From an uncultured Prochlorococcus sp. (lineage in GTDB: Bacteria; Cyanobacteriota; Cyanobacteriia; PCC-6307; Cyanobiaceae), in assembly GCA_902587615.1 (NCBI GenBank), contig CACILY010000001.1, positions 1 through 64,000 on the forward strand: 64,000 bases of DNA, in the 5' to 3' direction. Each line of letters begins with the position of its first letter. The first letter of the stretch is position 1. Below the pieces are notes generated by a model. That model did no database searches. It was not told the origin of the DNA and saw only the letters and a program-made list of their open reading frames with translations. Position numbers and translations under genes: made by a program. Positions 1 through 64,000 of the stretch are shown here, piece by piece.

Positions 1-1
1 A

Positions 2-103
2 GATATATCAGAAACTATTTCCCTTTATGATTGGGAACCCATTCCTTTTGAAACAACATTAGAGGATATGGTTAACTCTTTAAAAACATTGTCAATCAAA
101 TAG
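2..103 (+). CDS. 3' end of a truncated CDS (possibly SDR/epimerase C-terminus)
   Basis: Open frame from window edge: DISETISLYDWEPIPFETTLEDMVNSLKTLSIK*; 5' part outside window. Confidence 0.45.
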   Translation, partial: DISETISLYDWEPIPFETTLEDMVNSLKTLSIK

Positions 104-107
104 ATAT

Positions 108-827
108 ATGGAGGGACACTGGGTTCTGATAGAACAAGATCAAGTCCCATTACGTTGTTGGTGGAATGATCCTAAGAAAGGAAGAAAGCATGTCGTACTC
201 GTTCTGCCTGAGGTGTTTGGTATTAATAGTTGGGTAAGAAGTATTGTCGATCGATTTGCAGAAAAAGATATTCCGGCTTTAGCAATGCCACTTTTTGCTC
301 GAACAGCTCCTTATTTAAATCTTGGGTATAACGAAGATGATCTATTAGAAGGACGTCGACATAAAGATCAAACTACCACTCAACAAATTCTTGATGATGC
401 TTCTTCCTGTTTGCATTGGTTGAAGCAGCAATATAGTCAGTCAACAATAACCGTTGTAGGATTTTGCTTTGGTGGTCATGCAGCTTTAATTACCTCAACA
501 CTCCCAGAAGTAGATGTAACTTTTGATTTCTACGGAGCTGGTGTCGCTACGACTAGGCCTGGTGGAGGATCTCCCTCTTTGGAATTACTGAGCAATATCT
601 CAGGGAAATTAATTTGTATTTGTGGTAACGCTGATCTGTTGATACCACTTGTAGATCGAACGGCGATCAAAAATGCTTTGATTAAAGAAGATCCTTCTCA
701 GAATAGATTGAGCTACCTTGAAATTGACGATGCTGACCATGGATTCATGTGCGAACAACGTGCAAGCTTTTCTCTAAATGCTTCTAATGTTTGTTGGCAA
801 TTATTAATGAAGGAATTATCTTCATAA
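108..827 (+). CDS. dienelactone hydrolase family protein
   Basis: ORF 239 aa; VVLVLPEVFGINSWVRSIVDRFAEKDIPALAMPLF and nucleophile motif GFCFGG, C-terminal DHGF. Confidence 0.88.
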   Translation: MEGHWVLIEQDQVPLRCWWNDPKKGRKHVVLVLPEVFGINSWVRSIVDRFAEKDIPALAMPLFARTAPYLNLGYNEDDLLEGRRHKDQTTTQQILDDASSCLHWLKQQYSQSTITVVGFCFGGHAALITSTLPEVDVTFDFYGAGVATTRPGGGSPSLELLSNISGKLICICGNADLLIPLVDRTAIKNALIKEDPSQNRLSYLEIDDADHGFMCEQRASFSLNASNVCWQLLMKELSS

Positions 828-967
828 AATAAGATAAGAGATAAAGACATTTATCTTAGGGGTTGATCCTCATGGATTCTTTGCAATAGTCTTCATGAGA
901 TAATTTGAGACTTCTTCTCTTGCCTAGGGAATATCGATAGTAATTATAAATAATGGCTTCTTAACGC

Positions 968-1120
968 TTACTTTTCTGATTCTTCTACCTGCTCAGTTTT
1001 ACTCTCTTGATTTGACGTATCTTTGGAGAAAGGACAATTATTTTCCTTATCCGATCCCCAAGCAAGGACAGGACCAGCGCTAATTGAAAGCGCGAAAATT
1101 AAAGGAAGAATCTTTTGCAT
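968..1120 (-). CDS. small secreted/membrane protein (50 aa)
   Basis: Own translation: MQKILPLIFALSISAGPVLAWGSDKENNCPFSKDTSNQESKTEQVEESEK; signal peptide-like N-terminus. Confidence 0.5.
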   Translation of the reverse strand: MQKILPLIFALSISAGPVLAWGSDKENNCPFSKDTSNQESKTEQVEESEK

Positions 1121-1215
1121 ATCCGAAATAAGTACTGAAATAGTTCGAGAAAAAAGAGGGTATCGTAAGGATATTAGTAGTCATTAAGGAGGTAGGTCTT
1201 TTGATATCTCTCATT

Positions 1216-1256
1216 GAGTCCAGGCTCTATTTTTTTCTAACCATTTGCTTGGACTC
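1216..1256. repeat. repeated hairpin element, copy A
   Basis: gagtcca...tggactc inverted repeat, same stem sequence as copies at 9.3 and 14.7 kb. Confidence 0.5.
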
Positions 1257-1325
1257 ACTTTTTATTTGAGATAACTAATCAAAGATTACAAACATTTTCT
1301 TAGTTACCTTTTTTCTGTTAACAAA

Positions 1326-1604
1326 CTAATGGCTAGTCCAAATTGACTTATCAAAACTAGTCATATCAACATTATGAGTAGAGATCCAATCACCATTGGC
1401 TGCAAGAAACTTATCTAAGTCCCTTTCTTGATGTTGATGAATAACAATCACCTTCTTAGAGTCTGCCTTATTAACTCCTCTATATAAGGGCTTAATACCA
1501 TATTTTGCATGTCTTTTACTGGCTTCATCACTATCAAAGATGGCTGACCACTCAGCAAAAGTTCCATTAAGTTTGAATGTGACGATAGTGGTTTCCAGTG
1601 CCAT
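1326..1604 (-). CDS. DUF3764 family protein
   Basis: ORF 92 aa METTIVTFKLNG-type start, GIKPLYRGVNKADSKKVIVIHQ. Confidence 0.7.
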   Translation of the reverse strand: MALETTIVTFKLNGTFAEWSAIFDSDEASKRHAKYGIKPLYRGVNKADSKKVIVIHQHQERDLDKFLAANGDWISTHNVDMTSFDKSIWTSH

Positions 1605-1736
1605 TAGAAAAATTGTAATTCAAATAACAATTACATATTTTTTTGTATCTGCTTACTTTTCTTCAGGCTCCACTGACAAATTAATTATTTTATCTCAACC
1701 AGATAAACAGTGAATTTCTTAAAAATTTTAATAGGC

Positions 1737-2108
1737 ATGACAAATCAAGAGAGTAGTGGAGAAAGGCGAGAACGCTTCAAAGCGATGTCTAGTGATGAGA
1801 GGAAGGCTCTTATTAGAGAAAAAATGAAAGCCGAAGGGTTACAAGAGGGGAGTGGAATCCCAGGTAAGAAACTCTCTTCATATGACCAAGATGAGATTTG
1901 GGATCTAATTGAAGTGACTAGCTGTTTCCCTGAGATGCAAAAGAAGACAACAGTAATTAAACGAAAGATTACTAACAAAAAGAAATCATTAATTACTTGG
2001 ATCATGTTATCAATAGCTATTGCCGGTGGAATAGTTGTTTATTACCAGCGATATCCGTTGCCAGAGATAAGAAGAGAACTATCCGTAGAAGGAATTTTTT
2101 CTGATTAA
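1737..2108 (+). CDS. hypothetical protein with C-terminal TM helix
   Basis: ORF track 1710..2108; internal Met at 1737 a plausible start (MTNQESSGERRERFKAMSSDERKALIREKMKAEG). Confidence 0.55.
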   Translation: MTNQESSGERRERFKAMSSDERKALIREKMKAEGLQEGSGIPGKKLSSYDQDEIWDLIEVTSCFPEMQKKTTVIKRKITNKKKSLITWIMLSIAIAGGIVVYYQRYPLPEIRRELSVEGIFSD

Positions 2109-2197
2109 ACAACAATCAATTAAATCTTAATTAGAGGATAACTGCTTGGCTTATTCAAACAATAATGGAAATATTCCATAAGTGTTTTTCTTCTCTC

Positions 2198-2494
2198 ATG
2201 GCAACTGGTTATTGGATAGTTACTACAACCATTACCAACCCAGCTTTTAAAGAATATGTTGAAGCCTTTCAACCTTGGGTGGAATCGGTTGGAGGATCAG
2301 TCATAGCAAAGGATATGGATGCAATAACCGTTGAAGGTAAAGGAGGAAAACTTGCAGTGATTATTGAATTCTCTTCGAGGGAAGCTGCTTTAGAGGCCTA
2401 TAACAGAGCCGATTATCAAGAAATCAGTAAATTGCGCTGGGCTAATTCAACTGATACAAATATCACAATTATGGATGGCTCTGTAACTCATTAA
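2198..2494 (+). CDS. DUF1330-like small ferredoxin-fold protein
   Basis: MATGYWIVTTTITNPAFKEYVEAFQPWVESVGGSVIAKD...LAVIIEFSSREAALEAYNRADYQEI; start trimmed from ORF at 2165. Confidence 0.7.
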   Translation: MATGYWIVTTTITNPAFKEYVEAFQPWVESVGGSVIAKDMDAITVEGKGGKLAVIIEFSSREAALEAYNRADYQEISKLRWANSTDTNITIMDGSVTH

Positions 2495-2619
2495 ACCTAA
2501 AATTGAATTCCTTTGTAGAAGTAGATGTGACGTCGATTGTTTCGCCCAGAATACGATCTAAATAATCAAGGCAAATAAAAGAGGAAAAGTCGTGTAGCAA
2601 CAATTAGCTAATTTTTTAT

Positions 2620-2781
2620 CTAAATGCCTTTTAATGATTTTGCTCCGAGTTGGAGTTCTAGTTCAACCTTTCTCTCTTGAAGTCTTCCCTCATTTCTCAT
2701 CAAAGATATACCAACCCATGCAATTCCCATGCCTATAGAGGCTGGTAAAGCTACTGTGGCAATCCTCGTTAATTGGTTCAC
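2620..2781 (-). CDS. small membrane protein (53 aa, GTG start)
   Basis: Own translation MNQLTRIATVALPASIGMGIAWVGISLMRNEGRLQERKVELELQLGAKSLKGI. Confidence 0.5.
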   Translation of the reverse strand: MNQLTRIATVALPASIGMGIAWVGISLMRNEGRLQERKVELELQLGAKSLKGI

Positions 2782-2939
2782 AGACTACCTAATGTTTTTA
2801 ATACCTTGATCTCCTTAAGCATAGTCAGCTCATAATCTAAATATTCATTCTTACGGGAATAGCTCTTTTATATATATGAAGAGCCTTGTTCTTAAAATTT
2901 TGTTGAATTTTTGGTAAGAATGAACTAGAGATTTTTTAT

Positions 2940-3128
2940 TTGATGGTCAGCTTCCTGTTCTTACTACTTAAGCCGCTTCTTTTTCTAATGCTTAAGAAGT
3001 TTTTCAAGAAGCAGATGAAAGCTTTTATTGTTAATGCTATTGAGTGGCTTGTTCTTCAAACAGATAATGACTTGGACGATAAAATCCTTGCAAAGGTAAA
3101 AAGTGGAATGAAGCTAGGAGTGGTTTGA
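2940..3128 (+). CDS. small hypothetical protein
   Basis: ORF 62 aa, hydrophobic N-terminus. Confidence 0.5.
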   Translation: MMVSFLFLLLKPLLFLMLKKFFKKQMKAFIVNAIEWLVLQTDNDLDDKILAKVKSGMKLGVV

Positions 3129-3129
3129 A

Positions 3130-3234
3130 ATGAACCTTGTAACTTTGCTTGTTATAGATGCTTCTTTGATGCTTATAGGAGTACCTTTGCTTATGATCTT
3201 CAGGGGGAAGCAAAGTAATAGAGTCAAAAAATAA
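3130..3234 (+). CDS. microprotein, one TM helix (34 aa)
   Basis: Own translation MNLVTLLVIDASLMLIGVPLLMIFRGKQSNRVKK, immediately downstream of 2940..3128. Confidence 0.4.
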   Translation: MNLVTLLVIDASLMLIGVPLLMIFRGKQSNRVKK

Positions 3235-3240
3235 TTGTCA

Positions 3241-3435
3241 ATGCAAAAACTACTAATCAGTGTTGGAGTTGTAACTGCTGCAATAGGACGGCTTTACCCT
3301 TACATAAATTAATTAAACTTTGGCAAGTTACCCGGCGACTTAATTTTTAATGGAGAAAACTCTACTTTTTATTTTCCAATCGTCAGTTCTATTGTAATCA
3401 GTTTGCTTCTTTCTAGCATTTTTAATTTACTTTGA
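3241..3435 (+). pseudogene. DUF2905-like small membrane protein interrupted by one in-frame TAA
   Basis: Same-frame translation MQKLLISVGVVTAAIGRLYPYIN*LNFGKLPGDLIFNGENSTFYFPIVSSIVISLLLSSIFNLL*; stop at 3310-3312 just before the LPGD...FYFP core. Confidence 0.72.
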
Positions 3436-3532
3436 TCTTCATCATAATGCTTCAATTAATGCATGAGCTATATCCTCCTTGGCATATAGCTCTTGATTCT
3501 TTTTTGCTACTAGTTATCGTTTTTTATTTGAT

Positions 3533-3715
3533 TTACAGGCGAACAAATTGAATAAATGCTTTTATGTCATCCATATTCCCCCTAGTCTCTATAAAGATTC
3601 TTATAACCAATGGAACAACTAACCAAAAGAGTAGAAGAGCTAGAGAGGAGAGTCCAGCATTTAGAAGCACTGCTGCGATACCAAGCAAGAAAAAGCAAAT
3701 AACTTCAGTGATCAT
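3533..3715 (-). CDS. small membrane protein
   Basis: ORF 60 aa, hydrophobic; paired with the next gene on the same strand. Confidence 0.5.
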   Translation of the reverse strand: MITEVICFFLLGIAAVLLNAGLSSLALLLFWLVVPLVIRIFIETRGNMDDIKAFIQFVRL

Positions 3716-3717
3716 TT

Positions 3718-3903
3718 CTATCCAGTTCCTGGAATGTCAAAGGGAAGCTTGTCTCCCACTGCTACAAAGAATTTCTGCACAGCTGGTATACGCAATAAAG
3801 CTAGAGGAGCAACAATGTTTAATACAATCCAAGCTCCGCCAATGATTGGAGCCCATTTACCAAACTTTTTAAGAAAACCATTTTGTACTTTTTTTTCTGC
3901 CAT
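3718..3903 (-). CDS. small membrane protein
   Basis: ORF 61 aa MAEKKVQNGFLKKFGKWAPIIGGAWIVLNIVAPLALLRIPAVQKFFVAVGDKLPFDIPGTG. Confidence 0.6.
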   Translation of the reverse strand: MAEKKVQNGFLKKFGKWAPIIGGAWIVLNIVAPLALLRIPAVQKFFVAVGDKLPFDIPGTG

Positions 3904-4064
3904 AGATCTCTACATAGCTTGAGCCCAGCTTCTTTTTAGCTAGGTCTTATGCTTTTAGCATTAAATCAAACCACCATAAGTCAAATGTTGTAGATCTCTT
4001 GTCGCTAACTATAAGTAGAAAGTTTGGGTACACCAAAGTTCCTATTGAGTATTTAAGATTCTCA

Positions 4065-4436
4065 TCAGGAGAAAACTCTTGAATAAGGGGTTTGACCATT
4101 CATTAGTGATGTATCTATTCCTTTGCATATATTCATCAAGGCGTTCGTACCAAACCCTGGACCAGTTAGACCATCAATGAATTCGTGATGAACTAGGTAA
4201 AAGTTAGAGGACATTGAATCATTTTGATTCCGTTGTTTAACGAAAAAGCGATTTTTTGGTGACCTAATACTGCTTCCATGAGTGTGTTCCAGAGCATTAC
4301 GTTGCAGTTTTATTCGTTTTGGACGATTTCCTCTCAAGCAATGGGACAAATAAATGTACCGAATTTTGTCATAATTGACATACTTTTTGCTATTTAACCG
4401 ATCATTTGGAATCTGAAAACTATTGCTATAGCTCAA
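4065..4436 (-). CDS. hypothetical protein
   Basis: ORF 123 aa, no family recognised. Confidence 0.4.
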   Translation of the reverse strand: MSYSNSFQIPNDRLNSKKYVNYDKIRYIYLSHCLRGNRPKRIKLQRNALEHTHGSSIRSPKNRFFVKQRNQNDSMSSNFYLVHHEFIDGLTGPGFGTNALMNICKGIDTSLMNGQTPYSRVFS

Positions 4437-4593
4437 TTCTATTGGTACGAATGCTTATGTCATCGCTTTGGAAGTACTAGGTGATTGGGATATAGAACTG
4501 ATTGCAATATCAGTTGCATACTTCACATTTGTAGACTAAAAATTAAACTCCTGCTAAAAAAAGTATCAACCAATACTTTTTGGATTTAATTAC

Positions 4594-4731
4594 ATGATCA
4601 ACGAAAACCTTGTTGAAATCCTCCTTGCTGCAATACTTGTCTCAAACACTTTTGACAAGGATCAAGCTGTCATTAAATGGGGTGGAATAGTAGTTGCGGT
4701 TGCTGGCGTCGCATCAGCTCTATTTGGTTAG
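4594..4731 (+). CDS. small membrane protein (45 aa)
   Basis: Own translation MINENLVEILLAAILVSNTFDKDQAVIKWGGIVVAVAGVASALFG; followed by a terminator-like hairpin. Confidence 0.55.
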   Translation: MINENLVEILLAAILVSNTFDKDQAVIKWGGIVVAVAGVASALFG

Positions 4732-4794
4732 AGATCTTAATCTCATTTGTTGAATAGAAAAAGCTTTCTAAATTCACAAATATTATTTTTGTTA

Positions 4795-4826
4795 GGCTGC
4801 AATTAATTTGCGGCCTTTTTTTTGCA
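4795..4826 (+). terminator. Rho-independent-like terminator
   Basis: aggctgcaa-ttaa-tttgcggcct stem followed by a T run. Confidence 0.7.
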
Positions 4827-4993
4827 TGATCACCACTCTGCTGTGATAAGTGATCACAAGATTTAATGTTAGAAGCTTAATTAAAATTATTAGTATTTTC
4901 AAACTCTTAATAGGGTTTAGGTGAAAGATCCTCAGGGCTTTCCAAGTATTTCATTCACTAAAAGTCTTTTAATATTGCTTCTGCTTTTATTAA

Positions 4994-5245
4994 TTATCTT
5001 TCTCTATAAACTGCCCATTCATTTTCATTCTTATGAATCTCAGAAAGAGATGCAAACGCAATATCAGACTTATCACTTCTTTTTATCATTACCTCTTTAG
5101 CACCTAAATATGGCTCTATGATTTCAGATTGGGATTTATCAGCTTCCTTCCTTTCTTTAGGGGTCAGTGTCTCCAATATTCTTTCCCATAACTCCTCATT
5201 ACTAGCAAAAGGCTTAATAGAAAATTTACTTGGAGTGTGCTTCAT
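4994..5245 (-). CDS. hypothetical protein
   Basis: ORF 83 aa, charged, ATG start. Confidence 0.5.
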   Translation of the reverse strand: MKHTPSKFSIKPFASNEELWERILETLTPKERKEADKSQSEIIEPYLGAKEVMIKRSDKSDIAFASLSEIHKNENEWAVYRER

Positions 5246-5604
5246 AAGACTTCGTGTGTGATAACTAACTTTTTTCTTCTAGTTTAATTATGGACTGCAT
5301 TCTAAAGAGTATTTTTAATTAAACTCTTTTACTAAAAGAAGGTTTTATTCAAGAGTTCGTGCAGATAAAGATAATCAATTATCACTTTCACCAAATTTAT
5401 AAGAAGGAGAAGTGTATTGTCCTTTTATTTTTAGATCAGGTACATCCTCCTAAGAAAGCCTTTAGTTGCTCGTTAGCCACTGAAGCTTTAGATGATCATG
5501 CTACTGATTACTTCCTTTGGGAACACCAAGGAGCATTGCGGAATGCTTTTAATTAAACAGTAGACCTTTGGCCATGGTCACAATCTAGTTGCTAAAAATA
5601 TTGC

Positions 5605-5850
5605 AAAAAAAATAGACCCTGGCGAAACTCGCTGGGCCTGGGTGATGGGGATTTTATTTCTAAAGCATTTGGGCAAAGAAATCAACCCCCATAAATAGGG
5701 CTGACAGAGTGTGCTGATCCACTATCCATAGTGTTTCAAATGAGACATAGTACTCATGTGCTTCCAAGAAAGTACTAATATCATTTTATGAGGCCGGGTG
5801 ATGGGGATTAGCCGGTATCGAAAACCCTCTTTTGAAGAAGGGTTTTTTTT
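5605..5850 (+). ncRNA. candidate structured non-coding RNA with internal direct repeat and terminator
   Basis: gggtgatggggatt occurs twice (about 5640 and 5796) and region ends in aaccctc...gaagggtttttttt; no convincing ORF. Confidence 0.35.
5822..5850 (+). terminator. Rho-independent terminator
   Basis: aaaccctcttttgaagaagggtttttttt. Confidence 0.7.
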
Positions 5851-6240
5851 ATTGGTTGATTGCATTGAGATATGAAAATTTGGTGAAATTGTTTGAGGTA
5901 TATCTTTTGGATCAAATTTCAAGAATCAAATAAGAAGAACGCTATCCACTGGCCTGTTAACTCTTTTTAACTTGGGAAAAGGTATGTCATCTGACTTTCT
6001 AAAACCTGTCTTTTCAGAAAGTTTATGATCGATCAAAGAAAAATCATTTTTTCGCTTTATTCTTTACGTATTAGGTCTAACGACTCTAATCCTTTCTCTG
6101 ACTTACCTTTTGCTGATACATCCAGATGAATATTCTTGATTGCATTGCCTTCAGTCTTCACATTCATCAGAGTGAAAAAATCATACTTACTCCAATAAAT
6201 TAAAAATCTTTTACTATGTTCGAAGTAAATTTTTCAGTTA

Positions 6241-6555
6241 ATGCTTCGTAAACAAGAAAAAAGTGCTTTTCTCCGACTTACATTCCTTGCCCTTGGATGG
6301 GGATTGGGTCTAGATCGCTTCTATGAAGGAGATAAAAAAGGTGGATTCCTATCCCTTATTGGCTGGGGTATCGTTCTTACTAGCTTCGGATATTTACAAT
6401 GCTCTGGCATTGAATATGTCGACGGTGTTAAAAATTATGCTGACTACAGCCCGAATCCATTAATTATTCTTCCTATGGTTGCAGGCATTTATGGATTTGT
6501 TTTGATCGTTCGTAAAGCATTTAGACTTGCAAAGCAATTTGAAAATGCTGAGTAA
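6241..6555 (+). CDS. TM2-domain-like membrane protein
   Basis: ORF 104 aa; LGWGLGLDRFYEGDKKGGFLSLIGWG typical of the TM2 motif. Confidence 0.7.
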   Translation: MLRKQEKSAFLRLTFLALGWGLGLDRFYEGDKKGGFLSLIGWGIVLTSFGYLQCSGIEYVDGVKNYADYSPNPLIILPMVAGIYGFVLIVRKAFRLAKQFENAE

Positions 6556-6828
6556 ATATTATTCTAATTTTAGAGGAATACTTTAAGCATCCCTTATAAA
6601 GAGACTCTATGATTAGTATAGTTATAAGCCGTGAAATATCCTTGGCGTTGACTAATTTGCTTTAGTAATATTAGTCAAAGACCAAGATATTTTATTTCTA
6701 TACCCATAAAAAGGTCGTATTTTTCCAAGCTTATTCTTCGACTCTAATAGTCGGATACGCGATTTATTTATAAATAATATTCATTAAACATAAATATAGT
6801 ATTTTAATACTGTAAATCACTAAGAATA

Positions 6829-7212
6829 GTGAAAATACTGTTCTTTCTTTTCTCGGGAGTCTATTTAATGATAAGGATAGTCTTGACTTCCACTCTTGTA
6901 TCGCTTGCTCTCTTCTTTACCAAGCCTCTTTACGCAAATACAAATTCAGATTTTCAAACTCATCTGAACATATGGAATAAGAAAGGGTCTCTAGCAAGTA
7001 GTTTATTAAAGAAGGCTGAAGAATCTTTTCAAAATGGAGATAAAATAGAAGGATGCAAAAATCAAACTAGAGCTGCACTATATGGAATTGAAGCTACTGA
7101 ATCCCTGATTAAAGCTTTTGAAATAAGTCAAACTACTAGTGATTTTGAAGATTTATATTCTGGCTTAGATAAATGGAGAGAGTTAAGAGATTTCTGCGAT
7201 GTAGCAGGCTAA
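6829..7212 (+). CDS. secreted hypothetical protein
   Basis: ORF 127 aa with N-terminal signal/TM segment. Confidence 0.55.
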   Translation: MKILFFLFSGVYLMIRIVLTSTLVSLALFFTKPLYANTNSDFQTHLNIWNKKGSLASSLLKKAEESFQNGDKIEGCKNQTRAALYGIEATESLIKAFEISQTTSDFEDLYSGLDKWRELRDFCDVAG

Positions 7213-8058
7213 ATAATGTTGTTTAGCAATCTTATTGTTACCTCTGTTATAAATATCTTATCTGAGTAGTTCTATTCTCCTGATTTCCCTCCTTAACCGA
7301 TTTATTAGTTTTTTCTGATCTTATTCGAGAAAGGATTGTTTATCATTTAATTGAATTTGACTAAATCAAAAATAAGATAAATACCAAAAGCTAGCCCTAT
7401 ATATAATGGCAGTCGGGGATATTTAGTCAAAGGATTTGAAGAAGTAGACTTTTTCATTACCTTTTTTTTCTTAGGGGGTAACCCTTTCTCTTTTCGCCTT
7501 TTCGCTTCTCCCATAATAATGTAGGTGAAATTAGGTATGTCTATGATATCTATATCTCTTTAATTCTAGCAAAATTTATTACTTTACTAGATTACTACTT
7601 ACAATTAAAAAGAATTTTTCATGGCGACTAATAGCGTTTGCCAAATTCGCTTTATTTCAAAGGAGCATCAAATTTTGCAAAATGAAATGTATAAGAAAAC
7701 AAACCTCAATGAAATCATGGGTGTTAGTTGTCTAAATTGTTATTAGTCTTCTTTAATTCCATGACAGCAGCAACTACATCAAGGCCATCTACAAAGAAAA
7801 CGGTAATCCATAGGCATCAATCACTATATTCATCCTCTCAATCAAGATTCGCGACTGCAAAGCTTATACAGAACTTAGGTTCTTCTCATGCGGGTGTGCA
7901 ATTTAATTTTGTAAGTGACTTAAGAACAGCCTATGGAAGGGATTAAAACATGAATTTCATCATCAAATAGTTAAAATATATAATCCTATCCACTTGCATA
8001 AGGTTGATGAATTATACGTATATAAATACTTTTTCTTATTAAACTATTAGTTTCTTCA

Positions 8059-8178
8059 ATGGAATTCTCACAAGCCAATGACCTATTTGATTGGCGGCTT
8101 TGGACGCCATTAATAGGAGGAATTATTTTGTATATAGGTCTTAATATTCGCATTGTGAGAGTTGACGACGATGATTGA
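8059..8178 (+). CDS. microprotein with TM helix and acidic DDDD tail (39 aa)
   Basis: Own translation MEFSQANDLFDWRLWTPLIGGIILYIGLNIRIVRVDDDD. Confidence 0.5.
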   Translation: MEFSQANDLFDWRLWTPLIGGIILYIGLNIRIVRVDDDD

Positions 8179-8289
8179 TAAATACTGAAAATCTATTTAT
8201 TCATTTCCTTTCTTTACTATTTACGATAGCAGTAACATTATTCTTATTAATTTATTTTTGCGTCTACTTATTAAGTACTTTATTGATCT

Positions 8290-8625
8290 CTATCTTCCTT
8301 TCAAACAAGAGAAGCTTGTCTTCAAGGGATTGTTGCTTTCTTCATTAGCATTGATCCATAAAGAACCTTGAGACCAGCATTGATCTAAGCTTTGCATAGG
8401 TATATCTAATAATAACTCACCTATTCTTGTCTTGTATTGAATAATAAGCCAGGCAGGTTCTTGGCTGTGTAATTTTTTTGATGACCGCTGTGTTTTTATG
8501 GCATCTGTTGGGAGGTGTCTCTTTACAGGATTCTGGGGAATGAGTGTAAACAGTAGGACGGCAATAATAAATAATCCTAGAGTACTTAAAGTAGCTAAAA
8601 TTTTATAATAGATGTTGTTAGTCAT
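8290..8625 (-). CDS. hypothetical protein with N-terminal TM helix
   Basis: ORF 111 aa. Confidence 0.5.
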   Translation of the reverse strand: MTNNIYYKILATLSTLGLFIIAVLLFTLIPQNPVKRHLPTDAIKTQRSSKKLHSQEPAWLIIQYKTRIGELLLDIPMQSLDQCWSQGSLWINANEESNNPLKTSFSCLKGR

Positions 8626-8837
8626 GCGTTGATTAGATTTCGACTAAGTTCTAGTTAAGAATATGTCAATAATCCTATATGATTAAGCATAGGCTTTTAT
8701 ATTGAATCAAATCTTTTTAAGGAATCTTATCCAGGAGTCTAATGTAAACCAGTATGATTACAAAAAGTACTAAAATATTATCAAAGCTTACATATTTTAT
8801 CTAATCTTGCTATTTAGTTGTTAGTAGAATTTATCTA

Positions 8838-9065
8838 ATGTTTAATACATCAGAAAAGAAAGCATTGACTCGCTTATTTCTGTTGGGAGTAGGTGCTCCC
8901 ATTGGATTGGATCGTTTTTATGAGGGAGACATCACAGGTGGATTTCTTGCAATTGTAGGCTTTCTATTGGCAGCAGTCACTATTGTTGGCTTAATTATTT
9001 GGACTGTTCTATTTGTTAAGAAAACATTTCGCTTATTAAGGCAGTTTGAATCTGCAAATGATTAA
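8838..9065 (+). CDS. TM2-domain-like membrane protein (paralog of 6241..6555)
   Basis: ORF 75 aa LGVGAPIGLDRFYEGDITGGFLAIVG...KKTFRLLRQFESAND. Confidence 0.72.
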   Translation: MFNTSEKKALTRLFLLGVGAPIGLDRFYEGDITGGFLAIVGFLLAAVTIVGLIIWTVLFVKKTFRLLRQFESAND

Positions 9066-9278
9066 TTCTTTCCTATTTAGAAATATCAAATAAATAGAAA
9101 CGATTTCCTAGCTATGTAGCAATCCTTTCTTATAGGGGTCATGACTAAAGGGTATTGGATCTATATGTGGTGGAGCATTATCTCTGAAGGGATGAAAAAC
9201 TGCATTCCCCATTGACTCTAGTAATGCTTTAAACCAGTGAATGGATTTGTCCATAGTTCTAAGAGAGAAGATTGAGAA

Positions 9279-9353
9279 GGGGACGAGATTTCGGTCGTCC
9301 CCTTTGAGTCCAGCACTTTTCTATAGACCTATGAACTACATGTGCTTGGACTC
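9279..9353. repeat. repeated hairpin element, copy B (two consecutive hairpins)
   Basis: ggggacgagatttcggtcgtcccc then gagtccagca...tgcttggactc. Confidence 0.6.
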
Positions 9354-9572
9354 CCATTTACTTTCTAGTTAATCTATTTAATTTAATCAATGAGAAAAAT
9401 TACCTGTTTTGATATGCCATGTTTTATTACTCTTCTGATTTAAAAGTACCTTATATCATTTTAATGGAATTAATTTTTGCAAATAATATAATTTTATTTG
9501 CACCTCATACTCAACATATAGCAATTATATATTAGTTCACTTTGCAATAAATATAACTTTTGGTAATCATAT

Positions 9573-10421
9573 TCAAACAATGATTTCTTGTAGATCAGGT
9601 ATCATTTGGAGTGGTTCATTTTTCCGATAAGGCAATGAACCAATAAGAAGTTTTCCTTTAGCATTGAATCTTTTCCATTCTGATGACGCAAAATCAACCA
9701 ATTTGATGGATGCTCCTGAACCTATATTTTGAACATAAACATTACCTTTTTCAAGATCCTGTCGTGAACATGCATTGAAAAATATTTTAATTACATCATC
9801 TACATGAATAAAATCTCGAACTTGTTGACCTGTTGTCATTTTAAAGTCTTTGCCATTAATAGCTGCTTCTTTTAAAGAAGGCCAGAAATTAAATTTATAT
9901 TGCCCTTCACCAAAAACAGAAAATATCCTCCCATAAAACATTTCTAAATTATATTTTTTACACTGTGCACTAGCAAGTAAAAAAGAAGCTGCTTTTGTTG
10001 CTCCGTAAGAGTTAATGGGATTAAGTGCTGAATCAGCCCTAATAGGTTGTTTTTGTGAATCAACTTCCCCATATTCATGACAGGTCCCAGCTAAGACAAT
10101 TCTTTTTATTCCTGCCTTTGCTGCACATTCAATAACATGAGATGTGCCTAAAATATTTGTCCTAACTAATTCATTCCAATCAAATTCTTTAGGGCTTATA
10201 GCACTAGCAAAATGAAGCAGAACATCGAATCCATCTAAATTCTCGACTTTTAAATTTAATAAGTCACTGTTAATCCATTTGGGCTCATCATTTAATTTGA
10301 TAACAGGTCGAGATAAATTAGATCTTCTTAATGCTGTAAATTCAATCTTCTTCCTTAAAGCGTGTTTTAAAATATGAGATCCAATGAATCCCGTTGAGCC
10401 AGTTATAAACAACTTTTTCAT
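9573..10421 (-). CDS. NAD-dependent epimerase/dehydratase (SDR) acting on a nucleotide sugar
   Basis: ORF 282 aa; GSTGFIGSH Rossmann motif, YGATKAAS catalytic YxxxK. Confidence 0.85.
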   Translation of the reverse strand: MKKLFITGSTGFIGSHILKHALRKKIEFTALRRSNLSRPVIKLNDEPKWINSDLLNLKVENLDGFDVLLHFASAISPKEFDWNELVRTNILGTSHVIECAAKAGIKRIVLAGTCHEYGEVDSQKQPIRADSALNPINSYGATKAASFLLASAQCKKYNLEMFYGRIFSVFGEGQYKFNFWPSLKEAAINGKDFKMTTGQQVRDFIHVDDVIKIFFNACSRQDLEKGNVYVQNIGSGASIKLVDFASSEWKRFNAKGKLLIGSLPYRKNEPLQMIPDLQEIIV

Positions 10422-11579
10422 TTAATTATTGAGTTTGTTTATAGATAAGATATGATCTTGATAAGATTTTAAATCATGCTTACATGCACATAATGGACTT
10501 TCTTCTTCTGTTAAAACCTTTTTGTACCAATTGATTGTTTTTTCCACTGTTATGTTGAAATTCCAAAAAGGATACCATCCTAAATATTTATAAGCTTTAT
10601 CAATTGACAAGTTTAATAAGTTACTTTCATGGAGTGAATTTGACTTAATAGACGCTGACATCTTTCCATCCCAATATTTAAATGTTGTATTTACTAGGTC
10701 TCTAACAGTACGGTTGGATTCAGTTTTTGGTCCAAAGTTAAAAGAAGAGGTTAAATCTCTGTTGCCCTTATCAGATAGGAGGGCTTTTGCAAGTGACAAA
10801 TAACCTCCTAATGGTTCAAGAACATGTTGCCAAGGCCTTGTTGAATTAGGGTTTCTCACAAGAACATTTCTATTATCTTTGAGTGATCTTATGACATCAG
10901 GTATAATTCTATCTTTTGCCCAATCTCCTCCTCCAATAACATTTCCAGATCGAGCACTTGCAATGAAAAGCTTAGAGTTTTGACCATTATTGTTTACACA
11001 AAAACTAGACCTCCAAGACTCTATAGCTATTTCTGAAGCTGCCTTACTACTACTATATGGATCATGGCCTCCTAATTCATCAATCTCACGATATCCATAT
11101 GTCCACTCTTGATTTTTGTAAACCTTATCTGTAGTAATAAAAACAGTTGAACATTCATGATCTATATCTTTTAAGCAGTCTAATAAATTAACCGTTCCCA
11201 TTACATTAGTTTCCCATGTAAGTACTGGCTTCGAGTAACTAGTCCTAACAATTGGTTGAGCTGCTAGATGAAAAATAATATCCGGCTTAGTTTGAGTAAT
11301 GAGATAATTTATAGAATCTTTATTTCTAATATCTCCAATATTATGAGAGATAAATTTCTCTATTCCCAATAGATAGAAAAGCGATTTTTCATTGTCTGGT
11401 GGTAAGGAAAAACCAATAACATCAGCACCTAATTCTAGAAGCCACAAACAAAGCCAGCTTCCTTTGAAACCAGAATGTCCAGTCACTAAAACCTTTTTAC
11501 CTTTCCAAAATGTATAATTAAAGGATGGGAAAAAGTCTATTAAATTTTGTTCGGATAGATTCATTCCCAAATTTTCCAA
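10422..11579 (-). CDS. rfbG: CDP-glucose 4,6-dehydratase
   Basis: ORF 385 aa; WKGKKVLVTGHSGFKGSWLCLWLLELGADVIGFSL; partnered with rfbF. Confidence 0.92.
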   Translation of the reverse strand: MENLGMNLSEQNLIDFFPSFNYTFWKGKKVLVTGHSGFKGSWLCLWLLELGADVIGFSLPPDNEKSLFYLLGIEKFISHNIGDIRNKDSINYLITQTKPDIIFHLAAQPIVRTSYSKPVLTWETNVMGTVNLLDCLKDIDHECSTVFITTDKVYKNQEWTYGYREIDELGGHDPYSSSKAASEIAIESWRSSFCVNNNGQNSKLFIASARSGNVIGGGDWAKDRIIPDVIRSLKDNRNVLVRNPNSTRPWQHVLEPLGGYLSLAKALLSDKGNRDLTSSFNFGPKTESNRTVRDLVNTTFKYWDGKMSASIKSNSLHESNLLNLSIDKAYKYLGWYPFWNFNITVEKTINWYKKVLTEEESPLCACKHDLKSYQDHILSINKLNN

Positions 11580-12373
11580 GGAGCATCTTTACTCTTCCAT
11601 AATTCTTCTAATCTAATTTTATCTCGAAGAGTATCCATTGCTTGCCAAAAACCTTTGTGCCTATATGCACTTAGTTGACGACTGCTTGCTAACTTCATTA
11701 AAGGTTCCATTTCCCAAACCGTTTCATCTCCTTCAATTAAATCTAATACAGAAGGATTTAAAACAAAAAAACCTCCATTAATCCAAGCTTTATCTCCCTG
11801 CGGCTTTTCTTGAAATTGAATAACATTATTATTTTCTAGAGATATAGCTCCATATCGTCCTGGTGGTTGGACTGCTGTAAGAGTTGCTTCCTTCCCTTCC
11901 TTAATATGATGAGCAAGTAATTTATTTATGTTTATATTAGCTAAACCATCTCCATAAGTAAAAAAGAAAGGCTCATCCTTTGACAGATATTCTCTAACCC
12001 TTGCTAGTCGACCTCCAGTTAAGGTTAATTCTCCTGTGTCAACTAGAGTAACTTTCCAGGGTTCTGCTTTTTGACTATGCACATTCATTTTATTGACATC
12101 CATGTGAAAAGTGACGTCACTTGTATGCAAGAAATAATTAGAAAAGAATTCTTTAATTACATATCCTTTATATCCACAACATATTAGGAATTCATTGAAA
12201 TTATAATGACTATAAATCTTCATTATGTGCCAAAGAATAGGCTTACCTCCTATTTGAATCATAGGTTTTGGTGTGTTAGTCGTCTCCTCTGTTAAACGAG
12301 TTCCTAGTCCTCCGGCTAGTATTACAACTTTCAATTTAGTTCTAGATATATCCTTTATATTAATGATATTCAA
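11561..12373 (-). CDS. rfbF: glucose-1-phosphate cytidylyltransferase
   Basis: ORF 270 aa; VVILAGGLGTRLTEETTNTPKPMIQIGGKPILWHIMKIYSHYNFNEFLICCGYKGYVIKEFF. Confidence 0.94.
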   Translation of the reverse strand: MNIINIKDISRTKLKVVILAGGLGTRLTEETTNTPKPMIQIGGKPILWHIMKIYSHYNFNEFLICCGYKGYVIKEFFSNYFLHTSDVTFHMDVNKMNVHSQKAEPWKVTLVDTGELTLTGGRLARVREYLSKDEPFFFTYGDGLANININKLLAHHIKEGKEATLTAVQPPGRYGAISLENNNVIQFQEKPQGDKAWINGGFFVLNPSVLDLIEGDETVWEMEPLMKLASSRQLSAYRHKGFWQAMDTLRDKIRLEELWKSKDAPWKIWE

Positions 12374-12506
12374 ATCAATTTCAACATCATTAATATTTTT
12401 AGATTGTCAAGAGGATTGATTTTGGATAATCTTTCTACAATATTAGTAAATACACCTATCATATTTTCTTTAAGGGAGTATGATAGGGAGAATATAATAA
12501 AAAGGT

Positions 12507-13637
12507 GTGGAAACGATAGTTAAAGTAAGCTTTATTTGCTGTGTCTGGAATGAAATAAATAAAGCACCAAAAGAGTTGGATAGACTTATTACTGTAATAA
12601 AGGATAATTATTCTGATAAAACATATGAAATTATTCTTATTGATAATAATTCAAGCGATGGCACAAAAGAATGGATGCAATCTCTCCAAATAGAATGTAT
12701 ACGGAAAATATTTAATAAGAATAATATTGGTAAAGGCGGTTCCGTACGTATTGGTATAGATCAGGCCGTTGGTCAATTCGCTGCAATATACGATCTTGAT
12801 GGTGAATATTCTCCTGAGGACTCTATTGAAGGAGCAAAGGTCTTACAAAAAACTAATGCTTCCATTGCATTAGGCTCAAGAATATTAGATGGTCGTGCAG
12901 ATTATATTTATTTAGAGAATTATATAGGTGTTAGACTTATTACAGAATATATTAACTGTTTATATAATGAAAGATTGACTGATACTGCTACAGGATTGAA
13001 GGCATTAGACTTATCGTTTTTTAAATCTCAACGATTTTCTTTCACAGGTTTTAATGTTGATTTTGAACTTGTATGTCTTGCACTCAATAAGAATAAGAAT
13101 GTTGTTGAATATAATGGCAAATATTTCCCTAGGTCTAAGGCTGATGGTAAAAAGCTAAAAGCAATTAAAGATGGTATATCATCCGTCATAGCAATTACTT
13201 ATACAGCTTTTCAAAAACAAAATAGAACAAATATCCTTAATAGTCTTTTGAAATACCTCACTACCAAATCAGCTGCTAGATATTTTAGTATTGGAATTAT
13301 TTCTACTTGTTTAGACTTATTTGTATTCCTTTCAATATATAATTATTTTGGTATATCCATTTTTACCTCTAACCTTTTGGCATTTATAAGTGCGATTTCT
13401 TTAAACTATGCTTTAGATATAACCTCTGTATTTAAAAAGAATACTCGCTTTACATCTAAAACTGAAAGAGCCTTGGTTATATCAAGCTCACTAACTGGGT
13501 TAATTATAAATACCGTTATATTAGAAATTATGATTGGATTATCTGTACAAGTATTTACTGCTAAAGTTATTGCAATATTACCAACTATTGCATGGAACTA
13601 TTTTATAAGAAGATTTTTCATCTATCGAAAATTGTAA
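12507..13637 (+). CDS. family 2 glycosyltransferase (DPM-like) fused to GtrA-like membrane domain
   Basis: ORF 376 aa (GTG start); N-terminal GT2 (IILIDNNSSDGT, YDLDGEYSPED), C-terminal hydrophobic GtrA-like domain ending YFIRRFFIYRKL. Confidence 0.85.
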   Translation: METIVKVSFICCVWNEINKAPKELDRLITVIKDNYSDKTYEIILIDNNSSDGTKEWMQSLQIECIRKIFNKNNIGKGGSVRIGIDQAVGQFAAIYDLDGEYSPEDSIEGAKVLQKTNASIALGSRILDGRADYIYLENYIGVRLITEYINCLYNERLTDTATGLKALDLSFFKSQRFSFTGFNVDFELVCLALNKNKNVVEYNGKYFPRSKADGKKLKAIKDGISSVIAITYTAFQKQNRTNILNSLLKYLTTKSAARYFSIGIISTCLDLFVFLSIYNYFGISIFTSNLLAFISAISLNYALDITSVFKKNTRFTSKTERALVISSSLTGLIINTVILEIMIGLSVQVFTAKVIAILPTIAWNYFIRRFFIYRKL

Positions 13638-13656
13638 AATTAATACCTTTATACCT

Positions 13657-13938
13657 CTAATCCTCTCCTTTATTGATTTCCTTTTTATAAGACTCAAGTG
13701 CTCCTCTTAGTCGTCCAAAGTGAAAAGGATTTTTCCCTTTTGATGCTTTTCTTGCTTCTTTCCATGCCTTAATAACTTCTGCCTTTGCTTTTGGGTCATT
13801 AGAAAAATTGTCAAAAAGTTTTAAAAGATACCATGAACTTAAAACTAATAAACCAATCCCTAGCATGTACATAGAAACTTTGTTATTAGTAGCGAATATA
13901 TCAAACAGATAGTAGGTAATTACAATATGAGCTAACAC
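13657..13938 (-). CDS. small membrane protein
   Basis: ORF 93 aa, TM helix then KAEVIKAWKEARKASKGKNPFHFGRLRGALESYKKE. Confidence 0.55.
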   Translation of the reverse strand: MLAHIVITYYLFDIFATNNKVSMYMLGIGLLVLSSWYLLKLFDNFSNDPKAKAEVIKAWKEARKASKGKNPFHFGRLRGALESYKKEINKGED

Positions 13939-14091
13939 GGTTATGGATTTTCATATGACTAATACCTATTAGCTTTCTCTAATATTTTAATACTGATTTG
14001 TATTTTTATTTTTTAGGATTATATTTTATCAAAAAAACAGATCCCTCTTGTTAGGAATCATCTTGAAAACTTATTCGTATTTAGTTCGTTT

Positions 14092-14343
14092 TTAGCTGAA
14101 ACCAGGTTCAAAAGGAAAGACTTGCTCGCTTCCAAAGATGTCGTCCAAATTTACGCTCCCTTCAGATGTCATATCCATATCCTCTTGATCGCCAGATTCT
14201 TCAAAGACCTTTTCTGGAGAGGAATTATTATCTTCTCTATAGTCCTCAGGTGGTGCCCATCCTGCAGTGAGGGCGTTAACACTAGTTAAGCTGCTGAAAA
14301 TTATCGAAATGAAAAGGAAGATTGTAAAAGCTATTTTTCGCAT
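14092..14343 (-). CDS. secreted acidic small protein
   Basis: ORF 83 aa with signal peptide MRKIAFTIFLFISIIFSSLTSVNALTA. Confidence 0.55.
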   Translation of the reverse strand: MRKIAFTIFLFISIIFSSLTSVNALTAGWAPPEDYREDNNSSPEKVFEESGDQEDMDMTSEGSVNLDDIFGSEQVFPFEPGFS

Positions 14344-14632
14344 GAATTCTTTATGTATGTACTAAATCTAAACCATCACAGATCATTTCTTGCTATTTTC
14401 AAAGTAGCAAGAGTACAGATTGATAATAAATAGGATTATTTTTCTTTATAACTCTATCTTTAACTATAGATGTTTATCAATATTATAATACTAAACACTT
14501 GATTCAATAATTATTAAACATAGTAATATGAAATTGATTTTCCACTGCTATAGTTTAAACTATGTAATGCAATAGTACTATTTATAAATATTTTAAATAG
14601 CTAGTGAAACTCTAGATCTTATTCAATGAAGA

Positions 14633-14721
14633 AAGGGGACTTATGTGGAATTTAGATGCCCCCTTTTTTCATCTGAGTCCAACACCTGTTTACAAGACCT
14701 ATGATCAGTGTGCTTGAACTC
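14633..14721. repeat. repeated hairpin element, copy C
   Basis: aaagggg...cccccttttt then gagtccaaca...tgcttgaactc; similar to copy B through and beyond the hairpin. Confidence 0.6.
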
Positions 14722-14999
14722 CTATTTATTTTCTAGACAAGTTTTCAAGACCAGCCAATGAGAATAAATACCTGATTACTATCCTCTCTTATATCTACGA
14801 TCAGTATTAATTGCTTGACTTCCTTTATTCACACTTAAATGATAATGGAAATTACTTGAGATCTGAAAATTTACTTAAGAAATCTTGAACTTCTTACTTG
14901 AAGAAAAGATAATTTATGTATCTTTAGAATTAAAAAAGGATGACTTTGATCTCAGTATTGGCTTGATTGGTAATAACCATAAAATTTCTATAATTTAAT

Positions 15000-15362
15000 A
15001 TGTTCAGATCTGTTCCACTTCTAAAAGCACTTTCTATTCTCTATTTTATCTCATTTGTTCTTTTATCGATTCCTAATTACTCTCTTTCTGCTGAAACAAA
15101 TAAATGGGATAAAGTTGCCTCTAATACTAGTGAAATTCAATATATCTCTCCAGAGAGTATTAAATATAAAAAAGGTATCCTTTCTTTAATTACACAACAT
15201 GTAGAAGTCAACCCTGATACTAATGATGTTATAAGTACAAACTCATATGCAATTTCTATAGATTGTCAAAACAGATTATTTAAGATGGATAAGTCTACTA
15301 AATGGGAGAAGCCCAACGAAATATTGATGAAAAACACAGTTATCAAGAGTTGCACATATTAG
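15000..15362 (+). CDS. secreted protein, surface-adhesin E-like
   Basis: ORF 120 aa; signal peptide, WDKVASNTSEIQYISPESI. Confidence 0.5.
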   Translation: MFRSVPLLKALSILYFISFVLLSIPNYSLSAETNKWDKVASNTSEIQYISPESIKYKKGILSLITQHVEVNPDTNDVISTNSYAISIDCQNRLFKMDKSTKWEKPNEILMKNTVIKSCTY

Positions 15363-15445
15363 TTTTAATATTTAGCTATCTAGAGATAGTCTAAGATAAG
15401 ACTATTTATCATGGCTATATTACAAATTCAGGGTTTATTCTCCTT

Positions 15446-15646
15446 ATGAAGAAATCACTTACTTTTTTTCAGATAGTACTTGCCACTTTTCTAGGGTCTA
15501 TATCATCAGATATAATTAAATCATATGGAAATCAATGTGTTTCAAAAGATAGAAATGGCTGTTCTGAAAATAGAATTGAATGTGTTTTAACTAATAATAA
15601 AAATCTTCTAGTAATTCCTTCATGCTTAATAGAAAAAAGATTATAG
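15446..15646 (+). CDS. small secreted hypothetical protein
   Basis: ORF 66 aa, signal-like N-terminus, four Cys. Confidence 0.4.
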   Translation: MKKSLTFFQIVLATFLGSISSDIIKSYGNQCVSKDRNGCSENRIECVLTNNKNLLVIPSCLIEKRL

Positions 15647-15817
15647 TTATTTTCTTACTGATTTTTTCTAGTAAAATAATTGTCTATTCTATTTAGATAT
15701 AAACCTATTTATTAAATTGATCAATCTATACTTTAAAGATATAATTAAAGTGATCAGTATTTATACTCATGCTGCATTAGGCCTCGATGTATATGTTAAT
15801 AGAAATTTTTCGAATCA

Positions 15818-16069
15818 ATGGTTCTAACTGAGAAATATCCTGAGAACATGCCATGGGATTCAGAGTCACAACTGAAAAGTAAAACCAATGTAAAATGGAT
15901 GCTTACTAATTTCGACAATGTATATATCTTTTCTAGAAGTCGGTTTAATAAGGAATATATCTATATACAAAAGAATAATGAGAGAACAAAGGCAGTTGAT
16001 GAATATCTAGCAAGGTTTACTTATCAAAGATTGTTTGATGAAGGATATGATCTAGCAGCCGTTGCGTAA
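15818..16069 (+). CDS. hypothetical protein
   Basis: ORF 83 aa, ATG start. Confidence 0.45.
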   Translation: MVLTEKYPENMPWDSESQLKSKTNVKWMLTNFDNVYIFSRSRFNKEYIYIQKNNERTKAVDEYLARFTYQRLFDEGYDLAAVA

Positions 16070-16105
16070 ATAATTATGGAATGATCTTAGACTATATGAC
16101 TTGTT

Positions 16106-16324
16106 TTATGTTTCCTCTTTAGGCAGCTGTAACCAGCCACTAGTCCATTTCGAATAAGTCTTCAATTCATTCCAAGGTACATTTATAACGATCTCTTTAT
16201 TATTAACTGGGTAAAGCTCAACCCATCTATCATCTCCTTTGCCTTTGAAGCTTTTTACTTCAAAGTGCCTATAACCTTGTATTTTGCTTGCTGATGTCCA
16301 AGCCTTGTTTGGAGGCCACCTCAT
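16106..16324 (-). CDS. TIGR02450 family Trp-rich protein
   Basis: ORF 72 aa MRWPPNKAWTSASKIQGYRHFEVKSFKGKGDDRWVELYPV...VPWNELKTYSKWTSGWLQL. Confidence 0.85.
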   Translation of the reverse strand: MRWPPNKAWTSASKIQGYRHFEVKSFKGKGDDRWVELYPVNNKEIVINVPWNELKTYSKWTSGWLQLPKEET

Positions 16325-16486
16325 TTATTTAGTAAGAATTAAAGAATGCAGTGATAACGCAAGTATAATACCCATAAAAAGTCCTAAAAGCCAGCTTAAT
16401 ACGAGCATTTGATAATTGCTAAGGCCAAACTGATTTTGAATGGCAATAGCGAACTTTTTGTCTAGAGCAATTAGATCCATATACAT
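16325..16486 (-). CDS. small membrane protein (53 aa)
   Basis: Own translation MYMDLIALDKKFAIAIQNQFGLSNYQMLVLSWLLGLFMGIILALSLHSLILTK; abuts 16106..16324. Confidence 0.5.
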   Translation of the reverse strand: MYMDLIALDKKFAIAIQNQFGLSNYQMLVLSWLLGLFMGIILALSLHSLILTK

Positions 16487-16661
16487 TTATTAGCTGAGGT
16501 TTAAGATAAAAACCATTTTTTTTAACGCTTCTTTTATTTTAGCTTGATTTGGTGCTTTAATTCTCACTGATTTGCCTTTGGATTGACATGTAGGAAGAAA
16601 GTAAATTCGTAAAGACCATTAGATACTTTCTATATATTCTGGTGGTTAGTTGATTTGTCAT

Positions 16662-17954
16662 TTAGGCCGCATTGTCTTTTTTAAGGCTCTGGAATCTTCT
16701 CGACATTGTTGGATTATTTCGAGTTAATTTCTTTATTGTTACATCCTGAGCTTTATCGTTTGCTATTCGAAGGTTTCTATCCGCCCCAAGAAGAGCTTCT
16801 TTTGTTCTGTTTAAGTGGTCAATTGATTTATCTATTTCTTGAATGGCGCTATCAAATCGTCTGGATGCTAGTTGATAATTTTTACCAAAAGTATTTTTAA
16901 AGGTCTCTAAGTTGTTCTCAAAGTTAGTGATATCTATATTCTGAGCCTTTACACGTTCAAGTTCTGATTTGTACCCCAATGATTTCATGGCAGCATTGCG
17001 AAGTAAGCTAATTATTGAAATAAAAAATTGAGGACGAATAACATACATTTTGGGAAATCGGTGGGATAAATCAACAATTCCAGAATTGTATAGTTCATTA
17101 TCTTGTTCCAATAGGGATACCAAAACAGCATATTCACATCCTTTTTGATGCCTATCTTTATCTAGCTCTTTTAAAAAATCCTCGTTCTTTTTTTTTGTTG
17201 CTGAAGTACCAGTTTCATTTTTCATTTCAAACATAATTGATATTATTTCTGTACCAGATTGGTCTAAATCTCTAAAGATAAAATCACCTTTGCTTCCCCT
17301 AGATGAATCGTTGTCTTTTTCAAAATATGCAAATGGGAATGCACTAGCTCTTATTCTATTAAATTCATTTTCGCAGTGCTGTTCTAGTGATTCACCTAGC
17401 ATTTTTGTTGATAGCCTTAATTTCATATCACGTAGTCTTTCTATTGCATCATCTCTATCTTTGATCTGTATTTCATATTTTTCTTTTAACGCTTTTTCTG
17501 CAAGTTGTTTTAACAGTTCCGTTTTGTCTAGACTACTTTTTAGATCATCGCGTTCTTTTTGAAATTCACTGGTAATTTTTGTAATTGCCAGTTTTTGTGA
17601 AGCTTCATTCTCTTCTTTAATCTTCTCTAGCTTGAATGACAGCATGTCCCTTTCTTTTTCTACTATATTTTTGGCCTGAGTTAGTTCGATTTCTTTTTCC
17701 ATTTCATATCTCTCAAGTTTTCGCTCTAAATCTTGTATCTTCTTTTCTTGATCAGTTATAGATTGTTGCATTTCTATTTTTAAATTCTTTTTAGCTATTT
17801 CAATGGACTGTATTTTGTCCTTTTGGGCTAAATCTAGTCGTTTTTCTAACTCATAATCAAATTCATTATCTCTTACTTGTTTCAAAATAGCTGCATAGCT
17901 GGTTTCATCTATTTTAAATACCTTCCCACAATCGGGACACTGAATTGTATTCAT
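16662..17954 (-). CDS. DUF2130 (COG4487-type) protein: zinc-ribbon start, coiled coil, PD-(D/E)XK-like core
   Basis: ORF 430 aa; CPDCGKVF start, long coiled coil, [16 protein letters not shown]...KGDFIF...FEMKNE. Confidence 0.82.
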
Positions 17955-18127
17955 CTCAAAAGTCGGCCTATAAAAGGGAATAATCTACACGCTATTTTTA
18001 TACCCACATTTCATATTGAGCAATCAATTACCGTGTTTCTGACAATTTTCCTAATAATTGATAATAGGAATTCCTAATAAAGGATGACTTGATAAACAGA
18101 GGGTTGGTTTTACTAGCTTTGGATTGA

Positions 18128-18292
18128 TTATTTGAATAAAGAACTCTTTACCTTTTCTTCTGGTATTTGAGGTCGCAACAAAGACATAGGTAAAGCAGTT
18201 ACTACTGCGAAAGATAAAACCAGAATTAAGTCAGTCGTAAAGTGACCAATTCCGAATTCGGAGTGAGCTAGGGCGATAAGGGAATTAAGCAT
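18128..18292 (-). CDS. small membrane protein (54 aa)
   Basis: Own translation MLNSLIALAHSEFGIGHFTTDLILVLSFAVVTALPMSLLRPQIPEEKVKSSLFK. Confidence 0.55.
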   Translation of the reverse strand: MLNSLIALAHSEFGIGHFTTDLILVLSFAVVTALPMSLLRPQIPEEKVKSSLFK

Positions 18293-18512
18293 TGAGGTTC
18301 GCTAATGCGATAAAAGCCTATGCTCTTGATGTGATAAATGATTATTCTCTTAGTAAAAATTAGCAAGAAACGGCTTTTGCTCTTATAAGAGGTTCTTTTG
18401 TATGAGTGCATTCGTTCTAATCCATAGGAAAACTATGCTTTTGGAAAGCTTTTTGGATTTCTTTCTTTTTTGATTTATATCATTTAACCTTTTAGGTATT
18501 TAATTTACTAGT

Positions 18513-18863
18513 TTAATTAATACTATTTTCTATAGAAAGAGCTCTTATAATCTCAATAATTTCAGTAGCAAAACAGTTTTGATTAGTAACTTTATCTAAA
18601 ATATTTTCATCAGTAGTGGTGCAGCAATCACAACTTATGTCTATATCTCTATCATCATTTAATTCTTTAACTCTTGCCATCATCCATTCTTTCGCTTGTT
18701 TATTCGTCCAACTAATGAAATCGCCTTTGCAATCAATGACTTTTTGTGTAGTTTTTTTATCCCGAAAAATCCCTGAATTCACTAGTCTTTTATACCGTGA
18801 ATACTTGGCTTTAGAGTCCTCTTTCCCTATATGTCTAATCTTTCCAACCATGTCCTTTGACAA
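18513..18863 (-). CDS. hypothetical protein
   Basis: ORF 116 aa, ATG start; overlapping plus-strand ORF looks like antisense noise. Confidence 0.5.
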   Translation of the reverse strand: MSKDMVGKIRHIGKEDSKAKYSRYKRLVNSGIFRDKKTTQKVIDCKGDFISWTNKQAKEWMMARVKELNDDRDIDISCDCCTTTDENILDKVTNQNCFATEIIEIIRALSIENSIN

Positions 18864-18904
18864 TTACTTTTAGGTCCTTCTGGAAATATCAGAATGAACA
18901 GAAT

Positions 18905-19078
18905 TTAGTAATCCTTAAGGCTCGATCCTAACCTTAAGGCAAAAGCCCCAGCAATTACTACGGCTAATAGAGCAAGCCCTGCTAGATCCGGTCCATTAAG
19001 ATAAAAACCTGAAGAGAAATCAAGCTTTGATAAATCAAATGGACTCCTTTCTGCCAGGATTTGTTGAGCTATAAACAT
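18905..19078 (-). CDS. small membrane protein (57 aa)
   Basis: Own translation MFIAQQILAERSPFDLSKLDFSSGFYLNGPDLAGLALLAVVIAGAFALRLGSSLKDY. Confidence 0.55.
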   Translation of the reverse strand: MFIAQQILAERSPFDLSKLDFSSGFYLNGPDLAGLALLAVVIAGAFALRLGSSLKDY

Positions 19079-19198
19079 TTTGAAATTTTCAGCTATACCT
19101 TAATACTAACCCTATGAGGGGGTGTGATAGAAATTAATAACCTTTTTTGGCATGATAGTTTAAATCTCTTAATTAAAGAAAAATTCTAAGGATCCAAA

Positions 19199-19837
19199 AT
19201 GAATCTCATAAAGTTTCTTTTCTTAGATGCTTTACTTCTAACGGTTGTCTTAGTTATTATGAATCTTGTCTTCAAGAAGAACGATAATAGTAAATCAGAA
19301 ATATCAATCGATGAAAATAATCAATACTCTATTAAGAATGATTCTATGGAATTACCTTCTATAAAAGAACTATTGGAACTTGAAAAGATTTCTAGAAAAA
19401 AAGGAAGTTCAATAGTTTTTGATTCCTTAATAGGTAATTGGCAATTTCAATCCGTTTGGAATTCTGGTAAAAATAATAACAACTCTATTGCAAGTTCATT
19501 GTTAAAAATATTCTCGGCTACTTTAGAATTACGTAAATCAGAACCTAATACTGAACACCTTAATTTTTCTATTTGTAACTCTATTCAGTTTGGGGCTATG
19601 AAACTTGAATTTATTGGTTATGGATATTTAAAGGGACCTCAACCTTTACTTCCATTCTATTTTGAGAAAATTGAAGTAAAAATAGGTTCATTTATTATTT
19701 TCTCCAGAAAATTAGATATACCAGAGCCATCACAAAGACCTTTCTTCTCTCTTATTGGTATGGGAGAGAATTCTGATTGGCTCTCTGCAAGAGGTAGGGG
19801 AGGTGGCCTAGCCTTATGGATAAAGGGCAGAGAATAA
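19199..19837 (+). CDS. membrane-anchored protein, possibly PAP/fibrillin-related
   Basis: ORF 212 aa; N-terminal TM; LIGNWQFQSVWNSG and C-terminal DWLSARGRGGGLALWIKG. Confidence 0.5.
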   Translation: MNLIKFLFLDALLLTVVLVIMNLVFKKNDNSKSEISIDENNQYSIKNDSMELPSIKELLELEKISRKKGSSIVFDSLIGNWQFQSVWNSGKNNNNSIASSLLKIFSATLELRKSEPNTEHLNFSICNSIQFGAMKLEFIGYGYLKGPQPLLPFYFEKIEVKIGSFIIFSRKLDIPEPSQRPFFSLIGMGENSDWLSARGRGGGLALWIKGRE

Positions 19838-19875
19838 TATTTATAAATATTATTAATTGATTCGATTAGTAATTT

Positions 19876-19898
19876 TAACAATTACTAGTTAATTGTTA
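19876..19898. repeat. perfect inverted repeat (9-bp arms)
   Basis: taacaatta-ctagt-taattgtta just downstream of 19199..19837. Confidence 0.6.
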
Positions 19899-19989
19899 AC
19901 TAATATAGATATAGTCTCCTACCTTATATGGAATTATGGAAATAAGCTTTTCAGAAATTCCATTCAATTACTTTGTAATTAGTTGATCC

Positions 19990-20145
19990 TCAATCTGTTT
20001 TAGGAGTATTCGACGTGGCTTGGCGGCATTCTTTTATTGAGAGTTCCCGATCTAGTTCTTCTGCCAAGCTTTTTAACAAGGACCTTATTTCTGTCTCAGT
20101 GTCAGAAATGGACGTATTGTTGCGAGCTTTTTGTGAGGGATACAT
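19990..20145 (-). CDS. small hypothetical protein (51 aa)
   Basis: Own translation MYPSQKARNNTSISDTETEIRSLLKSLAEELDRELSIKECRQATSNTPKTD. Confidence 0.4.
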   Translation of the reverse strand: MYPSQKARNNTSISDTETEIRSLLKSLAEELDRELSIKECRQATSNTPKTD

Positions 20146-20799
20146 TCTGTGAGAATTTTATGATGTACCGAACGAGAATTTAGTCGAACTTTGAGATATG
20201 GCAAGAGTGCTAACTGTGATCCCTGACTAAATTTCTTACTCAGATAGCCTGCAATCCCCCATGCTTTCTTCAGAATCAGCTTGTTCTAAATGGCACTATT
20301 GGTCTATAAACACGCAATATCACCCTGATTTAGGGTTTTATATCGTGCCTTTTGATAATCTGATCAACTTAGCTGATTAGATTATTTCTTTACTTCAGGA
20401 GCATTCATTCCGTCATAGTCAGGTCCGACCATTACACCAACCACTGCAAAAAGTACTATTGAAGCTATACCTACCAAAATTGCTGTAGGAGCAGGAGTGC
20501 TTGTTAATCCGGCAAATGTTGTAAACATTAGAGTTTTGCGACGACCCTGTAAAAATACCTAACCAGTGAATTGAATTAGTCAAACATATTAATTTTGTAA
20601 TTGAGATGTATCCAATGATCTGTCTTGTTGCTTATTCTGTCGTATTCGAAGTAACGCAGGTCTCGAGTCTAAGCCTTTATTGGCTACAGTTGCAGCAAAA
20701 CTGCAATTCAAATATTGATAAATCTCTTGTAATATATTTATTGAATTAGATTTGACACAATTCTTTCGAGTTTACTAATTTAAGAATTATTTTGATCCA

Positions 20800-20834
20800 T
20801 TAATATTGATTTTATTTATTAAAATCAATATTAA
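20800..20834. repeat. perfect 14-bp inverted repeat, terminator-like
   Basis: ttaatattgatttt-atttatt-aaaatcaatattaa immediately 3' of minus-strand ORF 20839..21027. Confidence 0.75.
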
Positions 20835-20838
20835 CTTG

Positions 20839-21027
20839 TTAGTCCCAACCCCAGCTCTTTTTTATTTCTTCTAATGATTTACCTCTAGCCTTTTCCTTCT
20901 CACTCATAGGAATCCACTTCCAATCTATAAAGAAAGTTGCTCCAATTCCAACAAGTATATGACCAATTAAAACACCTGCTATATCAATATAGGTAAGAGA
21001 TTCTTTGCCAATTGAAGGATCGTACAC
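20839..21027 (-). CDS. small membrane protein
   Basis: ORF 62 aa MYDPSIGKESLTYIDIAGVLIGHILVGIGATFFIDWKWIPMSEKEKARGKSLEEIKKSWGWD. Confidence 0.6.
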   Translation of the reverse strand: MYDPSIGKESLTYIDIAGVLIGHILVGIGATFFIDWKWIPMSEKEKARGKSLEEIKKSWGWD

Positions 21028-21099
21028 TTAGAACTTGGTATTTAAATCATCTTACTTTAGACCATTGCGAATTAATAATTTATTTATGTTGAATTGAAA

Positions 21100-21210
21100 T
21101 TACTTTTTGTTTGATGGTCTATTTATTGCTTTTACACCAAATAATATTGATAGAAAGAGCAATATTAATATAAGAATAGGCGAAGAATTAGAAAAAATTT
21201 GAATCAACAT
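21100..21210 (-). CDS. microprotein, one TM helix (36 aa)
   Basis: Own translation MLIQIFSNSSPILILILLFLSILFGVKAINRPSNKK. Confidence 0.4.
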   Translation of the reverse strand: MLIQIFSNSSPILILILLFLSILFGVKAINRPSNKK

Positions 21211-21396
21211 TAATTACACCGATCTTTAATAAGTCTAAAACAATAATCAAATATTGCTCTTTTTATTAAGAATAGAAAAATGTTTTCTCCTTAATTTCAT
21301 TGGTAGCATTAACTAAATATATAATTTATTTAAAATTTAGTGGGTTTTGTATTACAGCTAATTATTAGCTCAATCAAATAGTAGTTATTTTCAGGT

Positions 21397-21705
21397 TTAA
21401 TTTTTGGCTGCTGATCTTCTACGTACAACCCTTCTTCCATCTGTTGCTCCTTCTATTGACTGAGTTGAATTTTCTTCATTGGCTTTTTGGGATTCGGTTG
21501 ATGAATCTAGTGAGTTTTCTTCCATCTCTAAGCAAACAGCAACTACTAGTGCGGCTTCTATTGGATTTGGGAGGTCACCAATAGTGATTAAAGCCTTTAG
21601 AACTAATTGCATTCTTGGATCTTTCCCTAGCTCAGGCCGGAGTTTTTTAACTGAGTGCCAGAGTTCTTTAGTGACTTCTTTAAGAAGTTCTTTGTCAGTA
21701 ACCAA
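21397..21705 (-). CDS. conserved hypothetical protein
   Basis: ORF 102 aa KELWHSVKKLRPELGKDPRMQLVLKALITIGDLPNPIEAALVVAVCLEME. Confidence 0.6.
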   Translation of the reverse strand: MVTDKELLKEVTKELWHSVKKLRPELGKDPRMQLVLKALITIGDLPNPIEAALVVAVCLEMEENSLDSSTESQKANEENSTQSIEGATDGRRVVRRRSAAKN

Positions 21706-21918
21706 AATAGTTCTCTTGTGATTTGGGATATTTTATTAGCCGATAGTTAGTTTTGTTATCTAGTTAAAGGGGTTAGTCACTAATCAGTGACTTTGTCCGT
21801 AAACAGATTTGCCTAATTAGGGGTTTCTTCTAGCTATCCTAACTAATAGTAGTATCCCAGCATCTTATAACCTCTCTAGTCTGATAATGAATATATTGTG
21901 AATTAATGCACCTTTCAT

Positions 21919-22155
21919 ATGTTTACGAGTGTTTTTTTCTTATTACTTGGAGTTTTTAGTGGCCTCTGGATTTCATGGCCCGGTCTTTTAGTTATAGATA
22001 ATTATTCATGTGCAAGAGAACTTATAGTTAAATCAAGGAAGAATCAATCAGATATTCGCTCTTTTCTGTCCATTCCCCCTAAATACTTACTAAGAAATAA
22101 AAAGATTACAAAACTAGATGAAATAAGGCTTTTAGCAGATACATGTTTTAGATAG
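21919..22155 (+). CDS. small membrane protein
   Basis: ORF 78 aa, N-terminal hydrophobic segment. Confidence 0.5.
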   Translation: MFTSVFFLLLGVFSGLWISWPGLLVIDNYSCARELIVKSRKNQSDIRSFLSIPPKYLLRNKKITKLDEIRLLADTCFR

Positions 22156-22389
22156 GCCTCCTTATAAACTATTTTCTGAAAGAATATTTATAATTAACCA
22201 TATTCGATTTTTTTGAAAATGGTTCAAAAATTAGATATGAATCTAGCTTTGACCTCTAATAAAATAAGACGATTTAGATCTTTTCTGTTTCTAGATCAAT
22301 AATTAAGGATTTTGCCGCGGAGCAATTCTGAAAAAATACTTGAGGATGTTTTAAATATTGGCAAATAACGGGAAATGCTGTAAGGTCTT

Positions 22390-22566
22390 GTGAATTTTAT
22401 TTTTATATTGTTGGCGTCTGACCTTTTAACAATTTTTCTATCCGTTTTACTTTCCATTGGAGGGGTTTTTGCCCTCACCTCTGGATTTGATGACGATGAT
22501 GATCAAGATGGAGGAGGAACAGGTAGTCCTGTTTTTGACCCTTTATTTGCTGGAGGTTCTGCTTAA
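22390..22566 (+). CDS. microprotein with TM helix and DDDDDQDGGG acidic stretch (58 aa, GTG start)
   Basis: Own translation MNFIFILLASDLLTIFLSVLLSIGGVFALTSGFDDDDDQDGGGTGSPVFDPLFAGGSA. Confidence 0.5.
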   Translation: MNFIFILLASDLLTIFLSVLLSIGGVFALTSGFDDDDDQDGGGTGSPVFDPLFAGGSA

Positions 22567-22574
22567 TTGACAAT

Positions 22575-22751
22575 TCACTTCGATTTAGGGTAAAGCTTGG
22601 CAATTTTTTGGGCTCGTTCATCCGCTTCTTTCTTACGATATCTCTTCTCCGTGATCATTCTTAAAATAATCCCTGGAGCGAACCAAATAATTAAAATTGA
22701 AACTGTTATAAATATTGGATTATTAATAGTAAGATCTAAAAGGGTATTCAT
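22575..22751 (-). CDS. small membrane protein (58 aa)
   Basis: Own translation MNTLLDLTINNPIFITVSILIIWFAPGIILRMITEKRYRKKEADERAQKIAKLYPKSK. Confidence 0.5.
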   Translation of the reverse strand: MNTLLDLTINNPIFITVSILIIWFAPGIILRMITEKRYRKKEADERAQKIAKLYPKSK

Positions 22752-22782
22752 TTTGTACCTATAGTTATTTCTGATTTTATTT

Positions 22783-23037
22783 GTGGATTTAAAAAAACGT
22801 CTAAATCTAAATACTTATGAATGGTGGAGGAATCATCGAAAGGTGATCGCCTATGGAGGACTTCTTCTTATTTTCGGTACATATCTCAGCCCACTAATAA
22901 AGTATACTCAAAATAAAAATAAATGCATCTCTATAGCTCAAGATAGATTTCTAGAGGAAAGTCCTTCTAATGATAAGAGATCCAAGGATTCTTCATTTGT
23001 ATTGGCTTATCAAATCTGTAACCATAGAAGTAACTAA
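22783..23037 (+). CDS. small membrane protein
   Basis: ORF 84 aa, one TM segment. Confidence 0.45.
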   Translation: MDLKKRLNLNTYEWWRNHRKVIAYGGLLLIFGTYLSPLIKYTQNKNKCISIAQDRFLEESPSNDKRSKDSSFVLAYQICNHRSN

Positions 23038-23328
23038 TCAAATTCAAATTTACACTTCTTATATTGAAAGGAGCTTAAATGCATTTCAATCCAGGACAGT
23101 TAAGTGATTAATTTAGATAATTAAGGTTTATTCAGCCCTCAATAGATTACTTGTTTGAAAAAAAGCCCATAACTATTATTATAACTTGGTAGTTATTTAG
23201 GGTAAAAATAAGGAGAGAGTAAGTGAATTAATTTTATATATATTCAATGCTTAATTCATTATTCATTCCTTTCTTTCTGCAATCCCTAATGATATTTTAA
23301 TTGAAATGCTTTCCAATAAATTATATTA

Positions 23329-23523
23329 TCAATGTTTTGTATACTGATCTGATTTCGAACGATAATAATCAGCTACACTTGTTAGCATTTCTATTATAAC
23401 TTTGTTTTGACAATTTGTTTTTTCTTGTAGTCGCATACAAGCTTCTTTTATATTTATAAAAGCATCCTCACATATCTCGGTGAGCTCATCTGTTGAATAA
23501 TCTGTTTCGTTTATCGGGACCAT
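23329..23523 (-). CDS. hypothetical protein
   Basis: ORF 64 aa, ATG start. Confidence 0.4.
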   Translation of the reverse strand: MVPINETDYSTDELTEICEDAFINIKEACMRLQEKTNCQNKVIIEMLTSVADYYRSKSDQYTKH

Positions 23524-23682
23524 TTGTTTTATGATAGTTGTGAAATCAATTATAAGAGAGAATATGCCATTTCGTTAAATATATCTTCACTTTCTCAATT
23601 AATCATGATAACGACTTTCTACACAGAAAATAACTAAATAATTAAGGCTCGAACTATAGTAAATCAATATATCCAACTTAAA

Positions 23683-23847
23683 TTAAGATCTACCTACGAT
23701 GAAATTATGAAAAACTGAATTGTATTTATATAATAAAAAAGCAATAAGGAATGAACCATTTAGGAAAAGAGCTACACCAAACTGTATCCACAGGAATGTT
23801 TTGCCTACTTTTGGATTGTCGCTTTTAGCATCAACTCGAAGTGGCAT
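23683..23847 (-). CDS. small membrane protein (54 aa)
   Basis: Own translation MPLRVDAKSDNPKVGKTFLWIQFGVALFLNGSFLIAFLLYKYNSVFHNFIVGRS. Confidence 0.5.
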   Translation of the reverse strand: MPLRVDAKSDNPKVGKTFLWIQFGVALFLNGSFLIAFLLYKYNSVFHNFIVGRS

Positions 23848-23897
23848 AGATTAAACGATCATAGTATATACATATATATATCAGAAATTGAGATTAT

Positions 23898-24110
23898 TTA
23901 TTGCTTTTGATTTCTTTGTCTTTGTGCTTCGTCATTCTCCAATGTTGTTTTTACAAGGTCTTGATAACCACCTTTAGCGGAAGCTATGGCGAACATAATT
24001 ATAAAAGCAGAGCCTGAGAGTATAATTACTCCGATAGATAAAGGGCTTAAATTAAGTTCGCTAGCAAATAAGGTGATCATTTCGTTAAATTCTTTTCTTA
24101 AGATTAGCAT
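23898..24110 (-). CDS. small membrane protein
   Basis: ORF 70 aa; TM helix then KGGYQDLVKTTLENDEAQRQRNQKQ. Confidence 0.5.
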   Translation of the reverse strand: MLILRKEFNEMITLFASELNLSPLSIGVIILSGSAFIIMFAIASAKGGYQDLVKTTLENDEAQRQRNQKQ

Positions 24111-24381
24111 TTTAGACGCCTTCTATTCTTCACAGTTAGTAATGAGATTAAATTGGTATCAATATAATCTGACGTGTTCGACCAATGAATTATCATTTAA
24201 TTTATTTTATGGTTACAAATAAGACTTAACTCTTATGATCAAACATGACTAAACATGATAACTGCATTTTGATCAGGAAAATTGTTTATTCTCTGGTTTT
24301 CTCTAAATGTTTTTATAGTATTTAAGAGCACGACCTAAACGGTTTCCTTCTGATCAGATTTTTTTCCCTTCATAGTATTTT

Positions 24382-26172
24382 ATGAACTTTATACAATCTA
24401 AAAAAGGTATGCTTCCAGATATTTCTAGGCTAATCATCGGACTTTGGTGCAAGGTAAGTGAGCGAGGGCGTCGCCAATTAATTATTTACCTGATTTTAGC
24501 GATTTTAAATGGAATTGCTGAGATGCTTTCTTTATTAATTATATTCCCTTTCTTAGCTGCCTTAACAGATCCTGAAAGTGTATATAACCTACCATTAATC
24601 AACTCATTTATGCCATCTATCGGTATTAATTCTCCTGATCAATTACCTCTTCTATTTACTATCCTTTTAGCTATTTCAGCTATAATCACCTCTTCAATTA
24701 GAGTTATAAATACTTGGTTTACACTTTTTTGGTCCTCGGAATTTTCAAGTTATCTAAGTTCAGAAGTTTATCAGCGTATTCTTTACTTGCCATATGAAGA
24801 GCAAATTCAGAAAAATAGTAGTAAGTCTATTACTGAAACATCAACCTATGTTAACTCTGTAATACGATTTATAGACTCATTTTTTAAATTTGTTAGTGCT
24901 TTTATTATTATGGTAAGTATATTTATCACAATATTTACAATTAATTGGAAGATTACCTTGTTTTCAGTACTTTTTTACGGACTTCTATATCTTACAATTA
25001 CATCCTTCTCTAAAAAACTGATTCTAAGAAAAGGTAAACTAATATCTCATTTACTTGAAGCACAAATTAGATATTTACAAGAGGGCTTAGGTTCAGTAAA
25101 GGATATTATAATTAATGGGAATCAATCTTATTATATAGATCTTTATAAAAAAGTCGACTTCCCATTGAAATATAATCAGTCAATGGTTCAATTTTTGAGT
25201 ATTTCACCAAGATTTATAATTGAAGGTTTTGTAGTTTTGTTTATAGCCTTTATTGGATATATACTTACGCTATCTGAAGGCCCAAATAACAATCTAATTC
25301 CTATAATTGGATCATTCGCATTCGCCTCGGCTAAGTTAATACCATCAGTACAAACGATATATTATTCCTTAATGCTACTTTTATCTAAATTTAGAGATGT
25401 CGAAATCGTTCTTTCACTACTAGATAAGCCTTTGCCTCTAGGAATACATTCTAAAGTATCTAAATATCAATTCGTTAATGAAATTAATTTCAAGGAAGTC
25501 TCTTTTTCTTATGATAATCGCGAAAATATATTAGATAAAATTAGTTTTACTATTAAAAAGGGTCAGACTATTGGCTTTATAGGTCGAACTGGTAGTGGTA
25601 AGTCAACTACAATTGATTTACTGATGGGTTTGCTCAATCCAAAGTCTGGTAATATTTTTGTCGATGGACAAGATATTCACAATAAACCAGAACTATTAAC
25701 TTCTTGGAGAAGAGGAATATCTCATGTACCGCAGGATATATATTTAGCTGATACTACAATTGCAGAGAACATAGCCTTTGGGGTTTCTTTGTCTGAAATA
25801 GATTTTGACAAACTTTATAAAGTCTCTAACCAAGCGCAGATATTATCTTTTATAGGAAGTCTAGAGAAAGGTTTTTATACTCCTATAGGAGAAAGGGGCA
25901 TTATGTTAAGTGGTGGTCAAAAACAGAGATTAGGAATAGCTAGAGCACTTTATAATCAATCTTCTATATTAGTATTTGATGAAGCCACCAGTGCATTAGA
26001 TAATACAACAGAAGAAGAACTAATGAATTCCATTAAATCAATAAGTCAAGATATAACAATCATAATGATTGCTCATCGGCTAAAAAGTCTTTCTAATTGT
26101 GATCTTATATATGTACTTGCTAAAGGTACTATAGATAGAGTCATTACTGATTTATCTGAAATTCATTCCTAA
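24382..26172 (+). CDS. ABC transporter, fused permease-ATPase (MsbA/HlyB class)
   Basis: ORF 596 aa; Walker A GRTGSGKST, signature LSGGQKQR, Walker B ILVFDEATSALD. Confidence 0.93.
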   Translation: MNFIQSKKGMLPDISRLIIGLWCKVSERGRRQLIIYLILAILNGIAEMLSLLIIFPFLAALTDPESVYNLPLINSFMPSIGINSPDQLPLLFTILLAISAIITSSIRVINTWFTLFWSSEFSSYLSSEVYQRILYLPYEEQIQKNSSKSITETSTYVNSVIRFIDSFFKFVSAFIIMVSIFITIFTINWKITLFSVLFYGLLYLTITSFSKKLILRKGKLISHLLEAQIRYLQEGLGSVKDIIINGNQSYYIDLYKKVDFPLKYNQSMVQFLSISPRFIIEGFVVLFIAFIGYILTLSEGPNNNLIPIIGSFAFASAKLIPSVQTIYYSLMLLLSKFRDVEIVLSLLDKPLPLGIHSKVSKYQFVNEINFKEVSFSYDNRENILDKISFTIKKGQTIGFIGRTGSGKSTTIDLLMGLLNPKSGNIFVDGQDIHNKPELLTSWRRGISHVPQDIYLADTTIAENIAFGVSLSEIDFDKLYKVSNQAQILSFIGSLEKGFYTPIGERGIMLSGGQKQRLGIARALYNQSSILVFDEATSALDNTTEEELMNSIKSISQDITIIMIAHRLKSLSNCDLIYVLAKGTIDRVITDLSEIHS

Positions 26173-26291
26173 AAAATTATATATATTTATTCCTCAAGTC
26201 ACTTTCAATAATATCTTTAAAATAAACTTCTTTAATTTAAAATATTACCTATTAATGAATGTTATTAAAATAAGAATTTAATATAACAATA

Positions 26292-27326
26292 CTATATTGT
26301 ATAAAAGTCTCTAAATTCAAAGTCTAATTTTAGGTGTTTGCAAATCGCCTTATAAAGTAGATTACATCTATTTAAATAATTATTAGCGTTTTTAATCCAG
26401 ATATATCCTTGAGTCTTATCCTCAAATGTATAACCTTTTCTTATTCTCATGGAAATCAGACACCATTTGATTGAATAAAGTGGAATCATCCATTTAAGAT
26501 CTTCTATCCATTTATCACATATTAGCCTACTCTCTAATTCTGTTATAACATTTATAGCTACTTCTTCTCTTATAAGATTTCTTGGATTGATTAACATATC
26601 TGTTACTAGTTTCCCACTAAAGTCCCATCCAGCATATTCAAAATCATAGAAATATAGCTTATTCTTATATATTAACGAGTTATGGAAACCTATATCTGAA
26701 ACTGATAATGTTTTTGAAATCAATAGTTTATTGTATAAATGATTAGTCTGTAAGACATGCTCTTTTAAATTATTAAAAATCTTAAGTAATTTTCTCTGAA
26801 TAAATATATCGTACTCTATTTTGCTATTACCTTTGTCTAAAGAAAGTATATATTTTAATCTTTGTTCTATACTATCAAAATGCTCCTTAACACAAAAAAA
26901 AGCCTCAGATGCATTGTAATTGCATCTATCTTTAACACTTAATCCTATTTTATTTACTTCTAGTACAAATTCAACTAACTCTAGCCAATGATTAGATCTT
27001 ATCTCATTCGCTTTTATTTTATTACCAGGTAACTTGTGAAATATTGCATACTTTTCTTTCTTATTAGCATGTATTACTCTCGATGTATTTTTTAAACCTT
27101 CTTCAATAAGCATTTTACTAAAATCAACTTCAACACCTAGTCTGTCTCTAGTATCATTTTCATCGTTTGGATATAATTTTATTATTGCATTATATCCTTT
27201 ATATTTTATAGCATATACGTCACTATTATTACCGCTATCTATTCGCTTTAATGACCCTTTTTCAATTGATCCACAATGTTCATTGATTATCTTATCTATT
27301 TGATTATTCATCTTATCTATTCTCAA
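26292..27326 (-). CDS. phosphotransferase (APH/choline kinase-like fold)
   Basis: ORF 344 aa; NAIIKLYP, SVSDIGFHNSLI and FYDFEYAG resemble APH-type catalytic and metal-binding motifs. Confidence 0.7.
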   Translation of the reverse strand: MRIDKMNNQIDKIINEHCGSIEKGSLKRIDSGNNSDVYAIKYKGYNAIIKLYPNDENDTRDRLGVEVDFSKMLIEEGLKNTSRVIHANKKEKYAIFHKLPGNKIKANEIRSNHWLELVEFVLEVNKIGLSVKDRCNYNASEAFFCVKEHFDSIEQRLKYILSLDKGNSKIEYDIFIQRKLLKIFNNLKEHVLQTNHLYNKLLISKTLSVSDIGFHNSLIYKNKLYFYDFEYAGWDFSGKLVTDMLINPRNLIREEVAINVITELESRLICDKWIEDLKWMIPLYSIKWCLISMRIRKGYTFEDKTQGYIWIKNANNYLNRCNLLYKAICKHLKLDFEFRDFYTI

Positions 27327-27945
27327 TCATTTTGTTGAGCTCATTCAAATTCCAGCTAGTTAATGTTCTTTCTTTAGGCCAATTTTCAACATATCCATTT
27401 GGAGAGTATAATATTCCTACAATACTTTTATCTAAATCATTTAGAATTTCAACAAGATCATCTATATATACTTCTATGCCTAGAGCTTTTATTCTCTTAA
27501 TTTTATCTGGTTTTGTGGATTCAAAGTAAATATTATCTCTTTGTATAGATCTATCCCCTTTATACGCAATCTCTTTCTCTATCCAATTAGTAGCCTCAAG
27601 CCGCAAATCATATTTTGGTCCTTTGTAAGGGTATTTTGTCTTATGGCTTACAATATATATCTTATATTTTTTCTTCTTTAGTTCATACAAAATAAGATTT
27701 AATAAAGGGGATATGTTTATTTTCTTAATGCATATTCCATAGACCTCAGCTTGTATCTCTGTAAAGATTTCTGGTTTTCTTATCCTATTGAAATAATCTC
27801 TAATTTCTTTTTTATTGTGAACACCTCCTTTCCCTCCATAGCCTCTTTTTATTGCTTCTAATTGAAATGCATTATCATATTCTATAAGTGTATTGTCGAG
27901 ATCAAATCCTATTATCATTTTCCAAGATTGATTTAATTTTTTCAA
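27313..27945 (-). CDS. HAD-superfamily phosphatase
   Basis: ORF 210 aa; FDLDNTL, IVSHK, IDDLVEIL; start may be internal Met at 27918. Confidence 0.75.
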   Translation of the reverse strand: MKKLNQSWKMIIGFDLDNTLIEYDNAFQLEAIKRGYGGKGGVHNKKEIRDYFNRIRKPEIFTEIQAEVYGICIKKINISPLLNLILYELKKKKYKIYIVSHKTKYPYKGPKYDLRLEATNWIEKEIAYKGDRSIQRDNIYFESTKPDKIKRIKALGIEVYIDDLVEILNDLDKSIVGILYSPNGYVENWPKERTLTSWNLNELNKMIENR

Positions 27946-28840
27946 TAATACCTTGCTTGTCTAACTTCATAGAAGATCTTACATAATTTTGATCCCCTAA
28001 TTTATGAATAAATTCATGAGGGGCTCCTTTTAAAAACACTGTTAGGTTTTTAGCGTTCTTTTTCGTAGTTGCTTGCCATTCTAATAACATTGAACCAAGG
28101 CCTCCTTTTTCGTAGTGTTCTTCTATTACTAACCATTTTGAGAACTTTATTGAACATTCTTCAAGTAAATCATTTGGCAATGGATTAAGTCGCCCTATAT
28201 CAAGAAACTCTATATGCTCGCGATATTCTTCCAATTCATCAATAGAATCTAATATTGACGATACTATCGGTCCATAACTTATAACTAATAAGCTTTGACC
28301 TTCATTTAGAATTGAACTTAGTCCATGCTTCCTAATTCTTCTAGGGGATAAATCTTTTTCTCCTTTTTTACCAAGCCTAATATAACTAGGTTTATTTACT
28401 TTTAACGCTTCATGAATATGGGCCTTAACCTCATTCGGATCGGATGGTGAATAAATAGATATTCCAGGAATCGATCTAATGATTGCAATGTCTTCTAGCG
28501 AATGATGAGTTGGGCCCAATTCTGCGTATGAAAGTCCAGATCCTGTTCCTACGATCACTACAGGATAATTATGGTAACCAAGTCCAATTTTTATTTGCTC
28601 TAAGCATCTCGTAGTTGTAAAGGGCGTAATTGTATAGACAAAAGGTCTAAGCCCGGTGCTTGCCAATCCTGCCGCGGTACTCATCATATTTGCTTCTGCA
28701 ATCCCACAATTAAAAAATCTTTCTTTAGCTACTATTTTAAATTTATCGAACATTCTATTACCAATATCCCCAGATAGTAAAACAACATCGGGATTGCTTT
28801 TTGCTATCTCAGTTATTTCATTTGCAAAAGCATTACGCAT
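27902..28840 (-). CDS. transketolase C-terminal half (pyrimidine-binding + C-terminal domains)
   Basis: ORF 312 aa; MRNAFANEITEIAKSNPDVVLLSGDIG...RFFNCGIAEANMMSTAAGLASTG. Confidence 0.9.
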   Translation of the reverse strand: MRNAFANEITEIAKSNPDVVLLSGDIGNRMFDKFKIVAKERFFNCGIAEANMMSTAAGLASTGLRPFVYTITPFTTTRCLEQIKIGLGYHNYPVVIVGTGSGLSYAELGPTHHSLEDIAIIRSIPGISIYSPSDPNEVKAHIHEALKVNKPSYIRLGKKGEKDLSPRRIRKHGLSSILNEGQSLLVISYGPIVSSILDSIDELEEYREHIEFLDIGRLNPLPNDLLEECSIKFSKWLVIEEHYEKGGLGSMLLEWQATTKKNAKNLTVFLKGAPHEFIHKLGDQNYVRSSMKLDKQGIIEKIKSILENDNRI

Positions 28841-28976
28841 AATCTATTTTTTCTATATCTTGTATTCTAGACCATCAATAGAGATTTAATATCTCGAAAC
28901 CTAATAACATAATGATATTAGTATTCATAGTTATTTGCTTTTTCTAATTTTATTAGAAAATATAATAAGTTAATAA

Positions 28977-29807
28977 TTATATGGCTAATTCTTTCTTTGC
29001 CATTTTTACTTCTTGATAATTTGGAATTCTATAATGCCAATTATTGTCATCTTCCATAAATGAAACCCCTTTACCTTTAACTGTATTACATATAATTACA
29101 CTAGGTTTATTTACATCTTTGAGAGATGATTCAAATGCTGCCCCCATTGATGTGAAATTATGTCCATCTATCTCTTGAACATGCCAACCAAATGCTTTCC
29201 ATTTATCTGCCAAAGGTTCTAAAGCTAAGATCTCGTTACTTCTTCCTGTTGCCTGCCATTTGTTGTAGTCAACTATAACTATTAAATTATTAATTCTTTG
29301 ACTTGATGCAAGCATAGCCGCTTCCCATACAGTCCCTTCATTGCATTCCCCATCACTAATTAATACATAGGAATTGAACACTATATTCTTAATGCGTGCT
29401 CCCAGCGACATTCCTAGAGCCATTGGAAGTCCATGACCTAATGATCCTGTTGCAGCTTCTATTCCAGGAATATATCCTGGAATAGGTGGATGTTCATGAA
29501 ATACACTTCCTTGGTTGCCAAATTCATTTAAAAGTGATTTAGGAAAAAAACCCTTCTCTGCAAGCACTTGGAAAAGAGCAGGAGCTCCATGCCCTTTACT
29601 TAATAAAAATCGGTCTCGATTATGATTATTAGGGTTTTTAGGTGATATTGATAATTGATTCCAATAAAGAAATACTAATAAATCTATGCAGGAAAGGCAT
29701 GATCCTAAGTGTGGAATTTTAGCTAAATGAGAAGTTTCGACTATTCTTTGTCTTAACAATCTTGAAATTGCTTGTAATTCAATTACGGTTTTTTTGTCTA
29801 CTTTCAC
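28977..29807 (-). CDS. transketolase N-terminal half (ThDP-binding)
   Basis: ORF 276 aa; SKGHGAPALF, GSLGHGLPMALG, ThDP motif SDGECNEGTVWEAAMLASSQRINNLIVIVDYN. Confidence 0.92.
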   Translation of the reverse strand: MKVDKKTVIELQAISRLLRQRIVETSHLAKIPHLGSCLSCIDLLVFLYWNQLSISPKNPNNHNRDRFLLSKGHGAPALFQVLAEKGFFPKSLLNEFGNQGSVFHEHPPIPGYIPGIEAATGSLGHGLPMALGMSLGARIKNIVFNSYVLISDGECNEGTVWEAAMLASSQRINNLIVIVDYNKWQATGRSNEILALEPLADKWKAFGWHVQEIDGHNFTSMGAAFESSLKDVNKPSVIICNTVKGKGVSFMEDDNNWHYRIPNYQEVKMAKKELAI

Positions 29808-29810
29808 TTG

Positions 29811-30749
29811 TTATTCCAAATCTAATTGCTTCATCCATTTAACTGTATAGCACATATCTGATTCAATTAACTTTCCATGATTGTATGCTTTTATAATCTC
29901 TGTAACTGCTTTTTCTACATTATACAATGGTTTGAATCCAGTATTCACTAATTTAGTTGAGTCTTGTCTGTATGATCTAGGATCATTAGATTCTGTTATT
30001 TCAATTTTTGTATCGATATGTTTTGCAATCAATTCAGCAATATTAATAATAGAAAAGTTTTCAAATCCAGCATTATAACAACCACTATCTAAATCATTTT
30101 TAATAAAGTGTTTGTATACATTTACTATATCCTTAATGTGAATATTAGGCCTTGTTTGATTGCCTCCAAAAACAGTAATTTTTTTATTTTTAATTGCTTG
30201 ATATGTAAGCATATTAACACTCACGTCTAATCTCATTCTAGGGGAAATGCCACAAACAGTTGCAGGCCTAATACAATAGACTTTCATATGATCTGAATAA
30301 GAAAGAAATATTCTCTCAGCAATCATTTTGGTTTTGTTATATGTAGATATTGGAACTAATGGCAAATCTTCAGTAACTTTAGCCTCATCTTTAACACCAT
30401 AAACACTACCAGAACTTGCAAATATAAATTTTTTAACGCCAGCTCTAACAGCTCGATCTGCAAGTTGTTGACCTGCTAGAACATTAACTTCCCAGCTTAA
30501 ATTGGGATTTAATTCTACAGCTGGATCATTCGCAATGTTTGCCAGATGAATAACAGTTTCTACTCCTTCAATAGGTATACTATTAGTATTCGTGATATTT
30601 TCTTTGATGTTAGTCAAATTTGGGTGTGTATCTAAGTAATTACCAAACCACTGAGAATCAATATTAATTATCTCATGACCTTCTTGTAAAAGGTCTGGAA
30701 TTAAAACAGAACCTTTATATCCACAACCACCAGTAATGAGTATCTTCAT
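29811..30749 (-). CDS. NAD-dependent epimerase/dehydratase (extended SDR)
   Basis: ORF 312 aa; ITGGCGYKGSVLIP, YNKTKMIAE. Confidence 0.88.
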   Translation of the reverse strand: MKILITGGCGYKGSVLIPDLLQEGHEIINIDSQWFGNYLDTHPNLTNIKENITNTNSIPIEGVETVIHLANIANDPAVELNPNLSWEVNVLAGQQLADRAVRAGVKKFIFASSGSVYGVKDEAKVTEDLPLVPISTYNKTKMIAERIFLSYSDHMKVYCIRPATVCGISPRMRLDVSVNMLTYQAIKNKKITVFGGNQTRPNIHIKDIVNVYKHFIKNDLDSGCYNAGFENFSIINIAELIAKHIDTKIEITESNDPRSYRQDSTKLVNTGFKPLYNVEKAVTEIIKAYNHGKLIESDMCYTVKWMKQLDLE

Positions 30750-31783
30750 GCTTTATGTGTATAATCCCAACTCATGTTTCTGAGCTTACTTATATTTAAA
30801 TCTATCCATTCAAACGTTGCTTGAATTCCTTGTTTTAAATCCACTTTTTCTTCCCAATTAAACTCTTTTCTTATAGCGGAACTGTCTAGTAGATAACTTT
30901 GATCTTTACCAAGACGTTCTGAGCTTATATTAACTATTGATTCAAACTTAACATTACTATACTTACATATTAGTTTTACTAAATCAATTATTTTTATGGA
31001 GTCCTTAGTTGAGATATGCCAGTTTGTTCCTGGTTCTCCGTGAAGAGCTAGCTTCAATGTTGCATCAATAACATCATCAATATGAATAAAGGACCTTTCA
31101 GATACTCCTCCTCCGTGCAGATTCATAGGTTTTTTAGTTCTTGTACTCAAAATAGTTCTAGGGATTATTCTATAAAGTTGTTGACCTGGCCCATACACAT
31201 TAGCCGCTCTCGTAAAGATAACTGGAAAATTATAAGCCTTATAGAAGGATAAAAGATGTAAGTCACAAGATGCTCTACTGACAGCGTAAGGGGTGCTTGG
31301 AGAAAATATATAGCTTTCCTTAATCCATTTTTGTTCTGTGTTTCCATATACTTCTGGGGTAGAAATATGAACATACTTTTCAATAAAATCTTTTTTACGA
31401 AGTTCATCGTGCAATGCTACTTGTGCTAATACATTTGTTTTGTACCAATTAAGTGGTTTTAACCAACTTTCAGCAACCATCCCTTGAGAGGCGAAATTTA
31501 AAATATGAGAGGGTTTTACTTCATCGATAAGTTCGATTAACTTATCAAGATCATTATTCAGATCAATTTTATTAAATGAAAAAAGTTTTGTTTTAATTTT
31601 GTTATCTGAAGTTGATTTTTCCCATTTGTAAGGCAGAAATATATCGTGAGGTTCTTCTGATCTGCTAACACCCCATACTTTATATCCTTCAGTGATTGCT
31701 CTATTTACGAAATGTGAACCACTAAAGCTATTACTTCCGATAACTAGAAACTTATGATTATTCAAATTATTTAAATAAATCAT
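30746..31783 (-). CDS. NAD-dependent epimerase/dehydratase (GDP-mannose dehydratase-like SDR)
   Basis: ORF 345 aa; IGSNSFSGSHFV, YAVSRASCDLH, RAANVYGPGQQLYRIIPR. Confidence 0.86.
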   Translation of the reverse strand: MIYLNNLNNHKFLVIGSNSFSGSHFVNRAITEGYKVWGVSRSEEPHDIFLPYKWEKSTSDNKIKTKLFSFNKIDLNNDLDKLIELIDEVKPSHILNFASQGMVAESWLKPLNWYKTNVLAQVALHDELRKKDFIEKYVHISTPEVYGNTEQKWIKESYIFSPSTPYAVSRASCDLHLLSFYKAYNFPVIFTRAANVYGPGQQLYRIIPRTILSTRTKKPMNLHGGGVSERSFIHIDDVIDATLKLALHGEPGTNWHISTKDSIKIIDLVKLICKYSNVKFESIVNISSERLGKDQSYLLDSSAIRKEFNWEEKVDLKQGIQATFEWIDLNISKLRNMSWDYTHKA

Positions 31784-33254
31784 TGACGTGATTAGTTAAT
31801 GCTTTAGCTGTTATTGGGGTATTCCCCATTGTTTCAACAGCCAATGATGCCATGCAGCAACCTAGTGCGGCTGAAGTCATCATTGATTGCTTACTCGAAA
31901 GACCAGTAGCCATGACAGCTAATAGAGAGTCTCCAGCACCTGCAACATCTAATGGGTTTACTGATAAAGCAGGAAAAGGTTGATTATATGATTTCCCTTT
32001 GCTTTTAGTGTCATATGCAATAAACCCTTCAGGTCCAAGCTTCAATAAGAGCTTTTCACTTTTTGTGTTCTTTAGAATTTTCCTACTTAATTCCTCAAGC
32101 CCACTTTCTTTGTCTTGTAAAGCGACTCTTACTTCTCTTTCATTAGGACAAATAAGAGAGAAGTTTTTGAATTTAGTTATAAATCCAACTTGACTGCTGC
32201 ATTGAAGATCTCCAAATAGTAAAAGATTATATTTTTTAGACAGATCTTGAATTACATGTAGTATTTTATCTGTTATAACTCCATAGACAAAATCAGAAAT
32301 AATAATTCCGTCAACAATTGGGGCTAACTTCTTAAGTCTATTTATTACCTTTAGTTCTATATCTTTATCTAGATTATGATCCTCTAATTTACTAACACGA
32401 AAAAGTTTTTGATTTCCAACTACGTAGCGCTTCTTAAATGTAGTAGGTCTTGAGCTGTCTTCAATTAAGGAATCTCCTATATCTCTTTCTAAGAGTTTTT
32501 GCCTAACAATTTCTGAAGTATCGTCATTACCTACAACAGATATTAATTCACATTTTGCGCCAAGTGCTCTTATATGTGATGCGACGATTGCAGCTCCACC
32601 AATAAAGTTTTTACTTTCTAATTCACGTACAACAACAACGGGAGCTTCTGCACTCATCCCTAATGCTTCACATGCTGAATATTGGTCTATAATTGTATCA
32701 CCTATAACAAGCAATCTTGTCTCATCCCATTCTTTAATTGAACTAATTAGTGAATTTAACTCTAACGATTGTCTTAAGCAGGCTTCCTTAAATTGTTTAC
32801 GTTTCTCCATTCCTAATTCTTTCTCTGAATATGAAAGAAGATCTAAACCAGAATATTGAGTATCTCCTGCATGAAACTGAATATTGCCACCATAACTTTT
32901 CAATTCTTTTATCGCTTTTAAAATCTCTGGGCTAGGCTCATTTTCAAATTCATTCCCAAGTATTAATATAATAGGTTTTATGATTTTTATCGCTTCATTT
33001 AATTCATTACCGTTAAGTAGAACAATTCCATCAGCAATATCTAGCAGTTCTAGACCTTCTGATCTTTCTGATTGGTTAAATGAATATTTTTTTTGATTAT
33101 CCCCGATTAAGGCAATTACTAGGTTTTTACCTTTAGCTTTTGCCTGTCTAAGATACCTAATATGACCAGGATGGATAGTGGAGAAATGCCCATATGCAAG
33201 TACACAATCTTCATAATTAGGAACTTGATTCAGTTTATAAACTTTTGATTTCAT
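31767..33254 (-). CDS. bifunctional HldE-like protein: N-terminal cytidylyltransferase-like + C-terminal PfkB kinase
   Basis: ORF 495 aa; AYGHFSTIHPGHIRYLRQAK near N-terminus; FIGGAAIVASHIRALGA and DVAGAGDSLLAVMATGLS near C-terminus. Confidence 0.88.
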   Translation of the reverse strand: MKSKVYKLNQVPNYEDCVLAYGHFSTIHPGHIRYLRQAKAKGKNLVIALIGDNQKKYSFNQSERSEGLELLDIADGIVLLNGNELNEAIKIIKPIILILGNEFENEPSPEILKAIKELKSYGGNIQFHAGDTQYSGLDLLSYSEKELGMEKRKQFKEACLRQSLELNSLISSIKEWDETRLLVIGDTIIDQYSACEALGMSAEAPVVVVRELESKNFIGGAAIVASHIRALGAKCELISVVGNDDTSEIVRQKLLERDIGDSLIEDSSRPTTFKKRYVVGNQKLFRVSKLEDHNLDKDIELKVINRLKKLAPIVDGIIISDFVYGVITDKILHVIQDLSKKYNLLLFGDLQCSSQVGFITKFKNFSLICPNEREVRVALQDKESGLEELSRKILKNTKSEKLLLKLGPEGFIAYDTKSKGKSYNQPFPALSVNPLDVAGAGDSLLAVMATGLSSKQSMMTSAALGCCMASLAVETMGNTPITAKALTNHVNDLFK

Positions 33255-34303
33255 GTTGTAATCAGTATTCTTCCAGATGTGTCTCCTTTTATCATCGATT
33301 CAACAGCTTCATTTATATTTTCAAGACTATAGCGGGAACTTATTAAATCATCAAAATTCAATTTTCCATTATTCATTAAGTTTAAGTATCTAGGTATATC
33401 CTTGTCAGGAGAGCATTCCCCACCATGGGAACCAGTAATAGTTTTTCCGAAATGAAGGTCTAAAGAATATATGGAGATATTATCGTTCTTTTTGGGAACG
33501 CCTACCAATATGATTCGCCCTTCTTTGGAAATTAACTTATAACCTAATTCGATTATTTTTACAGATCCTGTGTTATCTACAAATACATCTAAGCTCTTTT
33601 CATTTAGAATAGACTTTATTTTACTTGTAAATCCACTTACAGTACTATTAATTGAATGAGTTGCTCCCATCTTCTTTGCAAGTTCTAAGCGATTATCAAA
33701 TTTATCTATAGCTATTATTGGATATGCTGATAGTAATTTTGATGCTTGAATGATATTTAAGCCTACGCCTCCTGCTCCAAATACTAATACTGATTCACCC
33801 ATACGTAATTTTGCATTATTTTCTATTACTCCAAAACCTGTTGTAATAGCGCATCCGAATAAGGCAGCTATCTCAGTATCTAGATTTTCAGGCACTTTAG
33901 TGCATCTGTTCTCACTTACTATTGCATGAGTATTGAATGTGGTTATACAGCCCGCGTTAAGTTTTTTCCCTCTCCATTTGTATATGGGCGGATCTGATTC
34001 TATTCCAATACCTTTTCTCCAGTGTAGAACCACCTTATCCCCTGGAGACACGTATTTAACCCCTGGGCCAACTTCAATAACAGTTCCACAGCCTTCATGT
34101 CCCATCAAGTGAGGTAAATAAGGGTCAATGCCTTTGACTCCTGAGATCTCACCAAGTTGGGAACCACAAATACCACTTGTATGGACTTTTACCAATACTT
34201 GACCAGTAGAGAAAAATTCGGGTAATTCGAATGAGTCAACAATTAGGGGGGTATTTTGAGCGGTTAAAATCGCACCTTTTGGTCTAATATCTGGAATTCT
34301 CAT
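33251..34303 (-). CDS. zinc-type alcohol dehydrogenase (MDR)
   Basis: ORF 350 aa; GHEGCGTVIEVGPGV, VFGAGGVGLNIIQASKL. Confidence 0.9.
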   Translation of the reverse strand: MRIPDIRPKGAILTAQNTPLIVDSFELPEFFSTGQVLVKVHTSGICGSQLGEISGVKGIDPYLPHLMGHEGCGTVIEVGPGVKYVSPGDKVVLHWRKGIGIESDPPIYKWRGKKLNAGCITTFNTHAIVSENRCTKVPENLDTEIAALFGCAITTGFGVIENNAKLRMGESVLVFGAGGVGLNIIQASKLLSAYPIIAIDKFDNRLELAKKMGATHSINSTVSGFTSKIKSILNEKSLDVFVDNTGSVKIIELGYKLISKEGRIILVGVPKKNDNISIYSLDLHFGKTITGSHGGECSPDKDIPRYLNLMNNGKLNFDDLISSRYSLENINEAVESMIKGDTSGRILITT

Positions 34304-34313
34304 GAATTAATTA

Positions 34314-34985
34314 TCAATCGAAATAAATGAAGGAATAATCACCATTATATCCAGTTTTATTAAACCACCAGATCCATTCCTTTGGTGAATTGAATGCTTC
34401 ACAGGTTACTTGCCAATAAAGTAAATTGGCTTTTTCCTTCTCATTCCTATAACTTTCAACGCATATATATTTATTATCTTTACCAACTCTTTCGATTTCA
34501 CTGAGGGCAAGCTCAAGTTCATATGAGTATAAGTTATGTAATGTATTTATGGAAATTACTAGATCGAAATAGTCTGATTGCCAGTTTAGAGAACATGCAT
34601 TCCCTACTTTCACTTTATCTTTAATTTCTTCTTTACTATTATTAATAGCATATTGAGATATATCAATACCATAGATATCGGCTTCTGGTATTAATTTTTT
34701 CAAATCATATAAAAGGAATCCTTTGCCACAACCAACATCTAGTATTTTTGGACTTTTACCTAATTTGTAATAATCAATAAATTTCTGTGCAACTTTCTCC
34801 CATCTCCCTTCGATGTATCTGTAACCGCCATAATTTACTCGTCTATCACCATCCCAATAGTCAAAATCCCATTTTTTAGCTAATTCTGCTGCTTTGGCTT
34901 TTGGATACTCCTTGTCATTGACTCTTTTTAAATAATCTCTTTCTGTGCTTTTATGTAAAACACTCATGAAATCGATTTCTTTCAT
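34314..34985 (-). CDS. SAM-dependent methyltransferase
   Basis: ORF 223 aa; ILDVGCGKGFLLYDL, YGIDIS, YFDLVISINTLHN. Confidence 0.88.
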   Translation of the reverse strand: MKEIDFMSVLHKSTERDYLKRVNDKEYPKAKAAELAKKWDFDYWDGDRRVNYGGYRYIEGRWEKVAQKFIDYYKLGKSPKILDVGCGKGFLLYDLKKLIPEADIYGIDISQYAINNSKEEIKDKVKVGNACSLNWQSDYFDLVISINTLHNLYSYELELALSEIERVGKDNKYICVESYRNEKEKANLLYWQVTCEAFNSPKEWIWWFNKTGYNGDYSFIYFD

Positions 34986-35087
34986 AATTAAATTGATAAT
35001 AAGTTTTTGGAGATCAATGTAGATTCCCTTGAAATAATCTTAATAAAAACCATAGTTTCAATTGTATAAATATACTATAAATACCTT

Positions 35088-35807
35088 TCAACCAATTATT
35101 TCGAAAAGTTTTTGAGCTTCTTTTAAGGAATGTGGAGTACCTATATCCATAAAAGGATCAGATGTGTGCCATGTTTGAATTCTTCCTATTAAATTAGGTA
35201 ATACATGTTTACTAAAATCAGTTACACCATTTCCTAATTCATTAATCCATTCCAGTAAGTTCTCATCAAAAACATATATTGCTCCATTAGCTATATCAGA
35301 TGGAGGATTAGGGACTTTTTCATGAAATGATTTTACTATGCCATTAATATCTGTCTCTACTATTCCGCATGAGCTTGGCTTAGATGTTTTAAATGTAAGC
35401 ATAGTTAAAAGACAATAGCTGGGTCTATTAATATGAGCTTTTATTAGCTCTTTAAGGTCGCAAGATGTTACATTATCACCGTGTAATAAAAGGCCAGTAT
35501 ATCCACGAAAAAAAGATTGATTCCTTATAAGTGTTCCGGCTGTTCCTAGAAGTTCTTTCTCATAGCATGTCACAACTTTCGTATGTTCACTGGTCCATGT
35601 CTTTGTGAAGGATTTTACCTGATCAGATAGGTAATGAGTATTGATAAGTATATCTTTGCAGCCTAAGTTCTCTAATTGGTATAACCATCGTTCTAGGAGC
35701 ACTTGACCACATATTTTAACTAAACATTTAGGTTTCTTTATGGTAATTGGTCTTAGTCTTGTTCCAAGTCCGGCGGCTAAAACTAATGCTCTTAATGGTC
35801 TATTCAT
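35088..35807 (-). CDS. sugar-1-phosphate nucleotidyltransferase (HddC-like)
   Basis: ORF 239 aa; ALVLAAGLGTRLRPITIKKPKCLVKICGQVLLERWL, LLLHGDNV. Confidence 0.88.
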   Translation of the reverse strand: MNRPLRALVLAAGLGTRLRPITIKKPKCLVKICGQVLLERWLYQLENLGCKDILINTHYLSDQVKSFTKTWTSEHTKVVTCYEKELLGTAGTLIRNQSFFRGYTGLLLHGDNVTSCDLKELIKAHINRPSYCLLTMLTFKTSKPSSCGIVETDINGIVKSFHEKVPNPPSDIANGAIYVFDENLLEWINELGNGVTDFSKHVLPNLIGRIQTWHTSDPFMDIGTPHSLKEAQKLFEIIG

Positions 35808-35813
35808 TGTTAC

Positions 35814-37052
35814 CTAAAAGAAATTTGATCTATCTATTATTAAGTCTGCAAGTGAAAAACTTGATGTAAAGGCTGGAGATATAGCATTTAATAGATGTGT
35901 GCTATTTTTACCTTCTAAACATAAAAAATCATCTTCAAGACTATTTGCCTTCTTATTATATAACTGTGATCTTATCCCCACTTTTTGGCTTCGTTCGATA
36001 TCTTTCATTTTAATACATGGAATTAGATCCTGAGCTGCTTTTAAAAATAATCGAGGGGAAGCAAGGAAAGCTTGTTTATGAACATAACCACGAAAGTTAT
36101 CTTTGTTTTGTAAATATTGATCAATTAGTATTCGGAGATTGGTTGAAGATCTGATTGGTTCTATTCCTTTGTAATTAAAATAATTTTCTCTACCAAGACA
36201 AAATGAAGCTGTAGGTCCAATGTTAACTATAGGTATATTGTCAGCAGTTGGAGTGAAATGAACACCTAGAAACGGAACATTTAAATCAGGAACTGGATAT
36301 AAATTAGTGGATATTTTTATTTTGCATTCTTTTTTTAGTCTCCAATAATGTCCTTTGAAAGGTATTAAAATATAATCGGAGCCTATATTAAATTTCTTAG
36401 CTATTTCTTCGGCCTGTACCCCAGCACAATTTATTAAATGGGAGTACTTAATTATTTTATTACTTTTAAGTCTTATTTGAGAGAGTTCAGTCTCTAGTTC
36501 CCAATTCTTTGTGTCTTTTAGTATTTGAACTCCACTATCTAATAGATTATTTTCTAGGGAATGCATAATCTCTAATGGTTTTATAACTGCTGTCTCTGGA
36601 GACCAGAGTGCTCTATTAGTTGTGCATTTCGCTTCTGGAATCATATTTTTAAGTTGGACATCGTTAATAAGTTCTACTTTTGCCCCATTTGCAATTCCCC
36701 TTTTTAATAATAAATCAAGTTGATTATCTAATTCTCGTTTGGTTGGAATAATAATCTTTCCACATTTGTTAATCGATAAATTATTGTCTTTTATCCATGA
36801 TTTGAGTCTTTTACCTCCTGAGACACAAACATCTGCTTTTAAGGAATTTGGTTTATAGTAAAGACCAGCATGGATAACACCGCTATTTCTTCCTGAGCTA
36901 TGACAACCAATACTTTTCTCCTTTTCTAATATAATAATATTTTTGCTTATATTCCGTTTTATTAGTTGATGAGCCAAGCATAATCCAACAATACCGCCTC
37001 CTATAATTACTACTTCTGTAGAGTTCTTCATGCTATCTTTTCTTATATTCAA
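35814..37052 (-). CDS. FAD-dependent oxidoreductase, L-2-hydroxyglutarate oxidase (LhgO)-like
   Basis: ORF 412 aa; VVIIGGGIVGLCLAHQL, SSGRNSGVIHAGLYYKPNSLKADVCVSGG. Confidence 0.88.
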   Translation of the reverse strand: MNIRKDSMKNSTEVVIIGGGIVGLCLAHQLIKRNISKNIIILEKEKSIGCHSSGRNSGVIHAGLYYKPNSLKADVCVSGGKRLKSWIKDNNLSINKCGKIIIPTKRELDNQLDLLLKRGIANGAKVELINDVQLKNMIPEAKCTTNRALWSPETAVIKPLEIMHSLENNLLDSGVQILKDTKNWELETELSQIRLKSNKIIKYSHLINCAGVQAEEIAKKFNIGSDYILIPFKGHYWRLKKECKIKISTNLYPVPDLNVPFLGVHFTPTADNIPIVNIGPTASFCLGRENYFNYKGIEPIRSSTNLRILIDQYLQNKDNFRGYVHKQAFLASPRLFLKAAQDLIPCIKMKDIERSQKVGIRSQLYNKKANSLEDDFLCLEGKNSTHLLNAISPAFTSSFSLADLIIDRSNFF

Positions 37053-37686
37053 TCGAACTTATAGGGAAATCAACTAGACTATCTAAAAAAGTAATTTTAC
37101 TATTGTGTCCATTACATGTGAAAATATTTCTATTTTTAATATATTTACATAGTTTATCTTTCTCTTTAATTTCATGTACTGATTTGACATGAAATAACTT
37201 CTCAACACCAGCTAGGCAACCTGCTTTTAGATCACAAATCCTATCTCCTATAAGTAATGATTCTTTTAAGTTTATATTTAGGTCGTTTTTGGCTGAAAAC
37301 AACATTTCTGGACTAGGTTTCCTCCAACTATTAGATGGAGCATTATTTCCATAGCTATTAGAATAGATAGCACTTATTGGGTTTGGTTTACCTAATAAAC
37401 TAAGCATACGATAAGTAACTTTTTTATAGTCATCCCAGCTAAATAATCCTTTAGAGATTCCTGACTGGTTCGTAATCACTATTATGGATAAATTGGCATC
37501 AAATGCATATCTTATTAAATTGTAAGCACCCTGACATAGCTCAACGTTATTCTCGTCACTCACATGATGCTTGTCTTTTATTATAACGCCATCTCTATCT
37601 AAAAAAAGAGCTTTACTCTTATTTTTTTTATTTATATTATTCTTAAAAATTATTTTGTTCTTGCTTTTTGAATCTTGATTTTCCAT
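37033..37686 (-). CDS. HAD-IIIA phosphatase, GmhB-like (heptose bisphosphatase family)
   Basis: ORF 217 aa; ALFLDRDGVIIKD, IVITNQSGISKGLFS, KPSPEMLF, LIGDRICDLKAGCLAGV. Confidence 0.88.
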   Translation of the reverse strand: MENQDSKSKNKIIFKNNINKKNKSKALFLDRDGVIIKDKHHVSDENNVELCQGAYNLIRYAFDANLSIIVITNQSGISKGLFSWDDYKKVTYRMLSLLGKPNPISAIYSNSYGNNAPSNSWRKPSPEMLFSAKNDLNINLKESLLIGDRICDLKAGCLAGVEKLFHVKSVHEIKEKDKLCKYIKNRNIFTCNGHNSKITFLDSLVDFPISSIEYKKR

Positions 37687-37754
37687 ATTTAATATAATTA
37701 TTTTATATTCTTTTTAATTAGATATATCAATGTCATTTTACTCTTTATTAGTAC

Positions 37755-38531
37755 TCACTTCCATGTTTTATATACAATTCTTCCCATTATCTCTTTAATG
37801 GCTATTGAACTTTTATTAAGATTACCTGCTATAGGTATCCAATTATATGTTTGCTTGAATATATCCAACATGGAAGAACTGCTGGTCTTGAAATCCACTG
37901 GAAATATTTGTACTTCCAGACCTCTTCGTTCAAAGATCCGCTTTGCTCTTTGCATATGAAAAGCACTGGTTACTAGAATTATCTTAGGTCGTGGAATATC
38001 TATTCTTGATTTAAGATTTTTACTTATCGCATTAGCTTCTTGTAAAGTATTGGTAACAGTCTGAGTTGAAAAAACTGAATTTGCTGGTACTCCTAATTCA
38101 ATCGCCTTCTTAATATAAAGTGTACCTTCATTTGAACTATTGGAATCTTTAACATTAAATCCACCAGTAAAATATAACTTAGTGGCTTTACCTTCTTTAA
38201 AGAGTTTTACACCCGCATTAAATCTATCTGGATCACCCCATTCTATGACATTTGAATTCCCATGGTATTGATGGATTCCTCCTCCACTTAAGACGATAAT
38301 TGCATTTGCTTTTTTTAATGAATGTTGTTTTTCAATCTTATATGGATGTTCAACTATTCTGAATAATAGCTCACTTATAAAACCTGTACTAAATAACCAT
38401 AGAACTGATAACGCAGAAACAACAGGCCATTTGCGATTCTTTCTAGATATAAGGAAAAACAATAGCAAAATCAAAGATGTACCTAAAGGTAATAGAGTAT
38501 GAATAAGAACTTTTCTAAGAATTAATTCCAT
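37755..38531 (-). CDS. YdcF/ElyC family (DUF218) membrane protein
   Basis: ORF 258 aa; AIIVLSGGGIHQY, LVTSAFHMQRAKRIFERRGLEV. Confidence 0.88.
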   Translation of the reverse strand: MELILRKVLIHTLLPLGTSLILLLFFLISRKNRKWPVVSALSVLWLFSTGFISELLFRIVEHPYKIEKQHSLKKANAIIVLSGGGIHQYHGNSNVIEWGDPDRFNAGVKLFKEGKATKLYFTGGFNVKDSNSSNEGTLYIKKAIELGVPANSVFSTQTVTNTLQEANAISKNLKSRIDIPRPKIILVTSAFHMQRAKRIFERRGLEVQIFPVDFKTSSSSMLDIFKQTYNWIPIAGNLNKSSIAIKEIMGRIVYKTWK

Positions 38532-38714
38532 AACTTACTTTTGAGGAAGCTCTATTTATTATTTCTAGCTTCAAATTTTTATGCTATAGAAATATGCTTC
38601 ACCTTATCTTATTGGGTGATGTCAAATATATAAGAAATTTATAATAAAACCTTATACTTTGAAAGCTTCAAATAAACTACTTCATAAGCGGTAATCTTTT
38701 CTTGATCTCCTTAA

Positions 38715-39029
38715 ATGGAAAATGTTACTAAACAACAAATTCTTTCTTCTTCTTCAATCTGGCTGTCCATTCTTTTAAATTTTATACCAGGTTTAGGTAC
38801 GGGATATCTTTATCAGAGGAGATGGAAAGCATATTGGCTTACTTTTTTAGTTTCATTTATTTGGATTTCTTTAGGTGCTTTTAGGGATTTGGGCATTGAT
38901 TCTTCAGATCCAGCCGCTATTCAAGGAGATCCAAATGGCATCATTGGTCTTCTTTTTATAGCCATTTTTACGTCATTAGAGGCCGGTTATGCTGTAAGAC
39001 GTTCAAGAGAGGGTAATAACCTTGACTAA
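38715..39029 (+). CDS. small membrane protein, TM2-like
   Basis: ORF 104 aa; LNFIPGLGTGYLYQRRWKAYWLT. Confidence 0.6.
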   Translation: MENVTKQQILSSSSIWLSILLNFIPGLGTGYLYQRRWKAYWLTFLVSFIWISLGAFRDLGIDSSDPAAIQGDPNGIIGLLFIAIFTSLEAGYAVRRSREGNNLD

Positions 39030-39182
39030 AATCATGCAATTTGGACGAAATTCTTAGCTATGACTCTAATAATTGAACGTTCAATATGAGTGCTAATTAT
39101 TTTTTAATCTTTAAATCCTTAGTTTATGATCCATTGGCTTGATTTCTTGATAAGAATGGTTCTAGTAACCCCACCTATCTAA

Positions 39183-39500
39183 ATGCAGCTTTATTTAGTT
39201 GACTGCCAATTTCCTAATATTGAAAATCAAGTTGCAGCCTACAAGCAGTTTATAGAGTATTGGGAAAATGGTGAAATGTCTAAACAGGATAATTTTGACG
39301 GATTTGAAATGCTATTTCGTGTCCATGCACCTGGAGAAGGGAGAGTAGTTATTTTATGTAATGCTAAAAGTGACAAAGAACTCTTTCAACATTTTTCTCC
39401 CTGGAGAGCTAAGTTTGGAATAGACATGGAATTTACTCCAGTTATAAGTTGTCAAAATGTTGTTGACTATCATAAAGAACTTTTTTCTAAATTGAATTAA
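39183..39500 (+). CDS. DUF3303 family protein
   Basis: ORF 105 aa; MQLYLVDCQFPN...EGRVVILCNAKSDKELFQHFSPWRAKFGIDMEFTPV. Confidence 0.7.
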   Translation: MQLYLVDCQFPNIENQVAAYKQFIEYWENGEMSKQDNFDGFEMLFRVHAPGEGRVVILCNAKSDKELFQHFSPWRAKFGIDMEFTPVISCQNVVDYHKELFSKLN

Positions 39501-39557
39501 CATGCCCTTCTACTCTATTTATAGTTTATTAACAGTTAGATGAATATCGTTCTTTAA

Positions 39558-39791
39558 TTAATCTTCTATAATTTCAGATAATTCATCTTCGAAAAACCAT
39601 TGAGTGCTTCCAAAATCTAACTTTAAAACAAGACCAAATTGATTCCCATCAACCATTTTAAATCCTATTAATTCTCCATATGGGACTTCTTTGAGTTTAT
39701 TTATTAGTGCTTTTGGCAGTCTATCTTTTACTTTATTCAAATTAACTTTCAGTCGCTGTTTTCTTGAAAGATTTCTTGCATCTACTGTCAT
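39558..39791 (-). CDS. DUF2862 family protein
   Basis: ORF 77 aa; VKDRLP...GELIGFKMVDGNQFGLVLKLDFGSTQWFFEDEL. Confidence 0.75.
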   Translation of the reverse strand: MTVDARNLSRKQRLKVNLNKVKDRLPKALINKLKEVPYGELIGFKMVDGNQFGLVLKLDFGSTQWFFEDELSEIIED

Positions 39792-39917
39792 AAGATTAAT
39801 GGGGTTCTAGGTGAGCAATAATAATTTGCTGAATATTACTTGGGATTATTTATAAACTATGAAATTAATAAATTCCTGCTGTTACTTTAGTAGAAGCTAA
39901 CGCTTGTAAATTCTCGT

Positions 39918-40076
39918 TTAGAATTTTGAAAAGGCACTTGTACCTTCAGCCTTCTTAAGAAGAAAATAAAGAGGAAGACCCAACGCAATAAATGTTGAGC
40001 TAATAAATATTAGATTAATAGTAAATCCACTAATCCCTAGCTCAGCATTTGATAAAGCAAAAACAAGTTCCGTCAT
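39918..40076 (-). CDS. small membrane protein (52 aa)
   Basis: Own translation MTELVFALSNAELGISGFTINLIFISSTFIALGLPLYFLLKKAEGTSAFSKF. Confidence 0.5.
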   Translation of the reverse strand: MTELVFALSNAELGISGFTINLIFISSTFIALGLPLYFLLKKAEGTSAFSKF

Positions 40077-40557
40077 TATTTGGAATGTAAAAACTAATTT
40101 TGATTATAGGTAACTATTTCAACTAATTTCAAGCGAAATATATTTCTTGAAGCTTCTATGTATCAAGTGTTTCTCTTTTCATAGCTAATATTGATTAAAT
40201 TTTCTATGAAGGTATCTCAAAGCTAACTAAAGGCAATGATCAAGAAACGAATTTGCTTGCTTTCTTAGTGTACTTAACTATTGGATGACAGAATTACTCC
40301 AATAAAAAATAAGAGTGCGTAAGTATTTATACATAATTATTTAATTCTCCTGAGGCCTAATCGTTATTCTTCTTTTCACTTGTCGCTGAGGTTTGTACTA
40401 TATATGGACATTGAAATAGGTATAACGCCCTATAGGTAGTGTTTAGTTCTGTTTCTTTCTTGTGCAAGAAATTTTATAGTCAGTATTTTTTTTAATGTAC
40501 GTTGTTGCTTTTCGAGCTTAAAAACGCGAAAGGCGCACATCTATTTCATTTAGAGCC

Positions 40558-40734
40558 ATGAGTATTGGAAGCATTTTTCTAGCATCTTTGACAAGTGGAA
40601 TAATTACCTCTGAGGAGTTTGATTGGATAACATTTCACCAACCAAGCTTTACCAGAACTGAAGAAGCCGCTGCAATTAGATTGGGCCGTCTTATTGATAG
40701 TGGATTAATTCATCTTGGTTGTCGCTTGATCTGA
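40558..40734 (+). CDS. small hypothetical protein (58 aa)
   Basis: Own translation MSIGSIFLASLTSGIITSEEFDWITFHQPSFTRTEEAAAIRLGRLIDSGLIHLGCRLI. Confidence 0.5.
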   Translation: MSIGSIFLASLTSGIITSEEFDWITFHQPSFTRTEEAAAIRLGRLIDSGLIHLGCRLI

Positions 40735-40817
40735 ATCTCTGATCATTAACAATTCACACGCAAAATTCTTAATATCCCAAGTATTAATAGCTTAACTTTC
40801 TATGAGTCTTTCCTTTC

Positions 40818-41105
40818 TTATCCAATAATCGATAGACTTAACTCTGTTTCTAAACCTCTACCTTTTATATATTCTTGAAAATGTTGAGAATCAAAAGCTC
40901 TTTGAGCAGCATCCTTTGATACGAATTCTATAACTAGCCCCAATTGCCCACCATCCCATTCGTTTAAATCTGAATTCTGGTTTACATCCTTAGCAATTAT
41001 TGTTCCTCCTACTGATCTCAACCACGGTACAACCGTCTTAACGTATTCTATGAAGACTTCAGTATTTTCGATCTTTGCTTGCTTAAACCAGTATCCCTTA
41101 GACAT
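40818..41105 (-). CDS. DUF1330-like small protein (paralog of 2198..2494)
   Basis: ORF 95 aa; MSKGYWFKQAKIENTEVFIEYVKTVVPWLRSVGGTIIAKD...LGLVIEFVSKDAAQRAFDSQHFQEYIKGRG. Confidence 0.75.
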   Translation of the reverse strand: MSKGYWFKQAKIENTEVFIEYVKTVVPWLRSVGGTIIAKDVNQNSDLNEWDGGQLGLVIEFVSKDAAQRAFDSQHFQEYIKGRGLETELSLSIIG

Positions 41106-41297
41106 GAATAATTAAGAAATTCGAAAGAGTATCGCACGGGACGGTTCTAAAATTGTCTAAATCAAAAAACATTACGAATAAACCTTTACCAGTAGTTGTA
41201 AAAAGTCCCAATAAGATCCATTATTAATGCTCTACATACTGAATCTCTTTCAAAGCACTAAAACTTTATTACGACTCGGTCGTAGGATTGAAAATGA

Positions 41298-41486
41298 GTG
41301 CTAACCATTACTTCTATTAAAAAAACAATGTCTGACAGCGAACCAAAATGGGATTACACCACTAGAGAAGGAAATCTTTTTATAGGTGGTTTAGTCGTCG
41401 GCCTGAATTTGCTTGTAGTTCTTGCACTTGTGCTTGATCGAACAGTACCAGCTGTTCATGCTTTTATTACTGGTAAGCCAGTCTAG
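41298..41486 (+). CDS. small membrane protein
   Basis: ORF 62 aa; likely start at internal Met (MSDSEPKWDYTTREGNLFIGGLVVGLNLLVVLALVLDRTVPAVHAFITGKPV). Confidence 0.55.
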   Translation: MLTITSIKKTMSDSEPKWDYTTREGNLFIGGLVVGLNLLVVLALVLDRTVPAVHAFITGKPV

Positions 41487-41516
41487 ATATCATTAGGCTA
41501 ATTCAAGACGATCAAA

Positions 41517-41990
41517 GTGCTTTTTTCAAAACGCAAAAAGGTGCATACTTTATCTAGGGTTGATAACTCAATAGAAACTCTTAGGACTCGTATAAATAGA
41601 CTCGATTCCCAAATAGTTGATATCTCACGACAGATTTTTAATGCTCAAACCGTAAGGTTTAGGTCTGCTTTTACTACTAACAATAATTTATTAGGGAATT
41701 TTCAAAAGCGATTTGTTGAAAATTCTGCCGCACAGTCTGTTCAATGGCACCGTAATCGTCTAATGGAAATAACAAAAGAGAGGAATAAATTACAGGATTT
41801 ACTAGATAGGTATACAGGTCAATATTGGTCTAAAAGAATTAAGAAGTTTTTTTACCTTTCATTAGCTTGGGCTGGTTTGTTTCTTATTTTCACAGTGATT
41901 TTAATCGGATTCTTTGCTTCTCTTTATATACTTCCTGTAATTGTAATGATCACTCTTGCCTATTTTCTGATAAAAAAAATTCACCTTTAG
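41517..41990 (+). CDS. coiled-coil protein with two C-terminal TM helices
   Basis: ORF 157 aa. Confidence 0.55.
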   Translation: MLFSKRKKVHTLSRVDNSIETLRTRINRLDSQIVDISRQIFNAQTVRFRSAFTTNNNLLGNFQKRFVENSAAQSVQWHRNRLMEITKERNKLQDLLDRYTGQYWSKRIKKFFYLSLAWAGLFLIFTVILIGFFASLYILPVIVMITLAYFLIKKIHL

Positions 41991-42016
41991 CTTTTCATTG
42001 TTGTTAAATAATAGAA

Positions 42017-42970
42017 TTAGATATAATTTTCTCTAAACCAACTCTCTAATGTTGTCATGTCAATATTTTCTTCTTTTGCAATTTCTTTTAGTTCAGTGAG
42101 ATTAGCACCATAGCCTGCTCTTTCTATCCAATCCGCCATTATCCCAATATCATTTACAAAGATTTTCATAAATAATCTAGGAATCATAAAATAATTAAAT
42201 TCTGCAGTAGATTTACCAGAAGATTTCTTTAAAATATTTACCATTTCATTTGGTGTTAATTCCTCCCCTGCTAAATTAATATTTTGGTTGATAAATCTTT
42301 TTGGGTTGCAAAATATAGCAGCAGACCATCTTCCAATATCTCTAACTGCGATAATTTGCCATTTTTTGTCTGCTTTTACTACTCCTCGTAATGTATCGTT
42401 ACTTGCAGATAAACCAGGTAAATCAAAATTAAAGTTCTCAAAATAACTAGCCGGTCGAATAATAGTTGTGATTTCATTTAACTTCTTAATTTTTAGATAA
42501 TCTTCTATATCCCACTTACTTGTGAAGTGACCTGGCGCAGGTTCATTTTTAATGGGATTTTGGGCTTTGCAAATTGAGCTAAATACAAAATGTTTTAAAC
42601 AGCCCTTTTTAGAGATTGTTTTTACAACATCAATAAGATTCTTTCCTTGTTCCATTTCATATTCACGTACTAAAGGTTGTCTTCCTTTAGTTGGTGTTGT
42701 ATTACCAAATATTCCATATGCTCCTTCAAAACATGTCAAAAGGCTTTCTGTGTTTAATAAGTCACCTTTAATTACATCTACATTTGCTAGCTTTGCCAGC
42801 TCCTCAGCGTTTTTACTTGAGGGGTCTCTTGTAATTGCTCTTATTTTAAAGCATCCCTTTTCAGATAAGCTCTTTACCACGCCTTTTCCTTGAAGACCTG
42901 TCGCCATAGTTATGGCTATTATTGGTCTTGCGTTCTGTTCTACGACTTGGGAGTTCTCAAATTTAGACAT
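42017..42970 (-). CDS. NmrA-like NAD(P)-binding protein
   Basis: ORF 317 aa; PIIAITMATGLQGKGVVKSLSEKGCFKIRAITRDP. Confidence 0.85.
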   Translation of the reverse strand: MSKFENSQVVEQNARPIIAITMATGLQGKGVVKSLSEKGCFKIRAITRDPSSKNAEELAKLANVDVIKGDLLNTESLLTCFEGAYGIFGNTTPTKGRQPLVREYEMEQGKNLIDVVKTISKKGCLKHFVFSSICKAQNPIKNEPAPGHFTSKWDIEDYLKIKKLNEITTIIRPASYFENFNFDLPGLSASNDTLRGVVKADKKWQIIAVRDIGRWSAAIFCNPKRFINQNINLAGEELTPNEMVNILKKSSGKSTAEFNYFMIPRLFMKIFVNDIGIMADWIERAGYGANLTELKEIAKEENIDMTTLESWFRENYI

Positions 42971-43258
42971 TAAGTATACTATTGATACAACTTAGAACCA
43001 TCAAATAAGCGCTTAGAGACAAAAGAATAAGAAACTGTTTCCTTTGCTCATTAATCTTATAGCAGATTCGTTTTATTCGTGGTCTTTGTGGAGCTTATTA
43101 GGTAGACAGTATGATTAAATCACCATATTAATAATTTACCTACTAGAATGGAATTAATCCACAATCATATCTAAAGGAAATTATATTATTAATATTTATT
43201 ATAAATAATCTCTTAATTTATAACCTGGTTCTTTATTCTGGACGGAATAGTTATTAGT

Positions 43259-44047
43259 CTAACTAGATGCAGATGTGTAATACTTTAATGCGTGTATCCA
43301 AAACATTCTACTTAAACTAAAAAAGAAGACTGCTATTAGAATACCTATATAGATCATGTTATAGCCAGAATCGCCAATAATTATTTCAGCAGGTACAGTA
43401 GTTAGAAAAGTAATTGGTAGTATAAATGTAAATATAAATCTTAGCGTTAGTGAATATGCTGACACAGGATATCTTCCTGAAGATAAAATTGCTCGTAATA
43501 CTTCTGTTGCATTCCATGTTTTTACAAACCAAATACTTGTAGCTGCGACCAGAAACCAAATTGAATACAGAGTAATAGAGCTTGATGCTAATATTATTAT
43601 GATTCTTACCAACTGGTTTATATTTAATACAACACCTAATTGATTACAAGCATAGATAACTAGTGTTGCACCTAGTCCGATTTCTGGTAATCCCGAAGGT
43701 GAAAAGGTTCTAAGAGATACCCAGAATTGACTATCTATAGGTTTGAGAAGAACAAAGTCCAATGTTCCCTCTCTGACATAATTTACTATTTCTCGAAGAT
43801 TTGGACGTAATACTGTGTTTGTTATTCCATCTAGTAATGTATATATACCTTGAATTATTAATGCTTGTTCCCAACTCCAATTACCTAGTTGTTGACCCTG
43901 TGTAAAAAAAAGAGACAAGATAAAAATACTTCCACTAAGCGTTCCAATCATTGCGATTACTTCCACAATGAAATTTAATTGGTACTCCATTTCAATTCCT
44001 ATGGCAGTAGTTAAAAATAGATATAGTGCTTTTAAATACCTTTCCAT
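43259..44047 (-). CDS. ABC-2 type permease
   Basis: ORF 262 aa; six hydrophobic segments, VNYVREGTLDFVLLKPIDSQFWVSLR. Confidence 0.82.
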   Translation of the reverse strand: MERYLKALYLFLTTAIGIEMEYQLNFIVEVIAMIGTLSGSIFILSLFFTQGQQLGNWSWEQALIIQGIYTLLDGITNTVLRPNLREIVNYVREGTLDFVLLKPIDSQFWVSLRTFSPSGLPEIGLGATLVIYACNQLGVVLNINQLVRIIIILASSSITLYSIWFLVAATSIWFVKTWNATEVLRAILSSGRYPVSAYSLTLRFIFTFILPITFLTTVPAEIIIGDSGYNMIYIGILIAVFFFSLSRMFWIHALKYYTSASS

Positions 44048-44848
44048 TTATGCACCCATGGCTGTGTAGTTACGTACACCTGCTTTCCAAAGAAGAATTA
44101 CGACAGGAAATAAGATTGATATCCAAATGATTTGAATAATAAAGCCTATAAATATATTCTCTGCTAAACCTGATAATATATTGGCTGGAAAATTTATCAT
44201 ATATGGGAAAGGAGTAAGGAGAACAATCTTTTGTATGTTCGGAGGAAATGATGATATAGGCGCTAGTAAACCTGAAAGGAATAGGTAGGGAGTAAATAAT
44301 AATCTTTCTAATGAACTAGCTTTTTCATTCCAAAAACATAATGATGCAATAATACTTTGTAAAAGAAATGCAATTGAGAAAGCAAATAATGTCGATAGCC
44401 AAGCTAATAAAAATTGAATTAGTGATGGTATCCAAAATGAGTCGGTATTAAACAAGAAGAAGGTAAATGTAATTAACAAGGCGAATGGTAGGCGTGTAAC
44501 TTGTTCAGCTATGTGCGCTGCCAAGTATCTCCAAAGAGGGTGAAGTGGCTGTATTAAATATGGTGATAGTTTGCCTAATAGTGCGTCCTCTTCAAATGAG
44601 AATACAACCCAAACAACGGAGAACTGTCTGACTAAAAATGCACTCAAGAAATATCTAGATAATGAAAGACCGTCGAATCCATAAGATGTTGCTGCCCCAC
44701 TCTCTTTCCAAATTGAGAGCATAATAAAAGGTAATACTCCAGATAGAGCCCAAAGTGCTATTTCTACTCGATATTCCAGCATATTTGCATATTGACTATT
44801 GAATAAAGCCTTTATAACATTAATTTTTAATTTAGAATATGACATCAA
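44048..44848 (-). CDS. ABC-2 type permease
   Basis: ORF 266 aa; YRVEIALWALSGVLPFIMLSIWKE; adjacent to ATPase gene. Confidence 0.82.
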   Translation of the reverse strand: MMSYSKLKINVIKALFNSQYANMLEYRVEIALWALSGVLPFIMLSIWKESGAATSYGFDGLSLSRYFLSAFLVRQFSVVWVVFSFEEDALLGKLSPYLIQPLHPLWRYLAAHIAEQVTRLPFALLITFTFFLFNTDSFWIPSLIQFLLAWLSTLFAFSIAFLLQSIIASLCFWNEKASSLERLLFTPYLFLSGLLAPISSFPPNIQKIVLLTPFPYMINFPANILSGLAENIFIGFIIQIIWISILFPVVILLWKAGVRNYTAMGA

Positions 44849-45834
44849 ATCCTTCTTTGATTAAATAGTTTTCCTATTAATTCTTCTATAGGTGGATCTT
44901 TAATTTCAATATCAATGACTTCAAACCTTTCTAATATTCTTGAAATTACTTTAGGAAGTTCCGTCCTTAAGATTCTTATTTCTATAAACCTATCTGTATT
45001 AGTTTTAATAATTCCATAGTTTTCAAATTCTTTTGGATTAAATTGATCTTTTAGTTCAATTCGTAATTCTCTATACGGTGTTAACTTATTTGTTAGAGAG
45101 TTTAAACCTCCATCATAGAACAGCTCGCCTTTATGAATACACAAAACTCGTGAACATAATGCAGTTATATCAGCCATGTAATGACTAGTTAATAATATAG
45201 TTGCCCCAGTTTTCCTATTGTATTCTGAGAGAAAACTTCTTACCCTAGCTTGTGCATTTACATCAAGTCCTAGAGTAGGTTCATCCAGAAAAAGCACAGA
45301 AGGCTTATGCAAAAGCGAAGCCAGCAATTCTGTTTTCATACGCTGCCCTAATGATAGTTTTCTAACAGGACGATATAGCTCTTCCCCAAGTTCAAGCATA
45401 ATTGAAAGTTCTTTTATTCTATTGGTTGCTTCACTTTCACTTAATCCATATATAGCAGCATTAACCTGAAGAGAGTCCATTGGAGGCAAATCCCAAATCA
45501 GTTGCTGTTTTTGCCCCATGACAAGAGTAATATTCTTTAAAAAGTCATTTTGTCTTTTTGCAGGATTAAAACCATCTACATAAATAGATCCTGAACTTGG
45601 ATATATTAATCCACATAACATTTTGAGGATAGTTGTTTTTCCAGCACCATTTGCACCAAGGAAGCCAACTATCTCACCAGGCTGAATTTTAAAAGATACA
45701 TTTTTAACGGCTTCGACCCCAAAAGTTTTTCTTGATAGAAAGTGTTTTAAGGTTCCCTTGAAACCAGGATCTTTATCTGAAATTTGATATGTCTTGCTAA
45801 GTTGTTCAACATCAATAATTGCTCGATCTTTCAT
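44845..45834 (-). CDS. ABC transporter ATPase (drug/polysaccharide-exporter class)
   Basis: ORF 329 aa; GFLGANGAGKTTILKMLCGLIYPSSG, LSLGQRMKTELLASLLHKPSVLFLDEPTLGLD. Confidence 0.93.
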   Translation of the reverse strand: MKDRAIIDVEQLSKTYQISDKDPGFKGTLKHFLSRKTFGVEAVKNVSFKIQPGEIVGFLGANGAGKTTILKMLCGLIYPSSGSIYVDGFNPAKRQNDFLKNITLVMGQKQQLIWDLPPMDSLQVNAAIYGLSESEATNRIKELSIMLELGEELYRPVRKLSLGQRMKTELLASLLHKPSVLFLDEPTLGLDVNAQARVRSFLSEYNRKTGATILLTSHYMADITALCSRVLCIHKGELFYDGGLNSLTNKLTPYRELRIELKDQFNPKEFENYGIIKTNTDRFIEIRILRTELPKVISRILERFEVIDIEIKDPPIEELIGKLFNQRRI

Positions 45835-46065
45835 CAGACTATAAATCCATGAGTAAATAAAATTGCAAACATCCTAATTTTTTAATTGATTTAATACTAT
45901 AGTAGCTAAAGATAAAGCATTAATACATCTCTCTTTAAAGAAGATAAATTATGAACTTTTATTCATTTTATATGGTGTTATTTTCAGGACATAAACTAAT
46001 ATATGACAGTAGAGATTATCTTAAATTCCTAGACTATTATTTAGTAGTGTTTGTTTAACTTTATC

Positions 46066-46449
46066 ATGTCAGAATTTAATTATTTAATAGCACTTGCAAT
46101 GATAGAGAAATCAGGTAAAAGGTTTATGCCTATAGGGGGCAAGTCTGTTAATAAGCCTATAGATTTTAATGATGATAAGGATAAAATTAAATTATTAGCA
46201 TTAGAGATTTTATTGCGAGTCATTCAGGGGACAGATAGCATTCCAGCAAAAAGGTTCGCTGGAGAACAAAGTATTTTAGTTGCTCAAATACCATTAGATT
46301 CAATACAGACTGATTTAGCGACGATAAAATCTAAATGGATTAAGTATGGAGATAATCAGAAGTTCTTATCAGAATTGAAAGGTCTCTCTAGTAATCTATT
46401 TTCTATCTCATTTGTTAAATATAGTGGAGTTCAATTAATTCAGCTTTGA
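46066..46449 (+). CDS. hypothetical protein
   Basis: ORF track 46051..46449; internal Met MSEFNYLIALAMIEKSGKRFMPIGGK at 46066 a likely start. Confidence 0.55.
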   Translation: MSEFNYLIALAMIEKSGKRFMPIGGKSVNKPIDFNDDKDKIKLLALEILLRVIQGTDSIPAKRFAGEQSILVAQIPLDSIQTDLATIKSKWIKYGDNQKFLSELKGLSSNLFSISFVKYSGVQLIQL

Positions 46450-46525
46450 TCTTATAATTTTAAAGGATTAAATTATAAAAAAATTGCTCAGTCGCTGAGA
46501 TAATTATCTATATATATTTAATTCT

Positions 46526-46678
46526 TTATTTTAATAATTTTCTGTTGGCTTTATCTGCTTTTTTGATTATTTTCTGTGCCTCTTCTCTTGAAATACATTT
46601 CTGAGCTTTGGTTTGGAGCTTGAGAAGTTTAGCGTGTTGTTTAGCTGCAGCCATATTTAGCTTACCTTTTTTCGACAT
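46526..46678 (-). CDS. small basic protein (50 aa)
   Basis: Own translation MSKKGKLNMAAAKQHAKLLKLQTKAQKCISREEAQKIIKKADKANRKLLK. Confidence 0.5.
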   Translation of the reverse strand: MSKKGKLNMAAAKQHAKLLKLQTKAQKCISREEAQKIIKKADKANRKLLK

Positions 46679-46804
46679 AATGATAAAGCAGTCTTAATTA
46701 ATTTGCAAATCCTTGAAGGTTTTGATATTTCGATAAAGAGTTTTAACTTGATTTTTTTTTAACTCTTTCTTTATGCGATGATTGAATAAACGCATGTAAA
46801 GCCA

Positions 46805-47032
46805 GTGACAGTTGACCCTCTTAATGCAAGCGATCCAAGAAATGCAAACCACCATTGGTTTCCATTCTTGAGATATCAGGAACAATGTGCTGCTGAAGGC
46901 AGAGACGCAACTATTAACGGATGGTTACGTTCTAAAGGTCAGCTTAGTCATCAGGATGCCTATGAGGCTGCTAAAGCTAAAGCCGCTGCCGAAGAAGGAA
47001 AACCTTCTGCTAAGCCAGATACTACAGAATAA
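46805..47032 (+). CDS. conserved hypothetical protein (GTG start)
   Basis: ORF 75 aa MTVDPLNASDPRNANHHWFPFLRYQEQCAAEGRDATINGWLRSKGQLSH. Confidence 0.55.
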   Translation: MTVDPLNASDPRNANHHWFPFLRYQEQCAAEGRDATINGWLRSKGQLSHQDAYEAAKAKAAAEEGKPSAKPDTTE

Positions 47033-47042
47033 AACCAGGACT

Positions 47043-47342
47043 TTATTTTCCGGTCAATCTTATTAGTAGAGTTTTATCCGTATGTAGCTTGATATAAGCG
47101 AGATCTTTTCTGACTTTAGGATTATCAAATTTAATTATAGATGTAAATGAGTAAATTAAAGGACTGATAATAGCTATACAAGCTAATAAACTAAGTATTT
47201 TTTTAGGCCCAAAAGCCCTTTTTATCCTGGCTTCTTCGCCACATTGACCACAAATAGTCACGCCATCTAATCTTGTTTTGAAAAACGCGTACCTATTAGA
47301 ACAGTATGGACATATGTATTGTTTACTAGAACTAAAAAACAT
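47043..47342 (-). CDS. zinc-ribbon membrane protein
   Basis: ORF 99 aa; CPYCSNRY...CGQCGEE plus TM helix. Confidence 0.6.
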   Translation of the reverse strand: MFFSSSKQYICPYCSNRYAFFKTRLDGVTICGQCGEEARIKRAFGPKKILSLLACIAIISPLIYSFTSIIKFDNPKVRKDLAYIKLHTDKTLLIRLTGK

Positions 47343-47541
47343 TCCTACAAATATCTGACTAATTTTTAATATTATAGCTCTATTTATTAGAACTTTTTTG
47401 AGGATTTTTCTATTTGATCGCTTTGCTTATTTTCTCAACCTTCATGTTTTGTTTTTGGCACTTGCGCACTTAGTAAAAAGAGAGAGAATGTACTGAAATA
47501 GCTTTATTTAATTTCCCCTGACGAATGAAGCTTTTCTCAAA

Positions 47542-47913
47542 TTGGGAAATTTTATTTTTATGGATGCATTAAAATTTAAACTATTTCGTGAACAATCTTC
47601 ATCTGATCAGTTAAATGTTGTTCTTGAGCAATGGGGAACAAGCTTTGATACAGATGATAATTGGAAAGACGAGTATAAACAATTAAGGAAACTTAAGCCA
47701 TACCAAATAAAGCTGTTAGATCAAGGGGCTCAAAGCCAATCTCAAGCATGGTTGATTAGTCAGATGTGGAGCGATTGGCAAAATCTAAAAAAGGCTATTC
47801 CTGATAAGTCTAGTATTAAATCAAGGCCTCCTCAATCTGAATGGGAAAAAGCTTTTAAGGAATGGAAGCAAGTCCAAAATCACCATAAGAATGGTGAAAA
47901 TTCTATTGAATAG
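47542..47913 (+). CDS. hypothetical protein
   Basis: ORF 123 aa. Confidence 0.5.
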   Translation: MGNFIFMDALKFKLFREQSSSDQLNVVLEQWGTSFDTDDNWKDEYKQLRKLKPYQIKLLDQGAQSQSQAWLISQMWSDWQNLKKAIPDKSSIKSRPPQSEWEKAFKEWKQVQNHHKNGENSIE

Positions 47914-47969
47914 TTTATAAGGTAATTTATATTATTCTTGCTAATAAGAAGTCCAAAGGTGTTTTTAAA

Positions 47970-48476
47970 GTGTCGCAAACTAAGAACTTATATTTAGTAA
48001 GTGCAGAAAAGTTTGGTTTAGGATATTGGTATGTCGGCATTACAGATCATATAAACCCATTAAATCATGATCCTTCTCATTTTCTCGAATGTTATCGCAA
48101 AGAGCTATTAGGTGCTTCTAGTGCAAATGATGTTGCGAAGGCAATCTCACAAAATATTTCTAACTTGATTTTTCTAATAAAGAATGATGGCTATCCATTA
48201 GTCTCCTCTCCTTATGGATTCTCTTATGACTTACCTCTCGCTTTAGTAGAAGATATATTCGACTTTTGGTTTGAAACCTATAAAAATCCTTTGGCTTGGT
48301 CTAAATGTATTCGCTTATTGAAGTTCAGATCGAAGATCTCCTTCTCAGATCCTTCTATAGTTAATGGATTTATTTCTTCTACAGCAAACTATGCACAACA
48401 AATAGAGGAATTACATAGCTACAGACCATCTCATTCTGATATCTTTAGTATGGATAAAGAGCCTATGTGGCAATAG
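47970..48476 (+). CDS. hypothetical protein (GTG start), possibly degenerate GIY-YIG-like N-terminus
   Basis: ORF 168 aa; NLYLVSAEKFGLGYWYVGITDHINPLNHDPSHFLECYRKELLG. Confidence 0.5.
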   Translation: MSQTKNLYLVSAEKFGLGYWYVGITDHINPLNHDPSHFLECYRKELLGASSANDVAKAISQNISNLIFLIKNDGYPLVSSPYGFSYDLPLALVEDIFDFWFETYKNPLAWSKCIRLLKFRSKISFSDPSIVNGFISSTANYAQQIEELHSYRPSHSDIFSMDKEPMWQ

Positions 48477-48661
48477 AAACCCTATTAGTAGTGTATGTCG
48501 TTTGTTTGATGCCTATATCTGGTATGCATTAGTACTTCATACTCATTGCATTAGTGATTAAAAGCAGTAAATTTATAATGGCTGAATGATTTAAGACATT
48601 CAGGATAGAAAATTCAACCTTTCTATACTTTCTTTCTTTTTCAATTTAGGGAGTGACCTTT

Positions 48662-48760
48662 ATGACTTTCTCTAGATTAAGTAAATCAGAAATTCTTCAC
48701 GGTAGATTCGCTATGTCATTTGTACTTTTAGCGATTTGTTTTTTTGTATTTAGATTTTAG
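48662..48760 (+). CDS. very short high-light-inducible-like protein (32 aa)
   Basis: Own translation MTFSRLSKSEILHGRFAMSFVLLAICFFVFRF; ExxHGRxAM chlorophyll-binding-type motif. Confidence 0.65.
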   Translation: MTFSRLSKSEILHGRFAMSFVLLAICFFVFRF

Positions 48761-48764
48761 TAAA

Positions 48765-48941
48765 TTATCCTCTACACATAGGCTCTAATTGATTCCTTCG
48801 ACCCTCATGACATTGCTGTAAAGCACGTTCACTTTCAAGTATTTTATTATTCTCTGCTTCATATTCATGAGAGTATGAATAATTTTCAGATGTATCTACT
48901 GTGAAGAACACAAAAAATATTAGTAGTGAACTAAGGAACAT
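48765..48941 (-). CDS. small secreted/membrane protein (58 aa)
   Basis: Own translation MFLSSLLIFFVFFTVDTSENYSYSHEYEAENNKILESERALQQCHEGRRNQLEPMCRG. Confidence 0.45.
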   Translation of the reverse strand: MFLSSLLIFFVFFTVDTSENYSYSHEYEAENNKILESERALQQCHEGRRNQLEPMCRG

Positions 48942-49257
48942 TTCAGGTTAGCTACTCTTATTTAGTAATCTATCTTTTTATCCCCACTCTCCAAAAAAGG
49001 ATATATCCAACTAGTGTAATTATTCCCCAAACTGGAGCTGGAAGGCCTAATGGGGCTGACCATTCTGAATGAAGCATAGATGTCAGCATGATTTCTAAAG
49101 AATTACTTACTAATAGATACCATATATCTGGTTACATTTACTAAATTCTTGCGAAGTAAAAACAAGTTGTAAATCTTTTAAGCTAGTAGTCCATATCTAA
49201 AGATATTAATACATTTAAATATTTATTAGTTAACTTTATGTTAGATAACCATATATA

Positions 49258-49431
49258 TTATTCTTCACCGCCTTTGTTCTGTAATCCTTTAATGAGATTA
49301 GAGAACACTGCATATAAAGCACCCAAAAGCCAGGCTGCTATAGCTATAGCCAAAATGCCAACTACGATTGATAGAGCAGATACTCCAGCATCATTAGGAC
49401 CATAGTTAATTGCAGGGTCAAAGCCATTCAT
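49258..49431 (-). CDS. small membrane protein (57 aa)
   Basis: Own translation MNGFDPAINYGPNDAGVSALSIVVGILAIAIAAWLLGALYAVFSNLIKGLQNKGGEE. Confidence 0.55.
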   Translation of the reverse strand: MNGFDPAINYGPNDAGVSALSIVVGILAIAIAAWLLGALYAVFSNLIKGLQNKGGEE

Positions 49432-49538
49432 TTCTTACTTGGAATTTGCTACTAAAGGTATTATCATTATTGCATCAGGTTAATTAGTTATTAAAATATT
49501 TAATGATCTATTAATTAGCTGTACTTAAATTCTATTAA

Positions 49539-50090
49539 ATGAAGGACTTTCTAAAAAAATTAAAGAATAAAATCAAAACGAGGCTTAAAACTACATTCTT
49601 TTACAAGCAAGAAATCGTCGATTCAAAATTGCAATCAAAACATTTTGATGATGGCACAATTCATATAAATTGGAATTTAGCAAAAGATGACATAAGGAAA
49701 TTGAATAATAAGAGAATACATTGTCTAGGATTGAGAATCTTCGATATTACTCACAATCTATCAAATAATCATAAAACTACCATTATGAAGGAAATCCAGT
49801 TAAATAAACAATCATTTTCATATAATTATCGAGCACCTCTGCCTACAGGACTTTTCTCATTAGAAATTGGCTATAGGGATCAGAAGAGTAAGTGGGTAAA
49901 GCTTTGTTCCTCTTTTATAAACCTAGGAATCAGAGCATCTGATAACAAGTTTGTAGATGATTCTTGGTTCTATTTGTCAGATAATTCTAATTCTAAAATG
50001 CCAGCAAGTTTACATGAAAAACTTTATCAACTATCACAAAGATCATCGATAATAGGCGGATCTGAACGAATCTATCCAGTAAGAAAATAA
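49539..50090 (+). CDS. DUF4912-like protein
   Basis: ORF 183 aa; IHINWNLAKDDIRKLNNKRIHCLGLRIFDITH...FSLEIGYRDQKSKWVKLCSS. Confidence 0.6.
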   Translation: MKDFLKKLKNKIKTRLKTTFFYKQEIVDSKLQSKHFDDGTIHINWNLAKDDIRKLNNKRIHCLGLRIFDITHNLSNNHKTTIMKEIQLNKQSFSYNYRAPLPTGLFSLEIGYRDQKSKWVKLCSSFINLGIRASDNKFVDDSWFYLSDNSNSKMPASLHEKLYQLSQRSSIIGGSERIYPVRK

Positions 50091-50113
50091 TAGTAAGCCA
50101 ATCAGATCTTTAG

Positions 50114-50512
50114 TTAAATATTATCTTTTATACTAAATATAAACCAATTCATGAAATTAATTGGATTTAATAAATACTTGATTTGCTTATTTGAAGAATA
50201 ATTGAATTCTGATGAGCTTTTCCCGATTAGTTTAATTAAACTATCTCTATTATTGTTTTCAGTATTTTCGATAAATTCTTTGGATTCTTTTATTTCGGAT
50301 AAGAAGAACCAACTTTGCTTACCATTGTTAAATTGAACAATAATTCCAATTCCCATGCCGTCTGTCATTTTATAATCTACGACTTTTCCTGAAGGATCAC
50401 TATTTATTTGGAGTCGTAGTGAATCAGGTAGGCGATCATTTATTTGGTTAAGATCAATTGTAACTTCACTCCCAATCTCGAAGCCCATAGATATTTTTCC
50501 TATTTCCTTCAA
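50114..50512 (-). CDS. DUF2862 family protein (C-terminally extended)
   Basis: ORF 132 aa; VTIDLNQINDRLPDSLR...GKVVDYKMTDGMGIGIIVQFNNGKQSWFFLSEI. Confidence 0.72.
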   Translation of the reverse strand: MKEIGKISMGFEIGSEVTIDLNQINDRLPDSLRLQINSDPSGKVVDYKMTDGMGIGIIVQFNNGKQSWFFLSEIKESKEFIENTENNNRDSLIKLIGKSSSEFNYSSNKQIKYLLNPINFMNWFIFSIKDNI

Positions 50513-50634
50513 TGCTTTTTCTCTGATTGTTGTTAATTTAACATATTAAATAGCTTCAGTGGTTATTAATATCATTAAATATAAGATTTTTGGTGCAAAA
50601 ATAAATATAATCTATCTTTACTTATTCTTGAGAG

Positions 50635-50781
50635 CTATTTCCGTGATCTTAATTTATCATAAATATTATTAATTCCACTTGCTGTTAGCTTTAAGAGAGC
50701 TACACAGCAGGCTATAAAACCAATTGCAATAACAACAGAAAGCAGAGTTGAACCTAAATCAATACTTGAAAAGGATTTCAT
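50635..50781 (-). CDS. small membrane protein (48 aa)
   Basis: Own translation MKSFSSIDLGSTLLSVVIAIGFIACCVALLKLTASGINNIYDKLRSRK. Confidence 0.5.
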   Translation of the reverse strand: MKSFSSIDLGSTLLSVVIAIGFIACCVALLKLTASGINNIYDKLRSRK

Positions 50782-50867
50782 ACTATAAGTTTGTTTATGT
50801 TTAGTTTTAGCATACTATTTCAATTAAATTAAATTCTAAACAATAAGATTTGCTCAGTGACGTCACT

Positions 50868-51050
50868 TTACGACATCCAAAAACCACCATTGCGAAGGAG
50901 TTTAAAATAATTGTCACTAGAGGACTTATTATTATTTTTATGCTTGACTGTTATTTCTTGTTCTGAATCTCTTTTCATAATCAATTGATTAATGGAGAAT
51001 TGATTTCTTCTTTTCAGAAATTTATATGAAGACCAACTAAGTAATCCCAT
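50868..51050 (-). CDS. small hypothetical protein
   Basis: ORF 60 aa. Confidence 0.35.
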   Translation of the reverse strand: MGLLSWSSYKFLKRRNQFSINQLIMKRDSEQEITVKHKNNNKSSSDNYFKLLRNGGFWMS

Positions 51051-51370
51051 TTAATAAATTAAGTTATTTATTTAATAGCAAAGAAATCTGTATAAGGCCA
51101 ATCCTCTTAAAACTAAATTAGGGTTTGCTGTTTTTAGACCAACGGACTTGAAATCCAATTTGTTTTGACGATGTAAAAATTTATCAGTTATTTATTAATT
51201 CAAATAGATTACTGGTTTTGTGAGGTTTTCATTCTGTATCATCAACTACATTGACGATCGCTATCAAGTTAAAGCATTCTTTCGACTTATTCTGATTACA
51301 AGATATCTGTAGATAAATAAATGATTTCTAGCCATAAAGGATATGTGCCTTCTTTTTGGCGCTTATCTAA

Positions 51371-51568
51371 ATGCTAAAAACTAACGCGGTCTCTCATTCA
51401 AGTTCTCTGAGAGCATATACGGTTCACTATAGGACTTGTGAAAACAGAAGAATTGAAAACTGTTTTTATGCCTGCGATGCTTATGAGGCAAGATTGCTGG
51501 CAATGGAATTCAACAAATATATTCATGACCATCCAAATAGCATTGATTTGATTCGACTAGAGAACTGA
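51371..51568 (+). CDS. conserved hypothetical protein
   Basis: ORF 65 aa. Confidence 0.5.
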   Translation: MLKTNAVSHSSSLRAYTVHYRTCENRRIENCFYACDAYEARLLAMEFNKYIHDHPNSIDLIRLEN

Positions 51569-51781
51569 GACTAATCTTTATTGCATTTATTAAGTGCTTT
51601 TTGCCTGTTTACATTGAGATTTATCTAGATCTCTCCTGATATAGGTCTAAATATCTAATTAATCATAGTGTTATACATTTCTTTTAATTCATAATGATTA
51701 GCATTCCTTTCTTCACAAATCATAGACCTTAAATTGTTCTGTCAAGAAAAGAGCTATAGTTTTTATATCATTTCTAATTAG

Positions 51782-52558
51782 TTTAGTCCCATAGATACTT
51801 ATCTTTTTCATATTCTTCTTTTATCTATCTCTTTAATTGCTAATCTAATCTCTGCCTTTGCAGGAGGTGGTGCAGGACTTATACAGCTTCCAATTTTAAT
51901 ATTTCTAGGCTTGCCATTCCCATTGGCACTGGCTACCCATAAATTCGCAAGTGTGTGCTTAGGAATTGGTGCAAGTGTTAGACATTTTCAAAATAAAACA
52001 TTAAACCCTTCGTTAATGTTTTTTATATTATGTACTGGTATCCCAGGTGTCTTTATTGGTTCAAATATTGTTCTTTTAATACCAGATAAATACGCTTATA
52101 TAGCCTTAGGCATATTAACCTTTTCAGTAGGTTTTTACTCTGCTAATAATAGATCTCTAGGTTCATATACTAATGGTAGAAATTTCTATAAGAAAAATTT
52201 TCTTATAGGGGGCATAGGATTATTTCTTATTGGTATTTTAAATGGATCACTTTCTTCTGGTACAGGGTTAATAGTAACAATCTGGCTTGTTGGCTACTTT
52301 AAACTGAGTTATTCTGAGGCTATTGGATATACATTAATTATTGTTGGATTGTTTTGGAATGGTTTAGGGGCTTTAGTTTTAGGTCTTATTAGTGAGATTC
52401 GGTGGAATTGGATCCCAGCTTTGCTTTTAGGTTCATTAATTGGAGGATATATAGGAGCACATCTCTCTATAAATCAAGATAAACAAATCGTGAAAAGAGC
52501 CTTTGAAACAATTTCTGTTCTTATGGGGATCTCTCTAGTTATAAGAGGTTTGATGTGA
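51782..52558 (+). CDS. TauE/SafE family permease; start codon unresolved
   Basis: Frame open from 51782 encodes IDTYLFHILLLSISLIANLISAFAGGGAGLIQLPILIFLG upstream of the ORF-track TTG start at 51911; second half DUF81-like. Confidence 0.78.
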   Translation, partial: FSPIDTYLFHILLLSISLIANLISAFAGGGAGLIQLPILIFLGLPFPLALATHKFASVCLGIGASVRHFQNKTLNPSLMFFILCTGIPGVFIGSNIVLLIPDKYAYIALGILTFSVGFYSANNRSLGSYTNGRNFYKKNFLIGGIGLFLIGILNGSLSSGTGLIVTIWLVGYFKLSYSEAIGYTLIIVGLFWNGLGALVLGLISEIRWNWIPALLLGSLIGGYIGAHLSINQDKQIVKRAFETISVLMGISLVIRGLM

Positions 52559-52679
52559 TTTCTATAACGCTCTAAATATTGAGCAATCCTTTCTAGACGT
52601 TAATTTTTAGTTATTCATCACATGAATTCAATGATTCTGGTTCAAAATTGATAATTGATAAAGCCCATCATTTACAGCT

Positions 52680-52922
52680 ATGGAATTAACCTTTCTGACT
52701 GCATTGTTTTTTCCTGACTATGGAGCAAATGGAGTGCCATGGGATTTGTATCTACTTCATTTCTTCTTCTTTGCAATAGTTATCCCTTTTCACGTCATAA
52801 TTTTTGCGGCTCGTAATGGACAGACGGTAAAGCCAAATGGATATAAGGACTGGTTGAAATATGAAACGCAAGCAGTAAAAAATGAAGAGACTCCATTCCC
52901 GAACAATTTCCCTACTGTTTGA
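52680..52922 (+). CDS. small membrane protein
   Basis: ORF 80 aa. Confidence 0.55.
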   Translation: MELTFLTALFFPDYGANGVPWDLYLLHFFFFAIVIPFHVIIFAARNGQTVKPNGYKDWLKYETQAVKNEETPFPNNFPTV

Positions 52923-52931
52923 TTCTTATAT

Positions 52932-54164
52932 CTATTTAAGTAAAAAGGTTTTATTAGACTTTTCTGATTTACTCATATCTTCAATACCTGCCTCTGCTAG
53001 GTCATCTTGTAATCTATTCTCACAGGCTAGAACTCTAGCCCAACAAGGAAGTTGCTGCTTAACCGGAGACTCTCTAAAGTTTAAGATTGCAGGCTTTAAT
53101 AAATTCCCAAATTTTTGAACCGATAATTCTTCATTATGTCGGTCATAAGGTATTTGGTTAACAGCTGAGTCCAAACCAAACTGTTTGACTCTATCTTCTC
53201 CTACTCGACGGTATAGGACTTCTAATGTAGATAATTGCGAATTAGTAAGTGTCTGAGCTTGATGTTCCATTAATCCCCTAAGAACACTTGAAAGAATTTC
53301 AGTACACATTTTCTGAAGACCTTCTTTTTGAGTAACACCAATCTCTTTATGCTTGTGATCAAAAAGCCCTAAATCAACCTGAGCTATTCGTGAAATTCTT
53401 ACATTTCTAAAAACTTCCGAAAGTAATCCAATTTCAAGTCCCCAATCACATGGAATTCTTAAGTTCATTCCTAGATCTCTTGTAAAGGCAAACTCTCCGG
53501 CGAGTGGATATCTAAATGCTTGCAAATATCTAAGGAATGCCCCATGCCCTAGCAATTGTTCAAGACTAGTAAGCAATGGACTCACAAATAATCTTGTTGC
53601 ACGACCTTGTAATGCATATGTTTCAAGAGAAAGCCTGCTATAAAAAGCTTTTACATATGAGATTCCATGCGAAGGATCTAATAATGGTTGAAGCATTCTG
53701 GCTGGATACGAATTGCTGAAGGTACGAATGTCAGCATCAAAAAGAGCTACTACATCAGATGAACGTGTTGCGACTCCGATTCCCTGCCAAACAGCCCAAC
53801 CTTTGCCCGGTGTTCCAAGAAGTTCAAGACCATTCTTTTCTTGAGCTTTTAAAAGTTCTATGACTGCTGGGCCATTAGTCCATTGAACATGAACTGGAAA
53901 TGGCATAGAGGAAAAAAAATCTTTTGCTTCTTTGACTTCGTCTACAGTTTTGGCAGACAAAGCTATAACTAGTTGATTTAAACCTTCAAGGTTTTTGAGT
54001 ATATCTCTAATGTTCGCAAGTGCTGGTCTTTTGAATTCGTCAAAAAGACAAGGGATTAAAATTGCTGTAGGCCTTTTCTTTAGACCCAGACATAGCTCAG
54101 ATAAGGAATCTGAATTAATTCCATACTCATGAATTGTTGTGATCAAACCCTGTTGAAAGTCCAT
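52932..54164 (-). CDS. gpgS: glucosyl-3-phosphoglycerate synthase-like glycosyltransferase
   Basis: ORF 410 aa; AILIPCLFDEFKRPALANIRDIL, GTPGKGWAVWQGIGVATRSSDVVALFDADIRTFS; neighbouring GpgP. Confidence 0.88.
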   Translation of the reverse strand: MDFQQGLITTIHEYGINSDSLSELCLGLKKRPTAILIPCLFDEFKRPALANIRDILKNLEGLNQLVIALSAKTVDEVKEAKDFFSSMPFPVHVQWTNGPAVIELLKAQEKNGLELLGTPGKGWAVWQGIGVATRSSDVVALFDADIRTFSNSYPARMLQPLLDPSHGISYVKAFYSRLSLETYALQGRATRLFVSPLLTSLEQLLGHGAFLRYLQAFRYPLAGEFAFTRDLGMNLRIPCDWGLEIGLLSEVFRNVRISRIAQVDLGLFDHKHKEIGVTQKEGLQKMCTEILSSVLRGLMEHQAQTLTNSQLSTLEVLYRRVGEDRVKQFGLDSAVNQIPYDRHNEELSVQKFGNLLKPAILNFRESPVKQQLPCWARVLACENRLQDDLAEAGIEDMSKSEKSNKTFLLK

Positions 54165-54213
54165 TCGATGATTAGTGCTACAGAATTAAGTAAGAAACAT
54201 CGATCATTCTGAT

Positions 54214-55989
54214 GTGAATAGTAGTAAATACAAGGATTCAGGAGTGGAAGAGGAACTTCAAACCATGAAAGGTTTGATTTATGAAATCTACCAAGAACAC
54301 TCTGCAGAAGAATTAAATATAGTGTGGTCTCAATTGTTGCAGATTTTGGATGAAAATTGTGTAATAGAGAATTCAAAATGTATCTCGGCTCAACCTCTTT
54401 GGGATCAATCTTCTGTTGTTCTTATTGCCTACCCTGATTGTGTCTATCGTGATAAAGAACCTACCTTACAAACCTTTTTAGAACTTATAGAGAAAAAGAT
54501 AGGAGGCTTGGTATCAATTATTCATGTGTTACCTTTTTTAACTTCTACAAGTGATGGAGGTTTTGCTGTTTCAAGCCACGAGGTTTTAGAAAATCGTTTT
54601 GGTGAATGGAAACATTTAAAAGATTTATCGTTTAATCATATTTTGATGGCAGATTTGGTTCTTAATCATGTTTCTTCATCACATGAATGGGTTCAGCAAT
54701 TTATTAAGTCCATTTCACCTGGAAATGAATATATATTGGCACCATCTTCAAAAGATGGTTGGGACAAGGTTATTAGGCCTAGAAGTTCTTCACTCTTTAC
54801 CAATTTATCTACCAATAAAGGGCCTGTAGATGTTTGGACTACATTTGGACCAGATCAAGTTGATGTGAATTGGCATAATCCATACATATTAATAGAATTC
54901 ATAAAACTAATAGTTAGATACATAGATCATGGCGTTTTTTGGATAAGGCTTGATGCTGTCGCTTTTATATGGAAGGAAGAAAACTCATCTTGTTTGCATA
55001 GAGCTCAAGTACATAAAATCGTAAAATTATTAAGAATGTTATTGAGTACTCTTTGTAAGTCTTCAGTAATTATTACCGAAACCAATGTTCCAGAGAAAGA
55101 AAACCTTTCTTATTTGAATTCAGGAGATGAAGCACATATTGCATACAACTTTACTCTGCCACCATTACTTTTAGAATCTTTAATAAGTAGTAAGGCAGAT
55201 TTGCTAAATGAATGGCTTTTTAAATGGCCTTCATTGCCAGATAAAACATCATTCCTAAACTTTACGTCATCCCATGATGGTATTGGTTTAAGAGCTTTAG
55301 AAGGTCTGATGGACTCAAATAGGATTCATAATTTATTATTTAATTGCGAAAAAAGAGGAGGATTAGTTAGCCATAGAAAATTAGAGAATGGAGAAGAAAA
55401 ACCATATGAATTAAATATAAGTTGGTGGAGTGCCATGTCCGATAGCGGCCGAGATCAATCTCTTTGGCAGATTCAAAGATTCATGTTAAGTCAGTTATTT
55501 ACACTCGCATTAAAAGGTATCCCTGCTTTATATTTACAAGCTATTCTAGCTTCAGAAAATGATATTCGCACTTTTAGTAGTTCAGGTCAACGTAGAGATT
55601 TAAATAGAGAAAGATTTCAAGCAGATACTTTACTCTTAAAACTTAATGATCCTAATTCTTTCCCTAGTAAAATTATTAAAGAGTTAAAGACAGCAATCCA
55701 TTTAAGAAAACAATTACAGTGTTTTCATCCTTCTGCACCAATGAAATGCCTTTCTCGAGGAAGAAGTGATATCGTTATATTTTCTAGAGGAGAGGGCGAG
55801 GATATGTTATGGGCAGTTCACAATATGACAAATAATAAGTTAAGTCTTTCACTTTCTAAAAACTTATCAATTCCTGATAACAACGAGTTACATTTATGGA
55901 AAGATTACTTAAGTAATCAGACTTTCTTTGATAACAGAATTGATCTTCAACCTTACTCTGTAATATGGCTTACGCGAGTACAACCATGA
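54214..55989 (+). CDS. GH13 family (sucrose/glucosylglycerate phosphorylase-like) enzyme
   Basis: ORF 591 aa; VSIIHVLPFLTSTSDGGFAVSSHE, DLVLNHVSSSHEWVQQF, GVFWIRLDAVAFIWKE, FTSSHDGIGLRALEG. Confidence 0.88.
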   Translation: MNSSKYKDSGVEEELQTMKGLIYEIYQEHSAEELNIVWSQLLQILDENCVIENSKCISAQPLWDQSSVVLIAYPDCVYRDKEPTLQTFLELIEKKIGGLVSIIHVLPFLTSTSDGGFAVSSHEVLENRFGEWKHLKDLSFNHILMADLVLNHVSSSHEWVQQFIKSISPGNEYILAPSSKDGWDKVIRPRSSSLFTNLSTNKGPVDVWTTFGPDQVDVNWHNPYILIEFIKLIVRYIDHGVFWIRLDAVAFIWKEENSSCLHRAQVHKIVKLLRMLLSTLCKSSVIITETNVPEKENLSYLNSGDEAHIAYNFTLPPLLLESLISSKADLLNEWLFKWPSLPDKTSFLNFTSSHDGIGLRALEGLMDSNRIHNLLFNCEKRGGLVSHRKLENGEEKPYELNISWWSAMSDSGRDQSLWQIQRFMLSQLFTLALKGIPALYLQAILASENDIRTFSSSGQRRDLNRERFQADTLLLKLNDPNSFPSKIIKELKTAIHLRKQLQCFHPSAPMKCLSRGRSDIVIFSRGEGEDMLWAVHNMTNNKLSLSLSKNLSIPDNNELHLWKDYLSNQTFFDNRIDLQPYSVIWLTRVQP

Positions 55990-56795
55990 TAATTAAAACC
56001 ACAAGAGATATTATTATTGTCTCAGATATTGATGGAACACTGATGGATCATGAATATGATCTTTCTCCAGCAATAGGAACTATTAAATGGCTTCAGCAAT
56101 TAGGAATTCCTATAGTATTATGTACCAGCAAGACAGCTGCTGAGGTCAAGGTTATTAGAGATTTCATTAATATAAATGATCCATATATAGTGGAGAACGG
56201 TGGCGCTATTTATGGATCTAATCCAAAGACAAATGAAGAATGGGAATTAATATTAGGTCGATGTTATAGAGATTTAAGAGATGTTTTGGATAGACTTTCA
56301 AATGATATCAAATTTCAATTAACAGCACTAAATGACCTTGGATATAAGGATATAAAAAAGCTTACTGGTTTAAATGATTCTCAAGTTACTCTGGCTCTAG
56401 ATAGACATTGGAGCGTACCCTTCTTAAATCCACCTGAAGAATATCAACTTATACTTAATAATTATTTAGACCTATATGACATCAATATATATCAGGGTAA
56501 CCGGATGAGTCATTTGTTAGGCAGAAACAGTCATAAGGGTAAAGCAGTTTCAGCTTTAAAGAAATTCTTGAATAAGAGTGGTTCCTCTATTATTGCTCTT
56601 GGAGATTCACCTAATGACTTACCATTATTGGAAATTGCAGATCAAGCGATAGTTGTCCCAGGTGTTAATGGGCCGAATCAATCGCTTATTAATGATCTTA
56701 TGCGTAATAACATTAATTATATTTTGGCACCGGCTCCCCATGCTAAGGGATGGTCATTTTCTATTAGAAAACTCTTAGAAGAATATTATTTATAA
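55986..56795 (+). CDS. gpgP: glucosyl/mannosyl-3-phosphoglycerate phosphatase (HAD-IIB)
   Basis: ORF track 55965..56795; ATGA overlap with upstream stop suggests start at 55986; IIIVSDIDGTLMDHEYDLSPA, IVENGGAIYG, ALGDSPNDLPLLEIAD. Confidence 0.88.
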   Translation: MIIKTTRDIIIVSDIDGTLMDHEYDLSPAIGTIKWLQQLGIPIVLCTSKTAAEVKVIRDFININDPYIVENGGAIYGSNPKTNEEWELILGRCYRDLRDVLDRLSNDIKFQLTALNDLGYKDIKKLTGLNDSQVTLALDRHWSVPFLNPPEEYQLILNNYLDLYDINIYQGNRMSHLLGRNSHKGKAVSALKKFLNKSGSSIIALGDSPNDLPLLEIADQAIVVPGVNGPNQSLINDLMRNNINYILAPAPHAKGWSFSIRKLLEEYYL

Positions 56796-56796
56796 A

Positions 56797-57798
56797 GTGA
56801 ACAACATATCTCAGGATAATAACTTGGATAAATACAATCCATGGTGCTTGGAGTTTCATCAGCATGAATCACTTCCAATGGCTGATTACCAACTTCTTTT
56901 AGACTATTTCAACTTAACACCTGCTAAATTAACAGATTTGTGGTTACATGGTGATATAGATAAACTTCAATTTCTAAAATCTGAAATGTTAATAACCAAA
57001 GGTTTTCTTTGGTCATTCTGTCTCCCTATAGTTAGCCATATTGCTTCCTACCTTAGTTCCAATCCTGAACCTGTATTGTTAGGTATATCAGGCCTGCCTG
57101 GTTCTGGTAAGTCAACCCTAGGTAAGGTTTTAGAGAAAGCCTTTCAATTGAATAATATAACCTCTAGTGTTATATCTTTAGATGATTTTTATCTCCCATC
57201 TAGTGAGTTAAATATAGCTATGAAAGATAATCCCTGGAATGTTTCTCGAGGCCTTCCAGGTAGTCATTCATTAGAAGATATTCAGAATACAATAGATCTC
57301 TTTCGAAAATCAGGAGAAGTAAAAGCTCCAGTCTTTGACAAGTCACTTCGTAATGGGTTAGGTGATAGATCTGGATGGATGTCTTCTCGTTCTCAAGTTT
57401 TAGTCATTGAAGGTTGGTTTATTGGATGTAAACCACTTCAACCCTGCCAAAATATAAATAACTTTGTTTCCATTGATCAAGTTCTTCTTGATGAAGAAAT
57501 AATCTATCGATCTAAAGTTCAGAAACTACTAAAGCTTTACGTTCCTATTTGGGATCAGTTCTATAAATTATTTCATCTTAAGGCCAAAGATTTTCTTTAC
57601 ACGATGTCGTGGAAAACAGAACAAGAAAATAATATGCTATTAACTAAAGGCAGCTCACTTTCTGGTAAAAGGTTGAAATCTTTTATCAGAATGATAACTA
57701 CATCAATTCCACAAAATAGTCTTCAGAATATTGAAGCCAATATCATTTATGAATTAAATAATAGTCGGAATATAATCTCGATAAAAACTGTCATTTAG
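56797..57798 (+). CDS. glycerate kinase (P-loop, GLYK/uridine kinase-like; GTG start)
   Basis: ORF 333 aa; GISGLPGSGKSTLGKVL, SLDDFYLPSSEL, VIEGWFIGCKP. Confidence 0.85.
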   Translation: MNNISQDNNLDKYNPWCLEFHQHESLPMADYQLLLDYFNLTPAKLTDLWLHGDIDKLQFLKSEMLITKGFLWSFCLPIVSHIASYLSSNPEPVLLGISGLPGSGKSTLGKVLEKAFQLNNITSSVISLDDFYLPSSELNIAMKDNPWNVSRGLPGSHSLEDIQNTIDLFRKSGEVKAPVFDKSLRNGLGDRSGWMSSRSQVLVIEGWFIGCKPLQPCQNINNFVSIDQVLLDEEIIYRSKVQKLLKLYVPIWDQFYKLFHLKAKDFLYTMSWKTEQENNMLLTKGSSLSGKRLKSFIRMITTSIPQNSLQNIEANIIYELNNSRNIISIKTVI

Positions 57799-57885
57799 TT
57801 TATTAGCTTATATTTCTAAAAATCTAACATAGTCAACTTCTTTTTATCTTTTATAATATCACTTGAAGCTAGAATTTAAAATCTA

Positions 57886-58263
57886 ATGGCATCTCATGTT
57901 TACCTAATTCGAAACGGTGAGCTATATTCTATTGGTTCAACGGATAATTTAGACCGTAGACTTGAACAGTTGAAACCAGGTGTTTTGGTCGCTTCACTGA
58001 AGAATCAAAATGCCGAAAAGATTACTAAGGAATTGCAATTATCATTTAGACAATCTCGCATTCCTCAATCAGATTATTATAGGCTATCTCTTAATCAGGT
58101 AAATGAGTGTAAAAATAGATTATCAAAATTAGGAGGTTCCAATTACTTTCTGCCATTCTTTAGTGGATATAGACTTGCAATTGCTTTTATATTGGCATGG
58201 ATAATTATTACTTTTCTCATTGTTGAATTTGGGATAAATCCTGTAATTAACAATTTTATTTAA
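57886..58263 (+). CDS. GIY-YIG-like domain with C-terminal TM helix
   Basis: ORF 125 aa; HVYLIRNGELYSIGSTDNLDRRLEQLKPG...YRLAIAFILAWIIITFLIVEFGI. Confidence 0.72.
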   Translation: MASHVYLIRNGELYSIGSTDNLDRRLEQLKPGVLVASLKNQNAEKITKELQLSFRQSRIPQSDYYRLSLNQVNECKNRLSKLGGSNYFLPFFSGYRLAIAFILAWIIITFLIVEFGINPVINNFI

Positions 58264-58359
58264 GTACTCTTCACCCTTGCGCCAAACATTGTATTAACCT
58301 AATATTAATTTTATATTTTTAAATTCTAAAGCTTCTATAATCAATTAAATATCTAATCT

Positions 58360-58494
58360 ATGAACTTCTCAACACTACTATTGTCGATATCAGTACCTTT
58401 TGTATTAGCTACGATATATTTCGGTACAAGAAATGGTTACTATGACAGCGATGATTACCAAGGAGACGGATGTGCTCACGATGTTAAACGCTAG
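58360..58494 (+). CDS. microprotein, N-terminal TM (44 aa)
   Basis: Own translation MNFSTLLLSISVPFVLATIYFGTRNGYYDSDDYQGDGCAHDVKR. Confidence 0.5.
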   Translation: MNFSTLLLSISVPFVLATIYFGTRNGYYDSDDYQGDGCAHDVKR

Positions 58495-58504
58495 TCCTTA
58501 ACAG

Positions 58505-58807
58505 TCAATTTCCTCCCTTATAAATACAGGTCCATCTGTTGTCGAACTGCCATACAGGCTTATATATTTCATCAGTTATTTGTTTCCCCGCTTTTTTACA
58601 TTGTTCTAATGTGCTAACTTCAATTGCGAATAAGGATGGACTGGTTATACCACTTACTTGAGGCTTTACTCCAGGACCCTGCCTATAACTCCCTATTACA
58701 AGCCAGTAAGTTGCATTTGCTTTTAGACTTGTACAAGTAAACAGAATGATTTGTATTAACAAGGTTGATACAATCTTTCTTATTTGAGAGCTTTTTGCTT
58801 TACTCAT
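58505..58807 (-). CDS. secreted small protein
   Basis: ORF 100 aa; signal peptide, LEQCKKAGKQI...FDNRWTCIYKGGN. Confidence 0.6.
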   Translation of the reverse strand: MSKAKSSQIRKIVSTLLIQIILFTCTSLKANATYWLVIGSYRQGPGVKPQVSGITSPSLFAIEVSTLEQCKKAGKQITDEIYKPVWQFDNRWTCIYKGGN

Positions 58808-58890
58808 ATTAGTTATATTTTAAGTAATGTTCTAATGTTATCAAATTAAAGCTACAATCCTAACCAGTTTAATCTTTAAATATTTATAAT

Positions 58891-59736
58891 ATGCCTTTTT
58901 TTTCAATTGTTGCTGAACATGGTTATGAAATATATAGACAAATCATACTTGGTTTTATTCAAGGAATTACAGAGTTTCTACCAATAAGTAGTACTGCTCA
59001 TTTGATTATTATTCCATCTCTTTTTGGCTGGCAGGAGCCCAGTCTAACCGTTATCGCTTCACTACAATTAGGTAGTATCGTTGCTTTATTTATTTATTTT
59101 TGGAATGATCTTAAAAAGGTAGGTAATGGATTTATATCTTTACTAAAGGGAGAATCCAACAACAGTTCTCGTTTAGCATCATTAATATTTATCGGTAACT
59201 TACCAATTATTTTCGTTGGATTATTGATTAAAATATATTGGCCTGGTTACGAAGATTCTCATTTAAGGTCTGCATTCTTTATAGCGATTGTCTCTATATT
59301 TATGGCTTTGCTTCTAGCAATGGCAGAAAGAGTTGGTTCTATGAATAGATCAATAGAAAACATTTCCATCCCTAATTCCTTCATTATTGGTTGCTCGCAA
59401 GTCCTGGCTTTGATACCTGGTGTTTCAAGGTCAGGTATAACTATTTCAGCATCACTATTAAGTAGTATTGATAGGTCTTCAGCAGCTAGATTTTCATTTT
59501 TATTGGGGATCCCTGCCATTACGCTGGCTGGCATGGTTGAAATAATTGACACTTTTTCAGACTCTTCTACTGAATCATTAACACCTTTAATATTTGGGAT
59601 TTTTGCCTCCGCTGTCACTTCATGGTTCTCTATTGATTTTCTTATTAAATTCCTTAAAAGAAACTCTACTTATATTTTTGTATTTTATAGATTACTTTTC
59701 GGCTTTTTTCTCTTAATCTATACACAGTACAATTAA
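58891..59736 (+). CDS. uppP: undecaprenyl-diphosphatase
   Basis: ORF 281 aa; GFIQGITEFLPISSTAHL and PGVSRSGITISASL motifs. Confidence 0.95.
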   Translation: MPFFSIVAEHGYEIYRQIILGFIQGITEFLPISSTAHLIIIPSLFGWQEPSLTVIASLQLGSIVALFIYFWNDLKKVGNGFISLLKGESNNSSRLASLIFIGNLPIIFVGLLIKIYWPGYEDSHLRSAFFIAIVSIFMALLLAMAERVGSMNRSIENISIPNSFIIGCSQVLALIPGVSRSGITISASLLSSIDRSSAARFSFLLGIPAITLAGMVEIIDTFSDSSTESLTPLIFGIFASAVTSWFSIDFLIKFLKRNSTYIFVFYRLLFGFFLLIYTQYN

Positions 59737-59803
59737 TCTTTAGAAACATGAGTCTTTCTACATTATAATTTTATCTTTCCTATGATTTAACTCTATCTAT
59801 ATT

Positions 59804-59962
59804 ATGCTTAAAGTTTTCATGATATCTTTTGGTGAGATGAGTATTTCATTAACAACAGCAGTAATACTTATCAGTTTAACCCTCATTACATTTTTATCTG
59901 TGATAATTAGTTCTTTAAGTTTATTTATGCCAGCTAATAGTAATGACAAAAATGGTGTATGA
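59804..59962 (+). CDS. small membrane protein (52 aa)
   Basis: Own translation MLKVFMISFGEMSISLTTAVILISLTLITFLSVIISSLSLFMPANSNDKNGV. Confidence 0.45.
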   Translation: MLKVFMISFGEMSISLTTAVILISLTLITFLSVIISSLSLFMPANSNDKNGV

Positions 59963-60001
59963 ATAATTTTAATAAGTTCTTACTTGCAGCTTCATTGACT
60001 A

Positions 60002-60075
60002 TCGGAACGGCGGGATTTGAACCCACGACCCCCACTACCCCAAAGTGGTGCGCTACCAAGCTGCGCTACGTCCCG
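60002..60075 (-). tRNA. tRNA-Pro (anticodon TGG)
   Basis: Reverse complement CGGGACGTAGCGCAGCTTGGTAGCGCACCACTTTGGGGTAGTGGGGGTCGTGGGTTCAAATCCCGCCGTTCCGA folds as a cloverleaf; 7-bp acceptor with one wobble. Confidence 0.97.
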
Positions 60076-60090
60076 AGTTTATAAATTATA

Positions 60091-60462
60091 TCAAGCTGGT
60101 TCATTTCTGTGTTGATTAGGAGATTTCATAAACTTTCTTATTTTCAGCCTTTTAAGTATTCTCCTTTGTAGAAGTAAATGAGTGTCAGCAGAATAACCAT
60201 TTATCTTTAACTCTCTAGCTAGAGCTCTTAATTCTTTTGTAGTCATCGTTGAGACGAAATAATATGGATTTATTCTGCTATACTTTTTAATCGAAATTTG
60301 ATTATCATTAAACTCCTCTTTATTTATACTTAAGGTAAACTCTGCCATCCATTCTGGTATTAGTACAAAGATTACAGCAAGGATTCCATATAAATTATTT
60401 ATAAGTCTTGAGTGATTATCCTTTTTTATATTGTCTTTTCCCTGGAGATGATGGTCGTTCAC
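60091..60462 (-). CDS. hypothetical protein with TM and C-terminal SAP-like helix pair
   Basis: ORF 123 aa; TMTTKELRALARELKINGYSADTHLLLQRRILKRL. Confidence 0.5.
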   Translation of the reverse strand: MNDHHLQGKDNIKKDNHSRLINNLYGILAVIFVLIPEWMAEFTLSINKEEFNDNQISIKKYSRINPYYFVSTMTTKELRALARELKINGYSADTHLLLQRRILKRLKIRKFMKSPNQHRNEPA

Positions 60463-60507
60463 CTTATATACCCCAGATTAAATTTTTATACTTAATTCCA
60501 ATATACA

Positions 60508-60690
60508 TTAAATAAAAGAGCTGTTTAAATCTGTTTTATTAAGGGTTGTCTGCAATGGAGAGTCTTTCCATTCCATTTCCGGTTGATTAACTCTATTATT
60601 TGGAATTGTCGCAAAAACAACAAGGAAAATTAATAGTATCGTACTTATTATTATTGTTATAACCGTTTTATCTGATAGTTGATTGTCCAT
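60508..60690 (-). CDS. small membrane protein
   Basis: ORF 60 aa. Confidence 0.45.
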   Translation of the reverse strand: MDNQLSDKTVITIIISTILLIFLVVFATIPNNRVNQPEMEWKDSPLQTTLNKTDLNSSFI

Positions 60691-60703
60691 AGCTATTGTT
60701 AAT

Positions 60704-61444
60704 TTATACTCGAATAGGGGATACTGTACTTCTTAAAACACAATGTGTTTCAGACCAATTATAGTTTTGCCAAACATCTTTTTTTAGTTTGAAGTTTGCA
60801 CCTTCAAATTCATCTAATTTTACTTTTGTTGGCATTGCCGAGCAATATTGTCTGCTTCCAGGTTTTGCTAAATATTGTTGGTGATATTCTTCTGCATAAT
60901 AGAAGGTTTTATCTGTGCAAATTTCTGTTGATATTTCTCCAATTCCATGTATGGCTAAATTCTTCTGGTAACCATATTTGCTCGCTAAAATTAATTTAGA
61001 ATGATCTGGATTGTTGGAATATATTACTGATCTATATTGACTACCTCTATCGTTTCCCTGACGATTACCTTGCGTTGGATTGTGACATTCCCAAAATAAT
61101 TTGAGAAGATCGCTTAAATCTATTTCTAATTTATTCCAAACAACTCTTACTACCTCAGCATGTCCTGTCATGCCAGTACATATTTGATTGTAATTAGGAT
61201 CAGTAGTTTTTCCTCCTGCATAGCCTACTGAGGTTGTTATAACACCAGGGAGTTTCCAAAATCCTTTTTCTGCTCCCCAGAAGCAGCCACATCCAAATAT
61301 TATCTCATCTTCATTTTGTTTTAAGGGCGAATCTAGTACTGTCCCTAAAACATAGTGCTTTATCTGGCTGGTTTTATTCATTTGTTTTCGATTGCGTCCC
61401 AAATTGAAAATTGACTTGAGCATTGAATAATTAGGGCTAATCAA
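60704..61444 (-). CDS. msrA: peptide-methionine (S)-S-oxide reductase
   Basis: ORF 246 aa; IIFGCGCFWGAEKGFWKLPGVITTSVGYAGG, GHAEVVRVVW. Confidence 0.96.
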   Translation of the reverse strand: MISPNYSMLKSIFNLGRNRKQMNKTSQIKHYVLGTVLDSPLKQNEDEIIFGCGCFWGAEKGFWKLPGVITTSVGYAGGKTTDPNYNQICTGMTGHAEVVRVVWNKLEIDLSDLLKLFWECHNPTQGNRQGNDRGSQYRSVIYSNNPDHSKLILASKYGYQKNLAIHGIGEISTEICTDKTFYYAEEYHQQYLAKPGSRQYCSAMPTKVKLDEFEGANFKLKKDVWQNYNWSETHCVLRSTVSPIRV

Positions 61445-61727
61445 AATTAATCACTTCCTCAGATTCTAGTTTAATGTTGTTTAGTAACGTCGTTACAAAT
61501 GCGAATAATAAGAAAGGAAGACTTAGAACCAATATCAGGCCAACACCAACAAGTGCATAGATGGGTCTAGATGAACCCATTAGACCCAAGCCAGCTGCAA
61601 GACTGACAAAAATCACTCCCATCCAGGCTAAAATCTGAACATATATATCTCCAAAAGTTAAATCACATCTGATGGAATAGTTAGATTTGTTAGCCATATT
61701 ATTGAAATAATGAGTTTTATACTGCAA
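61437..61727 (-). CDS. small membrane protein
   Basis: ORF 96 aa, two TM segments. Confidence 0.6.
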   Translation of the reverse strand: MQYKTHYFNNMANKSNYSIRCDLTFGDIYVQILAWMGVIFVSLAAGLGLMGSSRPIYALVGVGLILVLSLPFLLFAFVTTLLNNIKLESEEVINFD

Positions 61728-61797
61728 CCTAATTGTTTTGAATCAATTTGAATGGTTTTTAATACTTCTAGAGATGAACTTTAATGATATGCAGATT

Positions 61798-63549
61798 CTA
61801 TGTAGTGTTTTTGATCTCTTGTTCAGCTTGCTCTCTTTCCCAAAGACTTTTATATGTTCCACGCGACTTTATGAGATCCTCGTGTTTACCTTGTTGGACA
61901 ATTTTACCTTCATCCATTACTAAGATTCTTTCACAGGCAGCAGCAGCTGAAAGTTGGTGGCTAATCATTAAGATTGTTCTTTGCCTATTATTTCTTATTG
62001 AATCAAGAATCCCAGCTGCTGTGTTGTTGTCTACGCTTGCAAGTGCATCATCCAAAACTATTATTGGCGCGTCAACTAATAAAGCTCTACCAAGTGCGGT
62101 CCTTTGTCTTTGGCCACCACTGAGTGTGATTCCTCTTTCTCCTACTAATGTTTTATATCCATCCGGAAACCCTTTAATGTCATCAGTTAATCTTGCTTGT
62201 TCCGCAGAATTTTCAATTCTTTTTTGTGATGCATATGGTTCACCATATCGTAGATTTTCAGAGAGTGTATTCGTGAAAAGATAACCTTCTTGAGGTACTA
62301 AAGCTATATTTTTTCTAAGATCATTTAGTTTGATATCAACAATATCTATATCATCTAAGAATAGCTGTCCTTTTGAAATCTCTATCATCCTTCCTAATGC
62401 TCTTGCTAAAGTTGTTTTCCCACATCCAACAGGTCCTACAATCGCAACTAATTCACCTGGTTTTATTTTAAAGCTGACATCTTCGAGGATAAACTTATTA
62501 CTATTTTGATATTTTATAAATAGATTCTTGGCTTGTAATTTACCTAATGCTTGTTCTTTAAATTCAACAGAGTCCTTTGTGTCTTTGATTAAAGGTTCTT
62601 GATTTAGTAATTCTTCTATTCTTTCTAGACTGACCTGACCTAATTGAAATGTATTTAGTGTAAACCCTAGCAAAGCAGTTGGGAAAACTAATCTTTCAAC
62701 ATAAAGTATTAGAGCTACCAAGCCTCCAATTGTAATTAAATTATTATCTAATCTAGAGCTTCCAATTGCAATTAATAATAAAAGTGAAACTGAGGAGATC
62801 CCTTGTAAAAGCGGAAATAAAGTACTAGCTGTTTTTGCAAGATTTGTTGCAGAATCCCTGTACTTATTATTTAATATTTCAAAAGCTTTTTGCTCTGATT
62901 TTTCTTGTGCATAAATCTTTATTGCACTAATTCCTGATAAATCTTCTTGTATAAGTTCACTCAACCTTGATAATGCTTCTTGTTGACTTTTTCTTTGTCT
63001 CACCATTCTTCCACCAAACAGTCCTACTATTCCAAGTATTAATGGGTATAGAGATATCGCTGCAATAGTCATAAATGGATCTATTGCAAGCATTGCAGGG
63101 AGAGTAAAACTGTATGCCAGAAATGTATTTGTGAGGCTAAGGATTGCGAACCCTAAAAGTCTTCTGATGTTTTCTATATCGCTAGTAGATCTACTAATTA
63201 CTTCTCCACTTCCAATTTCCTGTAACCATCCAGAATCTTGAGTCAGCATATGGTCGAATAATCTCTGACGAAGATTCACTTCTATCTGTCTCCCGACTCC
63301 AAAGACTAATTGTCTTGATATAAGTCTTACAACCGCCATAGAGGTTGCAAGAACAATTAGCCAAGCTGCTTTCTTAAGAACAATATTAAAAGTAAATCCA
63401 CCTTGAAGCTCGTCTATAATTCTTTTGACTTCCATTGGTATAGCTACACTCAACAGATTAACTATCAACAGACTTAATGCTCCAAGCAATAAAGTCCTTC
63501 TGTGAGGTTTTATGTATTTTCTTATCAGGTCTAACCTTAGTGCTGACAT
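61798..63549 (-). CDS. ABC transporter, fused permease-ATPase (MsbA/MdlB class)
   Basis: ORF 583 aa; GPVGCGKTTL, LSGGQRQRTALGRAL, IIVLDDALASVD. Confidence 0.94.
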   Translation of the reverse strand: MSALRLDLIRKYIKPHRRTLLLGALSLLIVNLLSVAIPMEVKRIIDELQGGFTFNIVLKKAAWLIVLATSMAVVRLISRQLVFGVGRQIEVNLRQRLFDHMLTQDSGWLQEIGSGEVISRSTSDIENIRRLLGFAILSLTNTFLAYSFTLPAMLAIDPFMTIAAISLYPLILGIVGLFGGRMVRQRKSQQEALSRLSELIQEDLSGISAIKIYAQEKSEQKAFEILNNKYRDSATNLAKTASTLFPLLQGISSVSLLLLIAIGSSRLDNNLITIGGLVALILYVERLVFPTALLGFTLNTFQLGQVSLERIEELLNQEPLIKDTKDSVEFKEQALGKLQAKNLFIKYQNSNKFILEDVSFKIKPGELVAIVGPVGCGKTTLARALGRMIEISKGQLFLDDIDIVDIKLNDLRKNIALVPQEGYLFTNTLSENLRYGEPYASQKRIENSAEQARLTDDIKGFPDGYKTLVGERGITLSGGQRQRTALGRALLVDAPIIVLDDALASVDNNTAAGILDSIRNNRQRTILMISHQLSAAAACERILVMDEGKIVQQGKHEDLIKSRGTYKSLWEREQAEQEIKNTT

Positions 63550-63629
63550 TAATTTTGAGCCATGTGTTTGAACCTAAGCCCAAGGGGACAATAATTTGAC
63601 TATTTTATGAATCCCTAGAATTTTCAAAG

Positions 63630-63941
63630 ATGAATCAACAAGGTCAACAACATCCATTGTATTCAGGAGATAGAAATCATTTGGATCGATTATTAGGAAT
63701 AGCTTCACCTAAGGATGAGAATTTAGTTGATCTTGCAAGACTTTTAATTAGATATCGAGATTTTCCAGGAGTAGAAGATCTTAAAACAGACATAACTAAA
63801 ATTATGAAATTATGGGGATTGAGTCAAGACACTCTCTATCAAAAGACAAAGAACATTTGGGCCAAAGGGTTTAGACCTGGTGAAAATCTTGAGGAAGGCA
63901 TCGGTTCTGGCTTTGATACTTCTGATAAGACAACTAATTGA
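63630..63941 (+). CDS. DUF3288 family protein
   Basis: ORF 103 aa; QQHPLYSGDRNHLDRLLGIASPKDENLVDLARLLIRYRDFPG. Confidence 0.8.
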   Translation: MNQQGQQHPLYSGDRNHLDRLLGIASPKDENLVDLARLLIRYRDFPGVEDLKTDITKIMKLWGLSQDTLYQKTKNIWAKGFRPGENLEEGIGSGFDTSDKTTN

Positions 63942-64000
63942 TGGGCTATAAATGATTTAAAAACTATTTCTCTATAATTTTGACGATGTTAAAAAATCTA

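Follow-up and report, generated by a model that had tools for sequence, protein, structure and literature searches.

A conserved picocyanobacterial gene cassette in which a split transketolase is predicted to branch a heptose for the cell surface

We analyzed a window of 64,000 nucleotides from an uncultured Prochlorococcus sp. and found that twelve minus-strand genes, overlapping or closely spaced, formed a cluster at positions 26292–37686. The first of these, which also heads the conserved cassette described below, encodes a GmhB-like HAD phosphatase of the heptose-1,7-bisphosphate 7-phosphatase type (37033–37686; 114 bits against the HBPPhtaseGmhB model, cut-off 250). It is followed by genes for an LhgO-like FAD oxidase (35814–37052; 298.7 bits against an NCBIfam cut-off of 299; found in 13 of 21 cassettes), a sugar-1-phosphate nucleotidyltransferase resembling MurU, HddC and RmlA (ntp, 35088–35807; PF00483, 110.6 bits; 18 of 21 cassettes), a class I SAM methyltransferase (mt, 34314–34985; PF13847, 75.9 bits), a zinc-type alcohol dehydrogenase (adh, 33251–34303; PF00107 and PF08240), an HldE-like fusion protein (31767–33254), two SDR proteins (sdr2, 30746–31783; sdr1, 29811–30749), the N- and C-terminal halves of a transketolase (TK) (tkN, 28977–29807; tkC, 27902–28840), a HAD phosphatase (had, 27313–27945) and a small-molecule kinase of the APH/choline kinase fold (aph, 26292–27326). 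The initial annotation had described a one-strand cluster of thirteen genes; all 13 minus-strand ORFs were located at these positions and their family assignments held. The thirteenth gene, which encodes a DUF218/ElyC-like envelope protein (37755–38531, minus strand; PF02698, 84.6 bits), adjoins the cassette, but had no counterpart in the loci of relatives and falls outside the conserved unit. A PglK/MsbA-like ABC exporter gene (24382–26172, plus strand) adjoins the other end, providing a glycan context, and was also found near several other cassettes. Promoter and terminator scans gave results at chance level.

Sedoheptulose-7-phosphate (S7P) is a product of TK and the substrate of GmhA. The GmhB-, HddC- and HldE-like proteins all scored well below curated cut-offs, including ntp against the HddC model (65 bits). 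The HldE-like protein was confirmed as a kinase/nucleotidyltransferase fusion, but its domain order required correction: the nucleotidyltransferase comes first and the PfkB kinase second, the reverse of HldE, in which the kinase precedes the adenylyltransferase. With scores of 191.5 (cut-off 345) and 48.7 bits (cut-off 181.5), it is not an HldE equivalog of the ADP-heptose pathway; its HxGH and PfkB motifs were invariant across 21 sequences. The GHMP-type HddA kinase of the GDP-heptose pathway (GmhA-HddA-GmhB-HddC) was not detected among the ORFs of the cassette or by family searches. It had been noted that no GmhA is recognizable in the window, and indeed only a 102 bp gap without a gene (34986–35087, minus strand) separates ntp from mt, at the place where the conserved unit of relatives normally carries gmhA (SIS domain; 68 bits to SIS_2 in one relative, L024). 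The conclusion drawn from this absence, that the pathway is not a standard heptose pathway, did not survive: we rejected a non-heptose reading because GmhA belongs to the unit in relatives and the same genome keeps a GmhA gene elsewhere. By eye, a GHMP kinase gene with GmhA and an NTP-transferase/GmhB fusion was spotted outside the cassette in the genome.

The gene order of the cassette was kept in marine and lake picocyanobacteria, in Polynucleobacter, including a cultured carrier and the operon of Polynucleobacter nymphae in L066, and in more distant MAGs; this recurrence across genomes and phyla ruled out chance clustering. Contigs of two Planctomycete MAGs (L059 and L072) were set aside as evidence of spread, their hldE being close to that of Synechococcus and the contigs maybe mis-binned. 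The HldE-like gene was present in every one of the 10 genomes that had the close form of the TK C-half (p = 2.7e-11), so that the neighborhood comparison proposed in the initial annotation showed co-occurrence of the TK halves with this gene and neighbors kept together in other genomes. The methyltransferase was very conserved (66–74% identity among cyanobacterial cassettes, about 60% in Polynucleobacter). Besides, adh was present in 23 of 31 cassettes with a ThDP enzyme and in 1 of 11 without. The conserved unit has no internal glycosyltransferase, and exporter or O-antigen genes adjoin the cassettes.

Both TK halves scored above Pfam cut-offs (PF00456, Transketolase_N, 136.6 bits for tkN; PF02779, Transket_pyr, and PF02780, Transketolase_C, for tkC). 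The former carries SDGECNEG, with the DGE pyrophosphate motif of the ThDP pyrophosphate domain, and the latter the Glu of GIAE, as expected of a ThDP transketolase encoded by split genes. YerE-like single-chain ThDP/FAD decarboxylase domains were absent, TK domains alone being found. A housekeeping role would have been indicated if these halves were the only TK of the genome; it was ruled out because the genome encodes another, full-length TK. Together with the conserved neighbors, this second TK supports the view that the split TK is dedicated to a heptose-type surface-sugar cassette. Its acceptor site is altered (S385R, H461G, D469L and R520K in E. coli numbering); the ten aligned TKs from cyanobacterial cassettes all share these changes, as do those from betaproteobacteria, so that the S385, H461, D469 and R520 set of aldose-phosphate TKs is not retained. 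S385, D469 and R520 are positions that were evolved in TK to move it off phosphorylated aldehydes (PMC5073344). However, D469 and H461 were also lost in other split TKs, one of them probably catabolic, and their loss is therefore not specific proof of branching. As independent context, a Methylovirgula plasmid carried tkN-tkC after rfbF-rfbG-SDR-rfbH, genes that lead to the CDP-3,6-dideoxy-4-ketosugar, the acceptor on which YerE of Yersinia forms its branch. Phage records held distant split TKs only, none close to the cassette TK.

The best PDB match of sdr1 was 6VO6, which we take to be Campylobacter Cj1427, at 142 bits (next match, 83 bits; closest structures 6VO6/6VO8). It shares the ISPRMRLD stretch with this type of structure and keeps YxxxK, and is thus most similar to a Cj1427-type NDP-heptose C4-dehydrogenase. 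Cj1427 oxidizes C4 of GDP-heptose to give the 4-keto-heptose, converting alpha-ketoglutarate to L-2-hydroxyglutarate (PMC10680097). Production of L-2-hydroxyglutarate by a Cj1427-like sdr1 would account for the LhgO-like oxidase in the cassette, which we propose recycles it to 2-oxoglutarate. The other SDR, sdr2, belongs to the extended type and resembles NDP-glucose 4,6-dehydratases, but its catalytic motifs are changed: YxxxK is YxxxR and TDE is TPE (YAVSR/H and TPE in 18 of 18 copies aligned), so that it lacks the canonical catalytic lysine and the Asp-Glu pair of NDP-sugar 4,6-dehydratases.

Across related cassettes, the slot after sdr1 was occupied either by the TK pair or by a pyruvate-dehydrogenase-like E1, as an E1alpha/beta pair (for example in L049) or fused, with at least 10 changes between TK and E1 on the HldE tree. 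The slot enzymes of two loci (L029 and L037) combined PF00676 (E1_dh alpha), PF02779 and PF02780, which places them with the AviB1/B2-like alphaKADH2 enzymes. For E1-like pairs and YerE, addition of C2 branches to ketosugars is established or has been proposed (PMC4425429, PMC10338323, PMC12247030, PMC4753412). Two features expected of the ketosugar C2-branching class, location by a ketosugar-forming enzyme and exchangeability with enzymes of a known branching kind, were both observed: sdr1 adjoins the slot, and TK and E1 exchange within it. Between genomes, the branch chemistry of the sugar thus seems to be a swappable module. As a point against this reading, ThDP enzymes were lacking in 11 loci with an HldE-like gene; most of these keep sdr1, so that the 4-ketone would serve other ends too, and L069 has mt-adh-hldE-sdr2-sdr1 with no ThDP enzyme.

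Neither had nor aph of the window matched a Pfam model and their sequence profiles gave nothing convincing against the PDB; the APH of a relative (L066) matched PF01636. The AF2 model of had (pLDDT 90.8) led Foldseek to 5'(3')-deoxyribonucleotidases, a HAD phosphatase fold, and that of aph to the APH/choline kinase fold, where the matches included anomeric sugar kinases, NahK for instance. Catalytic motifs of the phosphatase and catalytic residues of the kinase were invariant. Both genes were present in every untruncated locus with TK (17 of 17) and in no locus with E1 (0 of 13), and were fused in frame in L078. An apparent fusion in L081 was dropped, the two matches lying in different frames.

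From gene content and order, the TK/E1 interchange, the similarity of sdr1, the TK acceptor site and the linkage of HAD/APH to TK, all of them direct results, we infer the whole of the following chemistry. The product of the cassette is probably an activated heptose that carries a two-carbon branch and goes into a surface polysaccharide, an NDP-heptose being oxidized at C4 before TK adds a hydroxyacetyl branch. The enzymes converting S7P to NDP-heptose would be GmhA (supplied in trans in this genome), GmhB, the HldE-like kinase and a nucleotidyltransferase; sdr1 would then oxidize C4 to a ketone with 2-oxoglutarate as electron acceptor, and the LhgO-like oxidase would return the resulting L-2-hydroxyglutarate to 2-oxoglutarate. 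The TK pair would take a dihydroxyethyl (hydroxyacetyl) unit from a ketose and attach it to the C4 ketone, so that C4 becomes a tertiary alcohol bearing a C2 branch and the product is a branched sugar of nine carbons. The branch ketone might be reduced by adh, a candidate reductase, and/or sdr2, and mt would methylate the product. The HAD/APH pair may, as a guess, act on the primary alcohol unique to the TK branch, and in related genomes the E1-type enzyme in the same slot would add an acetyl branch.

An unlikely alternative is that TK extends the chain of a sugar phosphate prior to its activation (e.g., a heptose- or hexose-phosphate to an octulose or nonulose phosphate), with HAD and APH exchanging the position of the phosphate to yield an anomeric one. 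The exclusive association of HAD and APH with TK, their fusion in L078 and the resemblance to NahK agree with this. However, a kinase, a phosphatase and a nucleotidyltransferase are already encoded in the cassette, and E1-like enzymes are known for ketosugar branching and not for extension of sugar phosphates. Because such enzymes replace TK in the slot and sdr1 is of Cj1427 type, branching at the ketone is favored. Of the suggestion that the split TK builds or extends a sugar by two carbons, two-carbon transfer is thus probable, while chain extension is not supported. Supply of S7P to the heptose pathway by a dedicated TK, uncoupled from the Calvin cycle, is improbable: the cassettes do include genes for GmhA (in relatives), GmhB and the HldE-like protein, but gmhA-hldE-gmhB persists in E1-type cassettes, where TK is absent, an E1-type enzyme is unable to make S7P from pyruvate, the residues for phosphate and aldose acceptors are changed, and a photosynthetic cell already makes S7P by its housekeeping TK. 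It is very doubtful that the ThDP enzyme acts on a 4-ketosugar already transferred to a lipid carrier or glycan, as in the avilamycin and paulomycin proposals; such an order is stated for methyleurekanate and proposed for paulomycose (PMC4425429), but YerE works on a CDP-sugar (PMC12247030) and the unit lacks a glycosyltransferase of its own. A catabolic or unrelated small-molecule pathway (e.g., apiose/apulose-type) merely lying beside surface-sugar genes is most improbable: other split TKs do occur in catabolic clusters, for example on a Streptomyces plasmid (L090) where the neighbors include glycoside hydrolases and an FGGY kinase, but the unit has no uptake transporter or FGGY kinase, conserves a nucleotidyltransferase and NDP-sugar SDRs and adjoins exporter or O-antigen genes. 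A search of the accessible literature for an apulose transketolase found nothing.

The branching proposed here has partial parallels. The split TKs of the Streptomyces miharamycin and amipurimycin clusters also lie beside an oxidoreductase proposed to form a ketone, and hydroxyacetyl transfer to a ketosugar has been proposed for them (PMC12247030); compared by description, they differ in serving nucleoside antibiotics of Streptomycetes, whereas the TK described here belongs to a putative heptose surface-sugar cassette of cyanobacteria and other Gram-negatives and is interchangeable with E1-type enzymes. AviB1/AviB2, Pau11/Pau12 and KbDH-alpha/beta (alphaKADH2) are two-subunit ThDP enzymes adding C2 to a ketosugar, the role we suggest for the E1 pair of relatives, but they use pyruvate as acetyl donor, belong to Actinobacterial antibiotic pathways and represent another ThDP superfamily than the TK of the window. 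YerE (yersiniose A) and its relatives similarly attach a C2 unit to an NDP-sugar at its C4 ketone, for a Gram-negative O-antigen; in contrast, YerE is a single-chain flavoprotein of the decarboxylase type with a CDP-3,6-dideoxyhexose acceptor and pyruvate as donor. The GDP-heptose pathway of Campylobacter jejuni shares heptose biosynthesis enzymes and the 2-oxoglutarate-linked C4 oxidation of NDP-heptose yielding L-2-hydroxyglutarate, but proceeds by epimerization and reduction without ThDP branching, and the available passages on it describe no LhgO. The nearest solved structure to tkN and tkC is the Carboxydothermus split transketolase (6YAJ/6YAK; 6YAK was the best PDB match of tkN), which differs in keeping the equivalents of H461, D469 and R520 and was characterized on aldehydes (PMC7661550).

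A 2025 review described TKs acting on ketone acceptors as proposed for Streptomyces clusters only, none of them tested (PMC12247030). The compact conserved operon, which brings together a substrate-making enzyme, cofactor recycling and the putative branching enzyme, makes this question directly testable. The cassette also shows modular swapping of C–C bond-forming enzymes inside one sugar pathway. More tentatively, picocyanobacteria may make a natural surface sugar of a new class, in which a split TK puts a hydroxyacetyl branch on C4 of an NDP-heptose to give nine carbons. Exchange of TK (hydroxyacetyl) and E1 (acetyl) in the slot would then diversify the cell surface, with phage pressure as a possible cause, and no split TK would earlier have been given a ketosugar-branching role in a polysaccharide. 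According to the proposed pathway, abundant ocean phototrophs would bear unusual branched heptoses on their surface; in the few strains of these phototrophs analyzed, heptose was reported absent from LPS (PMC4515613).

ORF and family searches recovered all 13 minus-strand genes of the initial annotation (26292–38531) at the same positions, and its family assignments held. APH (26292–27326) and HAD (27313–27945) showed conserved catalytic residues, and their models matched APH/choline-kinase and HAD-phosphatase structures, respectively. Many neighboring genes overlapped by a few bases, as in operons. The HldE-like protein (31767–33254) contained both expected domains, but in the order nucleotidyltransferase–kinase, the reverse of HldE, and it scored far below HldE cut-offs. 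The short-chain dehydrogenase sdr2 (30746–31783, minus strand) was similar to 4,6-dehydratases but had lost the catalytic Lys and Asp, so this name is not warranted; in its family the YxxxK motif was replaced by YxxxR (16 copies) or YxxxH (2 copies), which is unusual for an SDR. Comparison with loci of relatives placed the DUF218 gene (37755–38531) outside the conserved unit, which left a cassette at 26292–37686.

Among 201 genomes of the family, the HldE-like protein had a strong match in 22, but neither of the two other genus members searched had it. Loci extracted around 20 of the positive genomes had a common 5′ to 3′ order: gmhB-lhgO-ntp-gmhA-mt-adh-hldE-sdr2-sdr1, followed by a slot for a thiamine-diphosphate (ThDP) enzyme. 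A close homolog of the transketolase (TK) C-terminal half was found in 10 of the 201 genomes (at least 313 bits; next best 190), all 10 of which had the HldE-like gene (Fisher p = 2.7e-11). Thus, the neighbors are conserved together. A scan of genome contigs also revealed the cassette in the isolate Polynucleobacter nymphae (ntp-sdr1-gmhA-hldE-adh-sdr2-tkN-tkC-had-aph-mt) and in further MAGs of Betaproteobacteria; versions in MAGs of Dehalococcoidia, Alphaproteobacteria and Verrucomicrobia were more distant. Where the cassette's relatives had a name, it was mostly Prochlorococcus or Synechococcus, which makes a marine picocyanobacterium the very likely host of the window. A housekeeping role of the split TK was ruled out by a separate transketolase (674 aa, 511 bits) on another contig of the same genome (1.1 Mb, incomplete, 59.5%), which agrees with the dedicated role proposed initially.

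In most cyanobacterial cassettes, the slot after sdr1 was occupied by tkN-tkC-had-aph (TK halves at 28977–29807 and 27902–28840 in the window), a pair of pyruvate-dehydrogenase-type E1alpha/E1beta genes, or a fused E1 (domains PF00676, PF02779 and PF02780); in one locus (L035, 12863–16668), a fused E1-type enzyme stood alongside a divergent TK pair. At least 10 changes between TK and E1 were needed on the HldE-like protein tree, some between close relatives, indicating that the slot was swapped repeatedly. Interchange of two different ThDP enzymes at one position of one pathway argues for an equivalent step, and the chemistry common to TK and E1 is transfer of a two-carbon acyl anion (hydroxyacetyl or acetyl). 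Variant cassettes with radical SAM/SPASM proteins were also observed (L039, L043, L041/L071), the last with an E1-like pair between these proteins.

The ketone could be provided by sdr1 (29811–30749), whose closest solved structures were 6VO6/6VO8 (142 bits versus 83 for the next), with the stretch ISPRMRLD in common. We take these to be Campylobacter jejuni Cj1427. Cj1427 oxidizes GDP-heptose at C4 while converting 2-oxoglutarate to L-2-hydroxyglutarate (PMC10680097). This similarity accounts for the L-2-hydroxyglutarate-oxidase-like gene lhgO, otherwise an odd cassette member. LhgO had already led us to predict this link when sdr1 was compared with solved structures, and the comparison agreed with the prediction. 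The initial idea of a two-carbon addition by TK was partly supported and can be sharpened: we consider it rather probable that the split TK branches an NDP-heptose at a C4 ketone.

HAD/APH genes were present in all 17 untruncated TK loci (only one of the two in some) and in 0 of 13 E1 loci (p = 8e-9, not a strict probability as the loci are related). Of the two possible branches, only hydroxyacetyl carries a primary alcohol; in a simple reading, HAD and APH would be a phosphatase/kinase pair acting on this alcohol. An in-frame HAD-APH fusion occurred in a Dehalococcoidia MAG (L078, 6409–8028) that also had aminotransferases and a TK pair. The zinc alcohol dehydrogenase Adh (33251–34303) may reduce the branch ketone, which fits its distribution by hand tally (23 of 31 ThDP-bearing versus 1 of 11 ThDP-lacking cassettes; p = 3e-4). 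In paulomycin biosynthesis, such a reduction is carried out by Pau7, which belongs to a different enzyme family (PMC4753412). Two loci (L026, 10802–12078; L031) had a small protein and a dioxygenase-looking protein without Pfam match in place of adh.

Cassette TKs retained the ThDP motif and catalytic Glu, whereas the acceptor/phosphate residues S385, H461, D469 and R520 (E. coli numbering) were R, G, L and K in both cyanobacterial and betaproteobacterial copies; the Carboxydothermus split TK and housekeeping TK differed from them at these positions. Directed evolution away from phosphorylated acceptors altered S385, D469 and R520 (PMC5073344). The residues of the cassette TKs support a branching role but are not diagnostic, because D469 was also missing in several other sugar-cluster split TKs and in a probably catabolic one. 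In an independent case, a Methylovirgula sp. HY1 plasmid (L089, 964–6939) carried rfbF-rfbG-SDR-rfbH directly followed by tkN-tkC; the first four make the CDP-3,6-dideoxy-4-ketosugar that YerE branches in Yersinia, and the set looks like a yersiniose-type pathway in which TK would substitute for YerE. Further split TKs, on plasmids of Azospirillum (L086, 2872–8710) and Paenibacillus (L088, 1–5685), lay within sugar clusters that also encoded SDRs, methyltransferases and glycosyltransferases; in Paenibacillus, one N-half was apparently joined to an SDR.

The absence of GmhA from the window, initially viewed as a sign that this is not a standard heptose pathway, was confirmed (102 bp remain at its place), but this interpretation was not, since cassettes of relatives encode a SIS-domain GmhA and the genome has a GmhA-like gene elsewhere (38% to cassette GmhA). 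The latter lies in an apparent GDP-heptose set on contig 13 (L083, 6398–10294) with an HddA-like GHMP kinase and HddC-GmhB fusion (assigned by eye) and a glycosyltransferase-like gene; judging from these neighbors, heptose-7-phosphate can be supplied in trans. Contig 25 (L084, 734–7523) encoded a CMP-sugar transferase-like protein, SDRs, a DegT aminotransferase, a SIS protein, a cupin and a 3-dehydroquinate-synthase-like protein, possibly of the sedoheptulose-7-phosphate cyclase family; this gene content predicts another unusual sugar or cyclitol pathway.

The mechanism class, ThDP-dependent C2-branching of ketosugars, is already known: E1-like pairs (AviB1/B2, Pau11/12, alphaKADH2) and YerE are established or proposed to act on 3-/4-ketosugars (PMC4425429; PMC10338323; PMC12247030; PMC4753412), and for split TKs this role is so far a proposal, made only for Streptomyces antibiotics (PMC12247030). 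No description of the heptose substrate, the cyanobacterial surface-sugar setting or the TK/E1 swap slot was found in the literature searched. An RfbF/RfbG-like CDP-glucose set with an SDR was present on the minus strand at 9573–12373 of the window, and rfbF/rfbG also adjoined the cassette in three other loci (L048, L052 and L082). This pattern points to a single O-antigen region that would make two unusual sugars. Cyanobacterial LPS, including that of two marine Synechococcus strains, reportedly lacks heptose in most cases (PMC4515613); thus, in variable strains, an O-antigen or some other surface glycan is a more likely location of the cassette sugar than a conserved LPS core.
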